From assembly GCF_024171995.1 (NCBI RefSeq), contig NZ_JAMTCT010000032.1, positions 1 to 51,138 of the forward strand: DNA of 51,138 bases, written 5' to 3'. A program made the position numbers and the translations under genes. The notes beneath the pieces are model-generated. The model searched no databases. It was not told where the DNA came from and saw only the letters and a program-made list of their open reading frames with translations. This document shows, one piece after another, positions 1-51,138 of this stretch (position 1 is its first letter; the number at the start of each line of letters is the position of its first letter). This DNA comes from Promicromonospora umidemergens. GTDB taxonomy: Bacteria; Actinomycetota; Actinomycetes; Actinomycetales; Cellulomonadaceae.

Positions 1-11
1 CCGGTCCGGAG

Positions 12-1583
12 GTGTTGGACGGGTGGGATGCGCCGTCCGTCGCCCGCTTGGTCGAGGCGCACACCCGGGCCCGTCGGTTGACGGGCCGGTTGGACGGGGT
101 GCGGTACATCCTGTTGCCGCGGATCGAGGCTGAGGGTTCGTGGCGGTCGGGTGGTACGGCGCGCACGTTCACGTCGTGGTTGCGGGTGCGTGAGGGCATC
201 TCGGCGGCGGCGGCGGGCAAGGACATGACGATGGCGCGTCGCCTGGCCACGGCGTTGCCGGTGACGCGGGAGCGCCTGGTCGCGGGGACCCTGGGTGCGG
301 ATCACGCGCGGGTGATGACCGAGGTCGCCCCGACGAGCGAGACGCGCACGGACGCGTTGGCCTGGCTCATCGATACCCGCACGGGGGAGACGACCACCCC
401 GGAGCAGTTCGTGCAGACCGTGTCCGTGGACTTCCCGGATCCGGTGGACGACCCGGACGGGATTCGCACCCGTGAACAGGTCACCGCGGTGCTGGAGGGC
501 GCGATCGCTGACGGGACGCTGGTGACCGGGGAGGGCCTGGTGTTGCGCGAGGCGGATGTGCTCAACGCGGACCAGTTCCGTGTGGTGGCGCGCCGGTTCG
601 CGACGGTCACCGATCCGGACACTGATGATGTGGAGGACGACAAGGCCGCGCAGGGCGAGTTCCTGGACCTGTCCAAGACTTTTGGTGGGTATCACGTGGC
701 GGGGTTCCTGACCGACGAGCACGGCCTGCTGGTCTCGACCGCGATCACCGCGGTGACGGGCGTGCCCGCGGCCGAGGACTCCCGGACGCCCGCGCAGCGT
801 CGGGCGCAAGGCCTGGCGGACGTGGCCCGCGTGGTGCTGGACACCAACCAGGCCTCCCCGGGGGCCGCGATCGCGCCGCACCTGAACGTCACCGTGTCCT
901 GGACGGAGCTGGTCACCCAGGTCACCCGCACCCGCGACGGCCTGTGCCTCACCTGCGGACAGGCCACGCCCGCACGCGGGAGCCGGGCACGCACAGCTGG
1001 TGGCCCGGCAGGTTCGGGTGTGGCGGGTGCGGCGTCGGTGTCCGGGTTGCTGTCAGCGGGTGGTCCCGTGTTCACCGAGACCGGCGGTCGTGCACCACGA
1101 GCACTGTTGCGTCGGTTGGCGTGTGACAGTGCGGTCACTCGGATCGTGTTCGGACCCGACGGTGCGGCACTGGACGTGGGTCGCGCGCAGCGGACCGTGA
1201 CCGGGCAGATGCGTCGCGCGGTCATCGCCCGGGATGAGCATTGTGTCTATCCGGCGTGTGACCAGCCGCCCTCACGATGCGAGGTCCACCACGCGGTGAC
1301 CCACTGGGCCGACGGCGGAGAGACGTCGGTCGCGAACAGTGCGTTGCTGTGCTGGTTCCACCATCAGCTCGTCGACGCGCGTGGCATCGTCATGCACTGG
1401 ACCGGCAAGCCCGCACAGGGCACTGGCGCCGTCGGCGTGCTGGTCGAGACGGGGTGGGCGTTCACCGACGCCCGCGGGCATCGCATCCACCTGCCCCAAG
1501 CCCTCGAAGCCCTGCCCCCGCCGGGCACGGACCCGTCCGCGGAGCCGACCGCGGAGCCTCCGTCGGCCGCCGAAGCCGCCTGA
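12..1583 (+). CDS. DUF222 / HNH endonuclease domain protein (13E12 repeat family), 5' end beyond window
   Basis: The product resembles the actinobacterial 13E12 repeat family: an N-terminal DUF222 helical region followed by a C-terminal HNH nuclease motif. The HNH block is visible at about residues 408-452, with the Cys pair in HCVYPACDQ, the HH of EVHHAVTHW, the Asn in SVANSALLC and the last His in WFHHQ. These proteins are multi-copy in Actinobacteria and their biological role is unsettled; a nicking or homing-like nuclease activity is only inferred from the motif. A GTG codon lies at 12, but the frame stays open to base 3, so the true start is probably upstream of the window. The C-terminus is a Pro/Glu/Ala-rich tail. 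The gene converges with the minus-strand operon ending at 1759. Confidence 0.85.
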   Translation: MLDGWDAPSVARLVEAHTRARRLTGRLDGVRYILLPRIEAEGSWRSGGTARTFTSWLRVREGISAAAAGKDMTMARRLATALPVTRERLVAGTLGADHARVMTEVAPTSETRTDALAWLIDTRTGETTTPEQFVQTVSVDFPDPVDDPDGIRTREQVTAVLEGAIADGTLVTGEGLVLREADVLNADQFRVVARRFATVTDPDTDDVEDDKAAQGEFLDLSKTFGGYHVAGFLTDEHGLLVSTAITAVTGVPAAEDSRTPAQRRAQGLADVARVVLDTNQASPGAAIAPHLNVTVSWTELVTQVTRTRDGLCLTCGQATPARGSRARTAGGPAGSGVAGAASVSGLLSAGGPVFTETGGRAPRALLRRLACDSAVTRIVFGPDGAALDVGRAQRTVTGQMRRAVIARDEHCVYPACDQPPSRCEVHHAVTHWADGGETSVANSALLCWFHHQLVDARGIVMHWTGKPAQGTGAVGVLVETGWAFTDARGHRIHLPQALEALPPPGTDPSAEPTAEPPSAAEAA

Positions 1584-1739
1584 CCGGCAGGCCCGGCAGC
1601 CGGACCAGCACAATAGGTGCTCGACACCCGACTGCCGAGCCGGACCCCGCCGGAGGACCACGAGGAAACCCGGTCTGGCCTGGTGGACCGGCTGATGCAG
1701 CGCTGCACCACCGAGATCAGGACCAAGAGAGTCCGTCGG

Positions 1740-1755
1740 CTCGGGCTTGCCCGAG
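1740..1755 (-). terminator. Hairpin just after the lincosamide-nucleotidyltransferase-like gene
   Basis: CTCGGGC and GCCCGAG form a perfect 7-bp stem around a 2-base loop, four bases past the stop codon at 1759. There is no T-run, as is common in high-GC actinobacteria. It probably ends the minus-strand operon 4454-1759 and may also act on the plus-strand DUF222 transcript. Confidence 0.45.
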
Positions 1756-1758
1756 ATC

Positions 1759-2295
1759 TCAGCGGTACTGCTTAGGCAGGGGCTGACCGAACTTCGCGCA
1801 GAGCGCGGTGACATCATGGACATCGTCCGCGTCGTGGTCGTAGCCGGTGTGAAAATCGATCAGGGTCAAGGCTTCGATGCAGCGCACCTCTCGACCGGCG
1901 ATCGCGCCACGCCCGGTGAACGCCTTGGCGGGAAAGACCGGCCCGAGGCCGTCGTAGAGGCCGTTGCCGTCGGCGTCGAAGTCGACCAGGTGAAAGTCGA
2001 TCCGACGGCCGTCCGGATGAGCCATCACGAAGTTGCAGGGTCGCTGGTCCGCCGTCCACACGTCCGCGAAACCGTCTGCCTCGACGGCCTGCCGGAGCGC
2101 TGGCTCGTCGACGGTCCGCAGGACGATGTCGATGTCGCCGTGTTCGCGAGTCTGGTGGCCCAGGTGAGCGTCGACGGCCCAGCCGCCGTCCAGCCAGACG
2201 TCGACACCCAGCGCGTCGGTCAGCTCGAGGAAACTCAGCACCTGCGCGGCGAAAAACCTGGTACTTGTCGAACCGTCACCTTCGGACAGCGTCAC
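1759..2295 (-). CDS. LinA/ANT(2'')-like nucleotidyltransferase
   Basis: A 178-residue protein of the small nucleotidyltransferase group that includes lincosamide nucleotidyltransferases (Lnu(A), about 160 aa) and aminoglycoside 2''-adenylyltransferases. The signature is clear: DVWLDGGWAVDAHLG followed by HGDIDIVL, which provides the GG nucleotide-binding turn and the paired catalytic acidic residues. Family members transfer AMP from ATP to a hydroxyl of a small molecule; the substrate here cannot be read from sequence, so antibiotic resistance is only a possibility. The GTG start overlaps the stop of the upstream ThuA-like gene (GTGA, 2292-2295), implying translational coupling. It is the last gene of a four-gene operon. 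Confidence 0.75.
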   Translation of the reverse strand: MTLSEGDGSTSTRFFAAQVLSFLELTDALGVDVWLDGGWAVDAHLGHQTREHGDIDIVLRTVDEPALRQAVEADGFADVWTADQRPCNFVMAHPDGRRIDFHLVDFDADGNGLYDGLGPVFPAKAFTGRGAIAGREVRCIEALTLIDFHTGYDHDADDVHDVTALCAKFGQPLPKQYR

Positions 2296-2960
2296 GAAAG
2301 CAGCCAGGACGCCGACCGGCGCAGCAGCTCCCGGTGCCCCTCAGCGGCGAACGAGCGGGCGTCGTGCCCGAGCGCCGAGTACACGCTCCGACCGCCGTGC
2401 GCTTCGTTGACCCACAGGACGGGCTGCTCGGCGCCGTCGTCGTCCAGGGTGGTGCCGAGGACCCGCGCACCCGGGGCGACCCGGAGGTGGCAGTAGCGCT
2501 CGTCGAAGGCTTCGACGGTGCCCAGCCCGTCCGTGACCGGGTGCCCGTCGACGAGCTCGAACCGCGCCTGGCCGATCGGGGGATGCATCGACTCACCGGG
2601 CACCCACCGCCCACCGAGCACGGCCGACCAGTCGGGCGCGTCGTAGAACGTGTTCGCCGCCTGGTGCAGGCCGAGCACGGCGCCCCCGGCCCGGGCCCAG
2701 CCCGCCAGCCGGGTGTGGAAGCCGAGCCAGTCGTCGTCGGCCCCGTCGAAGTCCGCGTCGCGGCGGCCCGATCCCCCGTTCACGACCAGCAGGTCCACGG
2801 AGTCGAGTTCGTCCAGCGCGTCCCGGAAGAGCCCGCGCACCTCGACCGCACCGAGGTCACCGAGCACCCCGGCGACCAGGTGCGACGTCGCCGCGTGGTC
2901 GTGCCAGGGGTCCTCGTAACGTCCGCGGCCGGCCAGGATGAGGATGCGCTTCGTCGTCAC
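2292..2960 (-). CDS. ThuA-like domain protein
   Basis: A 222-residue protein of the ThuA family, a glutamine amidotransferase-like fold found near sugar-utilisation genes. Visible marks are the N-terminal strand KRILILAGRG, the DLLVVNGGSG loop, the GLHQAANTFYD segment where class I amidotransferases would carry the nucleophile elbow, and the C-terminal VYSALGHDARSF that is typical of ThuA. Biochemical function in the family is poorly defined. The open frame continues upstream, but the GTG at 2960 is preferred: it has AGGA 8 bases upstream and begins at the first conserved strand. It lies 28 bases after the upstream reductase and overlaps the following nucleotidyltransferase by 4 bases. Confidence 0.8.
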   Translation of the reverse strand: MTTKRILILAGRGRYEDPWHDHAATSHLVAGVLGDLGAVEVRGLFRDALDELDSVDLLVVNGGSGRRDADFDGADDDWLGFHTRLAGWARAGGAVLGLHQAANTFYDAPDWSAVLGGRWVPGESMHPPIGQARFELVDGHPVTDGLGTVEAFDERYCHLRVAPGARVLGTTLDDDGAEQPVLWVNEAHGGRSVYSALGHDARSFAAEGHRELLRRSASWLLS

Positions 2961-2988
2961 GATGCGATCCTGCCACGACAGCCCCGGG

Positions 2989-3960
2989 CTACGGCACGAC
3001 CAGCACCTTGCCCCGCGCCTGACCGGACTCGAGCCGGCGGAACGCCTCGACCGCCTCGTCGAGGCCGTACCGCCGGTCGATCCGCGGCACGACGTCACCC
3101 GCGACCAGCAGCCCGGCCAGCTCGTCCAGGTCGGACGCCTGGTTCGGACGCCAGGGGAAGACGCCGATCCGGGTGCCGGTCAGCCGGCCGACCACCGGGC
3201 CGAGCAGCGCCTTCTCCGCGAACGAGCCGAGCCGCCGGGCGATCAGCGCATACCGCCCGCCCGGGGCCAGGGCACGGCGGAGCGCCGCGACGGACCGGGT
3301 GTCGGCGATGTCGAGGACGACGTCGAACTGCCGGTCGCCCCGCGTGAAGTCCTCGCGCGTGTAGTCGATCACCTCGTCCGCGCCGAGCTCCCGGAGAAGG
3401 TCGAGCTTGTCGCCGTGGTCGACGGCGGTGACCACGGCTCCCCGGGCCTTCGCGATCTGCACCGCGAACGGCCCCACGCAGCCGCCCGCCCCGTTGACCA
3501 GCACCCGCTCGCCCGGCCGGATCGGCCCGGCAGCGCGCAACCCCTGCAGCGCGAGCGACCCCGAGTGCGGCACGGTTGCGGCGACGTCGAACGGCACCGT
3601 GTCCGGCAGCGGCGTGAGGGCCGACGCCGGGGCGGTCACCAGGTCGGCCAGCGCACCGTGCCCGACCTCGAACAGGTCGGCCCAGACGCGGTCGCCCGGC
3701 CGGAGACCGGTCACGTCCGGCCCGGTCTCCTCGACGGTCCCCGCCACGTCGACCCCCACCCGGGAGTGGCTCGGCCGGAAGAGCCCGGTACCGATGCGCG
3801 CGAGGCGCGGGCGGCCGAGCACATGATCGAGGTCGCCCATGTTCAGCGAGGCGGCACCGACCTGGACCACCACCTCGCCCGGCCCGGGGACCGGCCGGGC
3901 GAGCGCGGCCACCCGCAGGACGTCGACCGGACCGTACTCGTCCCGCACCACGGCCCTCAC
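2989..3960 (-). CDS. NADP-dependent quinone oxidoreductase-like MDR family protein
   Basis: A 323-residue medium-chain dehydrogenase/reductase of the zinc-free quinone oxidoreductase (QOR) branch. The GroES-like domain covers about residues 1-130 and the Rossmann fold begins at NGAGGCVG (156-163). The catalytic-zinc Cys/His pattern of alcohol dehydrogenases is absent, which fits NAD(P)H-dependent reduction of quinones or enones in the cytoplasm. It ends in QARGKVLVVP, typical of the family. Its GTG start overlaps the stop of the preceding DUF385-like gene (GTGA, 3957-3960), so the two are coupled. Co-transcription with a deazaflavin-type reductase and control by a divergent TetR suggest a detoxification or stress function, which is inference. 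Confidence 0.85.
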   Translation of the reverse strand: MRAVVRDEYGPVDVLRVAALARPVPGPGEVVVQVGAASLNMGDLDHVLGRPRLARIGTGLFRPSHSRVGVDVAGTVEETGPDVTGLRPGDRVWADLFEVGHGALADLVTAPASALTPLPDTVPFDVAATVPHSGSLALQGLRAAGPIRPGERVLVNGAGGCVGPFAVQIAKARGAVVTAVDHGDKLDLLRELGADEVIDYTREDFTRGDRQFDVVLDIADTRSVAALRRALAPGGRYALIARRLGSFAEKALLGPVVGRLTGTRIGVFPWRPNQASDLDELAGLLVAGDVVPRIDRRYGLDEAVEAFRRLESGQARGKVLVVP

Positions 3961-4454
3961 GCGGTGCCGCCCGAGGCGACCGGAGCCCGCTCCAGCACGA
4001 GGAAGTCGGTGACGCCGAAGAGGCGTGCGACGCGACGGTCCGCCGCCGACAGATGGGGCAGCGCCTCAGCCGGCTCGACGACCCGCGGCGCCACCACGCG
4101 CGTGCGCCCCTCGGCCCGCAGCTCCGCGGAGCCCGCGGCGAGGACGTTCCGCAGCCAGTCCACCTCTGGCCCGTACGGGAGATAGACGATGAAGTCGTCG
4201 CCCATCGGGTACACACCGATGGGCGTCGCATACGGCGTGCCCGAGCGTCGTCCGACGTGCCGGATCACCGCGGCCGACGCCCCGGGCTCCCCCGCGGTTC
4301 GCATCTCGATGGGACGACCGAACCGCCGGCCGAACCTGCGGACGAGCAGGAGGCCGCGCCTGTTCTTGGTACGCATGGTCACCACGAGCGCGAAGAACGC
4401 GCAGAGCCCCACCGCCAGCAGCCCAACGACCACCCAGAGGATCCAGACCCACAT
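3957..4454 (-). CDS. Deazaflavin (F420)-dependent nitroreductase family protein, membrane-anchored
   Basis: A 165-residue protein with one N-terminal transmembrane segment (about residues 3-25) followed by a domain resembling the DUF385/deazaflavin-dependent nitroreductase family. Supporting features are GRPIEMRTAGEPGA, the VGRRSGTPYATPI segment that resembles the RT(R/S)GRKSG-PR-TPL core of that family, and YLPYGPEVDWLRNVLAAG. Family members bind F420 or related cofactors and reduce or oxidise small molecules. First gene of the minus-strand operon; promoter and operator sites lie in 4455-4557. The membrane anchor is seen in a subset of this family. Confidence 0.75.
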   Translation of the reverse strand: MWVWILWVVVGLLAVGLCAFFALVVTMRTKNRRGLLLVRRFGRRFGRPIEMRTAGEPGASAAVIRHVGRRSGTPYATPIGVYPMGDDFIVYLPYGPEVDWLRNVLAAGSAELRAEGRTRVVAPRVVEPAEALPHLSAADRRVARLFGVTDFLVLERAPVASGGTA

Positions 4455-4475
4455 GACGTCACCTTCCCGAGGAGG

Positions 4476-4502
4476 CTTACGGTGTAAGCCTTACGACGTA
4501 AG
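4476..4502. promoter_or_regulatory. Two tandem palindromes, candidate TetR operators
   Basis: CTTAC-GGT-GTAAG at 4476-4488 and CTTAC-GAC-GTAAG at 4490-4502 are two 13-bp perfect palindromes with identical arms, centre-to-centre distance 14 bp. They sit between the divergent reductase operon (start 4454) and the TetR gene (start 4558), the classical place for a TetR operator controlling both directions. Confidence 0.7.
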
Positions 4503-4557
4503 GTAGGCCAGGAGGTACGGCCCGTCAAGGGTTCGGCCGACGTAGGATCGCGACACC

Positions 4558-5310
4558 ATGACTTCACCCCGGGCGGCAGGCACAGCACCACGGAGTGCCC
4601 TGACCCGCGCCCGGGTGCTCGAGTCAGCGGTCACCCTGGCCGACCGCGACGGCCTCGGGGCGCTGACGATGCGCAGCCTGGCCCGTGAGCTCGGGATCGA
4701 GGCGATGTCGCTCTACCATCACGTCGCCAACAAGGAAGACCTGCTCGACGGCGTGGTCGACGTCGTCGCGGCGGAGATCCAGGACGCCGTCGGCCGGCTG
4801 GAAGCCCTCCCCGACGACGCCCCGGAGTCCTCGTGGAAGCCCGCGCTGCGCCGGCAGATCCTCGCGGCGCGCACCGTGCTGCTCCGCCACCCCTGGGCGT
4901 CGACCGTCCTGGAGAGCCGCAAGTCGTTCAGCCTGCACGTCGTGCGGTACTACGACTCGCTCATCGGGCTGATGCGGCGCGGCGGCTTCTCCTACGACCT
5001 GGTCCACCACGCGATGCACGCTCTGGGCAGCCGTGCGCTCGGGTTCTCGCAAGAGCTCTTCGAGCCGGACGGCGCCACGGCGGGCTCTGCGGGCGACGGC
5101 AGCGCCGAGGAGGGCGCCGCCGACGCCGCCACCGCGCTGCTCCTGCAGATGGCCGACGAGCTGCCCCACATGGTCGAGATGCTGGCAGAGGTGGGGCACC
5201 AGGACACCGGCTCCACGCTCGGCTGGTGTGACGACCAGACCGAGTTCGAGTTCGGCCTGGACCTCATCCTCGACGGGCTCGAGCGGCTGGCCGAGCGCGA
5301 GAAGCCCTGA
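4558..5310 (+). CDS. TetR family transcriptional regulator
   Basis: A 250-residue TetR-type repressor. The N-terminal helix-turn-helix covers about residues 15-65 with ALTMRSLARELGIEAMSLYHHVANKEDLLDGV, a very typical recognition region. The C-terminal part (about 80-245) resembles the tetracycline-repressor-like C-terminal ligand domain. ATG at 4558 with GGAT upstream is the natural start. Divergent to the DUF385/MDR/ThuA/nucleotidyltransferase operon; the paired CTTAC palindromes in between are its likely operators. The ligand is unknown. Confidence 0.9.
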   Translation: MTSPRAAGTAPRSALTRARVLESAVTLADRDGLGALTMRSLARELGIEAMSLYHHVANKEDLLDGVVDVVAAEIQDAVGRLEALPDDAPESSWKPALRRQILAARTVLLRHPWASTVLESRKSFSLHVVRYYDSLIGLMRRGGFSYDLVHHAMHALGSRALGFSQELFEPDGATAGSAGDGSAEEGAADAATALLLQMADELPHMVEMLAEVGHQDTGSTLGWCDDQTEFEFGLDLILDGLERLAEREKP

Positions 5311-5343
5311 CCTGCCGCTACCGCGGCGGACGACCGCGGAGGG

Positions 5344-6579
5344 CTACCTGAGCGGGTCGAACGGCCGGATCTCCTCCGGCGTCTGCCCGGTCGTGATCAT
5401 CTCCGCCAGGGCCCGCCCCGTCGCCGGGCCGAGCACTATGCCCCACATGCCGTGGCCGCCGGCCACGTAGACGCCGGACGCCGCGGTCCGGCCCACGAGC
5501 GGCAGCCCGTCGGGCGTCACCGGCCGGGAGCCCACCCACTCGTCCTCCCGGGAGTCCAGGTCGACGCCCTCGAAGAGCCCACGGACCGAGTTCACCATCG
5601 CCCGGACCCGGCCCTCCTGGAAGGGCTCGTCGGGTCCCCGGAACTCCATGGTCCCGGCGACCCGCAGCCGCCCCTGGTACGGGGTGCAGGCCACTCGCCG
5701 GGCCGGGAAGTAGACCGGGTGGTCGATCGGCGGGCCCTCCACCGGCACGCTGAACGAGTAACCGCGCCCGGCCTGCACCTTGGTCCGCACGCCGAACTGC
5801 TGTGCCAGCCCGGGGAGCCATGCGCCCGTGGCGATCACCACCGAGTCGGACGTCGTCCGGCCGTGGCCGTGCACCGCGATCTCGACGCCACCGGGCACCG
5901 GACGGATGTCGTCGACGTGGGCGTCCGTCAGCACCTTCGCGCCGCGGGCGCTGACCGACGTCGCGAGCGCCTGCACGTACGGACCGGGCTCGATGTACCG
6001 CTGCCCCTCCAGCGTCCAGGTCGACTGGACGGCCCGGGAGAGGTGGGGCACCCGGACGCCGTCGGGCACCCTCGCGAGCCGGATCTCCTGGCCGGCCTTC
6101 GCCACGCCGCGCAGCTCGTGCACGAACGGGCGCGACTCCCGCTCCCGCTCGAACCCGACCACCCAGCGGCTCGGGTGCGACGTCGCGTGCACGCCGCCGG
6201 CCTCGAGCTCGTCGAACGCCTCGAGCGCGAGCCGGTCGATCGGGGTGAGGGCGGCCATCGCGCGCTGCCACTCGCCGGGAGTCGCGTGCGAGATGAACCG
6301 CGCGAGGAAGCTCCAGAGGGCACGGTCGAACCGGAAGGGGACACTGAGGGCGGCATCGGGGTCGAGCATCGCCTTCGGGCCGTAGGCCCAGAGCGCCGGG
6401 TCGGCCAGCGGCATCGCCATGCCCGGGGTGAGCCAGCCGGCGTTGCCCCAGGAGGCTCCGGACGCAACGCCGCGCCGGTCGAGGACTGTCACCTCCACGC
6501 CACGTTCTTGCAGGTGCCAGGCGGTCGCGAGGCCGACCATGCCGGCGCCCACGACTGTAGCGGTCTTCGTTTCGGGCAC
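5344..6579 (-). CDS. dadA: FAD-dependent D-amino acid dehydrogenase-like oxidoreductase (DadA/DAO family)
   Basis: A 411-residue DAO-family flavoprotein. The FAD-binding Rossmann motif GAGMVG is at residues 11-16, followed by the EVTVLDRR strand and ASGASWGNAGWL, a signature of the small-subunit-like D-amino acid dehydrogenases. The C-terminus has the second FAD motif, VYVAGGHGMWGIVLGPATGR. Family chemistry is oxidative deamination of amino acids with electrons passed to a quinone or oxygen; the substrate is not clear. GTG at 6579 is preceded by AAGGAG at good spacing. Single-gene unit, convergent with the TetR gene (33 bases between stops). Confidence 0.85.
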   Translation of the reverse strand: MPETKTATVVGAGMVGLATAWHLQERGVEVTVLDRRGVASGASWGNAGWLTPGMAMPLADPALWAYGPKAMLDPDAALSVPFRFDRALWSFLARFISHATPGEWQRAMAALTPIDRLALEAFDELEAGGVHATSHPSRWVVGFERERESRPFVHELRGVAKAGQEIRLARVPDGVRVPHLSRAVQSTWTLEGQRYIEPGPYVQALATSVSARGAKVLTDAHVDDIRPVPGGVEIAVHGHGRTTSDSVVIATGAWLPGLAQQFGVRTKVQAGRGYSFSVPVEGPPIDHPVYFPARRVACTPYQGRLRVAGTMEFRGPDEPFQEGRVRAMVNSVRGLFEGVDLDSREDEWVGSRPVTPDGLPLVGRTAASGVYVAGGHGMWGIVLGPATGRALAEMITTGQTPEEIRPFDPLR

Positions 6580-6760
6580 GCTCGTGCTCCTTCATTTCAG
6601 GGCAGTACCTTGCAGGGCCCCTCCCCGTCGAGCGGCGGATCCCTCCATGGTCCGCCCCGCGGATCGATTCAGCGCGACAACTCGGTGAAGTGCGGTGAAA
6701 CGGGTGGTGTGGATCCGTCGCACGACGGCGGACCGGGGCATCTGCGTTCCGGTCGCGGGC

Positions 6761-7816
6761 TCAGCCGATCTGCTGCGCCAGGGGCTCGATCACCCCGATC
6801 TCGTCGTCGGTCAGGGGTCCGGCCTCGAGCGCGGCGACGTTGTCCTCGAGCTGTGCCACCGACGACGCGCCGATCAGCGCCGAGGTCACGCGCGTGTCCC
6901 GCAGCACCCAGGCGAGCGCGAGCTGGGCGAGCGTCTGCCCCCGGCCGACGGCTATGTCGTTGAGCGCCCTGGCGCGGCTCAGGTAGTCCTCGGTGAGGGC
7001 ACCGGACGAGAGGAAGGGTGAGTCGGAGCGGGCCGCCCTGGATCCCTCGGGCGCGGCGCCGGCGAGGTACTTGCTGGTCAGCAGACCCTGCTGCAGCGGC
7101 GAGAAGACGATGGTCCCGACACCGAGCTCGCCGACGACGTCGAGCAGGGACTCGCTCTGCCTGCCGTCGTACGCGTCCTCGTGGGCGGGGTTCTCGATGT
7201 GCCGGTTGAGCATCGAGTACGACGGCTGGTGGATGAGCAGCGGGACACCCAGGTCGCCGAGGATCCGTGCTGCCTCGCGCGTGCGCTCCGGCGAATAGTT
7301 GGAGACGCCCACGTACAGCGCCTTGCCCTGCTGCACCGCTGAGGCGAGCGCGCCCATGGTCTCCTCGAGCGGCGTCGAGGGGTCCGGCCGGTGGTGGTAG
7401 AAGACGTCGACGTAGTCGACGCCCATCCGGGTGAGCGACTGGTTCAGCGAGGCGATGAGGTACTTGCGGGACCCGTGGTCCCCGTACGGGCCGGGCCACA
7501 TGTCGTAGCCGGCCTTCGTGGAGAGGATCAGCTCGTCGCGGTACGGCTTGAGGTCGGCGGCGAAGTGCCGCCCGAAGTTCTCCTCCGCCGATCCGTACGG
7601 CGGCCCGTAGTTGTTCGCCAGGTCGAAGTGCGTGACGCCCAGGTCGAACGCCCGGCGCAAGATGGCGCGCTGGGTGTCGAACGGGCTGGTGTCGCCGAAG
7701 TTGTGCCAGAGGCCCAGCGACAGCGCGGGGAGGTCCAGGCCAGAACGGCCGGTGCGGCGGTAGGACATGGTGGCGTAGCGGTCGTCGGCGGCGAGATACC
7801 GGGGTGCGAGGGGCAT
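6761..7816 (-). CDS. Aldo/keto reductase, YghZ/L-glyceraldehyde 3-phosphate reductase type
   Basis: A 351-residue aldo/keto reductase. The opening MSYRRTGRSGLDLPALSLGLW and the block THFDLANNYGPPYGSAEENFGR are typical of the YghZ (AKR14) group. The catalytic tetrad can be followed: Asp and Tyr in FDLANNYG, Lys in LSTKAGYD, His in VFYHHRPDP. These enzymes reduce aldehydes such as L-glyceraldehyde 3-phosphate or methylglyoxal with NADPH. The frame extends upstream to 7948, but ATG at 7816 is preferred because the conserved region begins shortly after it and the upstream part would cross the palindromic promoter region. Confidence 0.88.
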   Translation of the reverse strand: MPLAPRYLAADDRYATMSYRRTGRSGLDLPALSLGLWHNFGDTSPFDTQRAILRRAFDLGVTHFDLANNYGPPYGSAEENFGRHFAADLKPYRDELILSTKAGYDMWPGPYGDHGSRKYLIASLNQSLTRMGVDYVDVFYHHRPDPSTPLEETMGALASAVQQGKALYVGVSNYSPERTREAARILGDLGVPLLIHQPSYSMLNRHIENPAHEDAYDGRQSESLLDVVGELGVGTIVFSPLQQGLLTSKYLAGAAPEGSRAARSDSPFLSSGALTEDYLSRARALNDIAVGRGQTLAQLALAWVLRDTRVTSALIGASSVAQLEDNVAALEAGPLTDDEIGVIEPLAQQIG

Positions 7817-7872
7817 GCGGCAATCGTGGCACGGGCCCCGCGCACTCAGGCCCGCTGACGCTCGACGGGCTA

Positions 7873-7933
7873 ACATCAACCAAACTACTCGTTTCGTTGA
7901 TGTAGGCGGCACCGCGATCAAGTTGTATTGATC
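7873..7933. promoter_or_regulatory. Two inverted repeats between the aldo/keto reductase and fic genes
   Basis: ACATCAAC (7873-7880) and GTTGATGT (7896-7903) form an 8-bp inverted repeat with a 15-base spacer; GATCAA-GTTGTA-TTGATC (7916-7933) is a second one. Both lie in the divergent region 7817-7977. They are candidate regulator-binding sites; no partner regulator is encoded next door. Confidence 0.45.
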
Positions 7934-7977
7934 CCAGCGCGCGCTCACATCGACCTAGTCACCTAGGCTTCTCTGCC

Positions 7978-9156
7978 ATGGAACTCGCCCGATTCTCCGA
8001 CAGCCCCCTCGGATACTTGGTGCCCATCACAGGCCACGACGCGCGACATAGCCGGGCGTTCAGCCATCACGCCTTCGTGGCCAATCCCCTGGGTCGTGCG
8101 CCCGACCTGGACACCGAGACATGGCGTGTCGCCGCGCGGGCCGGGCGGGCGCTCGCCCGGCTCGACCAGGCGTCGCGACAGATCCCGAACCCCGGATTGC
8201 TCCGGCAACCAACTCTGCGCCGTGAGGCTCAGAGCACGTCCGCTCTTGAGGGTACGTATGCCCCGATCGAGGATGTCCTTGCGGCGGAAAGCGCTTCTGC
8301 GAGCCCCATGGGCTCGGACCTGCAGGAGGTGATGAACTACGTCGCCGCGGCCGACGCCGCGTTCAGCTGGGTGCAGCGGTACGGGCGCGTTGCTGTGCCT
8401 CTCCTCGAAGACGCACAGCGGACCCTCGTCAGCGGCACAGCTGCAGACACATCTGATGCGGGGAAAGTCCGAACCACACAGGTGGTGATCGGAAGTCCGA
8501 GCGGCCGGGTCGAGGACGCGCGGTTCATACCGATGCCTCCTGAGCACGGCATACAGCCAGCCCTGCGCGACCTCACAGATTGGATCAACGCGACTGAAGA
8601 CCATGACCCGGTCGTCGCAGCTGCAATGGCGCACTACCAGTTCGAGACCATCCACCCGTTCAATGACGGGAACGGCCGGGTCGGTCGCATGCTGATCGTG
8701 TTGCACCTTCTGGTCGCAGGTGTGTTGAGCGAGCCACTGCTCACTGTCTCACCATGGTTCGAGGCGCGGCGCTCCGAATACCAAGAGCATCTCGCCCGTG
8801 TTTCCGCGACAGGCGAATGGGGACCGTGGATCAGATTCTTCAGCACGGGGCTTGAGGCCTCCGCGATCGACACTGCCGACCGTGTCGACCGCATGCTGAA
8901 GATTCGCGATGGCTATATCGGCCGACTCCAGAATGCGAATGTTCGCAGCGCCCTCGCCCGTGACATCGTCGACGTCCTCGTCGAAACCCCTATTGTCACC
9001 GCTCCGGGACTTGCACGGCGTTTCGACAGATCACTCCAGGGCGTGCACAACGCTCTGGAGAAGCTGGTCGGTCTGGAGGTTCTACAGCGCCCTGCAGGGA
9101 TGCAGAAGCTGCGGTTCGTCTCGAGTGACTTGCTGGCCACGATCACCGATGCGTGA
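7978..9156 (+). CDS. Fic family protein (putative AMP-transferase) with inhibitory helix
   Basis: A 392-residue Fic/DOC protein. The catalytic motif HPFNDGNGRVGR is complete at about residues 226-237, including the essential His. Upstream, TSALEG at residues 87-92 matches the (S/T)xxxE(G/N) inhibitory motif, placed N-terminal to the Fic core, so this is a class II self-inhibited enzyme. A winged-helix-like C-terminal region follows (about 320-392). Most such proteins transfer AMP from ATP to Ser/Thr/Tyr of a target; the target is unknown. No clear ribosome-binding site precedes the ATG. Codon use is visibly less GC-biased than in neighbours, which could mark horizontal acquisition. No separate antitoxin gene is present, consistent with the internal motif. 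Confidence 0.9.
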   Translation: MELARFSDSPLGYLVPITGHDARHSRAFSHHAFVANPLGRAPDLDTETWRVAARAGRALARLDQASRQIPNPGLLRQPTLRREAQSTSALEGTYAPIEDVLAAESASASPMGSDLQEVMNYVAAADAAFSWVQRYGRVAVPLLEDAQRTLVSGTAADTSDAGKVRTTQVVIGSPSGRVEDARFIPMPPEHGIQPALRDLTDWINATEDHDPVVAAAMAHYQFETIHPFNDGNGRVGRMLIVLHLLVAGVLSEPLLTVSPWFEARRSEYQEHLARVSATGEWGPWIRFFSTGLEASAIDTADRVDRMLKIRDGYIGRLQNANVRSALARDIVDVLVETPIVTAPGLARRFDRSLQGVHNALEKLVGLEVLQRPAGMQKLRFVSSDLLATITDA

Positions 9157-9222
9157 ACTCCACCCCGCACGGTCACCTGGCACCGACGACAGCGGTGGAG
9201 AGCCTGTCGCAAGTCTTACTCG

Positions 9223-9276
9223 CCCGTAGTGCGCGCGGAGTGAACGTGCCGGTGCCCACGCCACGCGCACTACGGG
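9223..9276. terminator. Long hairpin between convergent fic and chitinase genes
   Basis: CCCGTAGTGCGCG (9223-9235) and CGCGCACTACGGG (9264-9276) are perfect 13-bp complementary arms around a 28-base loop. The position between two convergent stops (9156 and 9285) suggests a bidirectional transcription stop. Confidence 0.6.
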
Positions 9277-9284
9277 TAGTTGCA

Positions 9285-10202
9285 TCAGCAGTAGAGGTTG
9301 CCGCCCGGGTCCACGCCAAGTGCGCTGGTGAAGCGCAGGTAGGTGTCGATGCGGCTCTGCACCTGTGCGGGGTTGCCACCGTTGCACTCGATGCTGCCGT
9401 TGATGCTGCGGATCGTCTCGCCGAAGCCGCGGTTGTTCACGATCGCCGCGTGCGGGGTCATGGTGCCCGGGCCGTTCTGGGTGTTCCAGTACCAGAGCCC
9501 GGTCTTCCAGGCGATCGCCGAGTCGGTCTGCACCAGGCGCGGGTTGTTCAGCAGGTCGATGCCTAGGGCGTCGCCCGCCGCCTTGTAGTTGTAGTTCCAG
9601 CTCAGCTGGATGGGGCCCTTGCCGTAGTACTGGTCGTGGCCCGCCGGGCAGCCGTAGGGCTGGGACAGGTCGCAGTAGTGCGGGTAGTTCGCCGTGTTCT
9701 GCTCGACGATGTGCACCAGGCCACCGGTCTCGTGGGAGACGTTGGCGAGGAACGCGGCAGCCTCGCGCTTCTGGACGGTCTCGCTGCCGGTGTTGGCGAA
9801 CCCCGGGTAGGCGCTGAGCGCTTCGACGAGCCCGGAGTAGGTGTAGAAGGAGTTCCGGTTGGGGAAGAACTGGTTGAACTGCGCCTGGCTGACCGGGAAG
9901 TCCTCGGTGCCCGGCGGGTCGGTCGGATCCTCACCGCCGCCGCAGGCACCGACGCGCTCCCAGACGCCCCACTCGCCGGTCGTACCGGGCGTCTCGCCCT
10001 GGGTCCACCACTTGGCGCGCCACGCGACCCCGGCATGGGTGACCTGGTTGCCACCAACGTAGACCGCGCTGCTGCTCCAGGCCGCAGAGCTGCAGTCGGC
10101 TACGGCAGCCTGAGCCGCCGGGACGGTGACCGCTGCCGCCCCTGTCGTCAGGAGCGCAGCGACGAGAGCTGTGATCAGTAGCGGTGCGCGACGAGATCTC
10201 AC
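9285..10202 (-). CDS. Secreted GH19 chitinase with N-terminal chitin-binding module
   Basis: A secreted chitinase of about 305 residues. The N-terminus is basic then hydrophobic with an AQA-A cleavage site (about residues 1-32). A CBM5/12-type module follows (about 36-90), recognised by SSAVYVGGNQVTHAGVAW and AKWWTQGE. After a short DPTDPPGTE linker comes the GH19 catalytic domain (about 105-305), with the general acid Glu in NVSHETGGL, the YYGKGPIQLSWNYNY segment, and Cys residues placed as in bacterial GH19 enzymes. It would hydrolyse chitin by inversion outside the cell. GTG at 10202 has GAGGTGG upstream; an in-frame GTG at 10211 overlaps that site. No AGAGCGCTCT operator of the neighbouring LacI regulator is seen in front of it. 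Confidence 0.93.
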   Translation of the reverse strand: MRSRRAPLLITALVAALLTTGAAAVTVPAAQAAVADCSSAAWSSSAVYVGGNQVTHAGVAWRAKWWTQGETPGTTGEWGVWERVGACGGGEDPTDPPGTEDFPVSQAQFNQFFPNRNSFYTYSGLVEALSAYPGFANTGSETVQKREAAAFLANVSHETGGLVHIVEQNTANYPHYCDLSQPYGCPAGHDQYYGKGPIQLSWNYNYKAAGDALGIDLLNNPRLVQTDSAIAWKTGLWYWNTQNGPGTMTPHAAIVNNRGFGETIRSINGSIECNGGNPAQVQSRIDTYLRFTSALGVDPGGNLYC

Positions 10203-10318
10203 GGGAACCACCTCGCTTCCGGTTCTGGGCCGTCGTCGTCGACGACCGATTTGTTCAGGAACCTAGCAAGATGGCTGGCGAGCAGTCGTGAGGGATTCCC
10301 ACACGAGCGACCCGTACC

Positions 10319-11365
10319 TCACGCCGAGTCGCGGACCACCAGGACCGGCTCGAAGATCGCCGACCGCACGGCCGGCTCGTCGGCGTCGATCTGCTCCAGC
10401 AGCATCCGCGCCATCTCCTCCGCCATCTTCTCGACGGGCTGGCGCACCGTCGTGAGCCGGGGGCGGGTCTGCACGGCCACGGGGCTGTCGTCGAACCCGA
10501 CGATCGCGACGTCGTCCGGCACGCGCCGCCCGTTCGTCTGCAGCACGTGGATGGCGCCCTGCGCCATGAGGTCGTTCGAGACGAAGACCCCGTCCAGGTC
10601 CGGGTTCGCCGCGAGGAGCTCCGCCATCGCGGTCTCTCCGCTCTCGAACGTGAAGGACCCCTCGGCGCTCGGGACGAACGCGTGCCCGCGCCGCGCCGCC
10701 GCGTCCCGGAAACCGTCGAGCCGGTCCCGGGCGGCCGGCACGTCGACCGGCCCGGAGATCACGCCGAGCTTGCGGCAGCCCCGGTCGAGCAGGTGGTTGG
10801 CCGCGAGGCGGGCGCCGTCGGCGTTGGCGAGGTCTACGTAGCTCGCCGGGATCGCATGGCCCGGCCGGGCGAAGAGCACTATCGGGCTCCCCGTACCCAG
10901 CAGGCCCGCGGGCAGCGGGTCGTCGGCGTAGGTGGACACGAGCAGCGCCCCGTCGGCATTACCGAACCGCAGGTAGGAGACCACCTGGTCCCGCGTCTGG
11001 CCGTTGTCGGCGAACATCAGGACCGGGTGCACGTCGTGCGGCCGAAGCGTCCGCACGAGGGACCCGACCACCCGGCCGAAGAACGGGTCGGAGAAGACGC
11101 CCGACAGGTCCAGCTCGATGTCGGGGTCGGCGTCAGCACCCGAGATGACGACGGCGACCGTGCCCGTACGGCGCGTTACCAGGGACCGTGCCGCCCGGTT
11201 GGGCACATAGCCGGTCTCCGCCACGGCCTCGAGCACCACCTCCTGCACCGCTGGCGCGACCTTGCGCTTGCCGTTGATCACGCGGGACACGGTCGCGCGG
11301 GAGACGCCGGCGACCTTCGCCACGTCCTCCAGGGTCGGCGCCGGACGCCGCAGATCCTTGGTCAC
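10319..11365 (-). CDS. LacI family transcriptional regulator
   Basis: A 348-residue LacI/GalR repressor. The DNA-binding domain PTLEDVAKVAGVSRATVSRVINGKRKV begins about residue 9, with the hinge at YVPNRAARSLV; a periplasmic-binding-protein-like sensor domain follows and includes GVFVSNDLMAQGA and DVAIVGFDDSPVA. The frame extends to 11428, but that would run through the operator at 11384-11400, so the GTG at 11365 is chosen; no clear ribosome-binding site is seen and the message may be nearly leaderless. The same 17-bp operator precedes this gene and the divergent three-gene operon at 11675, so it probably represses both and responds to a glucan- or glycan-derived sugar. Confidence 0.9.
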   Translation of the reverse strand: MTKDLRRPAPTLEDVAKVAGVSRATVSRVINGKRKVAPAVQEVVLEAVAETGYVPNRAARSLVTRRTGTVAVVISGADADPDIELDLSGVFSDPFFGRVVGSLVRTLRPHDVHPVLMFADNGQTRDQVVSYLRFGNADGALLVSTYADDPLPAGLLGTGSPIVLFARPGHAIPASYVDLANADGARLAANHLLDRGCRKLGVISGPVDVPAARDRLDGFRDAAARRGHAFVPSAEGSFTFESGETAMAELLAANPDLDGVFVSNDLMAQGAIHVLQTNGRRVPDDVAIVGFDDSPVAVQTRPRLTTVRQPVEKMAEEMARMLLEQIDADEPAVRSAIFEPVLVVRDSA

Positions 11366-11383
11366 AAGGCTGACGTTAACAGA

Positions 11384-11400
11384 GTAAGAGCGCTCTCCCA
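11384..11400. promoter_or_regulatory. LacI-type operator O1, in front of the lacI gene
   Basis: GTAAGAGCGCTCTCCCA, with perfect core palindrome AGAGCGCTCT, about 20 bases upstream of the regulator's start. An identical 17-mer is found at 11563-11579, which makes autoregulation likely. Confidence 0.8.
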
Positions 11401-11562
11401 TGGAGCCTGAGCGGGTGAGGTGGTGCATGAACGAGCACCACCGACGTCGCTCAGAACGCCGACCATCTGGCCTTAAGAGAGGTGTAGCAGCCCGAAAATA
11501 CAGGACAGCCAGTACCGCAGAAGCCTTGACGCCTCCTCAAGAGCGGGTCAAAGATTGGCGGG

Positions 11563-11579
11563 GTAAGAGCGCTCTCCCA
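11563..11579. promoter_or_regulatory. LacI-type operator O2, in front of the CBM32 operon
   Basis: GTAAGAGCGCTCTCCCA, identical over 17 bases and same orientation as the copy at 11384-11400. It lies about 95 bases upstream of the first secreted enzyme and directly downstream of a possible promoter, a good position for repression. Confidence 0.8.
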
Positions 11580-11674
11580 ACTCGCGGCGCACCGGAGCGA
11601 CGCGAAGGCAGGCTCAACGACGAACCGCGCCACCGGCCATCGCACCGGCCGGCGAGCGGACGGAGAGGAAGACC

Positions 11675-13936
11675 ATGATCACCACCGGATCACCCGGCGC
11701 GCTGGCGGGGCGGTTCAAGCGCCGCCTCCGCGCACGAGCCGCTGTCCTGGCGACCGGCCTGCTGACCGCGACGGCTCTCGTCGTGCCGGCAGCCTCGGCA
11801 CACGCCGAACCGGCCCTGCTGTCGCAGGACCGGCCCGCCACCGCCTCCTCCGAGGAGAACCCCGACTACACGCCCGCGAGCGCCGCCGTCGACGGCGATC
11901 TCGGCACCCGCTGGGCCAGCGAGTTCAGCGACCCGCAGTGGATCCAGGTCGATCTCGGCACGTCGGCCGGTCTCGACCGGGTCGAGCTGGTCTGGGAGTC
12001 GGCCTACTCGACCACCTATGAGTTCCAGGTCTCGGCTGACGCGTCCTCGTGGTCCACGGTGTACTCGACCGACTCGGGCGACGGCGGCACTGACGCCTTC
12101 GACGTCGAGGGCACCGCCCGCTACGTGCGGCTGCTGTCCACGGCGCGGTCGGGCGGCTACGGCAACTCCCTGTGGGAGCTGCGGGTCTTCGGCGAGGCGG
12201 GCGGCTCGAACCCGGGCGACCCCGGAGACCCCGGAGATCCCGGAGACCCCGACTACGTCGATCCCGGCCATCCCGGCGTCCCGGTACCGGACTCGGGGCC
12301 GAGCACCGTCGACGTCGTGGGCGGCGACGGATCCTGGGACCTGGAGGTCGACGGCCAGCCGTACACCGTGCGCGGCTTCACCTGGGGCCCGGCGTTCAGC
12401 GCGGCGGACCACTACATGCCGCCGCTCGTCGAGATGGGCGCCAACACCATCCGGACCTGGGGCACCGGCGCGGACACCCGGCAGCTGCTGGACTCCGCCG
12501 CGGCGCACGACATCCGCGTGGTGATGGGGTTCTGGCTCCTGCCCGGCGGCGGACCGGGTTCGGGCGGCTGCATCGACTACCGCACCGACACGAGCTACAA
12601 GTCGGAGACCAAGGCCGACATCCTCAGCTGGGTCGAGACCTACAAGAACCACCCCGGCGTGCTCATGTGGAACATCGGCAACGAGGCGATCCTCGGCCTG
12701 CAGAACTGCTACTCGGGCACCGAGCTGGAGGAGATCCGGCACGCGTACGCGGCCTTCGTCAACGAGGTGAGCGTCGCCGTGCACCAGGCCGACCCGAACC
12801 ACCCGACCACGAGCACGGACGCCTGGGCAGGCGCCTGGCCCTACATCGAGGAGAACGCTCCTGACCTCGACCTGCTGTCGATCAACGCCTACGGCGACGT
12901 GTGCAACATCGAGGAGGCCTGGGAGACGGGCGGCTACGACCGCCCCTACCTCCTGACCGAGGGCGGCGCGGCCGGCGAGTGGGAGGTGCCCGACGACGCC
13001 AACGGCGTCCCCGAGGAGCCCACCGACCTCGAGAAGGGTGCCGCCTACGTCGACTCCTGGCGCTGCCTGCGGGAGCACGAGGGCGTCGCGCTGGGCGCCA
13101 CGTTCTTCCACTACGGCATCGAGGGCGACTTCGGCGGCGTGTGGTTCAACATCCTGCCCGGCGACAACAAGCGCCTCGGCTACTACTCGATCGCACGGGC
13201 CTGGGGCGTCGACATCTCCGGGATGAACACCCCGCCGCGCATCTCCGCGATGGACGTCCCCGCTGCGACGGCGGTGGAGGCCGGCGCGGAGTTCACGGTC
13301 ACCGTGGACGTCACCGACCCCGACGGCGACCCGATCACGTCAAACGTCATGCTGAACAGCAAGTACATCAACGACGCCGGCGGCATCGCCCAGGCCGAGT
13401 TCGACGAGACGGCCCCGGGCACGTTCCGGGTCACGGCGCCGGAGATGCTCGGCGTCTGGAAGGTGTACGTGTTCGCCGAGGACGGCAACGGCAACGTGGG
13501 CGTGGAGACCAGGTCGTTCCGTGTCGTCGCGCCCGAGGTCGAGGGGACCAACATCGCGCTCGACAAGACGGCTACGGCGTCGAGCTTCGACCCGTGGAAC
13601 GGCGACTGGACCCCCGGCCAGGCCGTCGACGGCGATGCCTCGACCCGCTGGGCGAGCGAATGGGGGCCCACCGGCTGGTACCAGGTGGACCTGGGGTCGG
13701 AGCAGTCGTTCGACCACCTGCAGCTCGTCTGGGAGACGGCCTACGGCAAGTCCTACGAGGTGCAGACCTCGGACGACGGCAGCTCCTGGACCACCGTCGA
13801 GACGGTCACGGGCGGCAACGGCGGCGTCGACAGCATCGACGTCTCCGGCTCCGGCCGGTACGTGCGCCTCAACCTCACCGAGCGCGGCACCGAATGGGGC
13901 TACTCCCTGTACGAGGTCGGCATCTACCAGCGGTGA
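11675..13936 (+). CDS. Secreted glycoside hydrolase (GH2-type/Gas1-like TIM barrel) flanked by two F5/8 type C domains
   Basis: A 753-residue secreted protein. A signal peptide ends near ASAHA (about 44). An F5/8 type C (CBM32-like) domain spans about 46-175, then a GDP-repeat linker (about 182-205), a TIM-barrel domain (about 215-520), an Ig-like domain (about 522-620) and a second F5/8 type C domain (about 625-753). The barrel begins with DLEVDGQPYTVRGFTWGP and has the expected catalytic pair of clan A glycosidases: Glu337 in NIGNEAI (acid/base) and Glu429 in LLTEGG (nucleophile). The style resembles GH2 C-terminal barrels and GH72/Gas1-like beta-1,3-glucan enzymes; the exact family is uncertain. 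First gene of a three-gene operon under the LacI-type operator at 11563. Confidence 0.85.
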   Translation: MITTGSPGALAGRFKRRLRARAAVLATGLLTATALVVPAASAHAEPALLSQDRPATASSEENPDYTPASAAVDGDLGTRWASEFSDPQWIQVDLGTSAGLDRVELVWESAYSTTYEFQVSADASSWSTVYSTDSGDGGTDAFDVEGTARYVRLLSTARSGGYGNSLWELRVFGEAGGSNPGDPGDPGDPGDPDYVDPGHPGVPVPDSGPSTVDVVGGDGSWDLEVDGQPYTVRGFTWGPAFSAADHYMPPLVEMGANTIRTWGTGADTRQLLDSAAAHDIRVVMGFWLLPGGGPGSGGCIDYRTDTSYKSETKADILSWVETYKNHPGVLMWNIGNEAILGLQNCYSGTELEEIRHAYAAFVNEVSVAVHQADPNHPTTSTDAWAGAWPYIEENAPDLDLLSINAYGDVCNIEEAWETGGYDRPYLLTEGGAAGEWEVPDDANGVPEEPTDLEKGAAYVDSWRCLREHEGVALGATFFHYGIEGDFGGVWFNILPGDNKRLGYYSIARAWGVDISGMNTPPRISAMDVPAATAVEAGAEFTVTVDVTDPDGDPITSNVMLNSKYINDAGGIAQAEFDETAPGTFRVTAPEMLGVWKVYVFAEDGNGNVGVETRSFRVVAPEVEGTNIALDKTATASSFDPWNGDWTPGQAVDGDASTRWASEWGPTGWYQVDLGSEQSFDHLQLVWETAYGKSYEVQTSDDGSSWTTVETVTGGNGGVDSIDVSGSGRYVRLNLTERGTEWGYSLYEVGIYQR

Positions 13937-14012
13937 CACGGCAGCGACGTCAGCAGCAGTGACGTCAGCAGCCCAGAGCAGCACTGAAACCACCAGCAGT
14001 GAAGGAGGAACC

Positions 14013-15434
14013 ATGCGCACAGCACTCCGCACACCCAGCGGCCTCAGATCTCGCGTCCTGGCCGGCGCACTCGCCACGGTACTGCTCGCCTCGACCTTGA
14101 GCGCGGCCGCGACCCTCGGCGCCACCACCGCCGTCGCCGAACCGAACACGCTCCTCTCGCAGGGCGCGCTCACCGCGGCGTCCAGCTCCGAGTCGGGCGG
14201 TCTGGGGCCGCGCTTCGCGGTCGACGGCGACCGCGGCACCCGCTGGGCCAGCGCCCCGACGGACGACGAGTGGATCCGGGTCGATCTCGGCCGGTCCTAC
14301 GCCCTCGACCACATCGCCCTGGAGTGGGAGGCCGCGTACGGCGCGGCGTTCACGCTCCAGGTCTCGGCCGACGGCGACGCCTGGACCACGGTCGTCACCG
14401 AGGCAGCCGGCACCGGCGGGACCGAGGTGTACGACGTCGTCGCCACTGGCCGCTACGTCCAGCTCGTCGGCACGGCCCGCGGTACCGGGTACGGCTACTC
14501 GCTCCTCGAGCTCCAGGTATTCGGCGACGGCGAGGTCGGCGGGCCGGAGGACCCGCCGCCGTTCCCGGACGACGAGGTCACGCACCACGAGTTCCAGGCG
14601 AACTGCACGTTCTCGCACTTCCTGCCGGACGACTCGATCGTGTACCCAGGGCAGCCAGGCCGGTCGCACCTGCACACGTTCATCGGCAACCGCTCGACGG
14701 ACGCCTTCACCACGCCCGCCAGCCTGCTCGCGAGCCCGGAGAGCACGTGCACGGTGCCCCAGGACCAGTCGGCCTACTGGTTCCCCACCCTCACGGAGGG
14801 CGGGGTCCCTGTCGAGCCGAACATCCCGATGACGGTCTACTACAAGTCGGGGATCGACGACTACGCCGACGTCGTGCCGTTCCCGGAGGGACTCCAGTTC
14901 GTGGCCGGCGACATGATGGCCACCGTCGACGAGTTCCGCACGGCGCCCGGCGCCGTCGAGGGCTGGGAGTGCGGCGACATCTCCAAGAGCTGGGAGATCC
15001 CGGCGAGCTGCCCCGAGGGCACGCAGCTGAACATCCGCTACCAGGCCCCGAGCTGCTGGGACGGGATGCACCTGACGCCGGAGGAGTCCGCCCACATGGG
15101 CCACGGCACGCACATGGCGTACCCGGTAGCGGGCCAGTGCCCGCTCAGCCATCCCGTGGCGGTCCCGATGCTCGAGTTCAAGATCGCCTGGCCGGTCAGC
15201 GGCGACATGTCCGACGTCGCACTCGTCAGCGGGTCCGACCAGTCCTGGCACTACGACTTCGTCAACGCCTGGGACCCCGAGGTGCTCCGCCGCCTCGTGG
15301 AGCAGTGCATCAACGGCGGGCTGCAGTGCAACCCCCGCGGCTACGACCTGTACAAGCCCCACCGTGGCACCGTGCTCGACGAGAACTACGAGCTCGTGCC
15401 GGAGCCGGCCGCACGCCAGGAGGCAGCATCATGA
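14013..15434 (+). CDS. Secreted F5/8 type C + DUF1996 domain protein
   Basis: A 473-residue secreted protein. The signal peptide ends around AVAEP (about 44). An F5/8 type C domain (about 45-170) is very close in wording to those of the neighbouring genes. The C-terminal two thirds match DUF1996: EFQANCTFSHFLPDDSIVYPG and SHLHTFIGNRST, with several conserved Cys and His (C in SCWDGMHL, H in MGHGTHMAYP). DUF1996 is common in fungi and in actinobacteria and has no settled activity; binding or cleavage of a cell-wall glycan is inferred from the attached module. ATG has AAGGAGG 5 bases upstream. Its end overlaps the next gene (ATGA), so they are coupled. Confidence 0.85.
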   Translation: MRTALRTPSGLRSRVLAGALATVLLASTLSAAATLGATTAVAEPNTLLSQGALTAASSSESGGLGPRFAVDGDRGTRWASAPTDDEWIRVDLGRSYALDHIALEWEAAYGAAFTLQVSADGDAWTTVVTEAAGTGGTEVYDVVATGRYVQLVGTARGTGYGYSLLELQVFGDGEVGGPEDPPPFPDDEVTHHEFQANCTFSHFLPDDSIVYPGQPGRSHLHTFIGNRSTDAFTTPASLLASPESTCTVPQDQSAYWFPTLTEGGVPVEPNIPMTVYYKSGIDDYADVVPFPEGLQFVAGDMMATVDEFRTAPGAVEGWECGDISKSWEIPASCPEGTQLNIRYQAPSCWDGMHLTPEESAHMGHGTHMAYPVAGQCPLSHPVAVPMLEFKIAWPVSGDMSDVALVSGSDQSWHYDFVNAWDPEVLRRLVEQCINGGLQCNPRGYDLYKPHRGTVLDENYELVPEPAARQEAAS

Positions 15435-17701
15435 CGGTCCGCAGCACATTCGACGAAGCACTGCCCGCAGAGCGGCAACGGGCACCGCGGCTCGGACGGC
15501 GGGCTTGGCTGGCCGTCGCCGTCGCGGCGACCTGCGTGGCCGCACCGCTCACGGCGGGCGCGACGCCGTCGTCGGGCACCGCGGACGCTCCGGGGCCGGT
15601 GAACGCCGCTGCGCGGGCCGCCGCTCCGGCGGCCGCGTGCACCACGAACGCCGCGCTCGGGAGGCCTGCCACGGCGTCGTCCACGGAGGGCCCGTTCGGC
15701 CCCGCCATGGCGGTCGACGGCGACCCGGGCACCCGCTGGAGCAGCGAGCCCGCCGACCCGCAGTGGATCCGGGTCGACCTCGGCTCCGTCCAGGACCTGT
15801 GCCGCGTCGAGCTCTCCTGGGAGACGGCGTACGGCAAGGACTTCCGGATCGAGGCGTCCGACGACGGCACCACGTGGCGGACGCTCAAGACCGTCACGGA
15901 CGGGACCGGAGGCTCACAGGGCTTCGACGTGGCGGGGGCCGGCCGGTACGTGCGGATCACCGGCACGGAGCGGGGCACCGGTTACGGCTACTCCCTGTGG
16001 GAGCTCAAGGTGCTCACGGACGACGGCGGCAGCACGCCCGGCGACCCGATCCCCGGCGGCGGTGACCTCGGGCCGAACGTGCACGTCTTCGGCCCGGACA
16101 CGCCCGTCAACCAGGTCCAGGCGGCGGTGGACGAGGTCTACGACCAGCAGGAGTCCGACCAGTTCGGCGACGGGCGGCACCAGTTCCTGTTCGAGCCCGG
16201 CACCTATCCGGTGCACGTGAACGCCGGGTTCCACACCTCGATCGCCGGTCTGGGCGCCGACCCGGACGACGTGAACATCACGGGCGGTGTCTGGGCCGAC
16301 GCCGAGTGGTTCGAGGGGAACGCCACGCAGAACTTCTGGCGCTCCGTCGAGAACCTCGCCGTCACGCCAACGGGTGGGGACATGCGGTGGGCCGTGTCGC
16401 AGGCGGCGCCCATGCGGCGGGTCCACGTCAAGGGCAACCTGATGCTGCACTCGTCGCGGTACGGCTGGGCGTCGGGCGGCTACATCGCCGACTCCGTGAT
16501 CGACGGCGAGGTCCGCGCCTGGACGCAGCAGCAGTGGTACACCCGCGACTCGACGCTCACGGGCGGCTGGGCGGGCACGCTGTGGAACATGACGTTCTCC
16601 GGCGTCGAGAACGCACCGCCGACGTCGTTCCCCGAGCCTGCCGTGACCACCCTCGACACGACGGGGACGATCCGCGAGAAGCCGTACCTGTACCTCGACG
16701 GCGAGGACTACGCGGTGTTCGTACCGTCCGCCCGCGAGGGGACGAGGGGTGCGACCTGGGACGGCGGGACGACGTCGGGCACCTCCGTGCCGCTGGACGA
16801 CTTCTACGTGGCCCGCCCGGGAGACTCCGCCGAGCGGATCAACCAGGCCCTGGACCAGGGCCTGCACCTGCTGCTCACGCCCGGGATCTACGAGACGGAC
16901 CAGACGATCGAGGTGGACCGTGCCGGCACCGTCGTGCTCGGGCTCGGGTACGCCACGATCGTGCCGACGGCCGGGCAGACGGCGATGCGGGTGGGCGACG
17001 TGGACGGCGTCCGCGTCGCCGGGGTGCTCTTCGACGCGGGAGCTGCCGAGTCGCCGTCGATGCTCACCGTCGGTACGGAGGGGTCCACGGCGGACCACGC
17101 CGACGACCCGGTCTCGCTGCACGACGTGTTCGTCCGGGTCGGCGGGGCGCACGTCGGGCGGGTGGACCAGGCGATCGTCGTGAACGCCGACGACACGATC
17201 ATCGACCACATCTGGTCCTGGCGGGGTGACCACGGCGAGGGCATCGGCTGGGACGTGAACACCGCGCGCAACGGCCTGGTGGTGAACGGTGACGACGTCT
17301 CCGGGTACGGGCTCTTCGTGGAGCACTACCAGGAGTACAACACCCTGTGGAACGGGGAGCGCGGCCGCACGATCTTCTACCAGAACGAGCTGCCGTACGA
17401 CCCGCCGAACCAGGCGGCGTGGAACCACGACGGCGTGCGGGGCTGGGCGGCGTACAAGGTCGCTGACCACGTCACGCAGCACGAGGCCTGGGGGCTCGGG
17501 TCGTACTGCGTGTTCACCTCGGACGCCTCGATCACCTCGGACAACGGGTTCGAGGTGCCGCGGACGCCGGGTGTGCGGATGCACTCGCTGCTCACCGTGT
17601 CGCTCGGTGGGGTGGGCACGTACGAGCACGTCATCAACGGCGTCGGCCCCCGCGCGGAAGGAACGGAAACAATCCCGGCCAAGGTGGTGAGCTACCCCTA
17701 G
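15431..17701 (+). CDS. Secreted F5/8 type C + right-handed beta-helix (pectin-lyase fold) protein
   Basis: A 756-residue secreted protein. A long basic N-terminus (RRAWLAVAVAATCVAAPLTAG) acts as signal peptide. An F5/8 type C domain spans about 70-195. The remainder (about 210-756) reads as a two-part parallel beta-helix: FLFEPGTYPVHVNAGFHTSIAGLG and NFWRSVENLAVTPTGGDMRW in the first half; LLLTPGIYETDQTIEVDRAG and WSWRGDHGEG in the second. The double-helix plan, with the typical wording of each first turn, is reminiscent of GH55 beta-1,3-glucanases, but I cannot confirm the family or assign catalytic residues. The ATG overlaps the previous stop (ATGA at 15431-15434). Last gene of the operon, followed by a strong hairpin. 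Confidence 0.8.
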   Translation: MTVRSTFDEALPAERQRAPRLGRRAWLAVAVAATCVAAPLTAGATPSSGTADAPGPVNAAARAAAPAAACTTNAALGRPATASSTEGPFGPAMAVDGDPGTRWSSEPADPQWIRVDLGSVQDLCRVELSWETAYGKDFRIEASDDGTTWRTLKTVTDGTGGSQGFDVAGAGRYVRITGTERGTGYGYSLWELKVLTDDGGSTPGDPIPGGGDLGPNVHVFGPDTPVNQVQAAVDEVYDQQESDQFGDGRHQFLFEPGTYPVHVNAGFHTSIAGLGADPDDVNITGGVWADAEWFEGNATQNFWRSVENLAVTPTGGDMRWAVSQAAPMRRVHVKGNLMLHSSRYGWASGGYIADSVIDGEVRAWTQQQWYTRDSTLTGGWAGTLWNMTFSGVENAPPTSFPEPAVTTLDTTGTIREKPYLYLDGEDYAVFVPSAREGTRGATWDGGTTSGTSVPLDDFYVARPGDSAERINQALDQGLHLLLTPGIYETDQTIEVDRAGTVVLGLGYATIVPTAGQTAMRVGDVDGVRVAGVLFDAGAAESPSMLTVGTEGSTADHADDPVSLHDVFVRVGGAHVGRVDQAIVVNADDTIIDHIWSWRGDHGEGIGWDVNTARNGLVVNGDDVSGYGLFVEHYQEYNTLWNGERGRTIFYQNELPYDPPNQAAWNHDGVRGWAAYKVADHVTQHEAWGLGSYCVFTSDASITSDNGFEVPRTPGVRMHSLLTVSLGGVGTYEHVINGVGPRAEGTETIPAKVVSYP

Positions 17702-17719
17702 CGGAAGCGCCCTCGGGAC

Positions 17720-17772
17720 GACCATGCACCTGCTGCCAGGATCAGGACTCGCCTGGCAGCAGGTGCATGGTC
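17720..17772. terminator. 21-bp perfect hairpin between convergent genes
   Basis: A perfect 21-bp stem (17720-17740 with 17752-17772) closes an 11-base loop between the beta-helix gene (stop 17701) and the altronate dehydratase gene (stop 17793). The stem includes GCACCTGCTGCCAGG. Bidirectional terminator is the simplest reading. Confidence 0.75.
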
Positions 17773-17792
17773 ATGTCAGGGACGCCGAGCCG

Positions 17793-19400
17793 TCAGGTGA
17801 CGGCGCCCATGTGCCAGGGGATGAACTCCTCGGCACCTATCCCGAGCTCCTCGCTGACCGTCTGCTCCCCGGACGCGACGGCGAGGATCCGGTCGAAGAT
17901 CTGCCGCCCCACCTCCGCCACGGTGGCGGTGCCGTCCACGACGACGCCCGCGTTGATGTCCATGTCCTCGGACATCACCGAGTACATCGGGGTGTTGGTC
18001 GCCACCTTGATGGACGGCGTCGGGCGGCAGCCGAAGACCGAACCGCGGCCCGTGGTGAACACGACCACGTTGGCGCCGCCCGCTACCAGGCCCGTGACCG
18101 AGACGGGGTCGTAGCCAGGGGTGTCCATGAAAGCGAACCCGCGCTCGGTGATCGGCTCGGCGTACTCGTAGACGGCGCCGAGGTCGGCCTGGCCGCCCTT
18201 GGCGACCGCGCCGAGCGACTTCTCCAGGATCGTCGTGAGGCCGCCCGCCTTGTTGCCCGGCGACGGGTTGTTGTCGAGCGTGCCACCACCCGCCGCGACG
18301 TAGTCCCGCCACCAGTCGATGCGGTGGAGCAGCTTTTTCGCGACACCGGGCGACGTCGCCCGGGCGGTCAGCAGGTGCTCGGCCCCGTACACCTCGGGGG
18401 TCTCGGCCAGCACGGACGTCGCCCCGTAGGCGACCAGCCGGTCCGAGGCCCAGCCCAGCGCCGGGTTGGCCGTTATGCCGGAGTAGCCGTCGGACCCGCC
18501 GCAGTTCAGCGCGAGCACCAGCTCCGACACGTCGCACTCGACGCGTTCGCGCGCGTTGACCAGCGGCAGCATCTCGCGGACCGCGGCGACTCCCGCGCGT
18601 ACCGAGGCGCGCACACCGCCGGCCTCCTGGATGGTCAGCGAGCGAACCACCGTGTCGTCGGAGATCGAGGCCAGCAGCCCCTGCTTCGCGTCGTCGGGCG
18701 GACCGACCGTCGGCATCCCCAGGTCGGCGACCTGCCCCGACCGGGCCGACAGCGCGGCCCCCGGCACCATCTCGCAGCCCAGCCCCAGCACCAGCAGGCC
18801 TGCGACGTTCGGGTGAGCCGCGTACCCGCGCAGGGTGCGCAGCAGGATCTGCCCGCCCTCGGAGTCCGGGACCAGGCCGCAGCCCGACGTGTGGGTCAGC
18901 GCGATGACGCCGTCGACGTGTCCGAACTCGTCCAGGGCCGCGCCGCTGAACTGGTCCGCGATCATCTTGGCCGTCGAGGCCGAGCAGTTCACGCTGGTCA
19001 GGATCGCCACGAAGTTGCGGGTCCCGACCCGGCCGTCGGCCCGGCGGAAACCGCGGAAGGTGGGGCGGGCGCCGTCGGGCAGCGGGAGGTCGGTGTGCGT
19101 GCCGCCCAGCGGCGCCTCGCGCGAGCCCTCCTCGAACCCGAGGTTGTGCGAGTGCACGTGGTCGCCGGGGGCGATGTCGGCGGTCGCTACCCCGATGACC
19201 TGCCCGTACTTGTGCACCTCGGCGCCGGCCGGCACGGCGCGCAGCGCGATCTTGTGACCGCGCGGCACCGGCTGCCCGACGGCGACCGGACCGGTCCCGG
19301 GGGCGAGGGCTTCGTCGCCCGGCCCCAGATCTCGCGTCGTGACCGCGACGTCGTCGCCCTCGCGGAGAATCAGGAGATCGACCTCTGGCACCTGTGACAC
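17793..19400 (-). CDS. uxaA: Altronate dehydratase (UxaA family)
   Basis: A 535-residue full-length UxaA/GarD-family dehydratase. The N-terminal SAF domain covers about 1-100 (GDDVAVTTRDLGPGDEA, AEVHKYGQVIG), followed by the catalytic domain with GRVGTRNFVAILTSVNCSAS, LTHTSGCG, LGCEMVP, LALNCGGSDGYSGITANPALG and the C-terminal FTTGRGSVFGCRPTPSIKVATN. The family is iron-dependent and removes water from altronate to give 2-keto-3-deoxygluconate in galacturonate breakdown. This fits the pectate lyase and sugar importer nearby. The GTG start at 19400 has no spaced ribosome-binding site; a LacI-like palindrome lies only 10 bases upstream, so the message may be leaderless. Galactarate dehydratase is a close alternative. 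Confidence 0.88.
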   Translation of the reverse strand: MSQVPEVDLLILREGDDVAVTTRDLGPGDEALAPGTGPVAVGQPVPRGHKIALRAVPAGAEVHKYGQVIGVATADIAPGDHVHSHNLGFEEGSREAPLGGTHTDLPLPDGARPTFRGFRRADGRVGTRNFVAILTSVNCSASTAKMIADQFSGAALDEFGHVDGVIALTHTSGCGLVPDSEGGQILLRTLRGYAAHPNVAGLLVLGLGCEMVPGAALSARSGQVADLGMPTVGPPDDAKQGLLASISDDTVVRSLTIQEAGGVRASVRAGVAAVREMLPLVNARERVECDVSELVLALNCGGSDGYSGITANPALGWASDRLVAYGATSVLAETPEVYGAEHLLTARATSPGVAKKLLHRIDWWRDYVAAGGGTLDNNPSPGNKAGGLTTILEKSLGAVAKGGQADLGAVYEYAEPITERGFAFMDTPGYDPVSVTGLVAGGANVVVFTTGRGSVFGCRPTPSIKVATNTPMYSVMSEDMDINAGVVVDGTATVAEVGRQIFDRILAVASGEQTVSEELGIGAEEFIPWHMGAVT

Positions 19401-19409
19401 CCCTCTGTG

Positions 19410-19421
19410 TGAACCGTTTCA
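19410..19421. promoter_or_regulatory. LacI-type operator in front of uxaA
   Basis: TGAACCGTTTCA on the plus strand (TGAAACGGTTCA on the other) is an imperfect 12-bp palindrome of LacI/GalR style, 10 bases upstream of the uxaA start. It differs from the GAGAAACCGGTTTCCC motif of the regulator at 23100, so a regulator elsewhere may act here. Confidence 0.5.
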
Positions 19422-19467
19422 TCCTACCGGCGTTGCCGTTCGCACCTCGCGAGCTCACCCGCTGGTC

Positions 19468-19543
19468 GAGCCCCCGGTCGGCAGAACGTCAGGTGATCGG
19501 CACCTCGGGTTACCGATCACCTGACGTTCTACCGACCGGGCTC
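19468..19543. repeat. Dispersed palindromic element, copy A (also likely terminator)
   Basis: Near-perfect inverted repeat of about 31 bp: arms 19468-19500 and 19513-19543 around a 12-base loop. The inner arm reads GGTCGGCAGAACGTCAGG then TGATCGG. Closely related copies occur at 44741-44802 (inside lutC) and 48595-48677. This copy lies after the stop of the solute-binding protein gene and before uxaA, both on the minus strand. Confidence 0.85.
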
Positions 19544-19558
19544 TGTCAGCTGGCTCTG

Positions 19559-20908
19559 TCAGCCGGCTATCGCCGCCGTGACCTCTTCCATGAACTGGGT
19601 GGCCGCCTCTTCCGGGGTGATGCGCTCGAAGAGGACGTCGGTGTTGACGCGCTCCATGATGTCGGCGAGCTCGGCGGAGCCGTGCGGCGGCACCGGCGGG
19701 GTGTCGACGATCTCGTCCTCGATGTCCGCCATGAAGTCGGCCATCTTCTGGTCGGTGGGGGACAGGTCGCCGAGGATCCCCTCGCGCACCTCGGTGTTCG
19801 CCGGGAGGCCACGGTCGGTGAGCATGATGTCGGCCGCCTCCTGCGAGTTCAGCAGGAAGTCGACGAACTTCGCGGAGGACTCCGGGTACTCGGTGTCCGC
19901 GGAGACGGAGTAGAACATCGCCGGCTTGTAGTACATGCCGGTGCGCTCGCCCTGGGTCTCACCGGGCAGCCGGAGCAGCTCGAGCTCGTGACCCGACGAG
20001 TCCGTCAGCGCGCCCAGCTGGTTGGTCCACCACACGCCCATGGCGCCCTGGTTGGTACCGAGCAGGCTGCCCTCGGGGCCGGCCGCCTGGTACTCGACGG
20101 TGCGGGCGGCGTCAGGCTGCCCGCCACCCTCCATCAGGTCGAGCGAGACCTGGAAGAAATCCGCGACGGTCTGCTCGGAGACACCGAGCTCGCCCTCCGG
20201 CGTGAACAGCGTCTCGCCGCGCTGGCGCGCCATCACGTTGAGGCCCGCCTCGTTGAAGCCGTAGTCCTGCGTGCCCCACACACCCTCACCAGCACCCTTC
20301 GAGACGGCGTTCGCCGTGGTGACGTAGTCCTCCCACGTCCAGGTGGTGTCGTCGGGCAGCTCGACGCCCGCGTCGGCGAAGATCTCCGGGTCGGCGACGA
20401 ACGCGTAGGCGTTGATGCCGGTAGGGATGCCGTACTGCGCACCATCGATCTGGCCGCCGGCCAGGACGCTGTCGTCCACCTTGGACGTGTCGATGTCGAG
20501 CTGGCTCAGGTCCGCGAGCACGTTCTTGGTGGAGTAGTCGGAGATGTAGCGCTCCTCCTGGGTGATGACGTCGGGGGTGTCGCCGGCCGCCACCGAGGTG
20601 GCGAGCTTGTCCCAGTAGCCGTCCCAGTCGGTGAAGTCGGGGACCACGGTGATGTCGGGGTTCTCCGCCTCGAAGGCCTCGATGATCTGCTCCGTGGACT
20701 CGTGGCGGGTGTCGGAGCCCCACCACGCGAACCGGATCTCGCAGGGGCACTCCTCGGCCGCGGCGGGCTCGTCGCCGCCGCTGCCGCCCATGCCCGAGTC
20801 CCCGCCGCCGCACCCCGCGAGGGTCAGGGCCACTGCCGCGATACCCGCGGCCGAGGCAGCGAGGCGCTTGCCGCGCCTCGTTCGTAGTCCGTTGCCGGTG
20901 TTGCTCAT
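19559..20908 (-). CDS. Sugar ABC transporter substrate-binding lipoprotein
   Basis: A 449-residue extracellular solute-binding protein (family 1). The N-terminus is a lipoprotein signal with lipobox LAGC at about 30-33, followed by a Gly-rich tether. The mature part has EIRFAWWGSDTRHESTEQIIEAFEAENPDI, DVITQEERYISDYSTKN and YGIPTGINAYAFVADPEIF, characteristic of oligosaccharide-binding subunits. It is anchored outside the membrane and hands substrate to the two permeases encoded upstream. GGAG lies 9 bases before the ATG. It is the third gene after malF- and malG-like genes; the ATPase is not encoded here and is probably a shared MsiK-type subunit, as is usual in actinobacteria. Oligogalacturonide is the inferred substrate. 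Confidence 0.92.
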   Translation of the reverse strand: MSNTGNGLRTRRGKRLAASAAGIAAVALTLAGCGGGDSGMGGSGGDEPAAAEECPCEIRFAWWGSDTRHESTEQIIEAFEAENPDITVVPDFTDWDGYWDKLATSVAAGDTPDVITQEERYISDYSTKNVLADLSQLDIDTSKVDDSVLAGGQIDGAQYGIPTGINAYAFVADPEIFADAGVELPDDTTWTWEDYVTTANAVSKGAGEGVWGTQDYGFNEAGLNVMARQRGETLFTPEGELGVSEQTVADFFQVSLDLMEGGGQPDAARTVEYQAAGPEGSLLGTNQGAMGVWWTNQLGALTDSSGHELELLRLPGETQGERTGMYYKPAMFYSVSADTEYPESSAKFVDFLLNSQEAADIMLTDRGLPANTEVREGILGDLSPTDQKMADFMADIEDEIVDTPPVPPHGSAELADIMERVNTDVLFERITPEEAATQFMEEVTAAIAG

Positions 20909-20958
20909 GTGTGTTTCTCCTTCGGTGACGTTGACGTCGTTGTCGCGGAGCGGTGGAG

Positions 20959-21912
20959 CTATTTGATCCCGGTGGTCGCGATGCCCTTGACCAGGTATTT
21001 CTGCCCGAACAGGAAGGCGATGAAGACGGGGATCAGGGACACGATCGACATGGCGAACAGCGAGCCCCACGAGCTCTCGCCCGTGGAGTCGACGAACGTG
21101 CGCAGGGCGATCGGCACGGTGTACATCTCCGGCCGGGTCAGGAAGATCAGCTGGCTGAAGAAGTCGTTCCACGTCCAGATGAACGTGAAGATCGCGGTGG
21201 TGGCCAGGGCAGGCATCGACAGCGGCAGCATGATCTGCAGGTAGATGCGCAGGTGGTTGGCACCGTCGAGGGTCGCAGCCTCGTCCAGCTCCCGCGGGAT
21301 CCCGCGGAAGAACTGGACCATGAGGAAGATGAAGAACGCGTCGGTGGCAAGGAGCTTCGGCACGATCAACGGCAGGAACGTGTTGATCCACTCGAGCTGG
21401 GAGAACAGCACGTACTGGGGCACGATCACGACGTGGATCGGCAGCATGATCGACATGAGCATGATCGCGAACCACAGCTTCTTGCCCCGGAACTCCAGCC
21501 GCGCGAACGCGTAGGCCGCCAACGAGCACGAGAGCAGGTTCCCGAGCACCGAACCGATCACCACGATCGCCGAGTTGATCAGGTAGTGGCTGAACGGGTG
21601 CAGCAGCGCGTTCCACCCGTCCGTGTAGTTGGACAGGTCGATGTCGGTGGGGATGAGGCCCGGCTCGCGGAAGATCAGCGCGTTCGGCTTGAACGAGCTG
21701 GCCAGCATCCAGAGCAGCGGGTACAGCATCACGAACCCGAAGGCGATCAGGCTCACGTGCTTGATGACGCTGGCCACCCTGGCGCGCAGCTGCCGGCCGC
21801 GGGGGCGGATGGTCGGACGGCGGTCCTCGGTACCGGAGGACCTGCCGCCGTCGGACGGCGGCCGCACGGCCGTCGCCGTAGCGGTCTGTGTGGGCGTGGA
21901 GGCGTCAGTCAT
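20959..21912 (-). CDS. Carbohydrate ABC transporter permease (MalG type)
   Basis: A 317-residue inner-membrane permease with six predicted membrane segments and a long Thr/Pro/Arg-rich cytoplasmic N-terminus (about 1-45). The EAA loop that docks the ATPase is clear: ELDEAATLDGANHLRIYLQIMLPL, about 205-228. The ending FLFGQKYLVKGIATTGIK is typical of MalG-like subunits. The ATG at 21912 overlaps the end of the upstream malF-like gene by 8 bases, implying coupled translation. Confidence 0.93.
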   Translation of the reverse strand: MTDASTPTQTATATAVRPPSDGGRSSGTEDRRPTIRPRGRQLRARVASVIKHVSLIAFGFVMLYPLLWMLASSFKPNALIFREPGLIPTDIDLSNYTDGWNALLHPFSHYLINSAIVVIGSVLGNLLSCSLAAYAFARLEFRGKKLWFAIMLMSIMLPIHVVIVPQYVLFSQLEWINTFLPLIVPKLLATDAFFIFLMVQFFRGIPRELDEAATLDGANHLRIYLQIMLPLSMPALATTAIFTFIWTWNDFFSQLIFLTRPEMYTVPIALRTFVDSTGESSWGSLFAMSIVSLIPVFIAFLFGQKYLVKGIATTGIK

Positions 21913-22828
21913 CGTAGAACACCCAGTACTTGGAGGCGAGGAAGTTGACTGCGGTCATGCCGCCGATGATCAGCAGCAGGAACCAGGCCATCGCGGACGC
22001 GTAGCCCATGTCGAGGGAACCGAACCCCTTGAGGTAGAGGTACAGCGTGTAGAGCAGCGTCGAGTCGGACGGGCCGCCGTTGCCGCCACTCACCACGAAC
22101 GCCCTGGTGAAGGACTGGAACGCCTCGATGAGCTGCAGCACAAGGTTGAAGAAGATGATCGGCGTCAGCAGCGGCAGCGTGACCGAACGGAACTGGCGGA
22201 ACTTGCTCGCTCCGTCGATCGAGGCCGCCTCGTAGTACATCTGGGGGATCTGCCGCAGGCCGGCCAGGAAGATCACCATGGGAGCGCCGAAGGTCCAGAC
22301 GTTCAGCGCCATGAGGGTGCCGAGCGCGTAGTCCGGGTGCGACACCCAGCCCTGCCCCTGCACGCCGAACATCGCCAGCACCTGGTTGACCAGGCCGTCC
22401 GCGCCGAAGATCTGGCGCCACAGGATCGCGATGGCCACCGAACCGCCGAGCAGGGAGGGCAGGTAGTACACGGAGCGGTACAGGGCGAGCCCGCGCATGC
22501 CCCGGTCGAGCAGCAGCGCCAGGCCGAGGGCCGCGGCGAGCTGCAGCGGCACCGAAACGAACACGTACATGAACGTGACGCCGAGGGAGCCCCGGAACCG
22601 CGGGTCCGCGAACATCCGCGTGAAGTTCTCGACGCCCACCCACTGCGGCGGCGAGAGCAGGTCGTAGTCCGTGAAGGACAGGTACAGCGAGGCCCCCATG
22701 GGCCCGGCGGTGATGAGCACGAGCCCGACGAACCAGGGCGCGAGGAAGAGCAGCGCCCAGCGTCCGTCGCCCTTTTTCCGTGGGCTGACGCTCTGCTTGC
22801 TGCGGGAAAGCTCCTGGATCACTGACAT
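21905..22828 (-). CDS. Carbohydrate ABC transporter permease (MalF type)
   Basis: A 307-residue inner-membrane permease with six membrane segments, starting with WALLFLAPWFVGLVLITAGPMGASLYLSF, which is the usual first segment of MalF-like subunits. The EAA loop YYEAASIDGASKFRQFRSVTLP is near residue 210. It pairs with the MalG-type protein and the lipoprotein downstream. The ATG at 22828 is preferred over upstream in-frame options, because it starts directly before the first helix and has AGGGG at suitable spacing. Candidate operators for the divergent LacI-DUF6807 regulator lie 117 bases and more upstream. Confidence 0.92.
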   Translation of the reverse strand: MSVIQELSRSKQSVSPRKKGDGRWALLFLAPWFVGLVLITAGPMGASLYLSFTDYDLLSPPQWVGVENFTRMFADPRFRGSLGVTFMYVFVSVPLQLAAALGLALLLDRGMRGLALYRSVYYLPSLLGGSVAIAILWRQIFGADGLVNQVLAMFGVQGQGWVSHPDYALGTLMALNVWTFGAPMVIFLAGLRQIPQMYYEAASIDGASKFRQFRSVTLPLLTPIIFFNLVLQLIEAFQSFTRAFVVSGGNGGPSDSTLLYTLYLYLKGFGSLDMGYASAMAWFLLLIIGGMTAVNFLASKYWVFYDD

Positions 22829-22944
22829 GGGCTCACCCCTGCACGGGCTGGCGGGGGCTCGGACCGCCAAGGTCCGGGCTCGCGGTTCGGGTGGCGCATC
22901 GCGTTTTGTCCTCCGGATCGTCGTCGATCCCCGGTCGCATCGGT

Positions 22945-22960
22945 GAGAAACCGGTCTCTG
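22945..22960. promoter_or_regulatory. Candidate operator O1 of the pectin-locus LacI regulator
   Basis: GAGAAACCGGTCTCTG, a near-palindrome centred on ACCGGT, 117 bases upstream of the MalF-type gene. It shares GAGAAACCGGT with the site before the pectate lyase gene (27547-27562). Confidence 0.7.
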
Positions 22961-22979
22961 GTGGAGGAACGTACCACAC

Positions 22980-22995
22980 GAGCAACCGGTTTCCC
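22980..22995. promoter_or_regulatory. Candidate operator O2 of the pectin-locus LacI regulator
   Basis: GAGCAACCGGTTTCCC, differing at one base from the pectate-lyase site GAGAAACCGGTTTCCC. It lies about 105 bases before the start of the LacI-DUF6807 gene. Confidence 0.7.
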
Positions 22996-23099
22996 ATGGT
23001 GTACCGTCACATCGGGAAACCGGCAGCGAGGGGCCGCGCCAAAGATGGCTCGGAGCCCCCTGCGCGCCGGTCGGACGACGGTGGACGGACGGAGAGCAC

Positions 23100-25157
23100 A
23101 TGGTCAGCGGCAACGCTCGAGGCGCGGGTCAGCGCCGCGTCACGGCCACGATCGGGGACGTAGCGCTGGTGGCCGGCGTATCGCGGGCGACGGTCTCGCG
23201 CGTCATGAACGGACGCAGCACCGTCGACGCGACCATCGCGGAACGTGTGCGGGAGGCCGCGGCGGGGCTGAGCTACCGGCCCAGCAACGCGGCGCGCAGC
23301 CTGGCGCTCGGCCGTACCCAGACCGTCGCACTGGTGGTCCCGGACCTCGGCAACCCCGTGTTCCAGCAGATCCTGCGCGGTGTCATGGACGGTGCGGCCG
23401 AGGACGGCTACCGCGTGCTCGTCGCGGACACGGTGGAGGACGACCAGCAGGAAGGCGCGATCGCGCTCGAGGCGCGGATGCGCTGTGACGCCCTCGTGCT
23501 CGTCTCGCCCCGCATCGGGGACGCCGAGCTCAGCGCGCTCATCGCCGACGTCGAGCCGGTGGTCCTGGTCAACCGGGAGACCGGTGGCGCGGCACCGAGC
23601 CTGGTCGTGGACTACGAGGACGCCGCGCTCCAGGTGGTCGAGCACCTCGTGTCGCTCGGCCACCGCCGCATGGTCTACCTCGGTGGCCCCGTGCGGAGCG
23701 CATCCGACGAGCTGCGCCGCGCAGGCCTCGACCGCGCCCGGAAGCGGCACGCCGACCTCGAGATCCTCGACCTGCCCGCCGGGCCGGACATCCAGGCCGG
23801 TCACGCCGCCGCGCCCGCCGTGCTCGCCACCCGCGCCACCGCAGCCGTCGCCTTCAACGACCTGGTCGCGTTCGGCCTGCTCGCCGGTCTGAACGAGGCC
23901 GGGGTGGCCGTACCTGCCGACATCTCGGTGGCCGGCTTCGACGACATCGAGCTGTCCCGTTACGCAACACCCGCGCTGACGACGGTCGCGGTACCGCAGG
24001 CCGAGCTCGGCCGCCACGCCTGGAGGGAGCTGCACGCTGTGATCGACGACGACGCCCACCCCGCAAGCTCTGCTCGATTCACGCCGAGCCTGGAGGTGCG
24101 CGGCAGTACCGGGCCCGTACCCCAGGGCACGGAGCGCGTGCACGTCACGGACGACGACGGCGTCGGCGTCCGTGACGTGCAGCGCGAGGAGATCCCGACC
24201 GTGCCGCCCACGGCAGCCCCCACGTGGTCCGTACCTGCGGGTCCTGATGCCGACACCGTCGTACTGACCTGCGGTGACGGGCTGGAGCTGGTGCGCCGCG
24301 ACGCGGGCGACCGGATGCCGAAGGTCCACGCACGGCGTCCGTACCTGCACCCGGTGCACACCCTGGCGGGCGTACCGCTCACCGACGTGAGCCCCGTCGA
24401 CCACCGCCACCACTACGGCGTCGGCATAGCGGTTCCCGATGTGAACGGCACCAGCCACTGGGGTGGCCGCACCTTCATCGAGGACGTCGGGCCGACGCTG
24501 CTGAAGAACCACGGCCGCCAGACGTCGGAGGGCGTTCGCGTCGAGGCCGCGCCCACCTCGCGCCCGGCCGGTGCGGGGGCCGAGGCAGGCGAGGTCCTGG
24601 TCGAGGAGGTGCTGTGGTCCGACGAGCACGGCGACCCGCAGCTTCGCGAGGAGCGTCGGGTGACGGCGCGCCTGCTCCCCCAGACCCCCGGATCGGCCGC
24701 AGCACCCGGCTGGGTGCTCGACTGGCGCTCCACGCTGCACGCCGACCACGGACCGCTGGAGATCCGCTCGCCCGCCACCAACGGCCGGCCGGGCGCCGGC
24801 TACGGCGGCCTGTTCTGGCGCCTGCCGCTCGCCGAGAGCACCAGGGTCCTGTCGGCGTCGGGCACCGGCGAGAACCAGGCGCACGGCAGCACGTCGCCGT
24901 GGGTGGCGTTCGTGCAGCAGCAGGGGGGCCGGTCCACGACGCTCCTGCTCGTCCAGCCGAGCCAGGTCCGCCCGTGGTTCCTGCGTTCTGCCGAGTACCC
25001 CGGCGCCTGCCCGGCGCTCGCGTGGGACTCGCCGCTGCTCGTGCCGGAGGGCGGCTCCGTGCAGCTCGACCTCGTCGCCGTGCTGCTCGACTCCGCGCTC
25101 ACGAGCTCGGCCGCCGCGGCACTGGCCGCCGACCTCACCGACGGCGGCCGGCGGTGA
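23100..25157 (+). CDS. LacI family regulator fused to DUF6807 (PmoA-like) domain
   Basis: A 685-residue fusion. Residues about 15-70 form a LacI helix-turn-helix (TIGDVALVAGVSRATVSRVMNGRST) with hinge YRPSNAARSLALG; residues about 72-335 form the sugar-sensor domain (VAFNDLVAFGLLAG, DISVAGFDDIELSRYATPALTT). A linker of some 40 residues follows, encoded over a perfect hairpin (24140-24180). Residues about 385-680 match DUF6807, a beta-sandwich domain once named PmoA-like: YLHPVHTLAGVPLTDVSP, DHRHHYGVGIAVPDVNG, HWGGRTF, ending in LAWDSPLLVPEGGSVQLDLVAVL. DUF6807 genes usually stand beside Gfo/Idh/MocA sugar dehydrogenases, as here (GTGA overlap at 25154-25157). The single frame is open throughout, so the fusion is real. 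GGAGAG precedes the ATG. Confidence 0.88.
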   Translation: MVSGNARGAGQRRVTATIGDVALVAGVSRATVSRVMNGRSTVDATIAERVREAAAGLSYRPSNAARSLALGRTQTVALVVPDLGNPVFQQILRGVMDGAAEDGYRVLVADTVEDDQQEGAIALEARMRCDALVLVSPRIGDAELSALIADVEPVVLVNRETGGAAPSLVVDYEDAALQVVEHLVSLGHRRMVYLGGPVRSASDELRRAGLDRARKRHADLEILDLPAGPDIQAGHAAAPAVLATRATAAVAFNDLVAFGLLAGLNEAGVAVPADISVAGFDDIELSRYATPALTTVAVPQAELGRHAWRELHAVIDDDAHPASSARFTPSLEVRGSTGPVPQGTERVHVTDDDGVGVRDVQREEIPTVPPTAAPTWSVPAGPDADTVVLTCGDGLELVRRDAGDRMPKVHARRPYLHPVHTLAGVPLTDVSPVDHRHHYGVGIAVPDVNGTSHWGGRTFIEDVGPTLLKNHGRQTSEGVRVEAAPTSRPAGAGAEAGEVLVEEVLWSDEHGDPQLREERRVTARLLPQTPGSAAAPGWVLDWRSTLHADHGPLEIRSPATNGRPGAGYGGLFWRLPLAESTRVLSASGTGENQAHGSTSPWVAFVQQQGGRSTTLLLVQPSQVRPWFLRSAEYPGACPALAWDSPLLVPEGGSVQLDLVAVLLDSALTSSAAAALAADLTDGGRR
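24140..24180. repeat. Perfect 14-bp hairpin in the LacI/DUF6807 linker
   Basis: GCACGTCACGGACG (24140-24153) and CGTCCGTGACGTGC (24167-24180) are perfectly complementary around a 13-base loop. It is inside the coding frame, at residues about 348-361, exactly between the two domains of the fused protein. Confidence 0.85.
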
Positions 25158-26338
25158 GCCTGCCGAAGGTCGCGGTCGTCGGCGTCCACGGCCACGGCGG
25201 CTCGCACCTGCGGACGGTCGCGGACCTCGAGGCCAGGGGGCTGGCGCGGCTGAGCGCCGTCGTCGACCCGCGGGAGCCCGACGACGCCCCCGCGCCGTGG
25301 TTCGCGAGCCTGGGTGACCTGCTGTCGGCGGACACCGGCACGCTGCCCGACGTCGTGGTGCTCTCCACGCCCATCCACACCCACCTGCCGCTCGCGCGCG
25401 CCGCGATGGAGGCGGGCATCGACGTGCTGCTCGAGAAGCCGACCACCGCCTCCCTCGCCGAGCACGCCGAGCTCGTCGCCGTCGCGGAACGGACCGGGCG
25501 CCTGTGCCAGGTCGGGTTCCAGACCTTCGGCTCCCACGCGCTGCCCGCCGTCGTCGACATGATCGCGCGCGGCGAGGTGGGGCAGGTGACCGGGATCGGC
25601 GCCGTCGGGACCTGGGTGCGGACCGCCGCGTACTGGGCGCGCTCGCCGTGGGCGGGGCGGCGGCGCATGGGCGACCGCGCCGTCGTGGACGGCGCGGTGA
25701 CCAACCCCCTCGCGCACGCCGTGGCGACCGCACTGTGGGTCGGCGGCGCCAGGACCAGCACCGACCTCGCCTACGTGAACACCGACCTGTGGCGCGCCAA
25801 CCCGATCGAGGCCGACGACACCTCGTCCCTGCGGACCGTCGGCACGGACGGGACGCGGTACGGGTTCGGGCTCACGCTGTGCGCGGCGATACGCACCCCG
25901 GCGCGGGTCATCGTGCAGGGCACCGCCGGCGAGATCGAGCTCGAGTACGAGCACGACCTGGTCCGGCTGCGCACCGGACGGGTCGTCGCGGAGAAGCAGT
26001 ACGGGCGGACAGGCCTGCTGGAGAACCTGCTCCGGGCCCGCACCGGCGAACGGCTCCTGTGCGACGCGCGCGACACCGGCGCGTTCATGCAGGTGCTCGA
26101 GGCCGTGCGCACCGCCGCCGACCCGACACCGATCGGGGACGAGTTCGTGGACTGGGCGGACGGTGTCGACACGGGTCCCGGCGGTGGCCCGCGCGGGAAG
26201 ATCGCCGGCACGCAGGGCAACCCGGAGGGCGACGCCCGGCATCCGGTGGTGCGCGACGTCGCCGAGTGGTGCGAGCGGGCTGCCCGCGAGCAGCGCACGT
26301 TCACGGAGCTGGGCGCCCCATGGACGGTCGAGAAGTAG
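25154..26338 (+). CDS. Gfo/Idh/MocA family oxidoreductase
   Basis: A 394-residue NAD(P)-dependent sugar dehydrogenase-like protein. The Rossmann start is KVAVVGVHGHGGSHLRT, with the strand-4 loop VVLSTPIHTHLPLARAAMEAGIDVLLEKPTT containing the conserved EKP lysine. The C-terminal alpha/beta domain includes VDGAVTNPLAHAVATALWVGG, where the family places its active-site Asp/His. The glycine motif is GVHGHGG rather than the usual GxGxxG, so cofactor preference is open. The GTG overlaps the stop of the LacI-DUF6807 gene, strongly coupling the two. A role in oxidising a sugar or uronate taken up by the nearby importer is inferred. Confidence 0.87.
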   Translation: MSLPKVAVVGVHGHGGSHLRTVADLEARGLARLSAVVDPREPDDAPAPWFASLGDLLSADTGTLPDVVVLSTPIHTHLPLARAAMEAGIDVLLEKPTTASLAEHAELVAVAERTGRLCQVGFQTFGSHALPAVVDMIARGEVGQVTGIGAVGTWVRTAAYWARSPWAGRRRMGDRAVVDGAVTNPLAHAVATALWVGGARTSTDLAYVNTDLWRANPIEADDTSSLRTVGTDGTRYGFGLTLCAAIRTPARVIVQGTAGEIELEYEHDLVRLRTGRVVAEKQYGRTGLLENLLRARTGERLLCDARDTGAFMQVLEAVRTAADPTPIGDEFVDWADGVDTGPGGGPRGKIAGTQGNPEGDARHPVVRDVAEWCERAAREQRTFTELGAPWTVEK

Positions 26339-26365
26339 CGCCACCGACCGTGGGAGGGTGCTCGG

Positions 26366-27490
26366 GTGCTGTCCGTACTCACTGCCATCGGGTCGATGGC
26401 CTGCATCGTCGCGCTCGGCTGGGTGATCCAGCGGCGCGGTCTGCTCGCCGGTAGCACCCTCCCGCGCGGGGCGGCACGGGGCGGTGCCGACGACCGGTCG
26501 GAGAGCGGCGCCTCCGAGAGCGGCGCCGGAGCCCGCCAGATCCTCGCCACGCTCTCCTTCACGATCTGCGCGCCGGCCCTGATGTTCAGCACCCTGGCGG
26601 CGACCGACCTCGCGCACGTGGTGTCTCGGGGCGCTGCGGTCACCTGGGTCACCACCGCGGCGCTCGCCCTGGTCAGCGCGGCGGTGGCACGGTGGGTGCT
26701 GCGGCTGTCCGCGGGTCCGGTCGCCGTGACGACGCTCGCCGCCGTCTACGTCAACGGCGGCAACATCGGGATCCCGCTCGCCGTCTACCTGTTCGACGAC
26801 GCCCTCGCCGTGGTGCCGACCCTCCTCTTCCAGCTGCTCGTGCTGGCACCGCTGGCGCTCGCGGTGCTCGACCGGTCCGCTCCAGCGAACGGGGCTCCCC
26901 GGACGGCCACCCGGTCGAGCTGGACGTCGGTGGCCCGCGTCCCGCTCGCCGCCGTCCGCAACCCGATCACGGTCGGCACGCTCGCCGGCCTGCTGGTCGC
27001 CGTGATCGGTGAGCTGACCGGCCTGCGGCTGCCCGACGTCGCCCTGCTGCCCTTCGACCTGATCGGCGCCGCCGCCCCGCCGCTCGGCCTGCTGACCTTC
27101 GGGATGACCCTCGCGGTGCCGATGCCCGCGCTCAGCCCTCCTGCGGCGCAGGGCGGGGTGCGCCACGGCGCCGCGTCGGGTCCAGCCCCGGCGTCGGCCC
27201 CGTGGTGGACGGGCCGTGACCGCGTGCTCGTACGGGCGGTGGTCGCGCTCGCGGTGCTGGTGCGCAACGTGCTGCACCCGCTGGCCGCGTGGGCCGTCGG
27301 TACCGCGATGGGGCTCGACACGCCGGCGCTGGCCGTCGTCGTCACGATGGCCGCGCTGCCCACGGCGGTGAACGTCACCACGTACGCGACGCGGTACGGC
27401 GTGTTCGACGGCGTCACGGCGCGCGCGACCGTCTGGACGACGGCGCTCTGCGTGCCCGTCCTGGTGGTCGTCGGCGTCCTTCTGGGCTGA
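26366..27490 (+). CDS. AEC family (auxin efflux carrier-like) transporter
   Basis: A 374-residue integral membrane protein of the auxin efflux carrier family. It opens with a membrane segment (VLTAIGSMACIVALGWVIQRRGLL), and the YVNGGNIGIPLAVYLF block is the conserved core with the Asn-Gly motif. About ten hydrophobic segments are visible; two hydrophilic Arg/Ser/Gly-rich loops (about 32-55 and 255-280) are longer than usual. AEC carriers move organic acids across the inner membrane. GTG at 26366 has GGGAGG upstream. Follows the Gfo/Idh gene by 27 bases, so probably the same transcript; export or uptake of a sugar acid is a reasonable inference. Confidence 0.85.
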   Translation: MLSVLTAIGSMACIVALGWVIQRRGLLAGSTLPRGAARGGADDRSESGASESGAGARQILATLSFTICAPALMFSTLAATDLAHVVSRGAAVTWVTTAALALVSAAVARWVLRLSAGPVAVTTLAAVYVNGGNIGIPLAVYLFDDALAVVPTLLFQLLVLAPLALAVLDRSAPANGAPRTATRSSWTSVARVPLAAVRNPITVGTLAGLLVAVIGELTGLRLPDVALLPFDLIGAAAPPLGLLTFGMTLAVPMPALSPPAAQGGVRHGAASGPAPASAPWWTGRDRVLVRAVVALAVLVRNVLHPLAAWAVGTAMGLDTPALAVVVTMAALPTAVNVTTYATRYGVFDGVTARATVWTTALCVPVLVVVGVLLG

Positions 27491-27546
27491 AGCCCGCCCG
27501 GGTGTGCCAGGGTCTTGTGGTGGAGCGGCCGGACTGGCATCGTTGC

Positions 27547-27562
27547 GAGAAACCGGTTTCCC
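27547..27562. promoter_or_regulatory. LacI-type operator in front of the pectate lyase gene
   Basis: GAGAAACCGGTTTCCC; the core GAAACCGGTTTC is a perfect 12-bp palindrome. It sits 38 bases upstream of the pectate lyase start and matches sites at 22945 and 22980 in front of the LacI-DUF6807 gene and importer. Confidence 0.8.
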
Positions 27563-27600
27563 GTCGTTGGGACGGCCGGTCTCATGGACAAGGGAGTCAC

Positions 27601-29232
27601 ATGCGAACACCACCGGTCCTCCGCCCGCGCCGAGTCGTCGGCCCGACGCCGGGGAACGCGCCAGCGCTGCCCGTCACCCGCCCGCTCGTCCGTTCCCTGG
27701 CGCTGCCCCTGGCGCTGGCCGTGGGGATGGCCGGCGTGCTGGTCGCCGTCGGGCCGCCGGCCGCGGCGCACCCGGCCGAAGGTGCGGGGGCCGCCGTCGG
27801 GTACGCGTCGGGCGGGCACGCGCAGGGCGGGCACTCGCAGGGCGGGCACTCGCAGGGCGGGCACTCTTCGGGCGGGCACTCGCAGGGCGGACACCGCGGC
27901 GACCTCGGCCGCGAGACCATCTCGACCGACGACGGCTGGGCCGCCTGGTCCGGCCCCACGTTCCCGGAGGGTGTGGAGCGACAGGCCCGGCCCACGACGG
28001 GTGGAGCCGCGGCCACGCGGGCCGAGGTCTACGAGGTCGACACCTGGCAGGAGCTGCGCGACGCGCTCGCCGGCCGCGAGGGCGGCAGCCAGAACGACGC
28101 CCGGTACAACGAGACCCCGCGGATCGTGTACGTCACGGGTGCGATCGATGCGTTCACCGCTCCGGACGCAACCCGGCTGACCTGCGAGGACCTCGCCTCT
28201 CAGGTGACGGTGGAGGGTACCGGCGAGCCGTTCTCGATGGACGACTACATCGCGCAGTACGACCCGTCCGGCCCGTGGGGTCGGGCCGATCCGGAGGGGC
28301 CGCTGGAGCAGGCGCGTGATGCGGCGGCGAGCCTGCAGGCGGCGCAGACCCAGCAGCACGTCGGCTCGAACGTGACGATCGTGGGGGTCGGCGACGACGC
28401 CCAGATCTCCGGCGCGAACCTCCGCGTGCGGGACGCGCACAACGTCATCCTCCGGAACCTGCGGTTCTCGGACGGCTATGACTGCTTCCCGCAGTGGGAC
28501 CCCGGTGACGGCGAGGCCGGGAACTGGAACTCCGCCTACGACAACGTCTCGCTGTGGACGTCCACCAGTGTGTGGGTGGACCACTCCACGTTCGACGACG
28601 GAGCGCACCCCGCCGGCTCGCTCCCCGTCGTCTACGGGCGGCCGTTCGAGGTGCACGACGGTCTGCTCGACATAACGCACGGCTCGGACCTGGTCACCGT
28701 GTCGTACAACGAGTTCCTCAGCCACGACAAGACGATGCTGATCGGCTCGTCGGACTCCCGCACCCAGGACCGTGGGCAGCACCGCGTGACGCTGCACCAC
28801 AACTACTGGGAGGACATCGGCCAGCGCGCACCGCGCGTCCGGTACGGCGACGTGCATGCCTACAACAACTACTACCGGCAGACCCGCCGACAGGCCGAGG
28901 CGGGCTCGTTCCAGTACTACTGGGGCTCCGGCAGGGAGTCGAGCCTCGTGGTGGAGAACAACGCGGTCCGGCTGGCCCGCGGGTCCGACCCCGCGAAGGT
29001 GGTCGGCGCGTACGGCGGCACGATGCTCAGCGAGTCGGGCACCACGCTGAACGGCCGGCGGACAGACCTCCTGGCGGCCTACAACGCGACGGCGTCGACG
29101 CCGCTGGCCGACGAGGCGCGCTGGGCGCCGTCGGACGCGTACCGGTACCGGCTGCTGCCGACGGTCGCGGTCCCGTGGGTGGTCCTGGCCCGTGCGGGAG
29201 CGGGCGAGCTGCGCTCGACCTCCCCGAGGTAG
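27601..29232 (+). CDS. Secreted pectate lyase, polysaccharide lyase family 1
   Basis: A 543-residue secreted pectate lyase. The signal region is residues about 1-57 (VRSLALPLALAVGMAGVLVAVG, then PAAAHPA). A His-rich repeat of GGHSQ type follows (71-100). The catalytic beta-helix spans about 140-520: RIVYVTGAID, NVTIVGVGDDAQISGANLRV, NVILRNLRF, WVDHSTFDDG for calcium binding, HDGLLDITHGSDLVTVSYNEF and RHHYW-type HHNYWEDIGQRAPRVRYGDVHAYNNYY, whose Arg acts as base. It cleaves polygalacturonate by beta-elimination outside the cell. The ATG has AGGGAG upstream. A candidate LacI operator is 38 bases before it and a long hairpin follows the stop. Confidence 0.92.
   Translation: MRTPPVLRPRRVVGPTPGNAPALPVTRPLVRSLALPLALAVGMAGVLVAVGPPAAAHPAEGAGAAVGYASGGHAQGGHSQGGHSQGGHSSGGHSQGGHRGDLGRETISTDDGWAAWSGPTFPEGVERQARPTTGGAAATRAEVYEVDTWQELRDALAGREGGSQNDARYNETPRIVYVTGAIDAFTAPDATRLTCEDLASQVTVEGTGEPFSMDDYIAQYDPSGPWGRADPEGPLEQARDAAASLQAAQTQQHVGSNVTIVGVGDDAQISGANLRVRDAHNVILRNLRFSDGYDCFPQWDPGDGEAGNWNSAYDNVSLWTSTSVWVDHSTFDDGAHPAGSLPVVYGRPFEVHDGLLDITHGSDLVTVSYNEFLSHDKTMLIGSSDSRTQDRGQHRVTLHHNYWEDIGQRAPRVRYGDVHAYNNYYRQTRRQAEAGSFQYYWGSGRESSLVVENNAVRLARGSDPAKVVGAYGGTMLSESGTTLNGRRTDLLAAYNATASTPLADEARWAPSDAYRYRLLPTVAVPWVVLARAGAGELRSTSPR
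27811..27897 (+). repeat. 15-bp tandem repeat coding for GGHSQ units
   Basis: Nearly six units of GGCGGGCACTCGCAG run in frame inside the pectate lyase gene and encode GGHAQ, GGHSQ, GGHSQ, GGHSS, GGHSQ, GGHRG between signal peptide and catalytic domain. The near identity of units points to recent slippage expansion. Confidence 0.9.
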
Positions 29233-29240
29233 CCGGTCCT

Positions 29241-29305
29241 TGGTTGTGAGCGTGATCGTTGCGGCCATGTGCCCGCTCTAGGCGCGACGATCACGCTCAC
29301 AACCA
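29241..29305. terminator. 23-bp hairpin between convergent pectate lyase and Gfo/Idh genes
   Basis: Arms 29241-29263 and 29283-29305 (TGGTTGTGAGCGTGATCGT in the left arm) pair over 23 bases with one G-T pair and a 19-base loop. Located 9 bases after the pectate lyase stop (29232) and just before the convergent stop at 29308. Confidence 0.75.
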
Positions 29306-29307
29306 GC

Positions 29308-30732
29308 TCAGACGCCCAGGTTCAGGTCCTCGATGCGGACCGGGTCGCCCGTCTCCAGCGAGCGGTTGCCCGCGTAGCCGACCGACGAGGCGCGGACGCC
29401 GTCGACATAGCCGGCCGCTCGCCCGAGCGGGTCCTGCTCGCCCGTTGGCGCGAACACGCTGGCCAGCAGCAGCGCGTCGCCGCCGCCGTGCCCGCCACCG
29501 CCGCGCACGATGGGCCGCTCCTCGGCACGCTCCCAGTGCCGCTGCACCACCAGCCGCTCGCCGATGGGCCGCACGTCGTCGCCGGCGAACACCTCGGTGG
29601 CGCTCGGGTCGAGGACCGCCGCGCCGTCCTCGCCGAACTCGACGGAGCCGCGCTCGGTGACCTCCAGCTCCGCGCGGCCGCGTGTGCCGTTCACGACCAC
29701 GCGGTAGCCCTCCCAGGGCGCGTGCGCGGTGAGCGAGTAGGTCAGCAGGGCGCCGCCCTCGTACTCGACGACGAGCCCAAGGGTGTCCTCCGTGGTGATT
29801 CCCTCGTCGAACACCGACCGGTTGCGCACGTAGCCGTCCACGGCCTGCGCCTCGGGCCCGTACAGCGCGGACAGCCACTTGTTCTTCTCGACGGAGAGCT
29901 GCCACGGGTCGACGCCGCGCTCGTTCAGCGCGCGCTCGGCCTCGGTGGGCTCGTAGCCGGTCTCGTGCGCGCCGTCGTCGCCGTAGAAGCGCCGGCCGCC
30001 CGTGGCGAAGACGCGCTGCGGCACGCCGTCGATCCACCAGTTGACGAGGTCGAAGTGGTGGCTCGACTTGTGCACCAGCAGACCGCCGTTGTTCACCTTC
30101 TCGCGGTGCCAGCGGCGGAAGTAGTCGCCCCCGTGCACGGTGTCGAGGGCCCAGTCGAAGTGGACCGACAGCACGCGGCCGATCTCGCCGCTCGCGACCA
30201 CCTCGCGCAGCGCGCTGTTGCGGGGCGAGTAGCGGTAGTTGAACGTCGTGACCAGGTCCCGGCCGGTCTCCGCGACCGCGGCCACGATCTCCCGGGCCTG
30301 GTCGGCGTGCGCGGCGATGGGCTTCTCCACGACGACGTCGGCGCCGGCCCGCAGCGCACGAGCGACCAGGTCGCCGTGGGTGCGGTCGACCGAGGTGACG
30401 ATCACGCGGTCCACGGACTGCTCCGCGATCGCCTTCTCCAGGTCGTCGGGCTCGTACACAGGGCGGATGCCGCCGAGCGCGGCCGCCACCCGCGCCTCGT
30501 ACGCTGCCGCGCGGACCGGGTTGGGCTCGACCCACGCGACGATCTCGCCGTCCGGCGCGTGCGTGCCGATCAGAGCGTTGATGTACATGGACGCGCGGTG
30601 TCCCGTGCCGACCACCGCGTAGCGGCGGCGCCCCTCGGGCAGCGGGCCCGACGGCGGCGCGGGCTCTTGTGTCGGACCGGTGATCGGCTCTGTGGTCGGC
30701 TCGGTGGTCGGCTCGGTGGTCGGCTCTGGCAT
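29308..30732 (-). CDS. Gfo/Idh/MocA family oxidoreductase with TTEP-repeat N-terminus
   Basis: A 474-residue dehydrogenase-like protein. After a Pro/Thr/Glu-rich N-terminal tail of about 35 residues (PTTEPTTEPTTEP) comes the Rossmann fold YAVVGTGHRASMYINAL, with the strand-4 loop VIVTSVDRTHGDLVARALRAG and the conserved VVEKPIA. The catalytic region has NGGLLVHKSSHHFDLVNWWID, the usual H-x-x-D type site, and the protein ends in a long C-terminal extension, making it longer than the usual 340-390 residues. The ATG at 30732 has AAGGAG 10 bases upstream. A LacI-type site (30797-30810) lies 65 bases upstream. Substrate is unknown; a glycoside or uronate is suggested by context. Confidence 0.85.
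   Translation of the reverse strand: MPEPTTEPTTEPTTEPITGPTQEPAPPSGPLPEGRRRYAVVGTGHRASMYINALIGTHAPDGEIVAWVEPNPVRAAAYEARVAAALGGIRPVYEPDDLEKAIAEQSVDRVIVTSVDRTHGDLVARALRAGADVVVEKPIAAHADQAREIVAAVAETGRDLVTTFNYRYSPRNSALREVVASGEIGRVLSVHFDWALDTVHGGDYFRRWHREKVNNGGLLVHKSSHHFDLVNWWIDGVPQRVFATGGRRFYGDDGAHETGYEPTEAERALNERGVDPWQLSVEKNKWLSALYGPEAQAVDGYVRNRSVFDEGITTEDTLGLVVEYEGGALLTYSLTAHAPWEGYRVVVNGTRGRAELEVTERGSVEFGEDGAAVLDPSATEVFAGDDVRPIGERLVVQRHWERAEERPIVRGGGGHGGGDALLLASVFAPTGEQDPLGRAAGYVDGVRASSVGYAGNRSLETGDPVRIEDLNLGV
30690..30729 (-). repeat. 12-bp tandem repeat coding for the TTEP tail
   Basis: About three units of GTGGTCGGCTCG (plus-strand reading) encode the PTTEPTTEPTTEP tail at the extreme N-terminus of the Gfo/Idh protein. 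A short low-complexity expansion in a protein expected to be cytoplasmic. Confidence 0.75.
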
Positions 30733-30796
30733 CGGTGGAGAGCTCCTTGCGTCATCGTCGACGTCGGGCGGGTGGGACTGAAACGATACGGCGCTT

Positions 30797-30810
30797 GGAA
30801 AGCGCTGTCC
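30797..30810. promoter_or_regulatory. Candidate LacI-type operator before the Gfo/Idh gene
   Basis: GGAAAGCGCTGTCC, imperfect palindrome around AGCGCT. It shares GGAAAGCGC with the site at 49860-49874 in front of another Gfo/Idh gene, next to the LacI gene at 48729. Confidence 0.5.
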
Positions 30811-30878
30811 ATGACGGGTGTGCAAGAGGGCGGTGTCTCAGCCCGGCGGCACCGGTCCGAGATCGCCGCCCTCTCAGC

Positions 30879-31919
30879 TCACCGCTCGGGTGTGATGACC
30901 ACCTGTCCGGCCCAGGCGAACCCGCCACCGAACCCGAACAGGAGCGCCGGCACGCCCGCCGGGATCTTGCCGGCGTGCCACCACTTGGCCAGGCCCATGG
31001 GGATCGATGCCGCCGACGTGTTGCCCGACTCCGTGATGTCCGTGACCACCACCTTGCCCTCCAGCCCGAGGGCCTTGGCGAGCGGCTCGATGATCCGCAG
31101 GTTCGCCTGGTGCGCGACGAGCACCTCGATGTCGTCGATGCTCAGCCCGGCCCGCGCCACGACGTCGCGCGCCCTGTCGGCGGCCCGCGTGATCGCCCAC
31201 TTGAACACCGCCCGGCCGTCCTGCTGGAACTTCACCTCGGGTACCTCGATCCGCACGGCGGGCGTGAGCTCCGGCTCCGTGCCCCACACGACCGGCCCGA
31301 CGGCGGGGACGTCCGCGGCCTGCAGCACCGCCGCACCCGCACCGTCGGCCGTCAGGATGCAGGTCGAGCGGTCGCTCCAGTCGGTGTACGCGGTGAGCTT
31401 CTCCGCGCCGATCACCAGGGCCGTGCGCGCCGACCCCGCGCGGATCGCCTGGTCGGCCAGTCCTACCGCGTGCGCGAACCCCGAGCACGCCACGTTGAGG
31501 TCCATCGCCGCTGGACCCACCACGTTGCGCAGGTCCGGTACCTCTTCGCCCTCAGGCGTCGAGGCGCCGGGCTGGACGCCGGTGCGCAGCGCGTACGCGA
31601 CCCGCCCGGCCGTGTTCGGCGAGCGGTCGTCGTTGGTGGCGGTCGCGACGATCACCAGGTCGACGGCGTCCGCGGCCACACGGGCGTCGGCGAGCGCGTG
31701 CTCGGCCGCCGCGGTCGCCATGTCGGCCACCGTGACGTCGTCAGCCGCTACGTGGCGGGTGACGATGCCCGTGCGGGACCGGATCCACTCGTCGTTGGTC
31801 TCGACGAGCTCTGCGACGTCCTCGTTGGTGAGAATCTTCGGTGGCTGGTGGTGTCCCAGGCCGATGATGCGGGAGCCGGGAGCGCCGGGCGGGAGTACGA
31901 GTGCGGGCGACGTAGCCAT
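30879..31919 (-). CDS. Beta-ketoacyl-ACP synthase III-like protein (FabH family)
   Basis: A 346-residue thiolase-fold condensing enzyme. The KAS III catalytic triad is complete: Cys145 in LNVACSGFAH, His270 in LVAHQANLRI and Asn300 in ITESGNTSAASIP. The N-terminal SRIIGLGHHQPPKILTNEDV and NDEWIRSRTGI are also typical. FabH condenses an acyl-CoA starter with malonyl-ACP to begin fatty acid synthesis; isolated copies such as this one, away from the fab cluster, often serve secondary or branched-chain roles. It starts 4 bases after the sprT-like stop, so the two genes are likely co-translated. No strong ribosome-binding site is visible. Confidence 0.9.
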   Translation of the reverse strand: MATSPALVLPPGAPGSRIIGLGHHQPPKILTNEDVAELVETNDEWIRSRTGIVTRHVAADDVTVADMATAAAEHALADARVAADAVDLVIVATATNDDRSPNTAGRVAYALRTGVQPGASTPEGEEVPDLRNVVGPAAMDLNVACSGFAHAVGLADQAIRAGSARTALVIGAEKLTAYTDWSDRSTCILTADGAGAAVLQAADVPAVGPVVWGTEPELTPAVRIEVPEVKFQQDGRAVFKWAITRAADRARDVVARAGLSIDDIEVLVAHQANLRIIEPLAKALGLEGKVVVTDITESGNTSAASIPMGLAKWWHAGKIPAGVPALLFGFGGGFAWAGQVVITPER

Positions 31920-31923
31920 GGGT

Positions 31924-32538
31924 TCAACGTAGCGCGCTCAGGTCGAACGGCTCGACGCTCAGGCCGGGCACCCGTTCCCTGGCCGCCCGCACCACGCGCT
32001 CCTCGGCGCCCGGCCCGGTGTCCGGCACCTCGCCCACCTCACGGAGCGCTCCGCGCAGCTGGGCGTCGTACCGCTCCCCCATCGCCGCGTTGCGGCCCTT
32101 GTACGTCCACGCGACGAGGTTGGCCAGGGCGAACCGCGGTCCGCACGAACGGCAGGACATGATGCCCGGCGGCCGCCGGAACCGTGTGGTCCGGTGGCCC
32201 GCCGAGCAGGTCCCGACCCACGGCCCGTCGATCGACGGCGCCGACGGGTCCACGCACCGCCGGCCCGAGCACCCGATCCGCACCGCCACCTCGCGCCACG
32301 CCGGACCGTGCTTGGCCCTCGGTCCGGCGAGCGCGTGCGCCACCTCGTGCAGGATCGTGTCCCGCACCTCGCGCTCTTCATGGATCCGGGTGAGCGGCGC
32401 GGACAGGCTGATCCGGCTCTTGCCGTAGCTGCACATCCCGGCGCGCCGGACGGCGTCGTCGAACTCGAACGTCCAGGCCTTCAGGCCGTGCTGGTCCATC
32501 AGCTCGCGCGCCAGGCGCGAGGCGGCGACAAGGTTCAT
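31924..32538 (-). CDS. SprT-like zinc metalloprotein
   Basis: A 204-residue SprT-family protein. The zinc-protease motif HEVAH is at residues 64-68 (TILHEVAHALAG) with a third ligand His in AKHGPAW (77). A C-terminal zinc-ribbon-like Cys set follows: TCSAGH and MSCRSCG. The family resembles eukaryotic Spartan, which cleaves DNA-bound proteins; bacterial function is largely untested. Upstream 200 bases (32539-32739) contain one perfect DnaA-box-like TTATCCACA (32626-32634) but no other recognised element. First gene of a pair with the FabH-like gene. Confidence 0.88.
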   Translation of the reverse strand: MNLVAASRLARELMDQHGLKAWTFEFDDAVRRAGMCSYGKSRISLSAPLTRIHEEREVRDTILHEVAHALAGPRAKHGPAWREVAVRIGCSGRRCVDPSAPSIDGPWVGTCSAGHRTTRFRRPPGIMSCRSCGPRFALANLVAWTYKGRNAAMGERYDAQLRGALREVGEVPDTGPGAEERVVRAARERVPGLSVEPFDLSALR

Positions 32539-32625
32539 GCGTACCCCTGCGGTGATCGTGGTGATTGCGTCCGGCCGTTCCGGACGCTGTCGAACCTACG
32601 GGGCTCCACTGACACCCGGGCAAGG

Positions 32626-32634
32626 TTATCCACA
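32626..32634. promoter_or_regulatory. Isolated DnaA-box sequence upstream of sprT-like gene
   Basis: TTATCCACA, a perfect 9-base DnaA box, 88 bases upstream of the sprT-like start. In GC-rich DNA this string is uncommon, but it is single, so no origin is implied. It could be a regulatory DnaA site or chance. Confidence 0.3.
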
Positions 32635-32739
32635 GCCCGGCGCACCGGACCATGCTCCGATCGAGCGTGTATGGAACGTCCCGAATGGATCAACAACTCA
32701 ACGAGGCACGGAAACAGGCTTGCCCATTCAGCCATAGCT

Positions 32740-33165
32740 TCACCCCGCCGAAGCGCCCCTCGGCGGGGGTTCGAGCCCACCTCCAGCCGAATCGGACTGC
32801 TGAGCCTCCAACGCCTCCCGGACCAATCCAATGCGCCGCAGGTGTTCCTCACGGGTTAGGAACGGTTCCCCTCCACGACGGATCACCCTGCCCGTCCGCG
32901 GATCGACTTGATCTAGGTCCGGCCTCTCATTCATCACCGTGACGTATCCCGCGCGAGCTTCCCGGCGTTTCCTGACCTGGACTGAGATTGCAACCCAGAT
33001 CAGGAACCCCGCATCCAGCAAAATCGCCACCATCACACCGGTCAAGAGCGGCGACCCACTGTATCCGGATCCACGGGCAAGCATCCCTGTGGATAGTGCA
33101 GCCAGCAGGACGAGACCTATACCCGTCCCCCAGAGAGCATCAGCCGGCGCCCCCGGGAGCCGCAC
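32740..33165 (-). CDS. Small membrane protein of unknown function (possibly damaged 5' end)
   Basis: A 141-residue protein with two predicted membrane segments (about 12-30 and 40-62) and a charged C-terminal tail, DLDQVDPRTGRVIRRGG then LTREEHLRRIGLV. I do not recognise the family. The GTG at 33165 is the first start after an in-frame TAG at 33190-33192. Upstream of that TAG the same frame reads MANNEFPQVD from a GTG at 33222, and after it IDPKTGQIVR, which mirrors the internal NERPDLDQVDPRTGRVIR. The gene may therefore have lost a longer N-terminus. It is on the same strand and downstream of the Rhs toxin and its putative immunity gene, so a second immunity-type role is possible. Confidence 0.5.
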   Translation of the reverse strand: MRLPGAPADALWGTGIGLVLLAALSTGMLARGSGYSGSPLLTGVMVAILLDAGFLIWVAISVQVRKRREARAGYVTVMNERPDLDQVDPRTGRVIRRGGEPFLTREEHLRRIGLVREALEAQQSDSAGGGLEPPPRGASAG

Positions 33166-33246
33166 GATCTGGCCAGTCTTTGGATCGATCTAGTCCACCT
33201 GCGGAAACTCGTTATTCGCCACGTTTTCAGCGAGTGCACTGTGAAC

Positions 33247-33657
33247 CTACTTCGAACGGAATCTCGTTGGCAATCTTTCTCTTGCCAAAAGGGCTTCGAC
33301 GAAGTATGCCGGTAGAGCGATAAGGGCCGCCCACCATAAACCTAGATCTCGTACAGCAAGGATCTGCGCTGCAATTAACGCCAGGAACACGGCGTACAAC
33401 ACTAGTGTTCGCCAGCTGTCTCCAACACCTCGCCCACTGAATCGCTCCGCCCGCTTCATGCCGGACATAAGAAACTCGAAAGCTCGCGTCCCTACCGTTA
33501 CGCTCACCGCGGTCATTATCACGATAAGTGGCGGGACGTCGAAGATTGCAGCGATTAAGACAGATATCACGCTTCCCAAGAATCCAAGATACGCTCCAAC
33601 CCTTCGAGGAAGTTGGCTGTTCCCGCCGCTTCCGGTGATACGTTCTAGCTCACTCAC
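33247..33657 (-). CDS. Putative immunity protein of the Rhs module (integral membrane)
   Basis: A 136-residue protein with about four hydrophobic segments: VGAYLGFLGSVISVLIAAIF, PPLIVIMTAVSVTVG, LVLYAVFLALIAAQI and LGLWWAALIALPAYFVEALL. No database family is recognised. The GTG at 33657 overlaps the stop of the Rhs gene (GTGA at 33654-33657), the arrangement expected for a toxin and its immunity gene. Base composition is clearly more AT-rich than the flanking genes, as is usual for swapped Rhs tips. The function is inferred from position only. Confidence 0.6.
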   Translation of the reverse strand: MSELERITGSGGNSQLPRRVGAYLGFLGSVISVLIAAIFDVPPLIVIMTAVSVTVGTRAFEFLMSGMKRAERFSGRGVGDSWRTLVLYAVFLALIAAQILAVRDLGLWWAALIALPAYFVEALLARERLPTRFRSK

Positions 33658-36284
33658 GAACCCGGCCCTTCCAGAAGTTGTCCGACGAGCGTGGCAGTGG
33701 TTTCTCCGATCCACTGCTCTGCTGGATCGCTTACGTTCATCACCGTCCGAAGCGGGCCGGAGCCCAGTCCGCCGGTAGCGAAACCGACCCCAGCGGCAGC
33801 AAATGAGGACCCGGCCTCGACTCGCCTCCCGAGGCGGTAATTAGCGACGCCGTTTGCGAATGACAGCAAACTGGAGGCGTTGCCAGATACTCGCGCTCCA
33901 AGGCCGGCCATCGTGGCAACAGAGCCACCCACGAGACATCCCGTTCCTGCCGTTGGAACGCAGGTCGCAAAGCCCGCACCGATGGCAAATCCTTGGACCG
34001 CCGAAGCGGCCATACTTATGTATCCCGTCAGGTCAGCGCCTTGATCAGTCCAACCAGCAATACCCTCCGCCGTTGTGAAGTTGTGTGTGAGCCAAGAACT
34101 CGCTTGAGCGATCTTGGCCTGCCTCTCCAACTCATTGCGCGCCGCATCGCGCTCACGGATTTGCGCCATCTCCTTGGCACGCGCAGCAGCCTGCGCGATG
34201 GCCGCCGCACCTGACCGAGATACCGTCTGGCCACTAGATATGCTCGAAGCGTAATTGACCAACCCAACCGATCCACCGCCACTGGTTGTGTACGCGTCCG
34301 CATGGGTAGCGAAGAAGCGGCACGCGTACGCCGTATAGCACTCGCGTACCTTCACCGGCGCACTACCAGAGCCCTTTTTCGTCTTCACACAAGATATCGC
34401 GCCCGCGCACGGGTCACCGCCATCCGGTTGGGTTCGCGGGTTATATCCCGCATGCCCCGCACCTATCGGCAACAGCCCCGTCGGATCCGACCACGTCACC
34501 GGATTCTGATTCGCATACGCGTACGCATTCCACTGCTGCGGATCAGCCAGATCCATCACCGGATCCACTGACACGAACGCCCCCAGCGTCGCGTCGTACA
34601 ACCTGGCTCCGACCGCCGTCAGCCCACTCGTGTCCTGCGGCTTGTCCAAGAACCCGTGATCCCCGACCCACCCCGACCCGGACCCGTCAGCATCAGCCGG
34701 CGCCCCCGCGCTGGAACCACGCACCGCACCGAACGGATCCGTATACCGGCGAACCACCCGATCCACCGTGTTCGCGACCTGAATCGTCCCCGTCCCATGT
34801 GCGTCAGCGAAGATACTCGTCACGTCCACCGCCATCGTGCCCGACCGCACCGCGACCGTCTGCCCCGCAAACGTGTAGTAGCGCTGTGCAGAAACAGCCC
34901 CGGTCTTACCGTCCAGCGTGATCTCCTGCCCCGGCAGATACACCGTCACATCACCGTCCTGCGTACGAACCAGCCGGTCCCCAGCAGCGGAATACACGAA
35001 CTCGTCCGACTCCGACGCCGAGACAGATCCGTCACCATTCTCGTCCTGCTCTACCGAAGCGAGCTCACCCTCCGCGTCCCACGCCAGGGACTGCGCAGAC
35101 TCCCTGGCCAGGTCGCGACCGACCATGTTCCCCGACGCGTCATAGGAGTACTCGCTCGTACCCAGCTGGGTACCACTGGCATCGGTCGCAGACACACTCG
35201 TGACCGCGTGCGGCCGCGTCGAGCCCGCACCCGAAGCCGGGCGGGCATATGTGCTCGTCACCGCACCCGATGCCTCAGCCACAGCCCCGCTCGACCCAAC
35301 CTCGGACGAGCCCGCAGCAGCATCCGCACCAGCACTCCCGCTTCCCGCAGCGGCGGCCGCATCACCGGTCGAGGGCAGGTGCTGCGCCGTGTTCAGGCGG
35401 TTGCCCAGCACGTCATAGGTGTACGACGTCCAGTACGGCTCCGCACCACCCAGCGCAGCCACCGTCGGCACGGCGGCACAGTCCCCTGATCCCGGCGTCC
35501 ACGCGCCAGTCAGCCTCCGCGCCCAGTCGTACTCATAGCACTGCTGATCAGCCTGCTGACCCGACTCCGCAGCCGGGACGTCCTTTACGCTCAGCACGTT
35601 GCCCGCATCGTCGTACTCGTAGGTGGCGTGCTGCAGCTCGCGCAGGTCACCCTGCGTTCCGATCTGCTGCGTCGTCGTCACACCTTCGAGTCGGCGAGTG
35701 CCCGTCCCGTATTGGCGCGACTGCTGATAGGCGTACGTGTTCCCCGTCGAGAGGTACGACACCTCACCGGTGGGCAGGAAGTCCGCCCTGGTCACGTAGT
35801 CGCCTACACCCCCGCCACCGGTCAGCCCGTCCGCCACATTGGTGTCGGTGTAGAACGTGGTCAGCCCTTCAGAGGCGAGCCCTCCCGCGGCCGGGACGCG
35901 CTCAAAATGCATCCGCCCGTCCTTGGTGTAGATGTACTCGCTGGTGTACTCACCAGCCAGGGCACCGAGTTCCTCGGTCTGAGGAATCTCGACCGTTCGC
36001 GCCGTGGGCAGGTACCGGTCGGTGTACCCGTTCACCCGGGTCGTGTACCCGGCCCCGTCGTGGAACCTCGTGGCCGAAGCCGGCTGCCCCTTGACGACCG
36101 TGCCATCCGCCAGTAGGTCGTATCTCCACCGGACACGCTCAGGGCCTGTGGCGGAGTTGTCACGCATCGCAGTCTTCCTCCCCAGCGCGTCATAGGTGTA
36201 CGCCAGAGTCTCACCGCGTGCGTCGGTCGTGGCCGTCACCCGGCCGGTGTCGTCCTCGACGCGCGGTGGCGGGTCTGGTCGCAT
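33654..36284 (-). pseudogene. Rhs-repeat polymorphic toxin, 5'-truncated (orphan core and C-terminal tip)
   Basis: The frame carries the end of an Rhs/YD-repeat shell and a variable C-terminus. YD repeats are clear (LAYTYDALGRKTAM, ATYEYDDAGNVLSV, YTYDVLGNRLNT, SEYSYDASGNMVGRD) and the core ends with LYDATLGAFVSVDPV, YAYANQNPVTWSDPTG. After that junction some 260 residues form the tip, Ala/Gly-rich with hydrophobic stretches (MAASAVQGFAIGAGFATCV, GGSVATMAGLGA) and no recognised nuclease motif. A full Rhs protein is usually above 1,500 residues with a secretion signal; here similarity starts abruptly at VEDDTGRVTATTD (about 36263) with no such N-terminus, so this is a truncated copy or displaced orphan. 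Ends overlapping the immunity-like gene. The ATG at 36284 is nominal. Confidence 0.75.
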
Positions 36285-36701
36285 CGCTGATGGTCGTCGG
36301 CGGCGCGGACACCTCGAATGACCAACATGAGACGACTCCCCCAAGACACGACAAAGCAGCGGCACGTAACATTCGCCGCATCGCGGGCGTCACAGTCAAG
36401 GAGGTTTCCAAACACTGCTGATGTTGGCCAAGGCCGGGCAATGAGGCGTGGCGGGTAATTTCACCCATAATTCACCCCGGAGCGGGTGAAACGTGACCAA
36501 GGGCAGATGCTGGCCCAGCGCCGAATCCGCGAGGATTCAACGCGCGCACACTCTGGCGAAGTTTTAGCTACGCCATGTAGCCGTTACGAAACCGTGACCG
36601 TATGCGATGGCCGGGTGTCGGCAACGGCGCACGCGGCCGGCGGCTCACCTCGTCGTCGGGCCCGCGCTACGTCGTTGAAAATCGTGGCATCATCCTGGGC
36701 C
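36285..36701. other. Gene-free stretch upstream of the Rhs remnant and YwqG-like gene
   Basis: 417 bases without a credible complete gene. Near 36459-36490 three TTCACCC half-sites occur: 36460-36466, 36471-36477 and inverted as GGGTGAA at 36484-36490; the last two form a 7-bp stem with 6-base loop. On the minus strand an open frame contains a signal-peptide-like stretch, MRRMLRAAALSCLGGVVSC (start 36381), out of frame with the Rhs remnant; it may be the old 5' end of that gene. Confidence 0.45.
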
Positions 36702-37598
36702 ATGGATCATCAGGGGCAGTTTCGTCGCGCCGCGCTCGCCTTGAGCCTCCCGGACGACGAGGTCGGCAGGTTCATCGAGCACCTCCGGTTGTCGATCCGG
36801 TTGAGCGGCGGCTCCCGCGGTGTTCCGGTCGGACAGTTCCGTGGGCTGCCCCGGCTGCCGGTGGACGAAGACTGGCCGTCAGACGAGTTCGGTCAGCTGC
36901 CGTTCATCTTCTCCGTCGACTGTGCGCTGCTGCCGAGGATCGACGGCTTCGACCTGCCGGTAGACGGCTCGCTGCTGTTCTTCCTGAACCACGAAAAAGA
37001 CCACCTGGCCACCAACACCGGAGACCAGCAGTTCTCGCGAGTCGTGCATGTCCCGGCCGGCACCGAGACCGCGGTCGCGGAACCCTCCGACTTCCAGTCC
37101 GTCGGCAAGCAGTACGACGTCAGCGCCACGCTCAGCGTGGAGCTGCCCACCTGGCTCGCGCCGGACGAGGACGAGGAAGAGGAGGACGAGGACGAGGACG
37201 ACCATTCGCCCTTCCAGCAGCAGCTGGCCCGTGACCTCGAGCGCGAGATGCCGCACCTGGACGAGCTCTGCGCTCTGGCCTACGACCTCTGGCCGCCTGA
37301 CGAAGGGTTCGCCAGCGCATATATCGGCGGGTACGTCGACGATGAGGTGATCGAGAGCCTTGCGGGGCAGACGCTCGTGGTGCGCGAGATGGCCGGCGAG
37401 ATCGTCATCCAGAGCGGGAAGTGGTATTCCCAGCTGGAGCAGGAGCAGCACAGGCTGACGAGTGAATGGATGTCGCTCGCCATCTTTTCCCTGGACGAAG
37501 AGTCCTATTACGGGAGTTTCGCCGTCCGCCATGACGACCTGGCAGCCGGCCGACTGGACAAGGCTTTCTCCGTGACCACGATCAGCGAGTACGAGTAG
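36702..37598 (+). CDS. YwqG-like (DUF1963) protein
   Basis: A 298-residue protein resembling the YwqG/DUF1963 family. Visible features are GVPVGQFRGLPRLPVDEDWP near residue 35, LPFIFSVDCALLPRIDGFDLPVDGSLLFFLNHE (about 65-97), and the C-terminal SEWMSLAIFSLDEESYYGSFAVRHDDLAAGRLDKAF, all typical of this fold. An acidic run of D and E (about residues 152-167) is an insertion. Function in the family is unknown; members are frequent near polymorphic-toxin loci, so the Rhs neighbour may be relevant. The ATG at 36702 starts just before the conserved region. Convergent with the LLM/FAD gene, 40 bases between stops. Confidence 0.8.
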   Translation: MDHQGQFRRAALALSLPDDEVGRFIEHLRLSIRLSGGSRGVPVGQFRGLPRLPVDEDWPSDEFGQLPFIFSVDCALLPRIDGFDLPVDGSLLFFLNHEKDHLATNTGDQQFSRVVHVPAGTETAVAEPSDFQSVGKQYDVSATLSVELPTWLAPDEDEEEEDEDEDDHSPFQQQLARDLEREMPHLDELCALAYDLWPPDEGFASAYIGGYVDDEVIESLAGQTLVVREMAGEIVIQSGKWYSQLEQEQHRLTSEWMSLAIFSLDEESYYGSFAVRHDDLAAGRLDKAFSVTTISEYE

Positions 37599-37638
37599 AT
37601 GTGCCGGCGGCCCGGACCTCGCTGACGTGCGGGGAGCC

Positions 37639-39924
37639 CTACGCTCCGTCGGCCGGCGGGATCGGGAAGTTCGTCCGGAACACGTTCGACGGATCGTACG
37701 TGGCCTTGACCGTCCGCAGCCGGGAGAACGTCGGCTCGGGGAACGCCTCCAGCAGCCGCTCCGGGCGGCTGTCGGTGTCGAAGGAGAGGTAAGAACCGTC
37801 CATCACCGGCCCGATCTCCGCGTCCCACGCCTGGTTGATCCGGTCCTGATTGGTGGCGAGCGCCGTCAGCGCGAAGTTCTGGTGCCGGTGCGCGTAGGCG
37901 GTAGCGGAGGGTGCGACGTCGTTCCCGGCGCCGCCCGTCGCACGGATCTGCGTGAAGTAGGACTCCCCGGAGCCCAGCAGCCGTTCGATCGCCCGGCTCG
38001 TGCCCTGGTCGAGGTGAGTCAGCAGACCTCCCCGCGCAGACGGGTCTCCGCCGCCCGAGTGGTGGGCATCCTCCTTGCGCACCACACCGGAGTACGGCAG
38101 CAGCTGCGCCTGGTGGCCGAGCAGCGGTCCGGCATCGGCCAGCAGCTCCAGCTGGGCGATGGCCTCGTCCGGCTCGACGTCGGCGCCCTCCGCCGCGATC
38201 ACCGTCATGAGCTGCGCCATCGGGCCCTGACCGCCACGCCCGCGGCCCAGGACCATGAACGACGTGAGCCCGCGCGGCGCCGCCTCGACTGCGGCGCCCC
38301 ACTTCTCCAGGAGCCCCACCGTGTCGGTCGCGTCGAGCGTCATCTGGGAGTAGACCACGTCGCCGACCACGCCGGCCTCGATCTCCAGCCAGGTGACCAC
38401 GCCCATGTTCCCGCCGGCGCCGCGCAGCGCCCAGAACAGGTCCGGGTGCTTGTCGCGGGAGGCGTGCAGCACGCGGCCGTCGGCGGTGACGACCTCGGCC
38501 GCGACCACGTGGTCGATCGTCAGACCCTGCAGCCGGCCCAGGTAGCCGATGCCTCCGGTGGTCCCGAGCCCGCCGACGCCCACGCCGCCGTAGTCGCCCG
38601 ACGTGATGGCCCAGCCGCGCGGCGCGAGCGTCTCCGCCACCTCGCCCCAGGTGGCCCCGGCGCCGATCCGGACGCGCCGCGTGGCCTCGTCGACCACCTC
38701 GACCGACCGCATGCCGCTCATGCTGAGCACCACGCCGCCGTCGTTCGTGGACCGGCCGGAGATGCCGTGCCCGGCCGAGCGGACGGCGAGCTCCACATCC
38801 TGCTTCTGTACCCAGGCCAGCCCGGACGCGACCTCGTCGACGCCCTGCGGCCGTAGCACCAAACCCGGAGCCCCGGCCCGCAGGTAGTTGTGCCGCACCG
38901 ACCCGTACTCACGGTCACCGGGTTCCACGGCCCGGGCGGCCAGCTCGGGCGGGAGCGAGTCGTAGTCGATCCCCTGTCGCCGCGCGGCGAGCGCCTTCGC
39001 ACCACGGCGGGCCGACGCCGGCGCCGTCCCGGCGCTGCGCCGTTCGGCGGCGACCGCCTCCCGCACCGCCGGGACGACCTCCTGTGCGAACGCCCGGATC
39101 TGGTCCGGGTCGTCGCCCATGGCGATGAAGGTGCTGACGCCGTCCTCCAGCGCCATGTGCGTGAGCTCCTCGACCCACTGGTCGGCGGGCCCCTGCAGCG
39201 GGCCCGACGAGCGGCTCGTGATGGTCCCGCCCATGTTGAGCAGGCGGCGGATCTCGCTCGGCGAGCGCCCGGCGGCCAGTGCTGCCTCGTCGATCGTGGC
39301 GTTGCCGCGGGCCAGGTCGCCGTCCTTCAGGTAGGGGAGCGAAGGCAGCCAGCCGTCGGCCTTCGTGCCGATGAGGCGGAGCATGCGCGGCTTGAGCGCA
39401 CCGATCCAGATCGGGATGTCGTGGGCGGGGGCCGGACCGCGCTTGGCGCCGTCGACCTGGTGGAACTTTCCGGCCACGCGCAGCGGTGTGCGGTTGCCCG
39501 CGTCCCAGATCCCACGCATGATCTCGAGGCCCTCCTCGAGGGCACTGACGGCCTCGCCGGGCGTGCGGCGCGGGCCGCCCATGCCCGCTATCGCGTCCCA
39601 GAAGCCGCCGGCGCCGAGACCCATCTCGAACCGCCCCCCGCTGAGCAGGTCGAGGCTCGCGGCCGAGCGCGCCACGATCGCGGGTTGGCGCATGCCCAGG
39701 TTGAGGACGTTCCCGGAGATGTGGATGCGCTCGGTCTGCGCGGCCACCCAGGACATCAGCGTCCACGTGTCCAGGAACGACGGCTGGTACGGATGGTCCT
39801 GGAAGGTGACGAGGTCCAGGCCCAGCTGCTCCGAGAGCTGGGCCAGCCGGACGGGGCCCTGCGGATCGGCGTTGGTCGGGGAGATGAATGTGCCGAAGAG
39901 CAGTTCGTGCCCGTAGTCAGTCAT
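37639..39924 (-). CDS. Fused LLM-class flavin oxidoreductase + FAD-linked (BBE-type) oxidase
   Basis: A 761-residue two-enzyme fusion. Residues about 1-330 are a luciferase-like (LLM) oxidoreductase: ELLFGTFISPTNADPQG, LDLVTFQDHPYQPSFLDTWTL, RIHISGNVLNLGMRQPAIVARSAASLD split by GGRFEMGLGAGGFWDAI, and DIPIWIGALKPRMLRLIG. Residues about 365-510 are a PCMH-type FAD domain with VRSAGHGISGRSTNDGG and DYGGVGVGGLGTTGGIGYLGR; the end YDPSNVFRTNFPI is the berberine-bridge (BBE) tail. The His and Cys for double covalent FAD cannot both be assigned: the His is in RSAGHG, while the usual Cys position has a DYGGVG segment. AAGG precedes the ATG. A MarR gene is divergent. Confidence 0.87.
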   Translation of the reverse strand: MTDYGHELLFGTFISPTNADPQGPVRLAQLSEQLGLDLVTFQDHPYQPSFLDTWTLMSWVAAQTERIHISGNVLNLGMRQPAIVARSAASLDLLSGGRFEMGLGAGGFWDAIAGMGGPRRTPGEAVSALEEGLEIMRGIWDAGNRTPLRVAGKFHQVDGAKRGPAPAHDIPIWIGALKPRMLRLIGTKADGWLPSLPYLKDGDLARGNATIDEAALAAGRSPSEIRRLLNMGGTITSRSSGPLQGPADQWVEELTHMALEDGVSTFIAMGDDPDQIRAFAQEVVPAVREAVAAERRSAGTAPASARRGAKALAARRQGIDYDSLPPELAARAVEPGDREYGSVRHNYLRAGAPGLVLRPQGVDEVASGLAWVQKQDVELAVRSAGHGISGRSTNDGGVVLSMSGMRSVEVVDEATRRVRIGAGATWGEVAETLAPRGWAITSGDYGGVGVGGLGTTGGIGYLGRLQGLTIDHVVAAEVVTADGRVLHASRDKHPDLFWALRGAGGNMGVVTWLEIEAGVVGDVVYSQMTLDATDTVGLLEKWGAAVEAAPRGLTSFMVLGRGRGGQGPMAQLMTVIAAEGADVEPDEAIAQLELLADAGPLLGHQAQLLPYSGVVRKEDAHHSGGGDPSARGGLLTHLDQGTSRAIERLLGSGESYFTQIRATGGAGNDVAPSATAYAHRHQNFALTALATNQDRINQAWDAEIGPVMDGSYLSFDTDSRPERLLEAFPEPTFSRLRTVKATYDPSNVFRTNFPIPPADGA

Positions 39925-39951
39925 GTGCCTTCTGTCCTGTTCGGAGTGGTC

Positions 39952-39980
39952 GATAATCGTCTGTCCTGCAGATGATATTA
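39952..39980. promoter_or_regulatory. Candidate MarR operator in divergent region
   Basis: GATAATCGTCTG (39952-39963) and CAGATGATATTA (39969-39980) form an imperfect inverted repeat (9 of 12 positions) with 5-base spacer. It is AT-rich and lies between the LLM/FAD gene (start 39924) and the MarR gene (start 40026), so likely overlaps promoters of both. Confidence 0.6.
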
Positions 39981-40025
39981 CCCACAACTCTTCTGGTTTT
40001 CTGCACATTCCCCTAGGATGGCAGC

Positions 40026-40520
40026 ATGAGCACCGCTCCCGCCGAGACCCGCACGGGTCAGCACTCCCTGTTCGGCTGGTCGCTCGCCGCGCTCCTGCGC
40101 GAGTGGAGCGCCCGGGTCGACGCCGCTGCCGACGACCTGCCGCAGGGCACACGCGGCTACCAGCTGCTCACGGCGGTGGTGCACGGCAACCTGCCGAGCC
40201 AGGCGGCGCTCGCCTCGACCCTCGGCATCGACCGCACGGTCATGACCTACCTGCTCGACGCGTTCGAGGAGTGCGGGCTCGTCGCGCGCCAGCAGGACCC
40301 GGCCGACCGCCGCGCGCGCCGCATCGTGGCCACCGACAAGGGCCTGGGGGTGCTCGCCGCCATGGACGCACGCGTAGCCGCGGCGGAGGAGGAGCTGCTC
40401 GCGGGGCTCGAGCCCACGCAGCGCGCACTGCTCCGCGAGCTGCTGGAGCGCGCCGCCACCGGCGCCGGCCCGGACGACGACCCGTGCCGCACGGTGGTCG
40501 AGGCGACGACGCGGAGCTGA
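40026..40520 (+). CDS. MarR family transcriptional regulator
   Basis: A 164-residue winged-helix regulator. The core is GYQLLTAVVHGNLPSQAALASTLGIDRTVMTYLLDAFEECGLVARQQDPADRRARRIVATDKG, with the recognition helix at about 68-82 and the DxRxR wing (DPADRRARR) characteristic of MarR. It would bind as a dimer to the palindrome at 39952-39980 and control the divergent LLM/FAD gene and itself, probably released by a phenolic or redox-active compound. AGGATGG precedes the ATG. Confidence 0.9.
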   Translation: MSTAPAETRTGQHSLFGWSLAALLREWSARVDAAADDLPQGTRGYQLLTAVVHGNLPSQAALASTLGIDRTVMTYLLDAFEECGLVARQQDPADRRARRIVATDKGLGVLAAMDARVAAAEEELLAGLEPTQRALLRELLERAATGAGPDDDPCRTVVEATTRS

Positions 40521-40539
40521 GGAATCTTCTGACCTCAGC
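40516..40539 (+). terminator. Stem-loop over the MarR stop codon
   Basis: GCTGAGG (40516-40522) and CCTCAGC (40533-40539) form a perfect 7-bp stem with a 10-base loop, covering the TGA stop. Followed by 114 bases before the convergent higA stop with no other feature. Confidence 0.45.
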
Positions 40540-40653
40540 CGATGAGCACCCTCCACCAGGTCTGGCGAACAGCGGCCTCCCGCGAGTCCGAGGCGCTCGG
40601 CGACCACCTGCCGCCCGACGACGCCTTTGGCGTGCGCCGAGGCCTCAAGTCCG

Positions 40654-40959
40654 TCAGGCGACGATGTACCGGATGTCCCCGATGGTCACCTCGACCGAGA
40701 GAGTGCCACCCAGCGCCTGGGCGTAGCGGCGCAACGTGTCCAGACGAGTCGACTCCGCGCCGCCGGACTCGATCTGGGAGACGCGGTTCTGCCCGACATG
40801 CATCCGCTCAGCCAGCTCGGCCTGCGTCAGCTCCTGTGCGGTGCGCAGCTCACGCAGCTGGTACGCCCGCTGCCGAGCCAGCAGCCCCTCCTCCGCTGCG
40901 GCGAGCTTGGCGGGATCGACCGGGCGCGCCCGGTCCAGGTCCTCAAGGTTCCTTGCCAT
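40654..40959 (-). CDS. HigA-type antitoxin (XRE family HTH)
   Basis: A 101-residue antitoxin-like protein with an XRE helix-turn-helix at about 38-90: RTAQELTQAELAERMHVGQNRVSQIESGGAESTRLDTLRRYAQALGG, ending in a short beta strand (LSVEVTIGDIRYIV) as in HigA/RelB-type partners. It should neutralise the toxin encoded just upstream and, with it, repress their shared promoter. ATG at 40959 is chosen over the GTG one codon earlier. The start overlaps the end of the toxin gene by 17 bases, with toxin first, as is typical for HigBA. Confidence 0.85.
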   Translation of the reverse strand: MARNLEDLDRARPVDPAKLAAAEEGLLARQRAYQLRELRTAQELTQAELAERMHVGQNRVSQIESGGAESTRLDTLRRYAQALGGTLSVEVTIGDIRYIVA

Positions 40960-41332
40960 CACCGGCCCCTTTCTCCTGCTTCGCCTTCAACTCATCGAGG
41001 TGGGCGTCGTAGCGGACATCAGCCAGCGGGACAGCTGCCCGATACCAGCCCGACCAGTTCCCCGCCTTGTCCCCGCCGACCAGCAGAATCGCCGCCCGTT
41101 CGGGATCAAAGCAGAACAGCACCCGCAGCTCGCTACGCCCGGACGACCCGGGTCGCAGCTCCTTCATGTTCTTGTGGCGCGACCCCACGACGGTATCGAC
41201 CAGCGGACGGCCCAGTTGCGGCCCCCGGTCCCGCAGCACGTTGATCGCCGCCCTCACTTGAACGAACGAACCCTCGTCCAACGTCGTGAGCCACGCGAAC
41301 ACCTCCTCATCGAACCCCACATCCCAAGCCAC
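40943..41332 (-). CDS. HigB/Gp49-like toxin (RelE superfamily)
   Basis: A 129-residue RelE-superfamily toxin of the Gp49-like (DUF891) branch. Typical parts are VQVRAAINVLRDRGPQLGRPLVDTVVGSRHKNMKELRPG and SELRVLFCFDPERAAILLVGGDKAGNW, followed by a charged C-terminus. Such toxins cut mRNA in the ribosome. The GTG start at 41332 follows an AT-rich patch, GAAATAAGGATACAGTGATA, that probably holds the promoter. The neighbouring antitoxin gene completes the pair. Confidence 0.85.
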   Translation of the reverse strand: MAWDVGFDEEVFAWLTTLDEGSFVQVRAAINVLRDRGPQLGRPLVDTVVGSRHKNMKELRPGSSGRSELRVLFCFDPERAAILLVGGDKAGNWSGWYRAAVPLADVRYDAHLDELKAKQEKGAGDGKEP

Positions 41333-41410
41333 ATTATCACTGTATCCTTATTTCCTGATAGAGGCCGGCCGGCAGTCGGATGCTGACGGGCCCCGTGGCA
41401 CAGGCGTCGC

Positions 41411-42109
41411 TCAGCGCCCGCCAAGACCCGCCTCGCGGTAGAACCCCTCGATGTGCTCGCGCATGAGCCGCTCTGCCGTCGCGGCGTCCTGCCCCGCGAC
41501 GGCATCGACGATCGCGCGGTGCTCCGCGCACAGGCGCGCAGCGGTCGTCGGCCACTCGTCGAGCGCGGCGGCGCCCGCCACGACGTAGGACGCGACGGCC
41601 GACCGCAGGCCGATCAGGACCGCCTCCACGAGCTGGTTGCCACCCAGCCGGACCAGCTCGATGTGAAAGTCCTGGTCGTGCTCCACGAACGTGGCGACGT
41701 CGAGGTCGGGATCAGCCATCGCCTCGACGTGTCCGCGCACCCTCGCCAGCGCGGCGTCGTCGGGCGCCCGGGCCGCGGCGTCACGCACCACCCCGGTCTC
41801 GAGCAGCACGCGCGTCCGGACGACGTCGGACACGGGCAGCGTGCCGGAGGCCACGTGCAGCCGCACCGCCGCACCCAGGCCGGCCGCCGGCCGGTCGATC
41901 ACGGTGGCGCCGGCGCTCGGGCCGGAGCCGACGGCGGTGCGCACGATGCCCATCGCCTCGAGGACGCGGATCGCCTCGCGCACCGACGGGCGGGACACCC
42001 CCAGCTCCTCCGCGAGCGCCCGCTCGGCCGGGAGCCGCTCGCCGATGGACCACTTGCCCGCGGCGAGGCCGGACTCGATCTTGGCCAGGACGCGCTCATG
42101 GGTTCTCAC
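41411..42109 (-). CDS. FadR/GntR family regulator, probable repressor of lutABC
   Basis: A 232-residue GntR regulator of the FadR subfamily. The winged helix covers about 1-68: KWSIGERLPAERALAEELGVSRPSVREAIRVLEAMGIV. The C-terminal FCD ligand domain spans about 85-225 with the metal-binding pattern: Asp in LETGVVRDAAARA, His in DQDFHIELV and later His in CAEHRAIVDAV. Regulators of this branch beside lutABC or lldD answer to lactate. The frame extends to 42139, but that start would sit inside the palindrome at 42125-42141; GTG at 42109 is preferred. Confidence 0.88.
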   Translation of the reverse strand: MRTHERVLAKIESGLAAGKWSIGERLPAERALAEELGVSRPSVREAIRVLEAMGIVRTAVGSGPSAGATVIDRPAAGLGAAVRLHVASGTLPVSDVVRTRVLLETGVVRDAAARAPDDAALARVRGHVEAMADPDLDVATFVEHDQDFHIELVRLGGNQLVEAVLIGLRSAVASYVVAGAAALDEWPTTAARLCAEHRAIVDAVAGQDAATAERLMREHIEGFYREAGLGGR

Positions 42110-42124
42110 CGGGCCATCGTACTT

Positions 42125-42163
42125 CTGTGGTCTGTCCACAGTGGGCTATGGTGAGGACAGACC
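42125..42163. promoter_or_regulatory. Paired operator sites between FadR-type regulator and lutA
   Basis: CTGTGG-TCTGT-CCACAG (42125-42141) is a 6-bp-arm palindrome. GGTCTGTCC inside it (42129-42137) recurs inverted at 42155-42163. TATGGT (42147-42152), a possible -10 element, lies between them; GAAGGAG before the lutA ATG is the ribosome-binding site. Confidence 0.65.
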
Positions 42164-42179
42164 TCGAAGGAGAGTGCCC

Positions 42180-42989
42180 ATGCGCATCGCCCTGGCCGCG
42201 ACCTGCATCGCCGACGCCATGTTTCCGCAGGCCCCGAGGGCCGTCGTGACCCTGCTGGAACGGCTGGGCCACGAGGTCGTCTTCCCCGCCGGGCAGGCGT
42301 GCTGCGGTCAGATGCACGTCAACACCGGCTACCTCGCCGACGCCGTTCCGGTGGTCCAGAACCATGTGCGCACGTTCGCCCCGGTGACCGACGGCGAGTG
42401 GGATGCCGTCGTCGTGCCGTCCGGTTCGTGCACGGGGTCGATCCGGCACCAGCAGGCCATGGTCCTGGAACGTGCCGGCCTGCACTCCGAGGCGCGCGCG
42501 GCAGCCGCCGTCGCCGAACGCACCTACGAGTTCTCCGAGCTGCTGGTCGACGTGCTCGGCGTGACCGACGTCGGCGCCTGGTTCCCGCACCGGGTGACCT
42601 ACCACCCCACGTGCCACTCGCTGCGGATGCTCGGCGTCGGCGACAAGCCCGAGCGGCTGCTGCGAGCGGTCGAGGGGCTGGAGCTCGTCCCGCTCGCCGA
42701 GGCGGAGGGCTGCTGCGGGTTCGGCGGGACGTTCGCCCTCAAGAACGCGGACACGTCGGAGGCGATGCTGCAGGACAAGGTCGCCACCGTCGTCGACACG
42801 GGGGCCGAGGTGCTCACCGCCGGCGACTGGTCGTGCCTGATGCACATCAACGGCGGACTCTCGCGCGGTGGCACGGGCGTACGGCCCATGCACCTCGCGG
42901 AGATCCTCGCCTCGACGCGGGAGTCGCCGACCGTGCCGAGCGGGCCCGGCTCCGACAGCGTGCGGACCGGGACGGAGGTTGCCCGATGA
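42180..42989 (+). CDS. lutA: L-lactate utilisation protein LutA (CCG-domain Fe-S oxidoreductase)
   Basis: A 269-residue LutA/YkgE homologue. It has two cysteine-rich CCG domains: GQACCGQMHVNTG near residue 40 with SGSCTGSI, and YHPTCHSLRMLGVG with AEGCCGFGGTFALKN and SCLMHINGG in the second half. These ligate iron-sulfur clusters in the LutABC complex, which oxidises L-lactate to pyruvate. The ATG at 42180 has AAGGAG 6-8 bases upstream. Its TGA overlaps the ATG of lutB (ATGA at 42986-42989). Confidence 0.92.
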   Translation: MRIALAATCIADAMFPQAPRAVVTLLERLGHEVVFPAGQACCGQMHVNTGYLADAVPVVQNHVRTFAPVTDGEWDAVVVPSGSCTGSIRHQQAMVLERAGLHSEARAAAAVAERTYEFSELLVDVLGVTDVGAWFPHRVTYHPTCHSLRMLGVGDKPERLLRAVEGLELVPLAEAEGCCGFGGTFALKNADTSEAMLQDKVATVVDTGAEVLTAGDWSCLMHINGGLSRGGTGVRPMHLAEILASTRESPTVPSGPGSDSVRTGTEVAR

Positions 42990-44506
42990 GCACGTTCCTC
43001 GGCATGCCCTCCGCCCGCACCGGGCGCGGGCCGAGCCCCTCCGCCGCACCCGACACCCTGGCCGGCGTCGGCCGCCCCGAGGACCCGCTGCACTGGGGCG
43101 CCTCGTTCCCCGACGCCGCGAAGGCAGCGCTCGACAACGACCAGCTGCGCCGCAACCTTGGCAAGGCGACGTCGACCATCCGGACCAAGCGCGCCCGCGT
43201 GGTCGACGAGGTGCCCGACTGGGAGGCGCTGCGCGACACCGGGTCCGCGGTGAAGACCGACGTCATGGCGCGCCTGCCGGAGCTGCTCGAGGAGCTCGAG
43301 CGCAACGTCACGGCCCGCGGCGGGGTGGTGCACTGGGCACGGGACGCCGCAGAGGCCAACCGGATCGTCGCCTCGCTGGTCCGGGAGAAGGAGACCGACG
43401 AGGTCGTCAAGGTCAAGTCCATGGCGACCCAGGAGATCGGGCTCAACGAGGCGCTCGCCGAGGAGGGCATCGCCGCGGTCGAGACGGACCTGGCGGAGCT
43501 CATCGTGCAGCTCGCCGACGACATGCCCTCGCACATCCTGGTGCCCGCGATCCACCGCAACCGCACCGAGATCCGTGACATCTTCCTCGAGCGCATGGCC
43601 GACGCCCCGCCCGACCTGACGGACGTGCCGCGCGAGCTCGCGATGGCGGCCCGCGCGCACCTGCGGCGCAAGTTCCTCTCGGCGAAGGTCGCGATCAGCG
43701 GCGCCAACTTCGCCGTCGCAGACACCGGGACGCTCGCCGTCGTGGAGTCCGAGGGCAACGGCCGCATGTGCCTCACGCTGCCCGAGACCCTGATCACCGT
43801 GATGGGCATCGAGAAGCTGGTCCCGACCTTCGACGACCTCGAGGTGTTCCTCCAGCTCCTGCCGCGGTCCTCGACCGGTGAGCGGATGAACCCGTACACC
43901 TCCATGTGGACGGGCGTGACGCCCGGCGACGGGCCGCAGGAGTTCCACCTGGTGCTGCTCGACAACGGCCGCACCAAGGTGCTCGCCGACGAGGCGGGCC
44001 GCTCGGCGCTGAACTGCATCCGCTGCTCCGCGTGCCTCAACGTCTGCCCCGTGTACGAGCGGGTGGGCGGCCACGCGTACGGCTCGGTCTACCCCGGCCC
44101 GATCGGCGCGATCCTCACGCCGCAGCTCACCGGTGAGCAGTCGGACCTGCCGTACGCCTCCACGCTGTGCGGCGCCTGCTACGAGGTGTGCCCCGTCAAG
44201 ATCGACATCCCGTCGATCCTCGTAGAGCTGCGCGCCCGCGAGGTGTCCCTGACCGCGGGCTCGTCGGGAGACACCGCCGACCGGGTCTGGAGCGCGGCCA
44301 TGAAGGCGGCGTCCTTCGCGATGGCCGACGGCGCACGCTTCCGCCGCGCCGCCCGGGTACCGCGGCTGCTGCGCGCGATCTCGCGCAACGGGGTCATCAA
44401 GAGGCTGCCGTTCCCCGGCTCTCTGTGGACCCGTTCCCGGGACCTGATGGAGCCCCCGAAGCAGACGTTCCGCGACTGGTGGGCCGGGCGAGAGGAGCAA
44501 CGATGA
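42986..44506 (+). CDS. lutB: L-lactate utilisation iron-sulfur protein LutB
   Basis: A 506-residue LutB/YkgF homologue. The N-terminal LUD-type domain (about 60-300) carries VKVKSMATQEIGLNEALAEEGI, THILVP-like SHILVPAIHRNR and GANFAVADTGTLAVVESEGNGR. The C-terminal ferredoxin-like part has the two 4Fe-4S motifs NCIRCSACLNVCPVYERVGGHAYGS and LCGACYEVCPVKIDIPSIL. Electron-transfer subunit of lactate oxidation. Starts inside lutA's stop and ends overlapping lutC's ATG (44503-44506), so all three genes are translationally coupled. Confidence 0.93.
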   Translation: MSTFLGMPSARTGRGPSPSAAPDTLAGVGRPEDPLHWGASFPDAAKAALDNDQLRRNLGKATSTIRTKRARVVDEVPDWEALRDTGSAVKTDVMARLPELLEELERNVTARGGVVHWARDAAEANRIVASLVREKETDEVVKVKSMATQEIGLNEALAEEGIAAVETDLAELIVQLADDMPSHILVPAIHRNRTEIRDIFLERMADAPPDLTDVPRELAMAARAHLRRKFLSAKVAISGANFAVADTGTLAVVESEGNGRMCLTLPETLITVMGIEKLVPTFDDLEVFLQLLPRSSTGERMNPYTSMWTGVTPGDGPQEFHLVLLDNGRTKVLADEAGRSALNCIRCSACLNVCPVYERVGGHAYGSVYPGPIGAILTPQLTGEQSDLPYASTLCGACYEVCPVKIDIPSILVELRAREVSLTAGSSGDTADRVWSAAMKAASFAMADGARFRRAARVPRLLRAISRNGVIKRLPFPGSLWTRSRDLMEPPKQTFRDWWAGREEQR

Positions 44507-45234
44507 CCGACGCAAAGGCGGAGATCCTGTCCCGCATCCGCGCCGCGCTGGGCTCGGAGGAGGATTCCGCGGGGACGGCTGGCGCCGTACCCCGGGAGTA
44601 CCGGTCGGCCGGTGAGCACGCGCCAGGGTCCGCGGCCGTGCTGGCCCTCCTGATCGACCGCCTTGAGGACTACAAGGCGCACGTCCACCGAACGGCTCCC
44701 GCGGAGATCCCGGCGCTGCTCGCGCGGCTCATCGCAGAGAGGTCGGCAGAACGTCAGGAGGTCGGCAGCTCGAACTACCGATCACCTGACGTTCTACCGA
44801 CCACCCCGGAGGCGGGCGGGCGCCGCTCCGTCGTCGTGCCCAGCGGGCTGGAGCCCGGGTGGCTCTCCGGGCTGGCGGGCGTGGATGTGCGCACCGACTC
44901 GCGTGACGCTCCCCTGTCGGCGGCCGAGCTGGACGAGACGGACGCCGTCGTGACCGCCGCGCGGGTGGCCGTCGCCGAGACCGGCACCATCGTGCTGGAC
45001 GGCGAGCCCGACCAGGGCCGGCGCGCGATCTCCCTGGTGCCCGACGTGCACGTGTGCGTGGTCCGGACCGACCAGGTGGTGCAGACCGTCCCTGAGGCGG
45101 TGCGCCTGCTCGGTACCGATCCTGGCCGGCCCCTGACCTGGATCAGCGGGCCGAGCGCGACGAGCGACATCGAGCTCGAACGCGTGGAGGGCGTGCACGG
45201 GCCCCGGACGCTGCACGTGGTGCTCGTCTCCTGA
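44503..45234 (+). CDS. lutC: LutC-like LUD domain protein with in-frame palindromic insertion
   Basis: A 243-residue LutC/YkgG homologue. The N-terminus MTDAKAEILSRIRAALG and the C-terminal LUD domain (AVVTAARVAVAETGTIVLDG, RRAISLVPDVHVCVV, WISGPSATSDIELERVEGVHGP) are typical. Between the N-terminal helices and the first LUD strand (RRSVVVPSGL), residues about 80-100 (RSAERQEVGSSNYRSPDVLP) are encoded by a copy of the dispersed palindrome otherwise found between genes. The reading frame is kept, so the protein is likely functional with an extra surface loop. Third gene of the lut operon; converges with the DUF2000 gene, both stops lying in one 14-bp palindrome. Confidence 0.9.
   Translation: MTDAKAEILSRIRAALGSEEDSAGTAGAVPREYRSAGEHAPGSAAVLALLIDRLEDYKAHVHRTAPAEIPALLARLIAERSAERQEVGSSNYRSPDVLPTTPEAGGRRSVVVPSGLEPGWLSGLAGVDVRTDSRDAPLSAAELDETDAVVTAARVAVAETGTIVLDGEPDQGRRAISLVPDVHVCVVRTDQVVQTVPEAVRLLGTDPGRPLTWISGPSATSDIELERVEGVHGPRTLHVVLVS
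44741..44802. repeat. Dispersed palindromic element, copy B, inside lutC
   Basis: Arms GGTCGGCAGAACGTCAGG (plus AGGTCGG) at 44741-44765 and 44778-44802 around a 12-base loop, three mismatches across 25 pairs. The right arm is identical over 25 bases to the inner right arm of copy A (19513-19537). Confidence 0.88.
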
Positions 45235-45243
45235 CCGGTCAGG
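45230..45243. other. 14-bp palindrome spanning both convergent stop codons
   Basis: CCTGACCGGTCAGG is a perfect palindrome that holds the TGA of lutC (45232-45234) and, on the other strand, the TGA of the DUF2000 gene (45239-45241). Without a loop it is not a convincing terminator. Confidence 0.5.
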
Positions 45244-45652
45244 TGTGCAGCGTGGCGCCCTTGACCACCTTGTCCACCACCCGCCGCTCGCCCGCCACCG
45301 CGACCCCGACCAGGTCGAGCTTCTCCGTGGCGACGCTCGCGACGGCGGCCCGGTTGTCGACGTCGTTCCCCGTCGCGAACAGGTCTGCCGTGTAGACGCC
45401 GATGCGCAGGCCGCGCGTGCCGGCGCGCTCGCGGATCGTGGCGAGCCGGTCGCCGTCGGCGACCATGACCATCACCGGCGTGCCGAGCATCGGAAGGTAC
45501 TCGCGGCCGTCGGCGTCCCGGTAGGGCTCCCCGACGAGCTCGGGGTAGGCGGCGGTCACCGCGCTGGCCAGGAAGGCGGTCACGTTGCCCTCCTGCCAGC
45601 CCAGCAGGTCGTCCCGCAGCACGATCACGATCTTGGCCTGTTCAAAAGTCAT
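45239..45652 (-). CDS. DUF2000 family protein
   Basis: A 137-residue protein matching DUF2000: FEQAKIVIVLRDDLLGWQEGNVTAFLASAV near the N-terminus, GTPVMVMVADGDRLATIRERA in the middle, and the closing VGVAVAGERRVVDKVVKGATLHT. The family has a peptidyl-tRNA hydrolase II-like fold but no proven activity. The ATG at 45652 is preferred over a GTG three codons upstream because the conserved region begins right after it. Divergent from the AraC regulator, a very common pairing in bacteria, which suggests the regulator controls it. Confidence 0.85.
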   Translation of the reverse strand: MTFEQAKIVIVLRDDLLGWQEGNVTAFLASAVTAAYPELVGEPYRDADGREYLPMLGTPVMVMVADGDRLATIRERAGTRGLRIGVYTADLFATGNDVDNRAAVASVATEKLDLVGVAVAGERRVVDKVVKGATLHT

Positions 45653-45702
45653 ACCGCTCACAGTGCGGCCGCGAGCGGGCCGGAATCTTGTACGTTCTTG
45701 AC

Positions 45703-46533
45703 ATGGGTCTGCTCGGTTCGGCCGCGGAGGCGGCGCCTGACGTGGTGCGCGCCTGGCGGCCGGGGATCGCCGGCGTCGCCGAGGTGCTGCACGCCGCCTG
45801 GCACGAGCACGCCTACCCCGCCCACACGCACGACACCTGGACCGTGCTGGTCGTCGACAGCGGGCTGATCGGCTACGGCCTGGACGGTCACGAGCACGCG
45901 GCCCAGCACACCGGCGTGACCGTGCTGCCGCCGGGCGTCGTGCACGACGGCCGCTCCGTGACCGCCGCCGGCTTTCGCAAGCGCGTCGTCTACCTGGAAC
46001 CCGCGGTGCTCGACGACGGTCTGGTCGGCCGGGCCGTCGACGCGCCGCTCGTACTTGACGACGCGCTCCGCGCCCGCTTCGTCGGCCTCGACCGGGCCCT
46101 CACCGTGCGCGAGGACCTCGCGGCAGAGAGCCTGCTCGCCCTGGTCACGGAAGGTCTGGCCTGGCATCTCTCCGGCCGCCCGACGCCGCCGCGCGAACCC
46201 GCTACCGCCTCGACCGCCCGCCGCGCCCGCGACCTGCTCGACACCGACCCCGCCCAGCCCGTCCGGCTGGCGGAGGTCGCCGCCGAGCTCGACGTCACCG
46301 TGCCGCACCTGGTCCGGGCGTTCACCCGCGAGGTCGGCCTCCCGCCGCACCAGTACCTCGTAGGCCGGCGCCTGGACCTGGCCCGCCGTCGGCTGCTCGC
46401 TGGTGAGCCGGCAGCCGACGTCGCGACCGCCACCGGGTTCCACGACCAGTCGCACCTCACCCGCCACTTCCGCCGCCTGCTCCGCACCACCCCGACCCGC
46501 TACCAGCGCGGGTCCCTCCTCTTCGAGGCCTAA
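45703..46533 (+). CDS. AraC family transcriptional regulator
   Basis: A 276-residue AraC-type regulator. The N-terminal cupin-like sensor (AraC_binding) is at about 15-150, with AWHEHAYPAHTHDTWTVLVVDSG and VLPPGVVHDGRSV. The double helix-turn-helix is at about 175-272: RARDLLDTDPAQPVRLAEVAAELDVTVPHLVRAFTREVGLPPHQYLVGRRLDLARRRLL and DVATATGFHDQSHLTRHFRRLLRTTPTRYQ. ATG at 45703 is used; an in-frame TTG at 45688 is an alternative. Divergent from the DUF2000 gene over 50 bases. The stop codon is inside a strong hairpin. Confidence 0.9.
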   Translation: MGLLGSAAEAAPDVVRAWRPGIAGVAEVLHAAWHEHAYPAHTHDTWTVLVVDSGLIGYGLDGHEHAAQHTGVTVLPPGVVHDGRSVTAAGFRKRVVYLEPAVLDDGLVGRAVDAPLVLDDALRARFVGLDRALTVREDLAAESLLALVTEGLAWHLSGRPTPPREPATASTARRARDLLDTDPAQPVRLAEVAAELDVTVPHLVRAFTREVGLPPHQYLVGRRLDLARRRLLAGEPAADVATATGFHDQSHLTRHFRRLLRTTPTRYQRGSLLFEA

Positions 46534-46574
46534 GTTTCTTCGCTTTGAGCCGCCTCAAAGCGAAGGAACTTAGG
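46529..46574 (+). terminator. 21-bp hairpin over the AraC stop codon
   Basis: Arms 46529-46549 and 46554-46574 (left arm with AAGTTTCTTCGCTTTGAG) pair over 21 bases with one G-T pair and a 4-base loop; a short T-run follows. It includes the TAA stop (46531-46533). The best textbook-like intrinsic terminator in the window. Confidence 0.8.
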
Positions 46575-46653
46575 TTTCGAAGGGAACATCTCACGCCCGC
46601 ACGGACCAGCTAGCAGCGTGCGGCACGCCCGCCGTCCGGAAGAATGGCCTCTC

Positions 46654-47310
46654 GTGACCGACCCTGCGCCCGAGCCCACCCTCTTCGACCCGCCGCCGGG
46701 TGCCCGGCGCCCCCGGGCACGGGTAGTGCTGCTCACCGGGCCGTCGGGATCCGGGAAGACGTCGCTCACGCAGCGGCTCGGCCTGCCGGTGGTGCAGCTC
46801 GACGACTTCTACCTCGACATCGACCACCCTGGTCTGCCGCAGCGGTACGGCAGCGTGGACTGGGACAGCCCGGCGACCTGGGACGGCAAGGGTGCGCTCG
46901 CCGCGCTGCACGACCTGGCCACCGAGGGCCGGGCCGACGTCCCCGTGTACGACATCCCGACGTCGCGCCGGACCGGGATGCGCCGGCTCGACATCGGCGA
47001 CTCGCCCCTCATCCTGGCCGAGGGCATCTTCGCGGCGCACCTCGTCGACGAGTGCCGTGCCGAGGGCCTGCTCGCCGACGCGATCTGCCTGTCCCGTCCC
47101 CGGCTGATCACCTTCTGGTTCCGGTTCCTGCGGGACGTCGCGGAGGCACGCAAACCGATCGGCACGCTGCTGCGCCGCGGTACCTCGCTCCTCCGCGCGG
47201 AGCCGGCGATGATCGAGCGGTGGGTCGCGCTGGGTTGCCGCCAGACGTCACGCGCTCAGGCGGAGAAGGACATCCGCAACCTGCTTGTGCAGAAGTCCTC
47301 GAACGCGTAA
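46654..47310 (+). CDS. Uridine kinase-like P-loop protein
   Basis: A 218-residue P-loop kinase. The Walker A motif GPSGSGKTS is at residues 29-37, followed by VVQLDDFYLDIDHPGLPQRYGSVDWDSPATWD, very typical of the uridine kinase/phosphoribulokinase group, with LILAEGIFAAHLVDECRAEGL providing Walker B. It would phosphorylate a nucleoside or similar hydroxyl in the cytoplasm; authentic uridine kinase activity is not certain. GTG at 46654 is chosen as it starts just before the conserved part; the frame is open to 46618. Confidence 0.85.
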   Translation: MTDPAPEPTLFDPPPGARRPRARVVLLTGPSGSGKTSLTQRLGLPVVQLDDFYLDIDHPGLPQRYGSVDWDSPATWDGKGALAALHDLATEGRADVPVYDIPTSRRTGMRRLDIGDSPLILAEGIFAAHLVDECRAEGLLADAICLSRPRLITFWFRFLRDVAEARKPIGTLLRRGTSLLRAEPAMIERWVALGCRQTSRAQAEKDIRNLLVQKSSNA

Positions 47311-47380
47311 TCCACGCGTAACCGGACTGCCATGTAGCCCACACGCGCGGGGCTCACTCTGGGCACAGGAGGTGGTGTCT

Positions 47381-48586
47381 GTGATCCAGCGCAACAGCTT
47401 GCGTGTGCTCTCGCTGTACGAAGGCTTCTTCAGCGGTGGGGCTCGTGTCCTGCACTCGACAGTGGTCGCCGGTCTGCATCAGGGCGGCCGTCAGCAGCAT
47501 TCCGTGCTGAGCCTGCACCACGAGGTCCGGCGTGAGGCCACCCTCCAGCGGATGGAGGACGACCCCCGCTACCACGCCCTGCGCGCCGCCGGCGTCCGCA
47601 TCGGTTCCCTGGGCCGGAGCACCGACGCGGGCCACGACCCGCGCGTCTTCTCCGAGGCGGAGCTCCGGGCCGCGGTGCGCCAGGCAGCCGGCTCGCACGT
47701 GGTGCTCTCGCTCAAGGAGCAGCCGCTCCGGCTCGTGAACCAGGACGCGTTCCCGGACCGCCCGGTGATCGCGTGCCTGCACCGGTCCGACCCGGAACAC
47801 CAGGGCGACGCGCTCGGTGACCTCCTGACCGCTGCGGAGCGCGGCCGGCTCGCCGCCGTCGTCTGCTGTGCGGAGTCCACGCGGGACGCCTACCGCGAGG
47901 CCGGCGTGCCCGCCGGCCTGCTCCGGGTGGTGCCGAACGGCATCAACCTCGCCCGGTTCCGCCCGGTCCAGGGCGCGCGCCGGCTGGCCCTGCGGGGGGC
48001 GGCCGGGGTGCCGAGCGACGCGTCGGTCGTCGTCTACGCCGCGCGGTACGACGAGATGAAGAACCCCGAGCTCTTCCTCCGGTCGGCCCGCACGTTCCTG
48101 GAGCTCGAGCCCCGCGGCCACGTCCTGATGTGCGGCGCCGGGATGAGCGCGGCCAACCTCGAGCTGCGGAACGACCTCGCCCGCATCTTCGGCGACCGGC
48201 CCGACCTGCTCGAACGCCTGAACCTGCTGGGTGTGCGCCACGACATGGAGCTGGTCTACGCGACGGCCGACGTCGTGGCCCTCACCTCGACGTTCGGCGA
48301 GGCAGCGCCGCTGTGCCTCATCGAGGGCTCGATGTGCGGGGCGGTGCCGGTCACCACCCCCGTTGGCGACGCGCCGTCGATAGTCGAGCGCATCGGGTTC
48401 GTGACGTCGTTCGAGCCGGCCGAGATCGCCGCGACCTGGATCGAGGCAGCGGCCCGGCGCGCCGAGCTGGAGTCCGCGCGGACCGCCGTCCGGCCCCGGT
48501 TCAGCCACGTCCGGATGATCGCCGGCTACTCGAGCATCATCGAGCGCACCCACCGCGAGGCGGCGCTGCGGCCGGCCCGGGTCTGA
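47381..48586 (+). CDS. Glycosyltransferase family 4
   Basis: A 401-residue GT-B glycosyltransferase. The N-terminal half begins LRVLSLYEGFFSGGARVLHSTVVAGL, where GGA is the usual donor-loop glycine motif. The C-terminal half contains VPNGINLARFRPV, VVYAARYDEMKNPELFLRSA and the EX7E-type region TFGEAAPLCLIEGSMCGAVPVTTPVGDAPSIV. It would add a sugar from a nucleotide donor to an exported or cell-wall acceptor, not identifiable here. GTG at 47381 has AGGAGGT 7 bases upstream, better than the two GTGs just before it. Followed by a copy of the dispersed palindrome. Confidence 0.87.
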   Translation: MIQRNSLRVLSLYEGFFSGGARVLHSTVVAGLHQGGRQQHSVLSLHHEVRREATLQRMEDDPRYHALRAAGVRIGSLGRSTDAGHDPRVFSEAELRAAVRQAAGSHVVLSLKEQPLRLVNQDAFPDRPVIACLHRSDPEHQGDALGDLLTAAERGRLAAVVCCAESTRDAYREAGVPAGLLRVVPNGINLARFRPVQGARRLALRGAAGVPSDASVVVYAARYDEMKNPELFLRSARTFLELEPRGHVLMCGAGMSAANLELRNDLARIFGDRPDLLERLNLLGVRHDMELVYATADVVALTSTFGEAAPLCLIEGSMCGAVPVTTPVGDAPSIVERIGFVTSFEPAEIAATWIEAAARRAELESARTAVRPRFSHVRMIAGYSSIIERTHREAALRPARV

Positions 48587-48594
48587 CGGCCCGT

Positions 48595-48677
48595 CCGCTC
48601 CGGATGGTCGGCAGGACGTCAGATGATCGGCAGTCCGAGCTGCCGATCACCTGACGTCCTGCCGACCATCGGAGCGG
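48595..48677. repeat. Dispersed palindromic element, copy C (also likely terminator)
   Basis: Arms 48595-48630 and 48643-48677 with a 12-base loop; about 35 paired bases with one bulge and one mismatch. The inner arm reads GGTCGGCAGGACGTCAGATG, differing by few bases from copies A and B. It lies between the GT4 gene and the LacI gene. Confidence 0.87.
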
Positions 48678-48728
48678 CCCGCCCCCTTCCCGAACCCAAG
48701 GACCCGCGGGACACGGCAAGATGACCTC

Positions 48729-49820
48729 ATGTCCGACGCCCCCGTCACCCTGAGCCAGGTCGCCCGCGAGGCCGGTGTCTCGCTCGCCACGGCGTCGCGC
48801 GCCATCAACGGGAGCGCCACGCGCAGCGTCCGCCAGGACCTGCGCGAGCGCGTCCTGGAGACGGCACGCCGCCTCGACTACTCACCGGACCCGAGCGCCC
48901 AGGCCATGGCCCGCGGCCGGACGTCGGCCCTCGGGCTCGTCGTGCACGACATCGCCGACGCGTACTTCTCGACCATCGCGGCGGGCGTGACGCGCGCCGC
49001 CGAGCGCGAGGGCCTCATCGTGACCCTGGCGTCCACCGAGCAGAGGCGGGACCGCGAGGTCGCCTTCGTCGAGCTCGCGCGGCGCCAGCGGTCGCGCGCG
49101 ATCATCCTGGCCGGCAGCCGGTCCGTGCCGCCGGAGACCCTGCCGGGGACGCTCTCGGCGGAGGCCGGCACCCGGATGGAGAGCGACGCCAAGGCCCTGG
49201 AGGCCGCGCTGACCTCGTTCCGGGAGGCCGGCGGCGGCGTGGCGACGATCGGCCAGGGCGTCGGCGACCTGCCCGTCGTGGAGATCGACAACGCGGGCGG
49301 CGCCGGAGCCCTCGCGCGGGCGCTCCACGAGCTCGGGTACCGACGCTTCGGGGTGCTCACCGGTCCGCCCGACCTGCGCACCGCGGCCGACCGCACCAAG
49401 GGCTTCCTCGACACGCTCGCCGCGCTGGGCTGCCCGGCGCTCGACCGGGACGTGGTGGACGGGGCCTTCACGCGCGACGGCGGCCACGACGCCATGACGA
49501 GGCTGCTCTCGCGCACCGGCGCCGCGACGGCCGACTCTCAGCCGGACCGGCCCGAGCTGGTGTTCGCCGTCAACGACGTCATGGCGGTGGGCGCGATGGC
49601 GGCCGTCCGCGACGCGGGCCTCAGCGTGCCCGACGACGTCGCGGTGGCCGGGTTCGACGACATCCACACCCTGCGCGACGTGTCCCCAGGGCTCACGACC
49701 GTGCGGATCCCGCTGGACGAGGTCAGCGAGGCGGCGACCATGCTGGCCCTGGGAGCCGAGGCGTCCGGCACGGTGGTGCGGGGCGACGTCGTCCTGCGGG
49801 ACTCCACCCCGCGGCGCTAG
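48729..49820 (+). CDS. LacI family transcriptional regulator
   Basis: A 363-residue LacI/GalR regulator: TLSQVAREAGVSLATASRAINGSAT at the N-terminus, hinge YSPDPSAQAMARGRT, and sensor domain with LGLVVHDIADAYFSTIAAGV, VFAVNDVMAVGAMAAV and DVAVAGFDDIHTLRDVSPGLTTV. About 80 bases downstream is the Gfo/Idh gene with a GGAAAGCGCATTCCC site in front, the likely operator. The same motif core occurs before the Gfo/Idh gene at 29308, so the regulator may act on both. No such site is seen before its own start. Confidence 0.92.
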   Translation: MSDAPVTLSQVAREAGVSLATASRAINGSATRSVRQDLRERVLETARRLDYSPDPSAQAMARGRTSALGLVVHDIADAYFSTIAAGVTRAAEREGLIVTLASTEQRRDREVAFVELARRQRSRAIILAGSRSVPPETLPGTLSAEAGTRMESDAKALEAALTSFREAGGGVATIGQGVGDLPVVEIDNAGGAGALARALHELGYRRFGVLTGPPDLRTAADRTKGFLDTLAALGCPALDRDVVDGAFTRDGGHDAMTRLLSRTGAATADSQPDRPELVFAVNDVMAVGAMAAVRDAGLSVPDDVAVAGFDDIHTLRDVSPGLTTVRIPLDEVSEAATMLALGAEASGTVVRGDVVLRDSTPRR

Positions 49821-49859
49821 AGCATGTCGCGACGAGCGGCCGGTGCGCTATGGTGGGCC

Positions 49860-49874
49860 GGAAAGCGCATTCCC
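49860..49874. promoter_or_regulatory. LacI-type operator before the Gfo/Idh gene
   Basis: GGAAAGCGCATTCCC, an imperfect palindrome (arms GGAA/TTCC around GCGC), 25 bases upstream of the GTG start, next to the LacI gene. Shares GGAAAGCGC with 30797-30810. Confidence 0.6.
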
Positions 49875-49898
49875 AGTTACGACGATGGAGTCTTGCCC

Positions 49899-51050
49899 GT
49901 GACCACACTTCGCATCGCCATGAACGGCGTCACCGGCCGCATGGGTTACCGCCAGCACCTCGTGCGCTCGATCCTGCCGATCCGCGACCAGGGCGGCGTC
50001 ACGCTCCCCGACGGTTCCCGGATCCAGGTCGAGCCCGTGCTGGTGGGCCGCAACGCGGACAAGCTCAAAGAGCTCGCCGCGCTGCACGACGTCAAGCACT
50101 GGACCACCGACGTCGACGCCGCCATCGCGGACGCCGACATCGTGTTCGACGCCGCCATGACCAACCTGCGCCCCGCGACGCTCGCCAAGGCGATGCGCCA
50201 GGGCAAGCACGTCTACACCGAGAAGCCGACGGCGGAGACGCTCACCGAGGCCATCGAGCTCGCGCGGCTCCAGGCCGAGACGGGCGTGACCGTCGGCGTC
50301 GTGCACGACAAGCTGTACCTCCCGGGCCTGGTGAAGCTGCGCCGCCTCGTGGACGAGGGGTTCTTCGGCCGCATCCTGTCGCTGCGCGGCGAGTTCGGCT
50401 ACTGGGTGTTCGAGGGCGACTCGCAGCCCGCCCAGCGCCCCTCCTGGAACTACCGCACCGAGGACGGCGGCGGCATCACCACCGACATGTTCTGCCACTG
50501 GAACTACGTGCTGGAGGGCATCCTCGGGCAGGTCAAGACGGTGACGGCCAAGACGGTCACGCACATCCCGGCCCGCTGGGACGAGTCCGGCAAGGAGTAT
50601 GCGGCGACGGCCGACGACGCCGCGTACGGCATCTTCGACCTCACCACCCCGGGCGGGGACGACGTCGTCGCGCAGATCAACTCGTCCTGGGCCGTGCGCG
50701 TGTTCCGCGACGAGCTGGTCGAGTTCCAGGTGGACGGCACCCACGGCTCCGCCGTCGCGGGCCTGCGCGAGTGCCGCGCCCAGCACCGCTCGCACACGCC
50801 CAAGCCCGTCTGGAACCCGGACCTGCCGGTCACCGAGCCGTTCCGCGACCAGTGGCTCGACGTCCCCGCGAACGCCGACCTCGACAACGGCTTCAAGCTG
50901 CAGTGGGAGGAGTTCCTGACCGACGTCGTCGCCGGGCGCCCGCACCGCTACGACCTGCTGTCGGCCGCGCGCGGAGTGCAGCTGGCCGAGCTGGGGATGC
51001 GGTCGTCGGCGGAGGGCCGCCGTCTCGACGTCCCGGAGATCGTGCTGTGA
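49899..51050 (+). CDS. Gfo/Idh/MocA family oxidoreductase
   Basis: A 383-residue NAD(P)-dependent dehydrogenase-like protein. The Rossmann start is LRIAMNGVTGRMGYRQHLVRS, an unusual GVTGRMG glycine motif; the EKP site is GKHVYTEKPTAETLTEA. The C-terminal domain contains EDGGGITTDMFCHWNYVLEGILG, with the conserved Asp and His of this superfamily, and GTHGSAVAGLRECRAQHRS. It ends in GVQLAELGMRSSAEGRRLDVPEIVL. GGAG lies 8 bases before the GTG. First gene of an operon that runs out of the window, controlled by the LacI-type site at 49860. Confidence 0.88.
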   Translation: MTTLRIAMNGVTGRMGYRQHLVRSILPIRDQGGVTLPDGSRIQVEPVLVGRNADKLKELAALHDVKHWTTDVDAAIADADIVFDAAMTNLRPATLAKAMRQGKHVYTEKPTAETLTEAIELARLQAETGVTVGVVHDKLYLPGLVKLRRLVDEGFFGRILSLRGEFGYWVFEGDSQPAQRPSWNYRTEDGGGITTDMFCHWNYVLEGILGQVKTVTAKTVTHIPARWDESGKEYAATADDAAYGIFDLTTPGGDDVVAQINSSWAVRVFRDELVEFQVDGTHGSAVAGLRECRAQHRSHTPKPVWNPDLPVTEPFRDQWLDVPANADLDNGFKLQWEEFLTDVVAGRPHRYDLLSAARGVQLAELGMRSSAEGRRLDVPEIVL

Positions 51051-51122
51051 CGAAGGGTGCAGCGCAGGGTGCGGGGCGAGGAACGAGCCACGCGCCCGAA
51101 GCGGAACACAAGGAACAGCACG

Positions 51123-51138
51123 GGAGGGCACAGCTGTG
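51123..51138 (+). other. Ribosome-binding site and start codon of a gene beyond the window
   Basis: GGGAGG (51123-51128) is followed, 7 bases later, by GTG as the last three bases of the window. The rest of the 85 bases after the Gfo/Idh stop shows no other feature. Confidence 0.4.

Follow-up and report, generated by a model that had tools for sequence, protein, structure and literature searches.

A family of palindromic repeats in frame within lutC, cydC and mshB of Promicromonospora

What allows a hairpin to be retained within a coding gene? This old question is raised by lutC of Promicromonospora umidemergens, in which an initial annotation had recognized a 62-base palindrome at 44741-44802 as an insertion in frame. 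The analysis described here makes the question testable; to date, it is the palindrome in the DNA that proves to be preserved and not the segment of protein. The window, i.e. the whole stretch of 51,138 nucleotides that was analyzed, makes up contig 32 in a genome of 6.6 Mb (G000 in the following; the other genomes of the genus are G001 to G012).

The palindrome in lutC and its relatives in the genome

The text refers to five features of the window:

42299..44506, plus strand: ORF holding lutB, directly 5' of lutC (Pfam LUD_dom and LutB_C; start codon not fixed)
44503..45234, plus strand: lutC, complete ORF of 243 codons including the insert, overlapping the end of the preceding ORF in ATGA
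44739..44804, plus strand: 66-bp palindromic element in frame within lutC, 22 codons, residues 80-101 RSAERQEVGSSNYRSPDVLPTT
19474..19539, no strand assigned: intergenic copy of the 66-bp element (covariance model and sequence match)
48604..48669, no strand assigned: intergenic copy of the 66-bp element (covariance model and sequence match)

The position given for the palindrome was exact. When two further bases are counted at either end (GT/AC in most copies, GA/AC in the lutC copy), the element is 66 bp long. Its 22 codons agree with the roughly 21 extra residues that had been counted, and the ORF is intact, as had been stated. The gene is a putative lutC, named for its LUD domain (Pfam LUD_dom profile match, E = 1.1e-26, residues 49-242) and for its position after a lutB-like ORF. 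The six nearest named LutC matches all come from Promicromonospora, records of the genome itself being possibly excluded. The insert had been placed between a helical N-terminus and the LUD domain, and this part of the description has to be corrected: the Pfam match encloses residues 80-101, so that the insert lies inside the domain match and not ahead of it. In an AlphaFold2 model of LutC (30 sequences, mean pLDDT 78.7), the insert is predicted to form the end of helix 66-84 and the loop preceding strand 109-113, at low to medium confidence (block means of pLDDT 61 and 59 across residues 81-100).

The predicted folding energy of the lutC element is -42.7 kcal/mol, compared to -17.2 ± 2.7 kcal/mol for shuffled sequences, none of which (0 of 200) folded equally well. 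Together with the 65 places at which the element was found in the genome, this rules out a chance palindrome. An assembly artefact is ruled out by the same lutC insert in named public genomes (L042-L044, L046).

A covariance model built from 40 copies gave 130 matches over both strands of the window genome, which correspond to 65 places, two of them partial. BLAST on both strands gave 77 matches, and a strict pattern gave 12 places. In this search and in that of the genus, the best 150 candidates per genome were scored, and decayed copies may be missed. The two intergenic palindromes that had been reported in the window at 19468 and 48595 both exist, with their true starts 6-9 bases later, at 19474 and 48604. 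The element folds into a single stem of about 30 pairs with an internal CGTC or GGTC, and its TCGG-A and GTCA stretches are near-invariant in coding and other copies alike. A known Rfam family was rejected, as there was no match anywhere in the window at the gathering threshold.

As judged by a home-made gene finder, the copies of the window genome lie between convergent genes in 25 cases, tandem genes in 30 and divergent genes in 6, with 3 copies within a CDS and 1 case one-sided. The corresponding numbers for four other species, obtained with the same kind of gene finder, are 25, 31, 2, 2 and 3, the two CDS cases being cydC in L241 and a candidate ORF in L248. Across the five genomes, 134 of 163 stop-to-element distances are within -5 to 40 nt, with a median of 16. 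The intergenic copies occupy the place of a transcript end. They do not have the form of an intrinsic terminator, that is, a hairpin followed by a T-run, and a scan of 42000-50000 flagged neither the 48604 nor the 44739 copy. If the element acted as RNA, G-U mismatches would be expected to be more frequent than A-C mismatches. Tandem copies, oriented by their genes, have 96 versus 70, which points only weakly to such a role, and in the coding copies the ratio is the opposite of the prediction (37 G-U versus 48 A-C).

Several other repeats were seen alongside. Partial second element starts (ggtcggcaggacgtc) stand just 5' of two intergenic copies (L038, L039). The window also contains a long inverted repeat of a different family at 46521-46582 (29-base arms, 90% complementary, 4-base loop), another inverted repeat at 17707-17785 (34-base arms, 82% complementary) and a 15-base tandem repeat with six registered copies at 27783-27902.

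In-frame copies, silent sites and arm pairing

Codon statistics and homology identify three in-frame copies among the 65 places, namely those in lutC, cydC and mshB. The expectation that other genes would carry the same kind of peptide was thereby borne out, by cydC and mshB of the window genome and likewise by their orthologues. CydC matches TIGR02868 with 494 bits (cut-off 329), and its insert follows Walker A and precedes the next conserved strand. For MshB, the match to TIGR03445 is 32.5 bits for the window-genome fragment and 139.5 bits for the relative in G002, both below the cut-off of 224; the G002 relative has a PIG-L match above its cut-off.

Within the genus, the lutC insert is present in seven of 12 genomes (G000, G002, G003, G004, G005, G009 and G010) and absent from five (G001, G006, G008, G011 and G012), G007 giving no match to the gene. 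All seven carriers have it at an identical site and in an identical frame. Hence, residues 80-101 are an insertion when aligned to homologues, and the contrary case, in which all related LutC proteins would have a similar segment with no palindrome in the DNA, did not occur. The variation in presence and absence that had been suggested among strains is found between species; within a species, the two P. iranensis records both carry the insert. The element is present in cydC of nine of 12 genomes (G000, G002, G003, G005, G007, where it is shortened, G008, G009, G010 and G011; absent from G001, G006 and G012; no gene match in G004) and in mshB of nine of 13 (absent from G001, G007, G009 and G012). 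Its right end CCGATCAC is common to all nine mshB carriers, and a CCGATCAC-type variant occurs at the opposite end in four of the 39 other copies of the 40-copy alignment. The common right end suggests inheritance of the mshB insertion.

A codon test of 128 loci in five genomes, which included the model matches of four more species minus six in known insertions, brought out no further host gene. The frame used by the hosts is open in 96 of the 130 strand readings of the window-genome copies, and the other two frames in 37 and 13. The coding copies in lutC, cydC and mshB always use the frame that is most often open.

Three loci deserve mention in their own right. The mshB of the window genome (contig 12, L012:523-1766) is read in two frames 5' of the element, with the N-terminal part in one and the C-terminal part plus the element in another, and this could be either a true frameshift or an assembly error. 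In G005, the last codons of an ORF at L248:1162-2464, which by eye resembles an M20-type hydrolase, run through an element; this ORF may be an additional host, the fourth, or else an artefact of read-through. The cydC of the same genome (L185) has extra partial copies of the start of the repeat (RSAEGRSAEARSAEGQ) beside the element, as if its left end had been tandem-duplicated.

A comparison of the carriers shows that in all three genes the DNA of the insert is kept more tightly than the peptide. Identity at fourfold sites is 0.88 in the insert versus 0.63 in the rest of the gene for lutC (7 carriers), 0.90 versus 0.65 for cydC (8 carriers, the shortened G007 copy being dropped) and 0.80 versus 0.62 for mshB (9 carriers). 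None of the equally long windows elsewhere in these genes attains the fourfold identity of the insert (0 of 154 in lutC, 0 of 215 in cydC and 0 of 83 in mshB), where codons were compared only at agreeing residues and the windows overlap. The amino-acid identity of the insert, which is 0.80, 0.60 and 0.69, respectively, is equalled or exceeded in 95 of 154, 204 of 215 and 58 of 83 windows. In terms of whole-codon identity, one lutC window of the 154 equals the insert. GC3 is 0.63-0.68 in the inserts versus 0.91-0.94 elsewhere, as AT-ending codons are retained. Since the silent sites of the insert are exceptional and its amino acids ordinary, it is the DNA and not the peptide that is kept.

The two arms of the palindrome co-vary, and this includes the coding copies. 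The 40 genome copies contain 69 double-changed pair cells, compared to 25.6 ± 5.0 in shuffled data, and the 24 coding copies contain 19, compared to 9.6 ± 2.3. For syntenic places, a comparison of 45 pairs yielded 92 compensated base pairs versus 11.6 ± 3.1 in shuffled data. These 45 are the pairs, out of 69, in which both places hold a 66-base element; they are non-independent, since several species share a place, and as their identities range from 0.33 to 0.89, a few are perhaps not true orthologues. The arms pair in 85.3% of positions in the coding copies versus 92.6% in the genome set.

In the coding frame, the alignment shows that third codon positions in one arm face second positions in the other. 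A silent change therefore cannot be copied to the other arm without a change in the protein, and we propose that this coupling of codon positions by the arms explains why silent sites are frozen in a peptide that is otherwise unexceptional; copying between the arms and selection on the hairpin would each have this effect. Likeness among coding copies decreases from orthologous copies (0.837) to copies in different genes of one species (0.822) and to unrelated pairs (0.806). The within-species value was matched by 33 of 2000 shuffles; it is a weak hint that leaves room for gene conversion.

History in the genus and a second palindrome

Copies of the element were found in all 13 genomes of the genus (best 150 candidates per genome scored). 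Among 150 genomes of the family, 55 have it, and they represent 12 of 25 genera, Promicromonospora included (best 34 candidates per genome scored). In order to follow the insertions, a tree was calculated from the codons of lutC, cydC and mshB with the insert columns removed; it rests on these three genes, and several of its supports are 61-88. G001 and G012 fall outside all the remaining genomes. Their small numbers of copies, which are found at 2 places in G001 and 8 in G012 versus 13 to about 64 elsewhere (matches halved, best 150 candidates per genome scored), agree with this outside position.

Parsimony requires four changes for the lutC insertion and two each for those of cydC and mshB. 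One gain per gene on the branch after G012 fits these numbers, with three losses in lutC (G006, G008 and G011), one in cydC (G006) and one in mshB (the G007+G009 branch); gains and losses may also have been combined differently. The lutC of G006, which has no insert, reads GCG CCG ACC ACC by eye at the point where the element of the carriers ends in CCGACCAC, and this looks like the footprint of a lost copy.

At the place syntenic to 48604, two P. iranensis strains, P. sukumoe and MEB111 have the element, and P. panici, P. soli and P. thailandica are without it (eight named relatives, of which P. kroppenstedtii was not judged). Four relatives were compared, and 26 of the 65 places of the window genome have a counterpart in one or more of them, with flank synteny on one side being taken as enough. 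The 66-bp palindromic repeats are an old, largely vertically inherited family.

A different palindrome of about 50 bp occupies the same place in LutC in Isoptericola sp. BMS4, I. luteus, Isoptericola sp. 4D.3 and Krasilnikoviella flava. It reads GAGTTGTCAG...CTGACAACTC in BMS4 and I. luteus, is present as two in tandem in I. luteus, is decayed in 4D.3 and has changed ends in K. flava. The pattern GTTGTCAG-N-CTGACAAC occurs 22 times in I. luteus, 23 times in BMS4 and three times in K. flava, with no occurrence in a backward control or in the two other genomes searched. The set analyzed consists of 44 places distinct by their context, all with a core of 46 bp, and the BMS4 lutC copy (L048), 45 in total.

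Fifteen of these 45 copies lie in frame in ten host genes, as judged from the ORF and a family match. In BMS4, 10 of 23 are genic: heavy-metal P-type ATPase (twice), a thioredoxin/NHL protein, rhamnulokinase, 2-oxoacid dehydrogenase E2 (twice), a biotin carboxylase-type subunit, MenD, a NasC-like nitrate reductase and LutC. In I. luteus, 4 of 19 are genic (HutH, NasC-like twice and LutC), and in K. flava 1 of 3 (HrpA). HutH, the P-type ATPase, HrpA and MenD pass their NCBIfam cut-offs; the other hosts fall below, several being cut by the end of the fetched stretch, and take their names from Pfam together with the best NCBIfam match. The rhamnulokinase insert coincides with a gap of 14 residues in the alignment to E. 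coli rhamnulokinase (2cgj). The HutH insert is just past the aligned part and the MenD region is loosely aligned, so in these two proteins, where there is no clean gap, the insertion is shown by the repeat alone.

All 15 genic copies are read in the frame ELS...PDNS, even though 85 of 88 strand readings leave a second frame open. Were the two frames equally suitable, the use of one frame in ten host genes would be unlikely (about 0.002 by our own arithmetic). Coding use of other frames was rejected, as none of 23 listed ORFs was gene-like by eye. For cydC, a shared insertion was ruled out in the Isoptericola-type genomes, ten of the ten searched being without it, and a plasmid origin of the palindrome was rejected after a search of plasmids. 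The interior arms co-vary here as well (375 paired cells versus 282.5 ± 10.1). A GTCAG stretch is common to both palindrome families, and the BMS4 locus L048 has a distant match of 52.7 bits to the Promicromonospora model, because of which a common origin of the two families is possible.

Further observations concern the Isoptericola-type element. It often forms tandem pairs about 60-62 bases apart (L169, L173, L174, L292, L293, L294, L302 and L308). Two viral contigs of IMG/VR match its end pattern (L312:1474-1522 and L313:477-525). The K. flava lutC palindrome (L061) ends in CTGTCAG/CTGACAG versus TTGTCAG/CTGACAA, so that both arms differ together, and one of the differences changes the protein.

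Explanations and comparison with known systems

We consider it fairly probable that the intergenic members of this old, largely vertically inherited family are 3'-end hairpins and that its genic members are passengers kept by the matching of their arms. Judging from their position and fold, the intergenic copies would act between convergent or tandem genes, in all likelihood as two-way transcription ends or as stabilizers of mRNA 3' ends. The family would have spread early in the genus by a copying process that leaves no target duplication. Insertions into genes may have survived only where the length of 22 codons, the usually open frame and a surface loop allowed folding. Within a gene, the hairpin would then last by arm matching, which could come from template switching during replication, from selection on the hairpin or from both, and the genic copies themselves would be passengers. 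Template switching has been argued to make and to keep hairpins (PMC8794818), but taken alone it does not explain the near-invariant TCGG-A and GTCA. More tentatively, we suggest that one reading frame is tolerated, that the hairpin, and not the peptide, is what is preserved, that it goes on evolving as a single unit even though it is translated, and that it freezes the silent sites of its host. Protein-coding palindromes would then be a recurrent habit of this actinobacterial family, seen with two repeats in the same LutC loop.

It is rather unlikely that the hairpin within lutC, cydC and mshB is instead a selected signal and no passenger, for example a protein-binding DNA site or an mRNA structure that tunes the operon. 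Such a signal would account for the frozen silent sites of the three genes, for the AT-ending codons that keep GC3 low in the inserts and for the TCGG-A and GTCA shared by coding and other copies. It is difficult to reconcile with the absence of the insert from 5 of 12 lutC, 3 of 12 cydC and 4 of 13 mshB genes and with its losses on the tree, and a regulation shared by the three genes is, in our judgement, not evident.

The many copies, both intergenic and genic, across a bacterial family could also be those of a selfish element that is still mobile, either MITE-like or a REP moved by a RAYT. We regard this as improbable. Target site duplication, as in MITEs, was not found: none of the 111 copies has a flanking direct repeat of at least 5 bp, and four have one of 4 bp. 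The best pair of genome copies is 94% alike and the median pair 79%, and the 26 syntenic places noted above argue against recent movement. A REP moved by a RAYT was rejected because Y1_Tnp (PF01797, the only transposase family searched) is absent from all 13 genus genomes, whereas 5 of 14 control genomes are positive. A plasmid or phage origin was likewise rejected, as there were no matches of the Promicromonospora element in plasmids or phages and none to its exact half-element pattern in viral contigs.

That the encoded peptide is a useful linker held by protein selection is very improbable: its single frame, hydrophilic character and presence across much of the genus are outweighed by an amino-acid identity that most other windows equal or exceed while none equals that of its silent sites, by its absence from several species and by a loop modeled at a pLDDT of about 60, i.e. 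at low to medium confidence.

The two palindrome families are apparently two cases of in-frame palindromes in free-living GC-rich actinobacteria, i.e. of a kind of repeat best known from Rickettsia. Gains and losses can be placed on a tree, and three genes in up to 13 genomes allow a comparison of silent sites, arms and peptide. In annotation, inserts of 15-25 residues in LutC, CydC, MshB, RhaB, NasC-like and other proteins of these genera may be repeat-derived. In a limited search of the open-access literature, we recognized no earlier report of in-frame coding palindromes in Actinobacteria.

Three known systems resemble the element in part. In the mitochondria of hairworms, coding genes contain inverted repeats whose arms are kept alike, and template switching has been discussed there (PMC6649704). 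The matched arms within coding genes are common to both. The hairworm repeats are perfect and up to 284 bp long, and the text of that study that bears on them describes no dispersed sequence family, whereas here one such family is involved.

CGTC- and GTAG-tagged REPs are short palindromes near the 3' ends of ORFs, some of them genic, in several phyla, and RPE-4 and RPE-6 are counted as the CGTC type (PMC3733652). The phyla listed in that source for either tagged type exclude Actinobacteria, and M. tuberculosis is mentioned there as having REP-like repeats that lack a tag. The Promicromonospora element is similar in its position near ORF 3' ends, its few genic copies and its CGTC or GGTC. A CGTC-tagged REP has the tag at its end, a stem of 8-9 bp (PMC3733652) and a loop of 4-5 nt, whereas here the CGTC is internal to a single stem of about 30 pairs, and the 13 genus genomes are without a RAYT by the Y1_Tnp search.

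The likeness to Rickettsia palindromic elements (RPEs), which the initial annotation had pointed out, holds for the way of working and, judged by length, not for membership. The hallmark of RPEs is palindromic repeats in frame inside unrelated conserved genes, with intergenic copies as well, and nearly half of them are in ORFs according to a review (PMC10969869, PMC2229807). The Promicromonospora palindrome is likewise found both between and inside genes, and it has entered conserved proteins with the frame kept in lutC, cydC and mshB, the window-genome mshB being two-framed 5' of the element; in the Isoptericola-type family, a third of the copies (15 of 45) are genic. RPEs are 105-146 bp long (PMC2229807), as opposed to 66 bp or about 50 bp in these Actinobacteria. 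The arms of RPEs lose their identity over time, in contrast to the hairworm palindromes, which are kept (PMC6649704), and to those of Promicromonospora, which co-vary even in coding copies. As it differs in length, in the terminal tag and in the absence of a RAYT, we file the Promicromonospora element as neither an RPE nor a REP. It works like an RPE and is not one: it represents a new, actinobacterial form of protein-coding palindrome.
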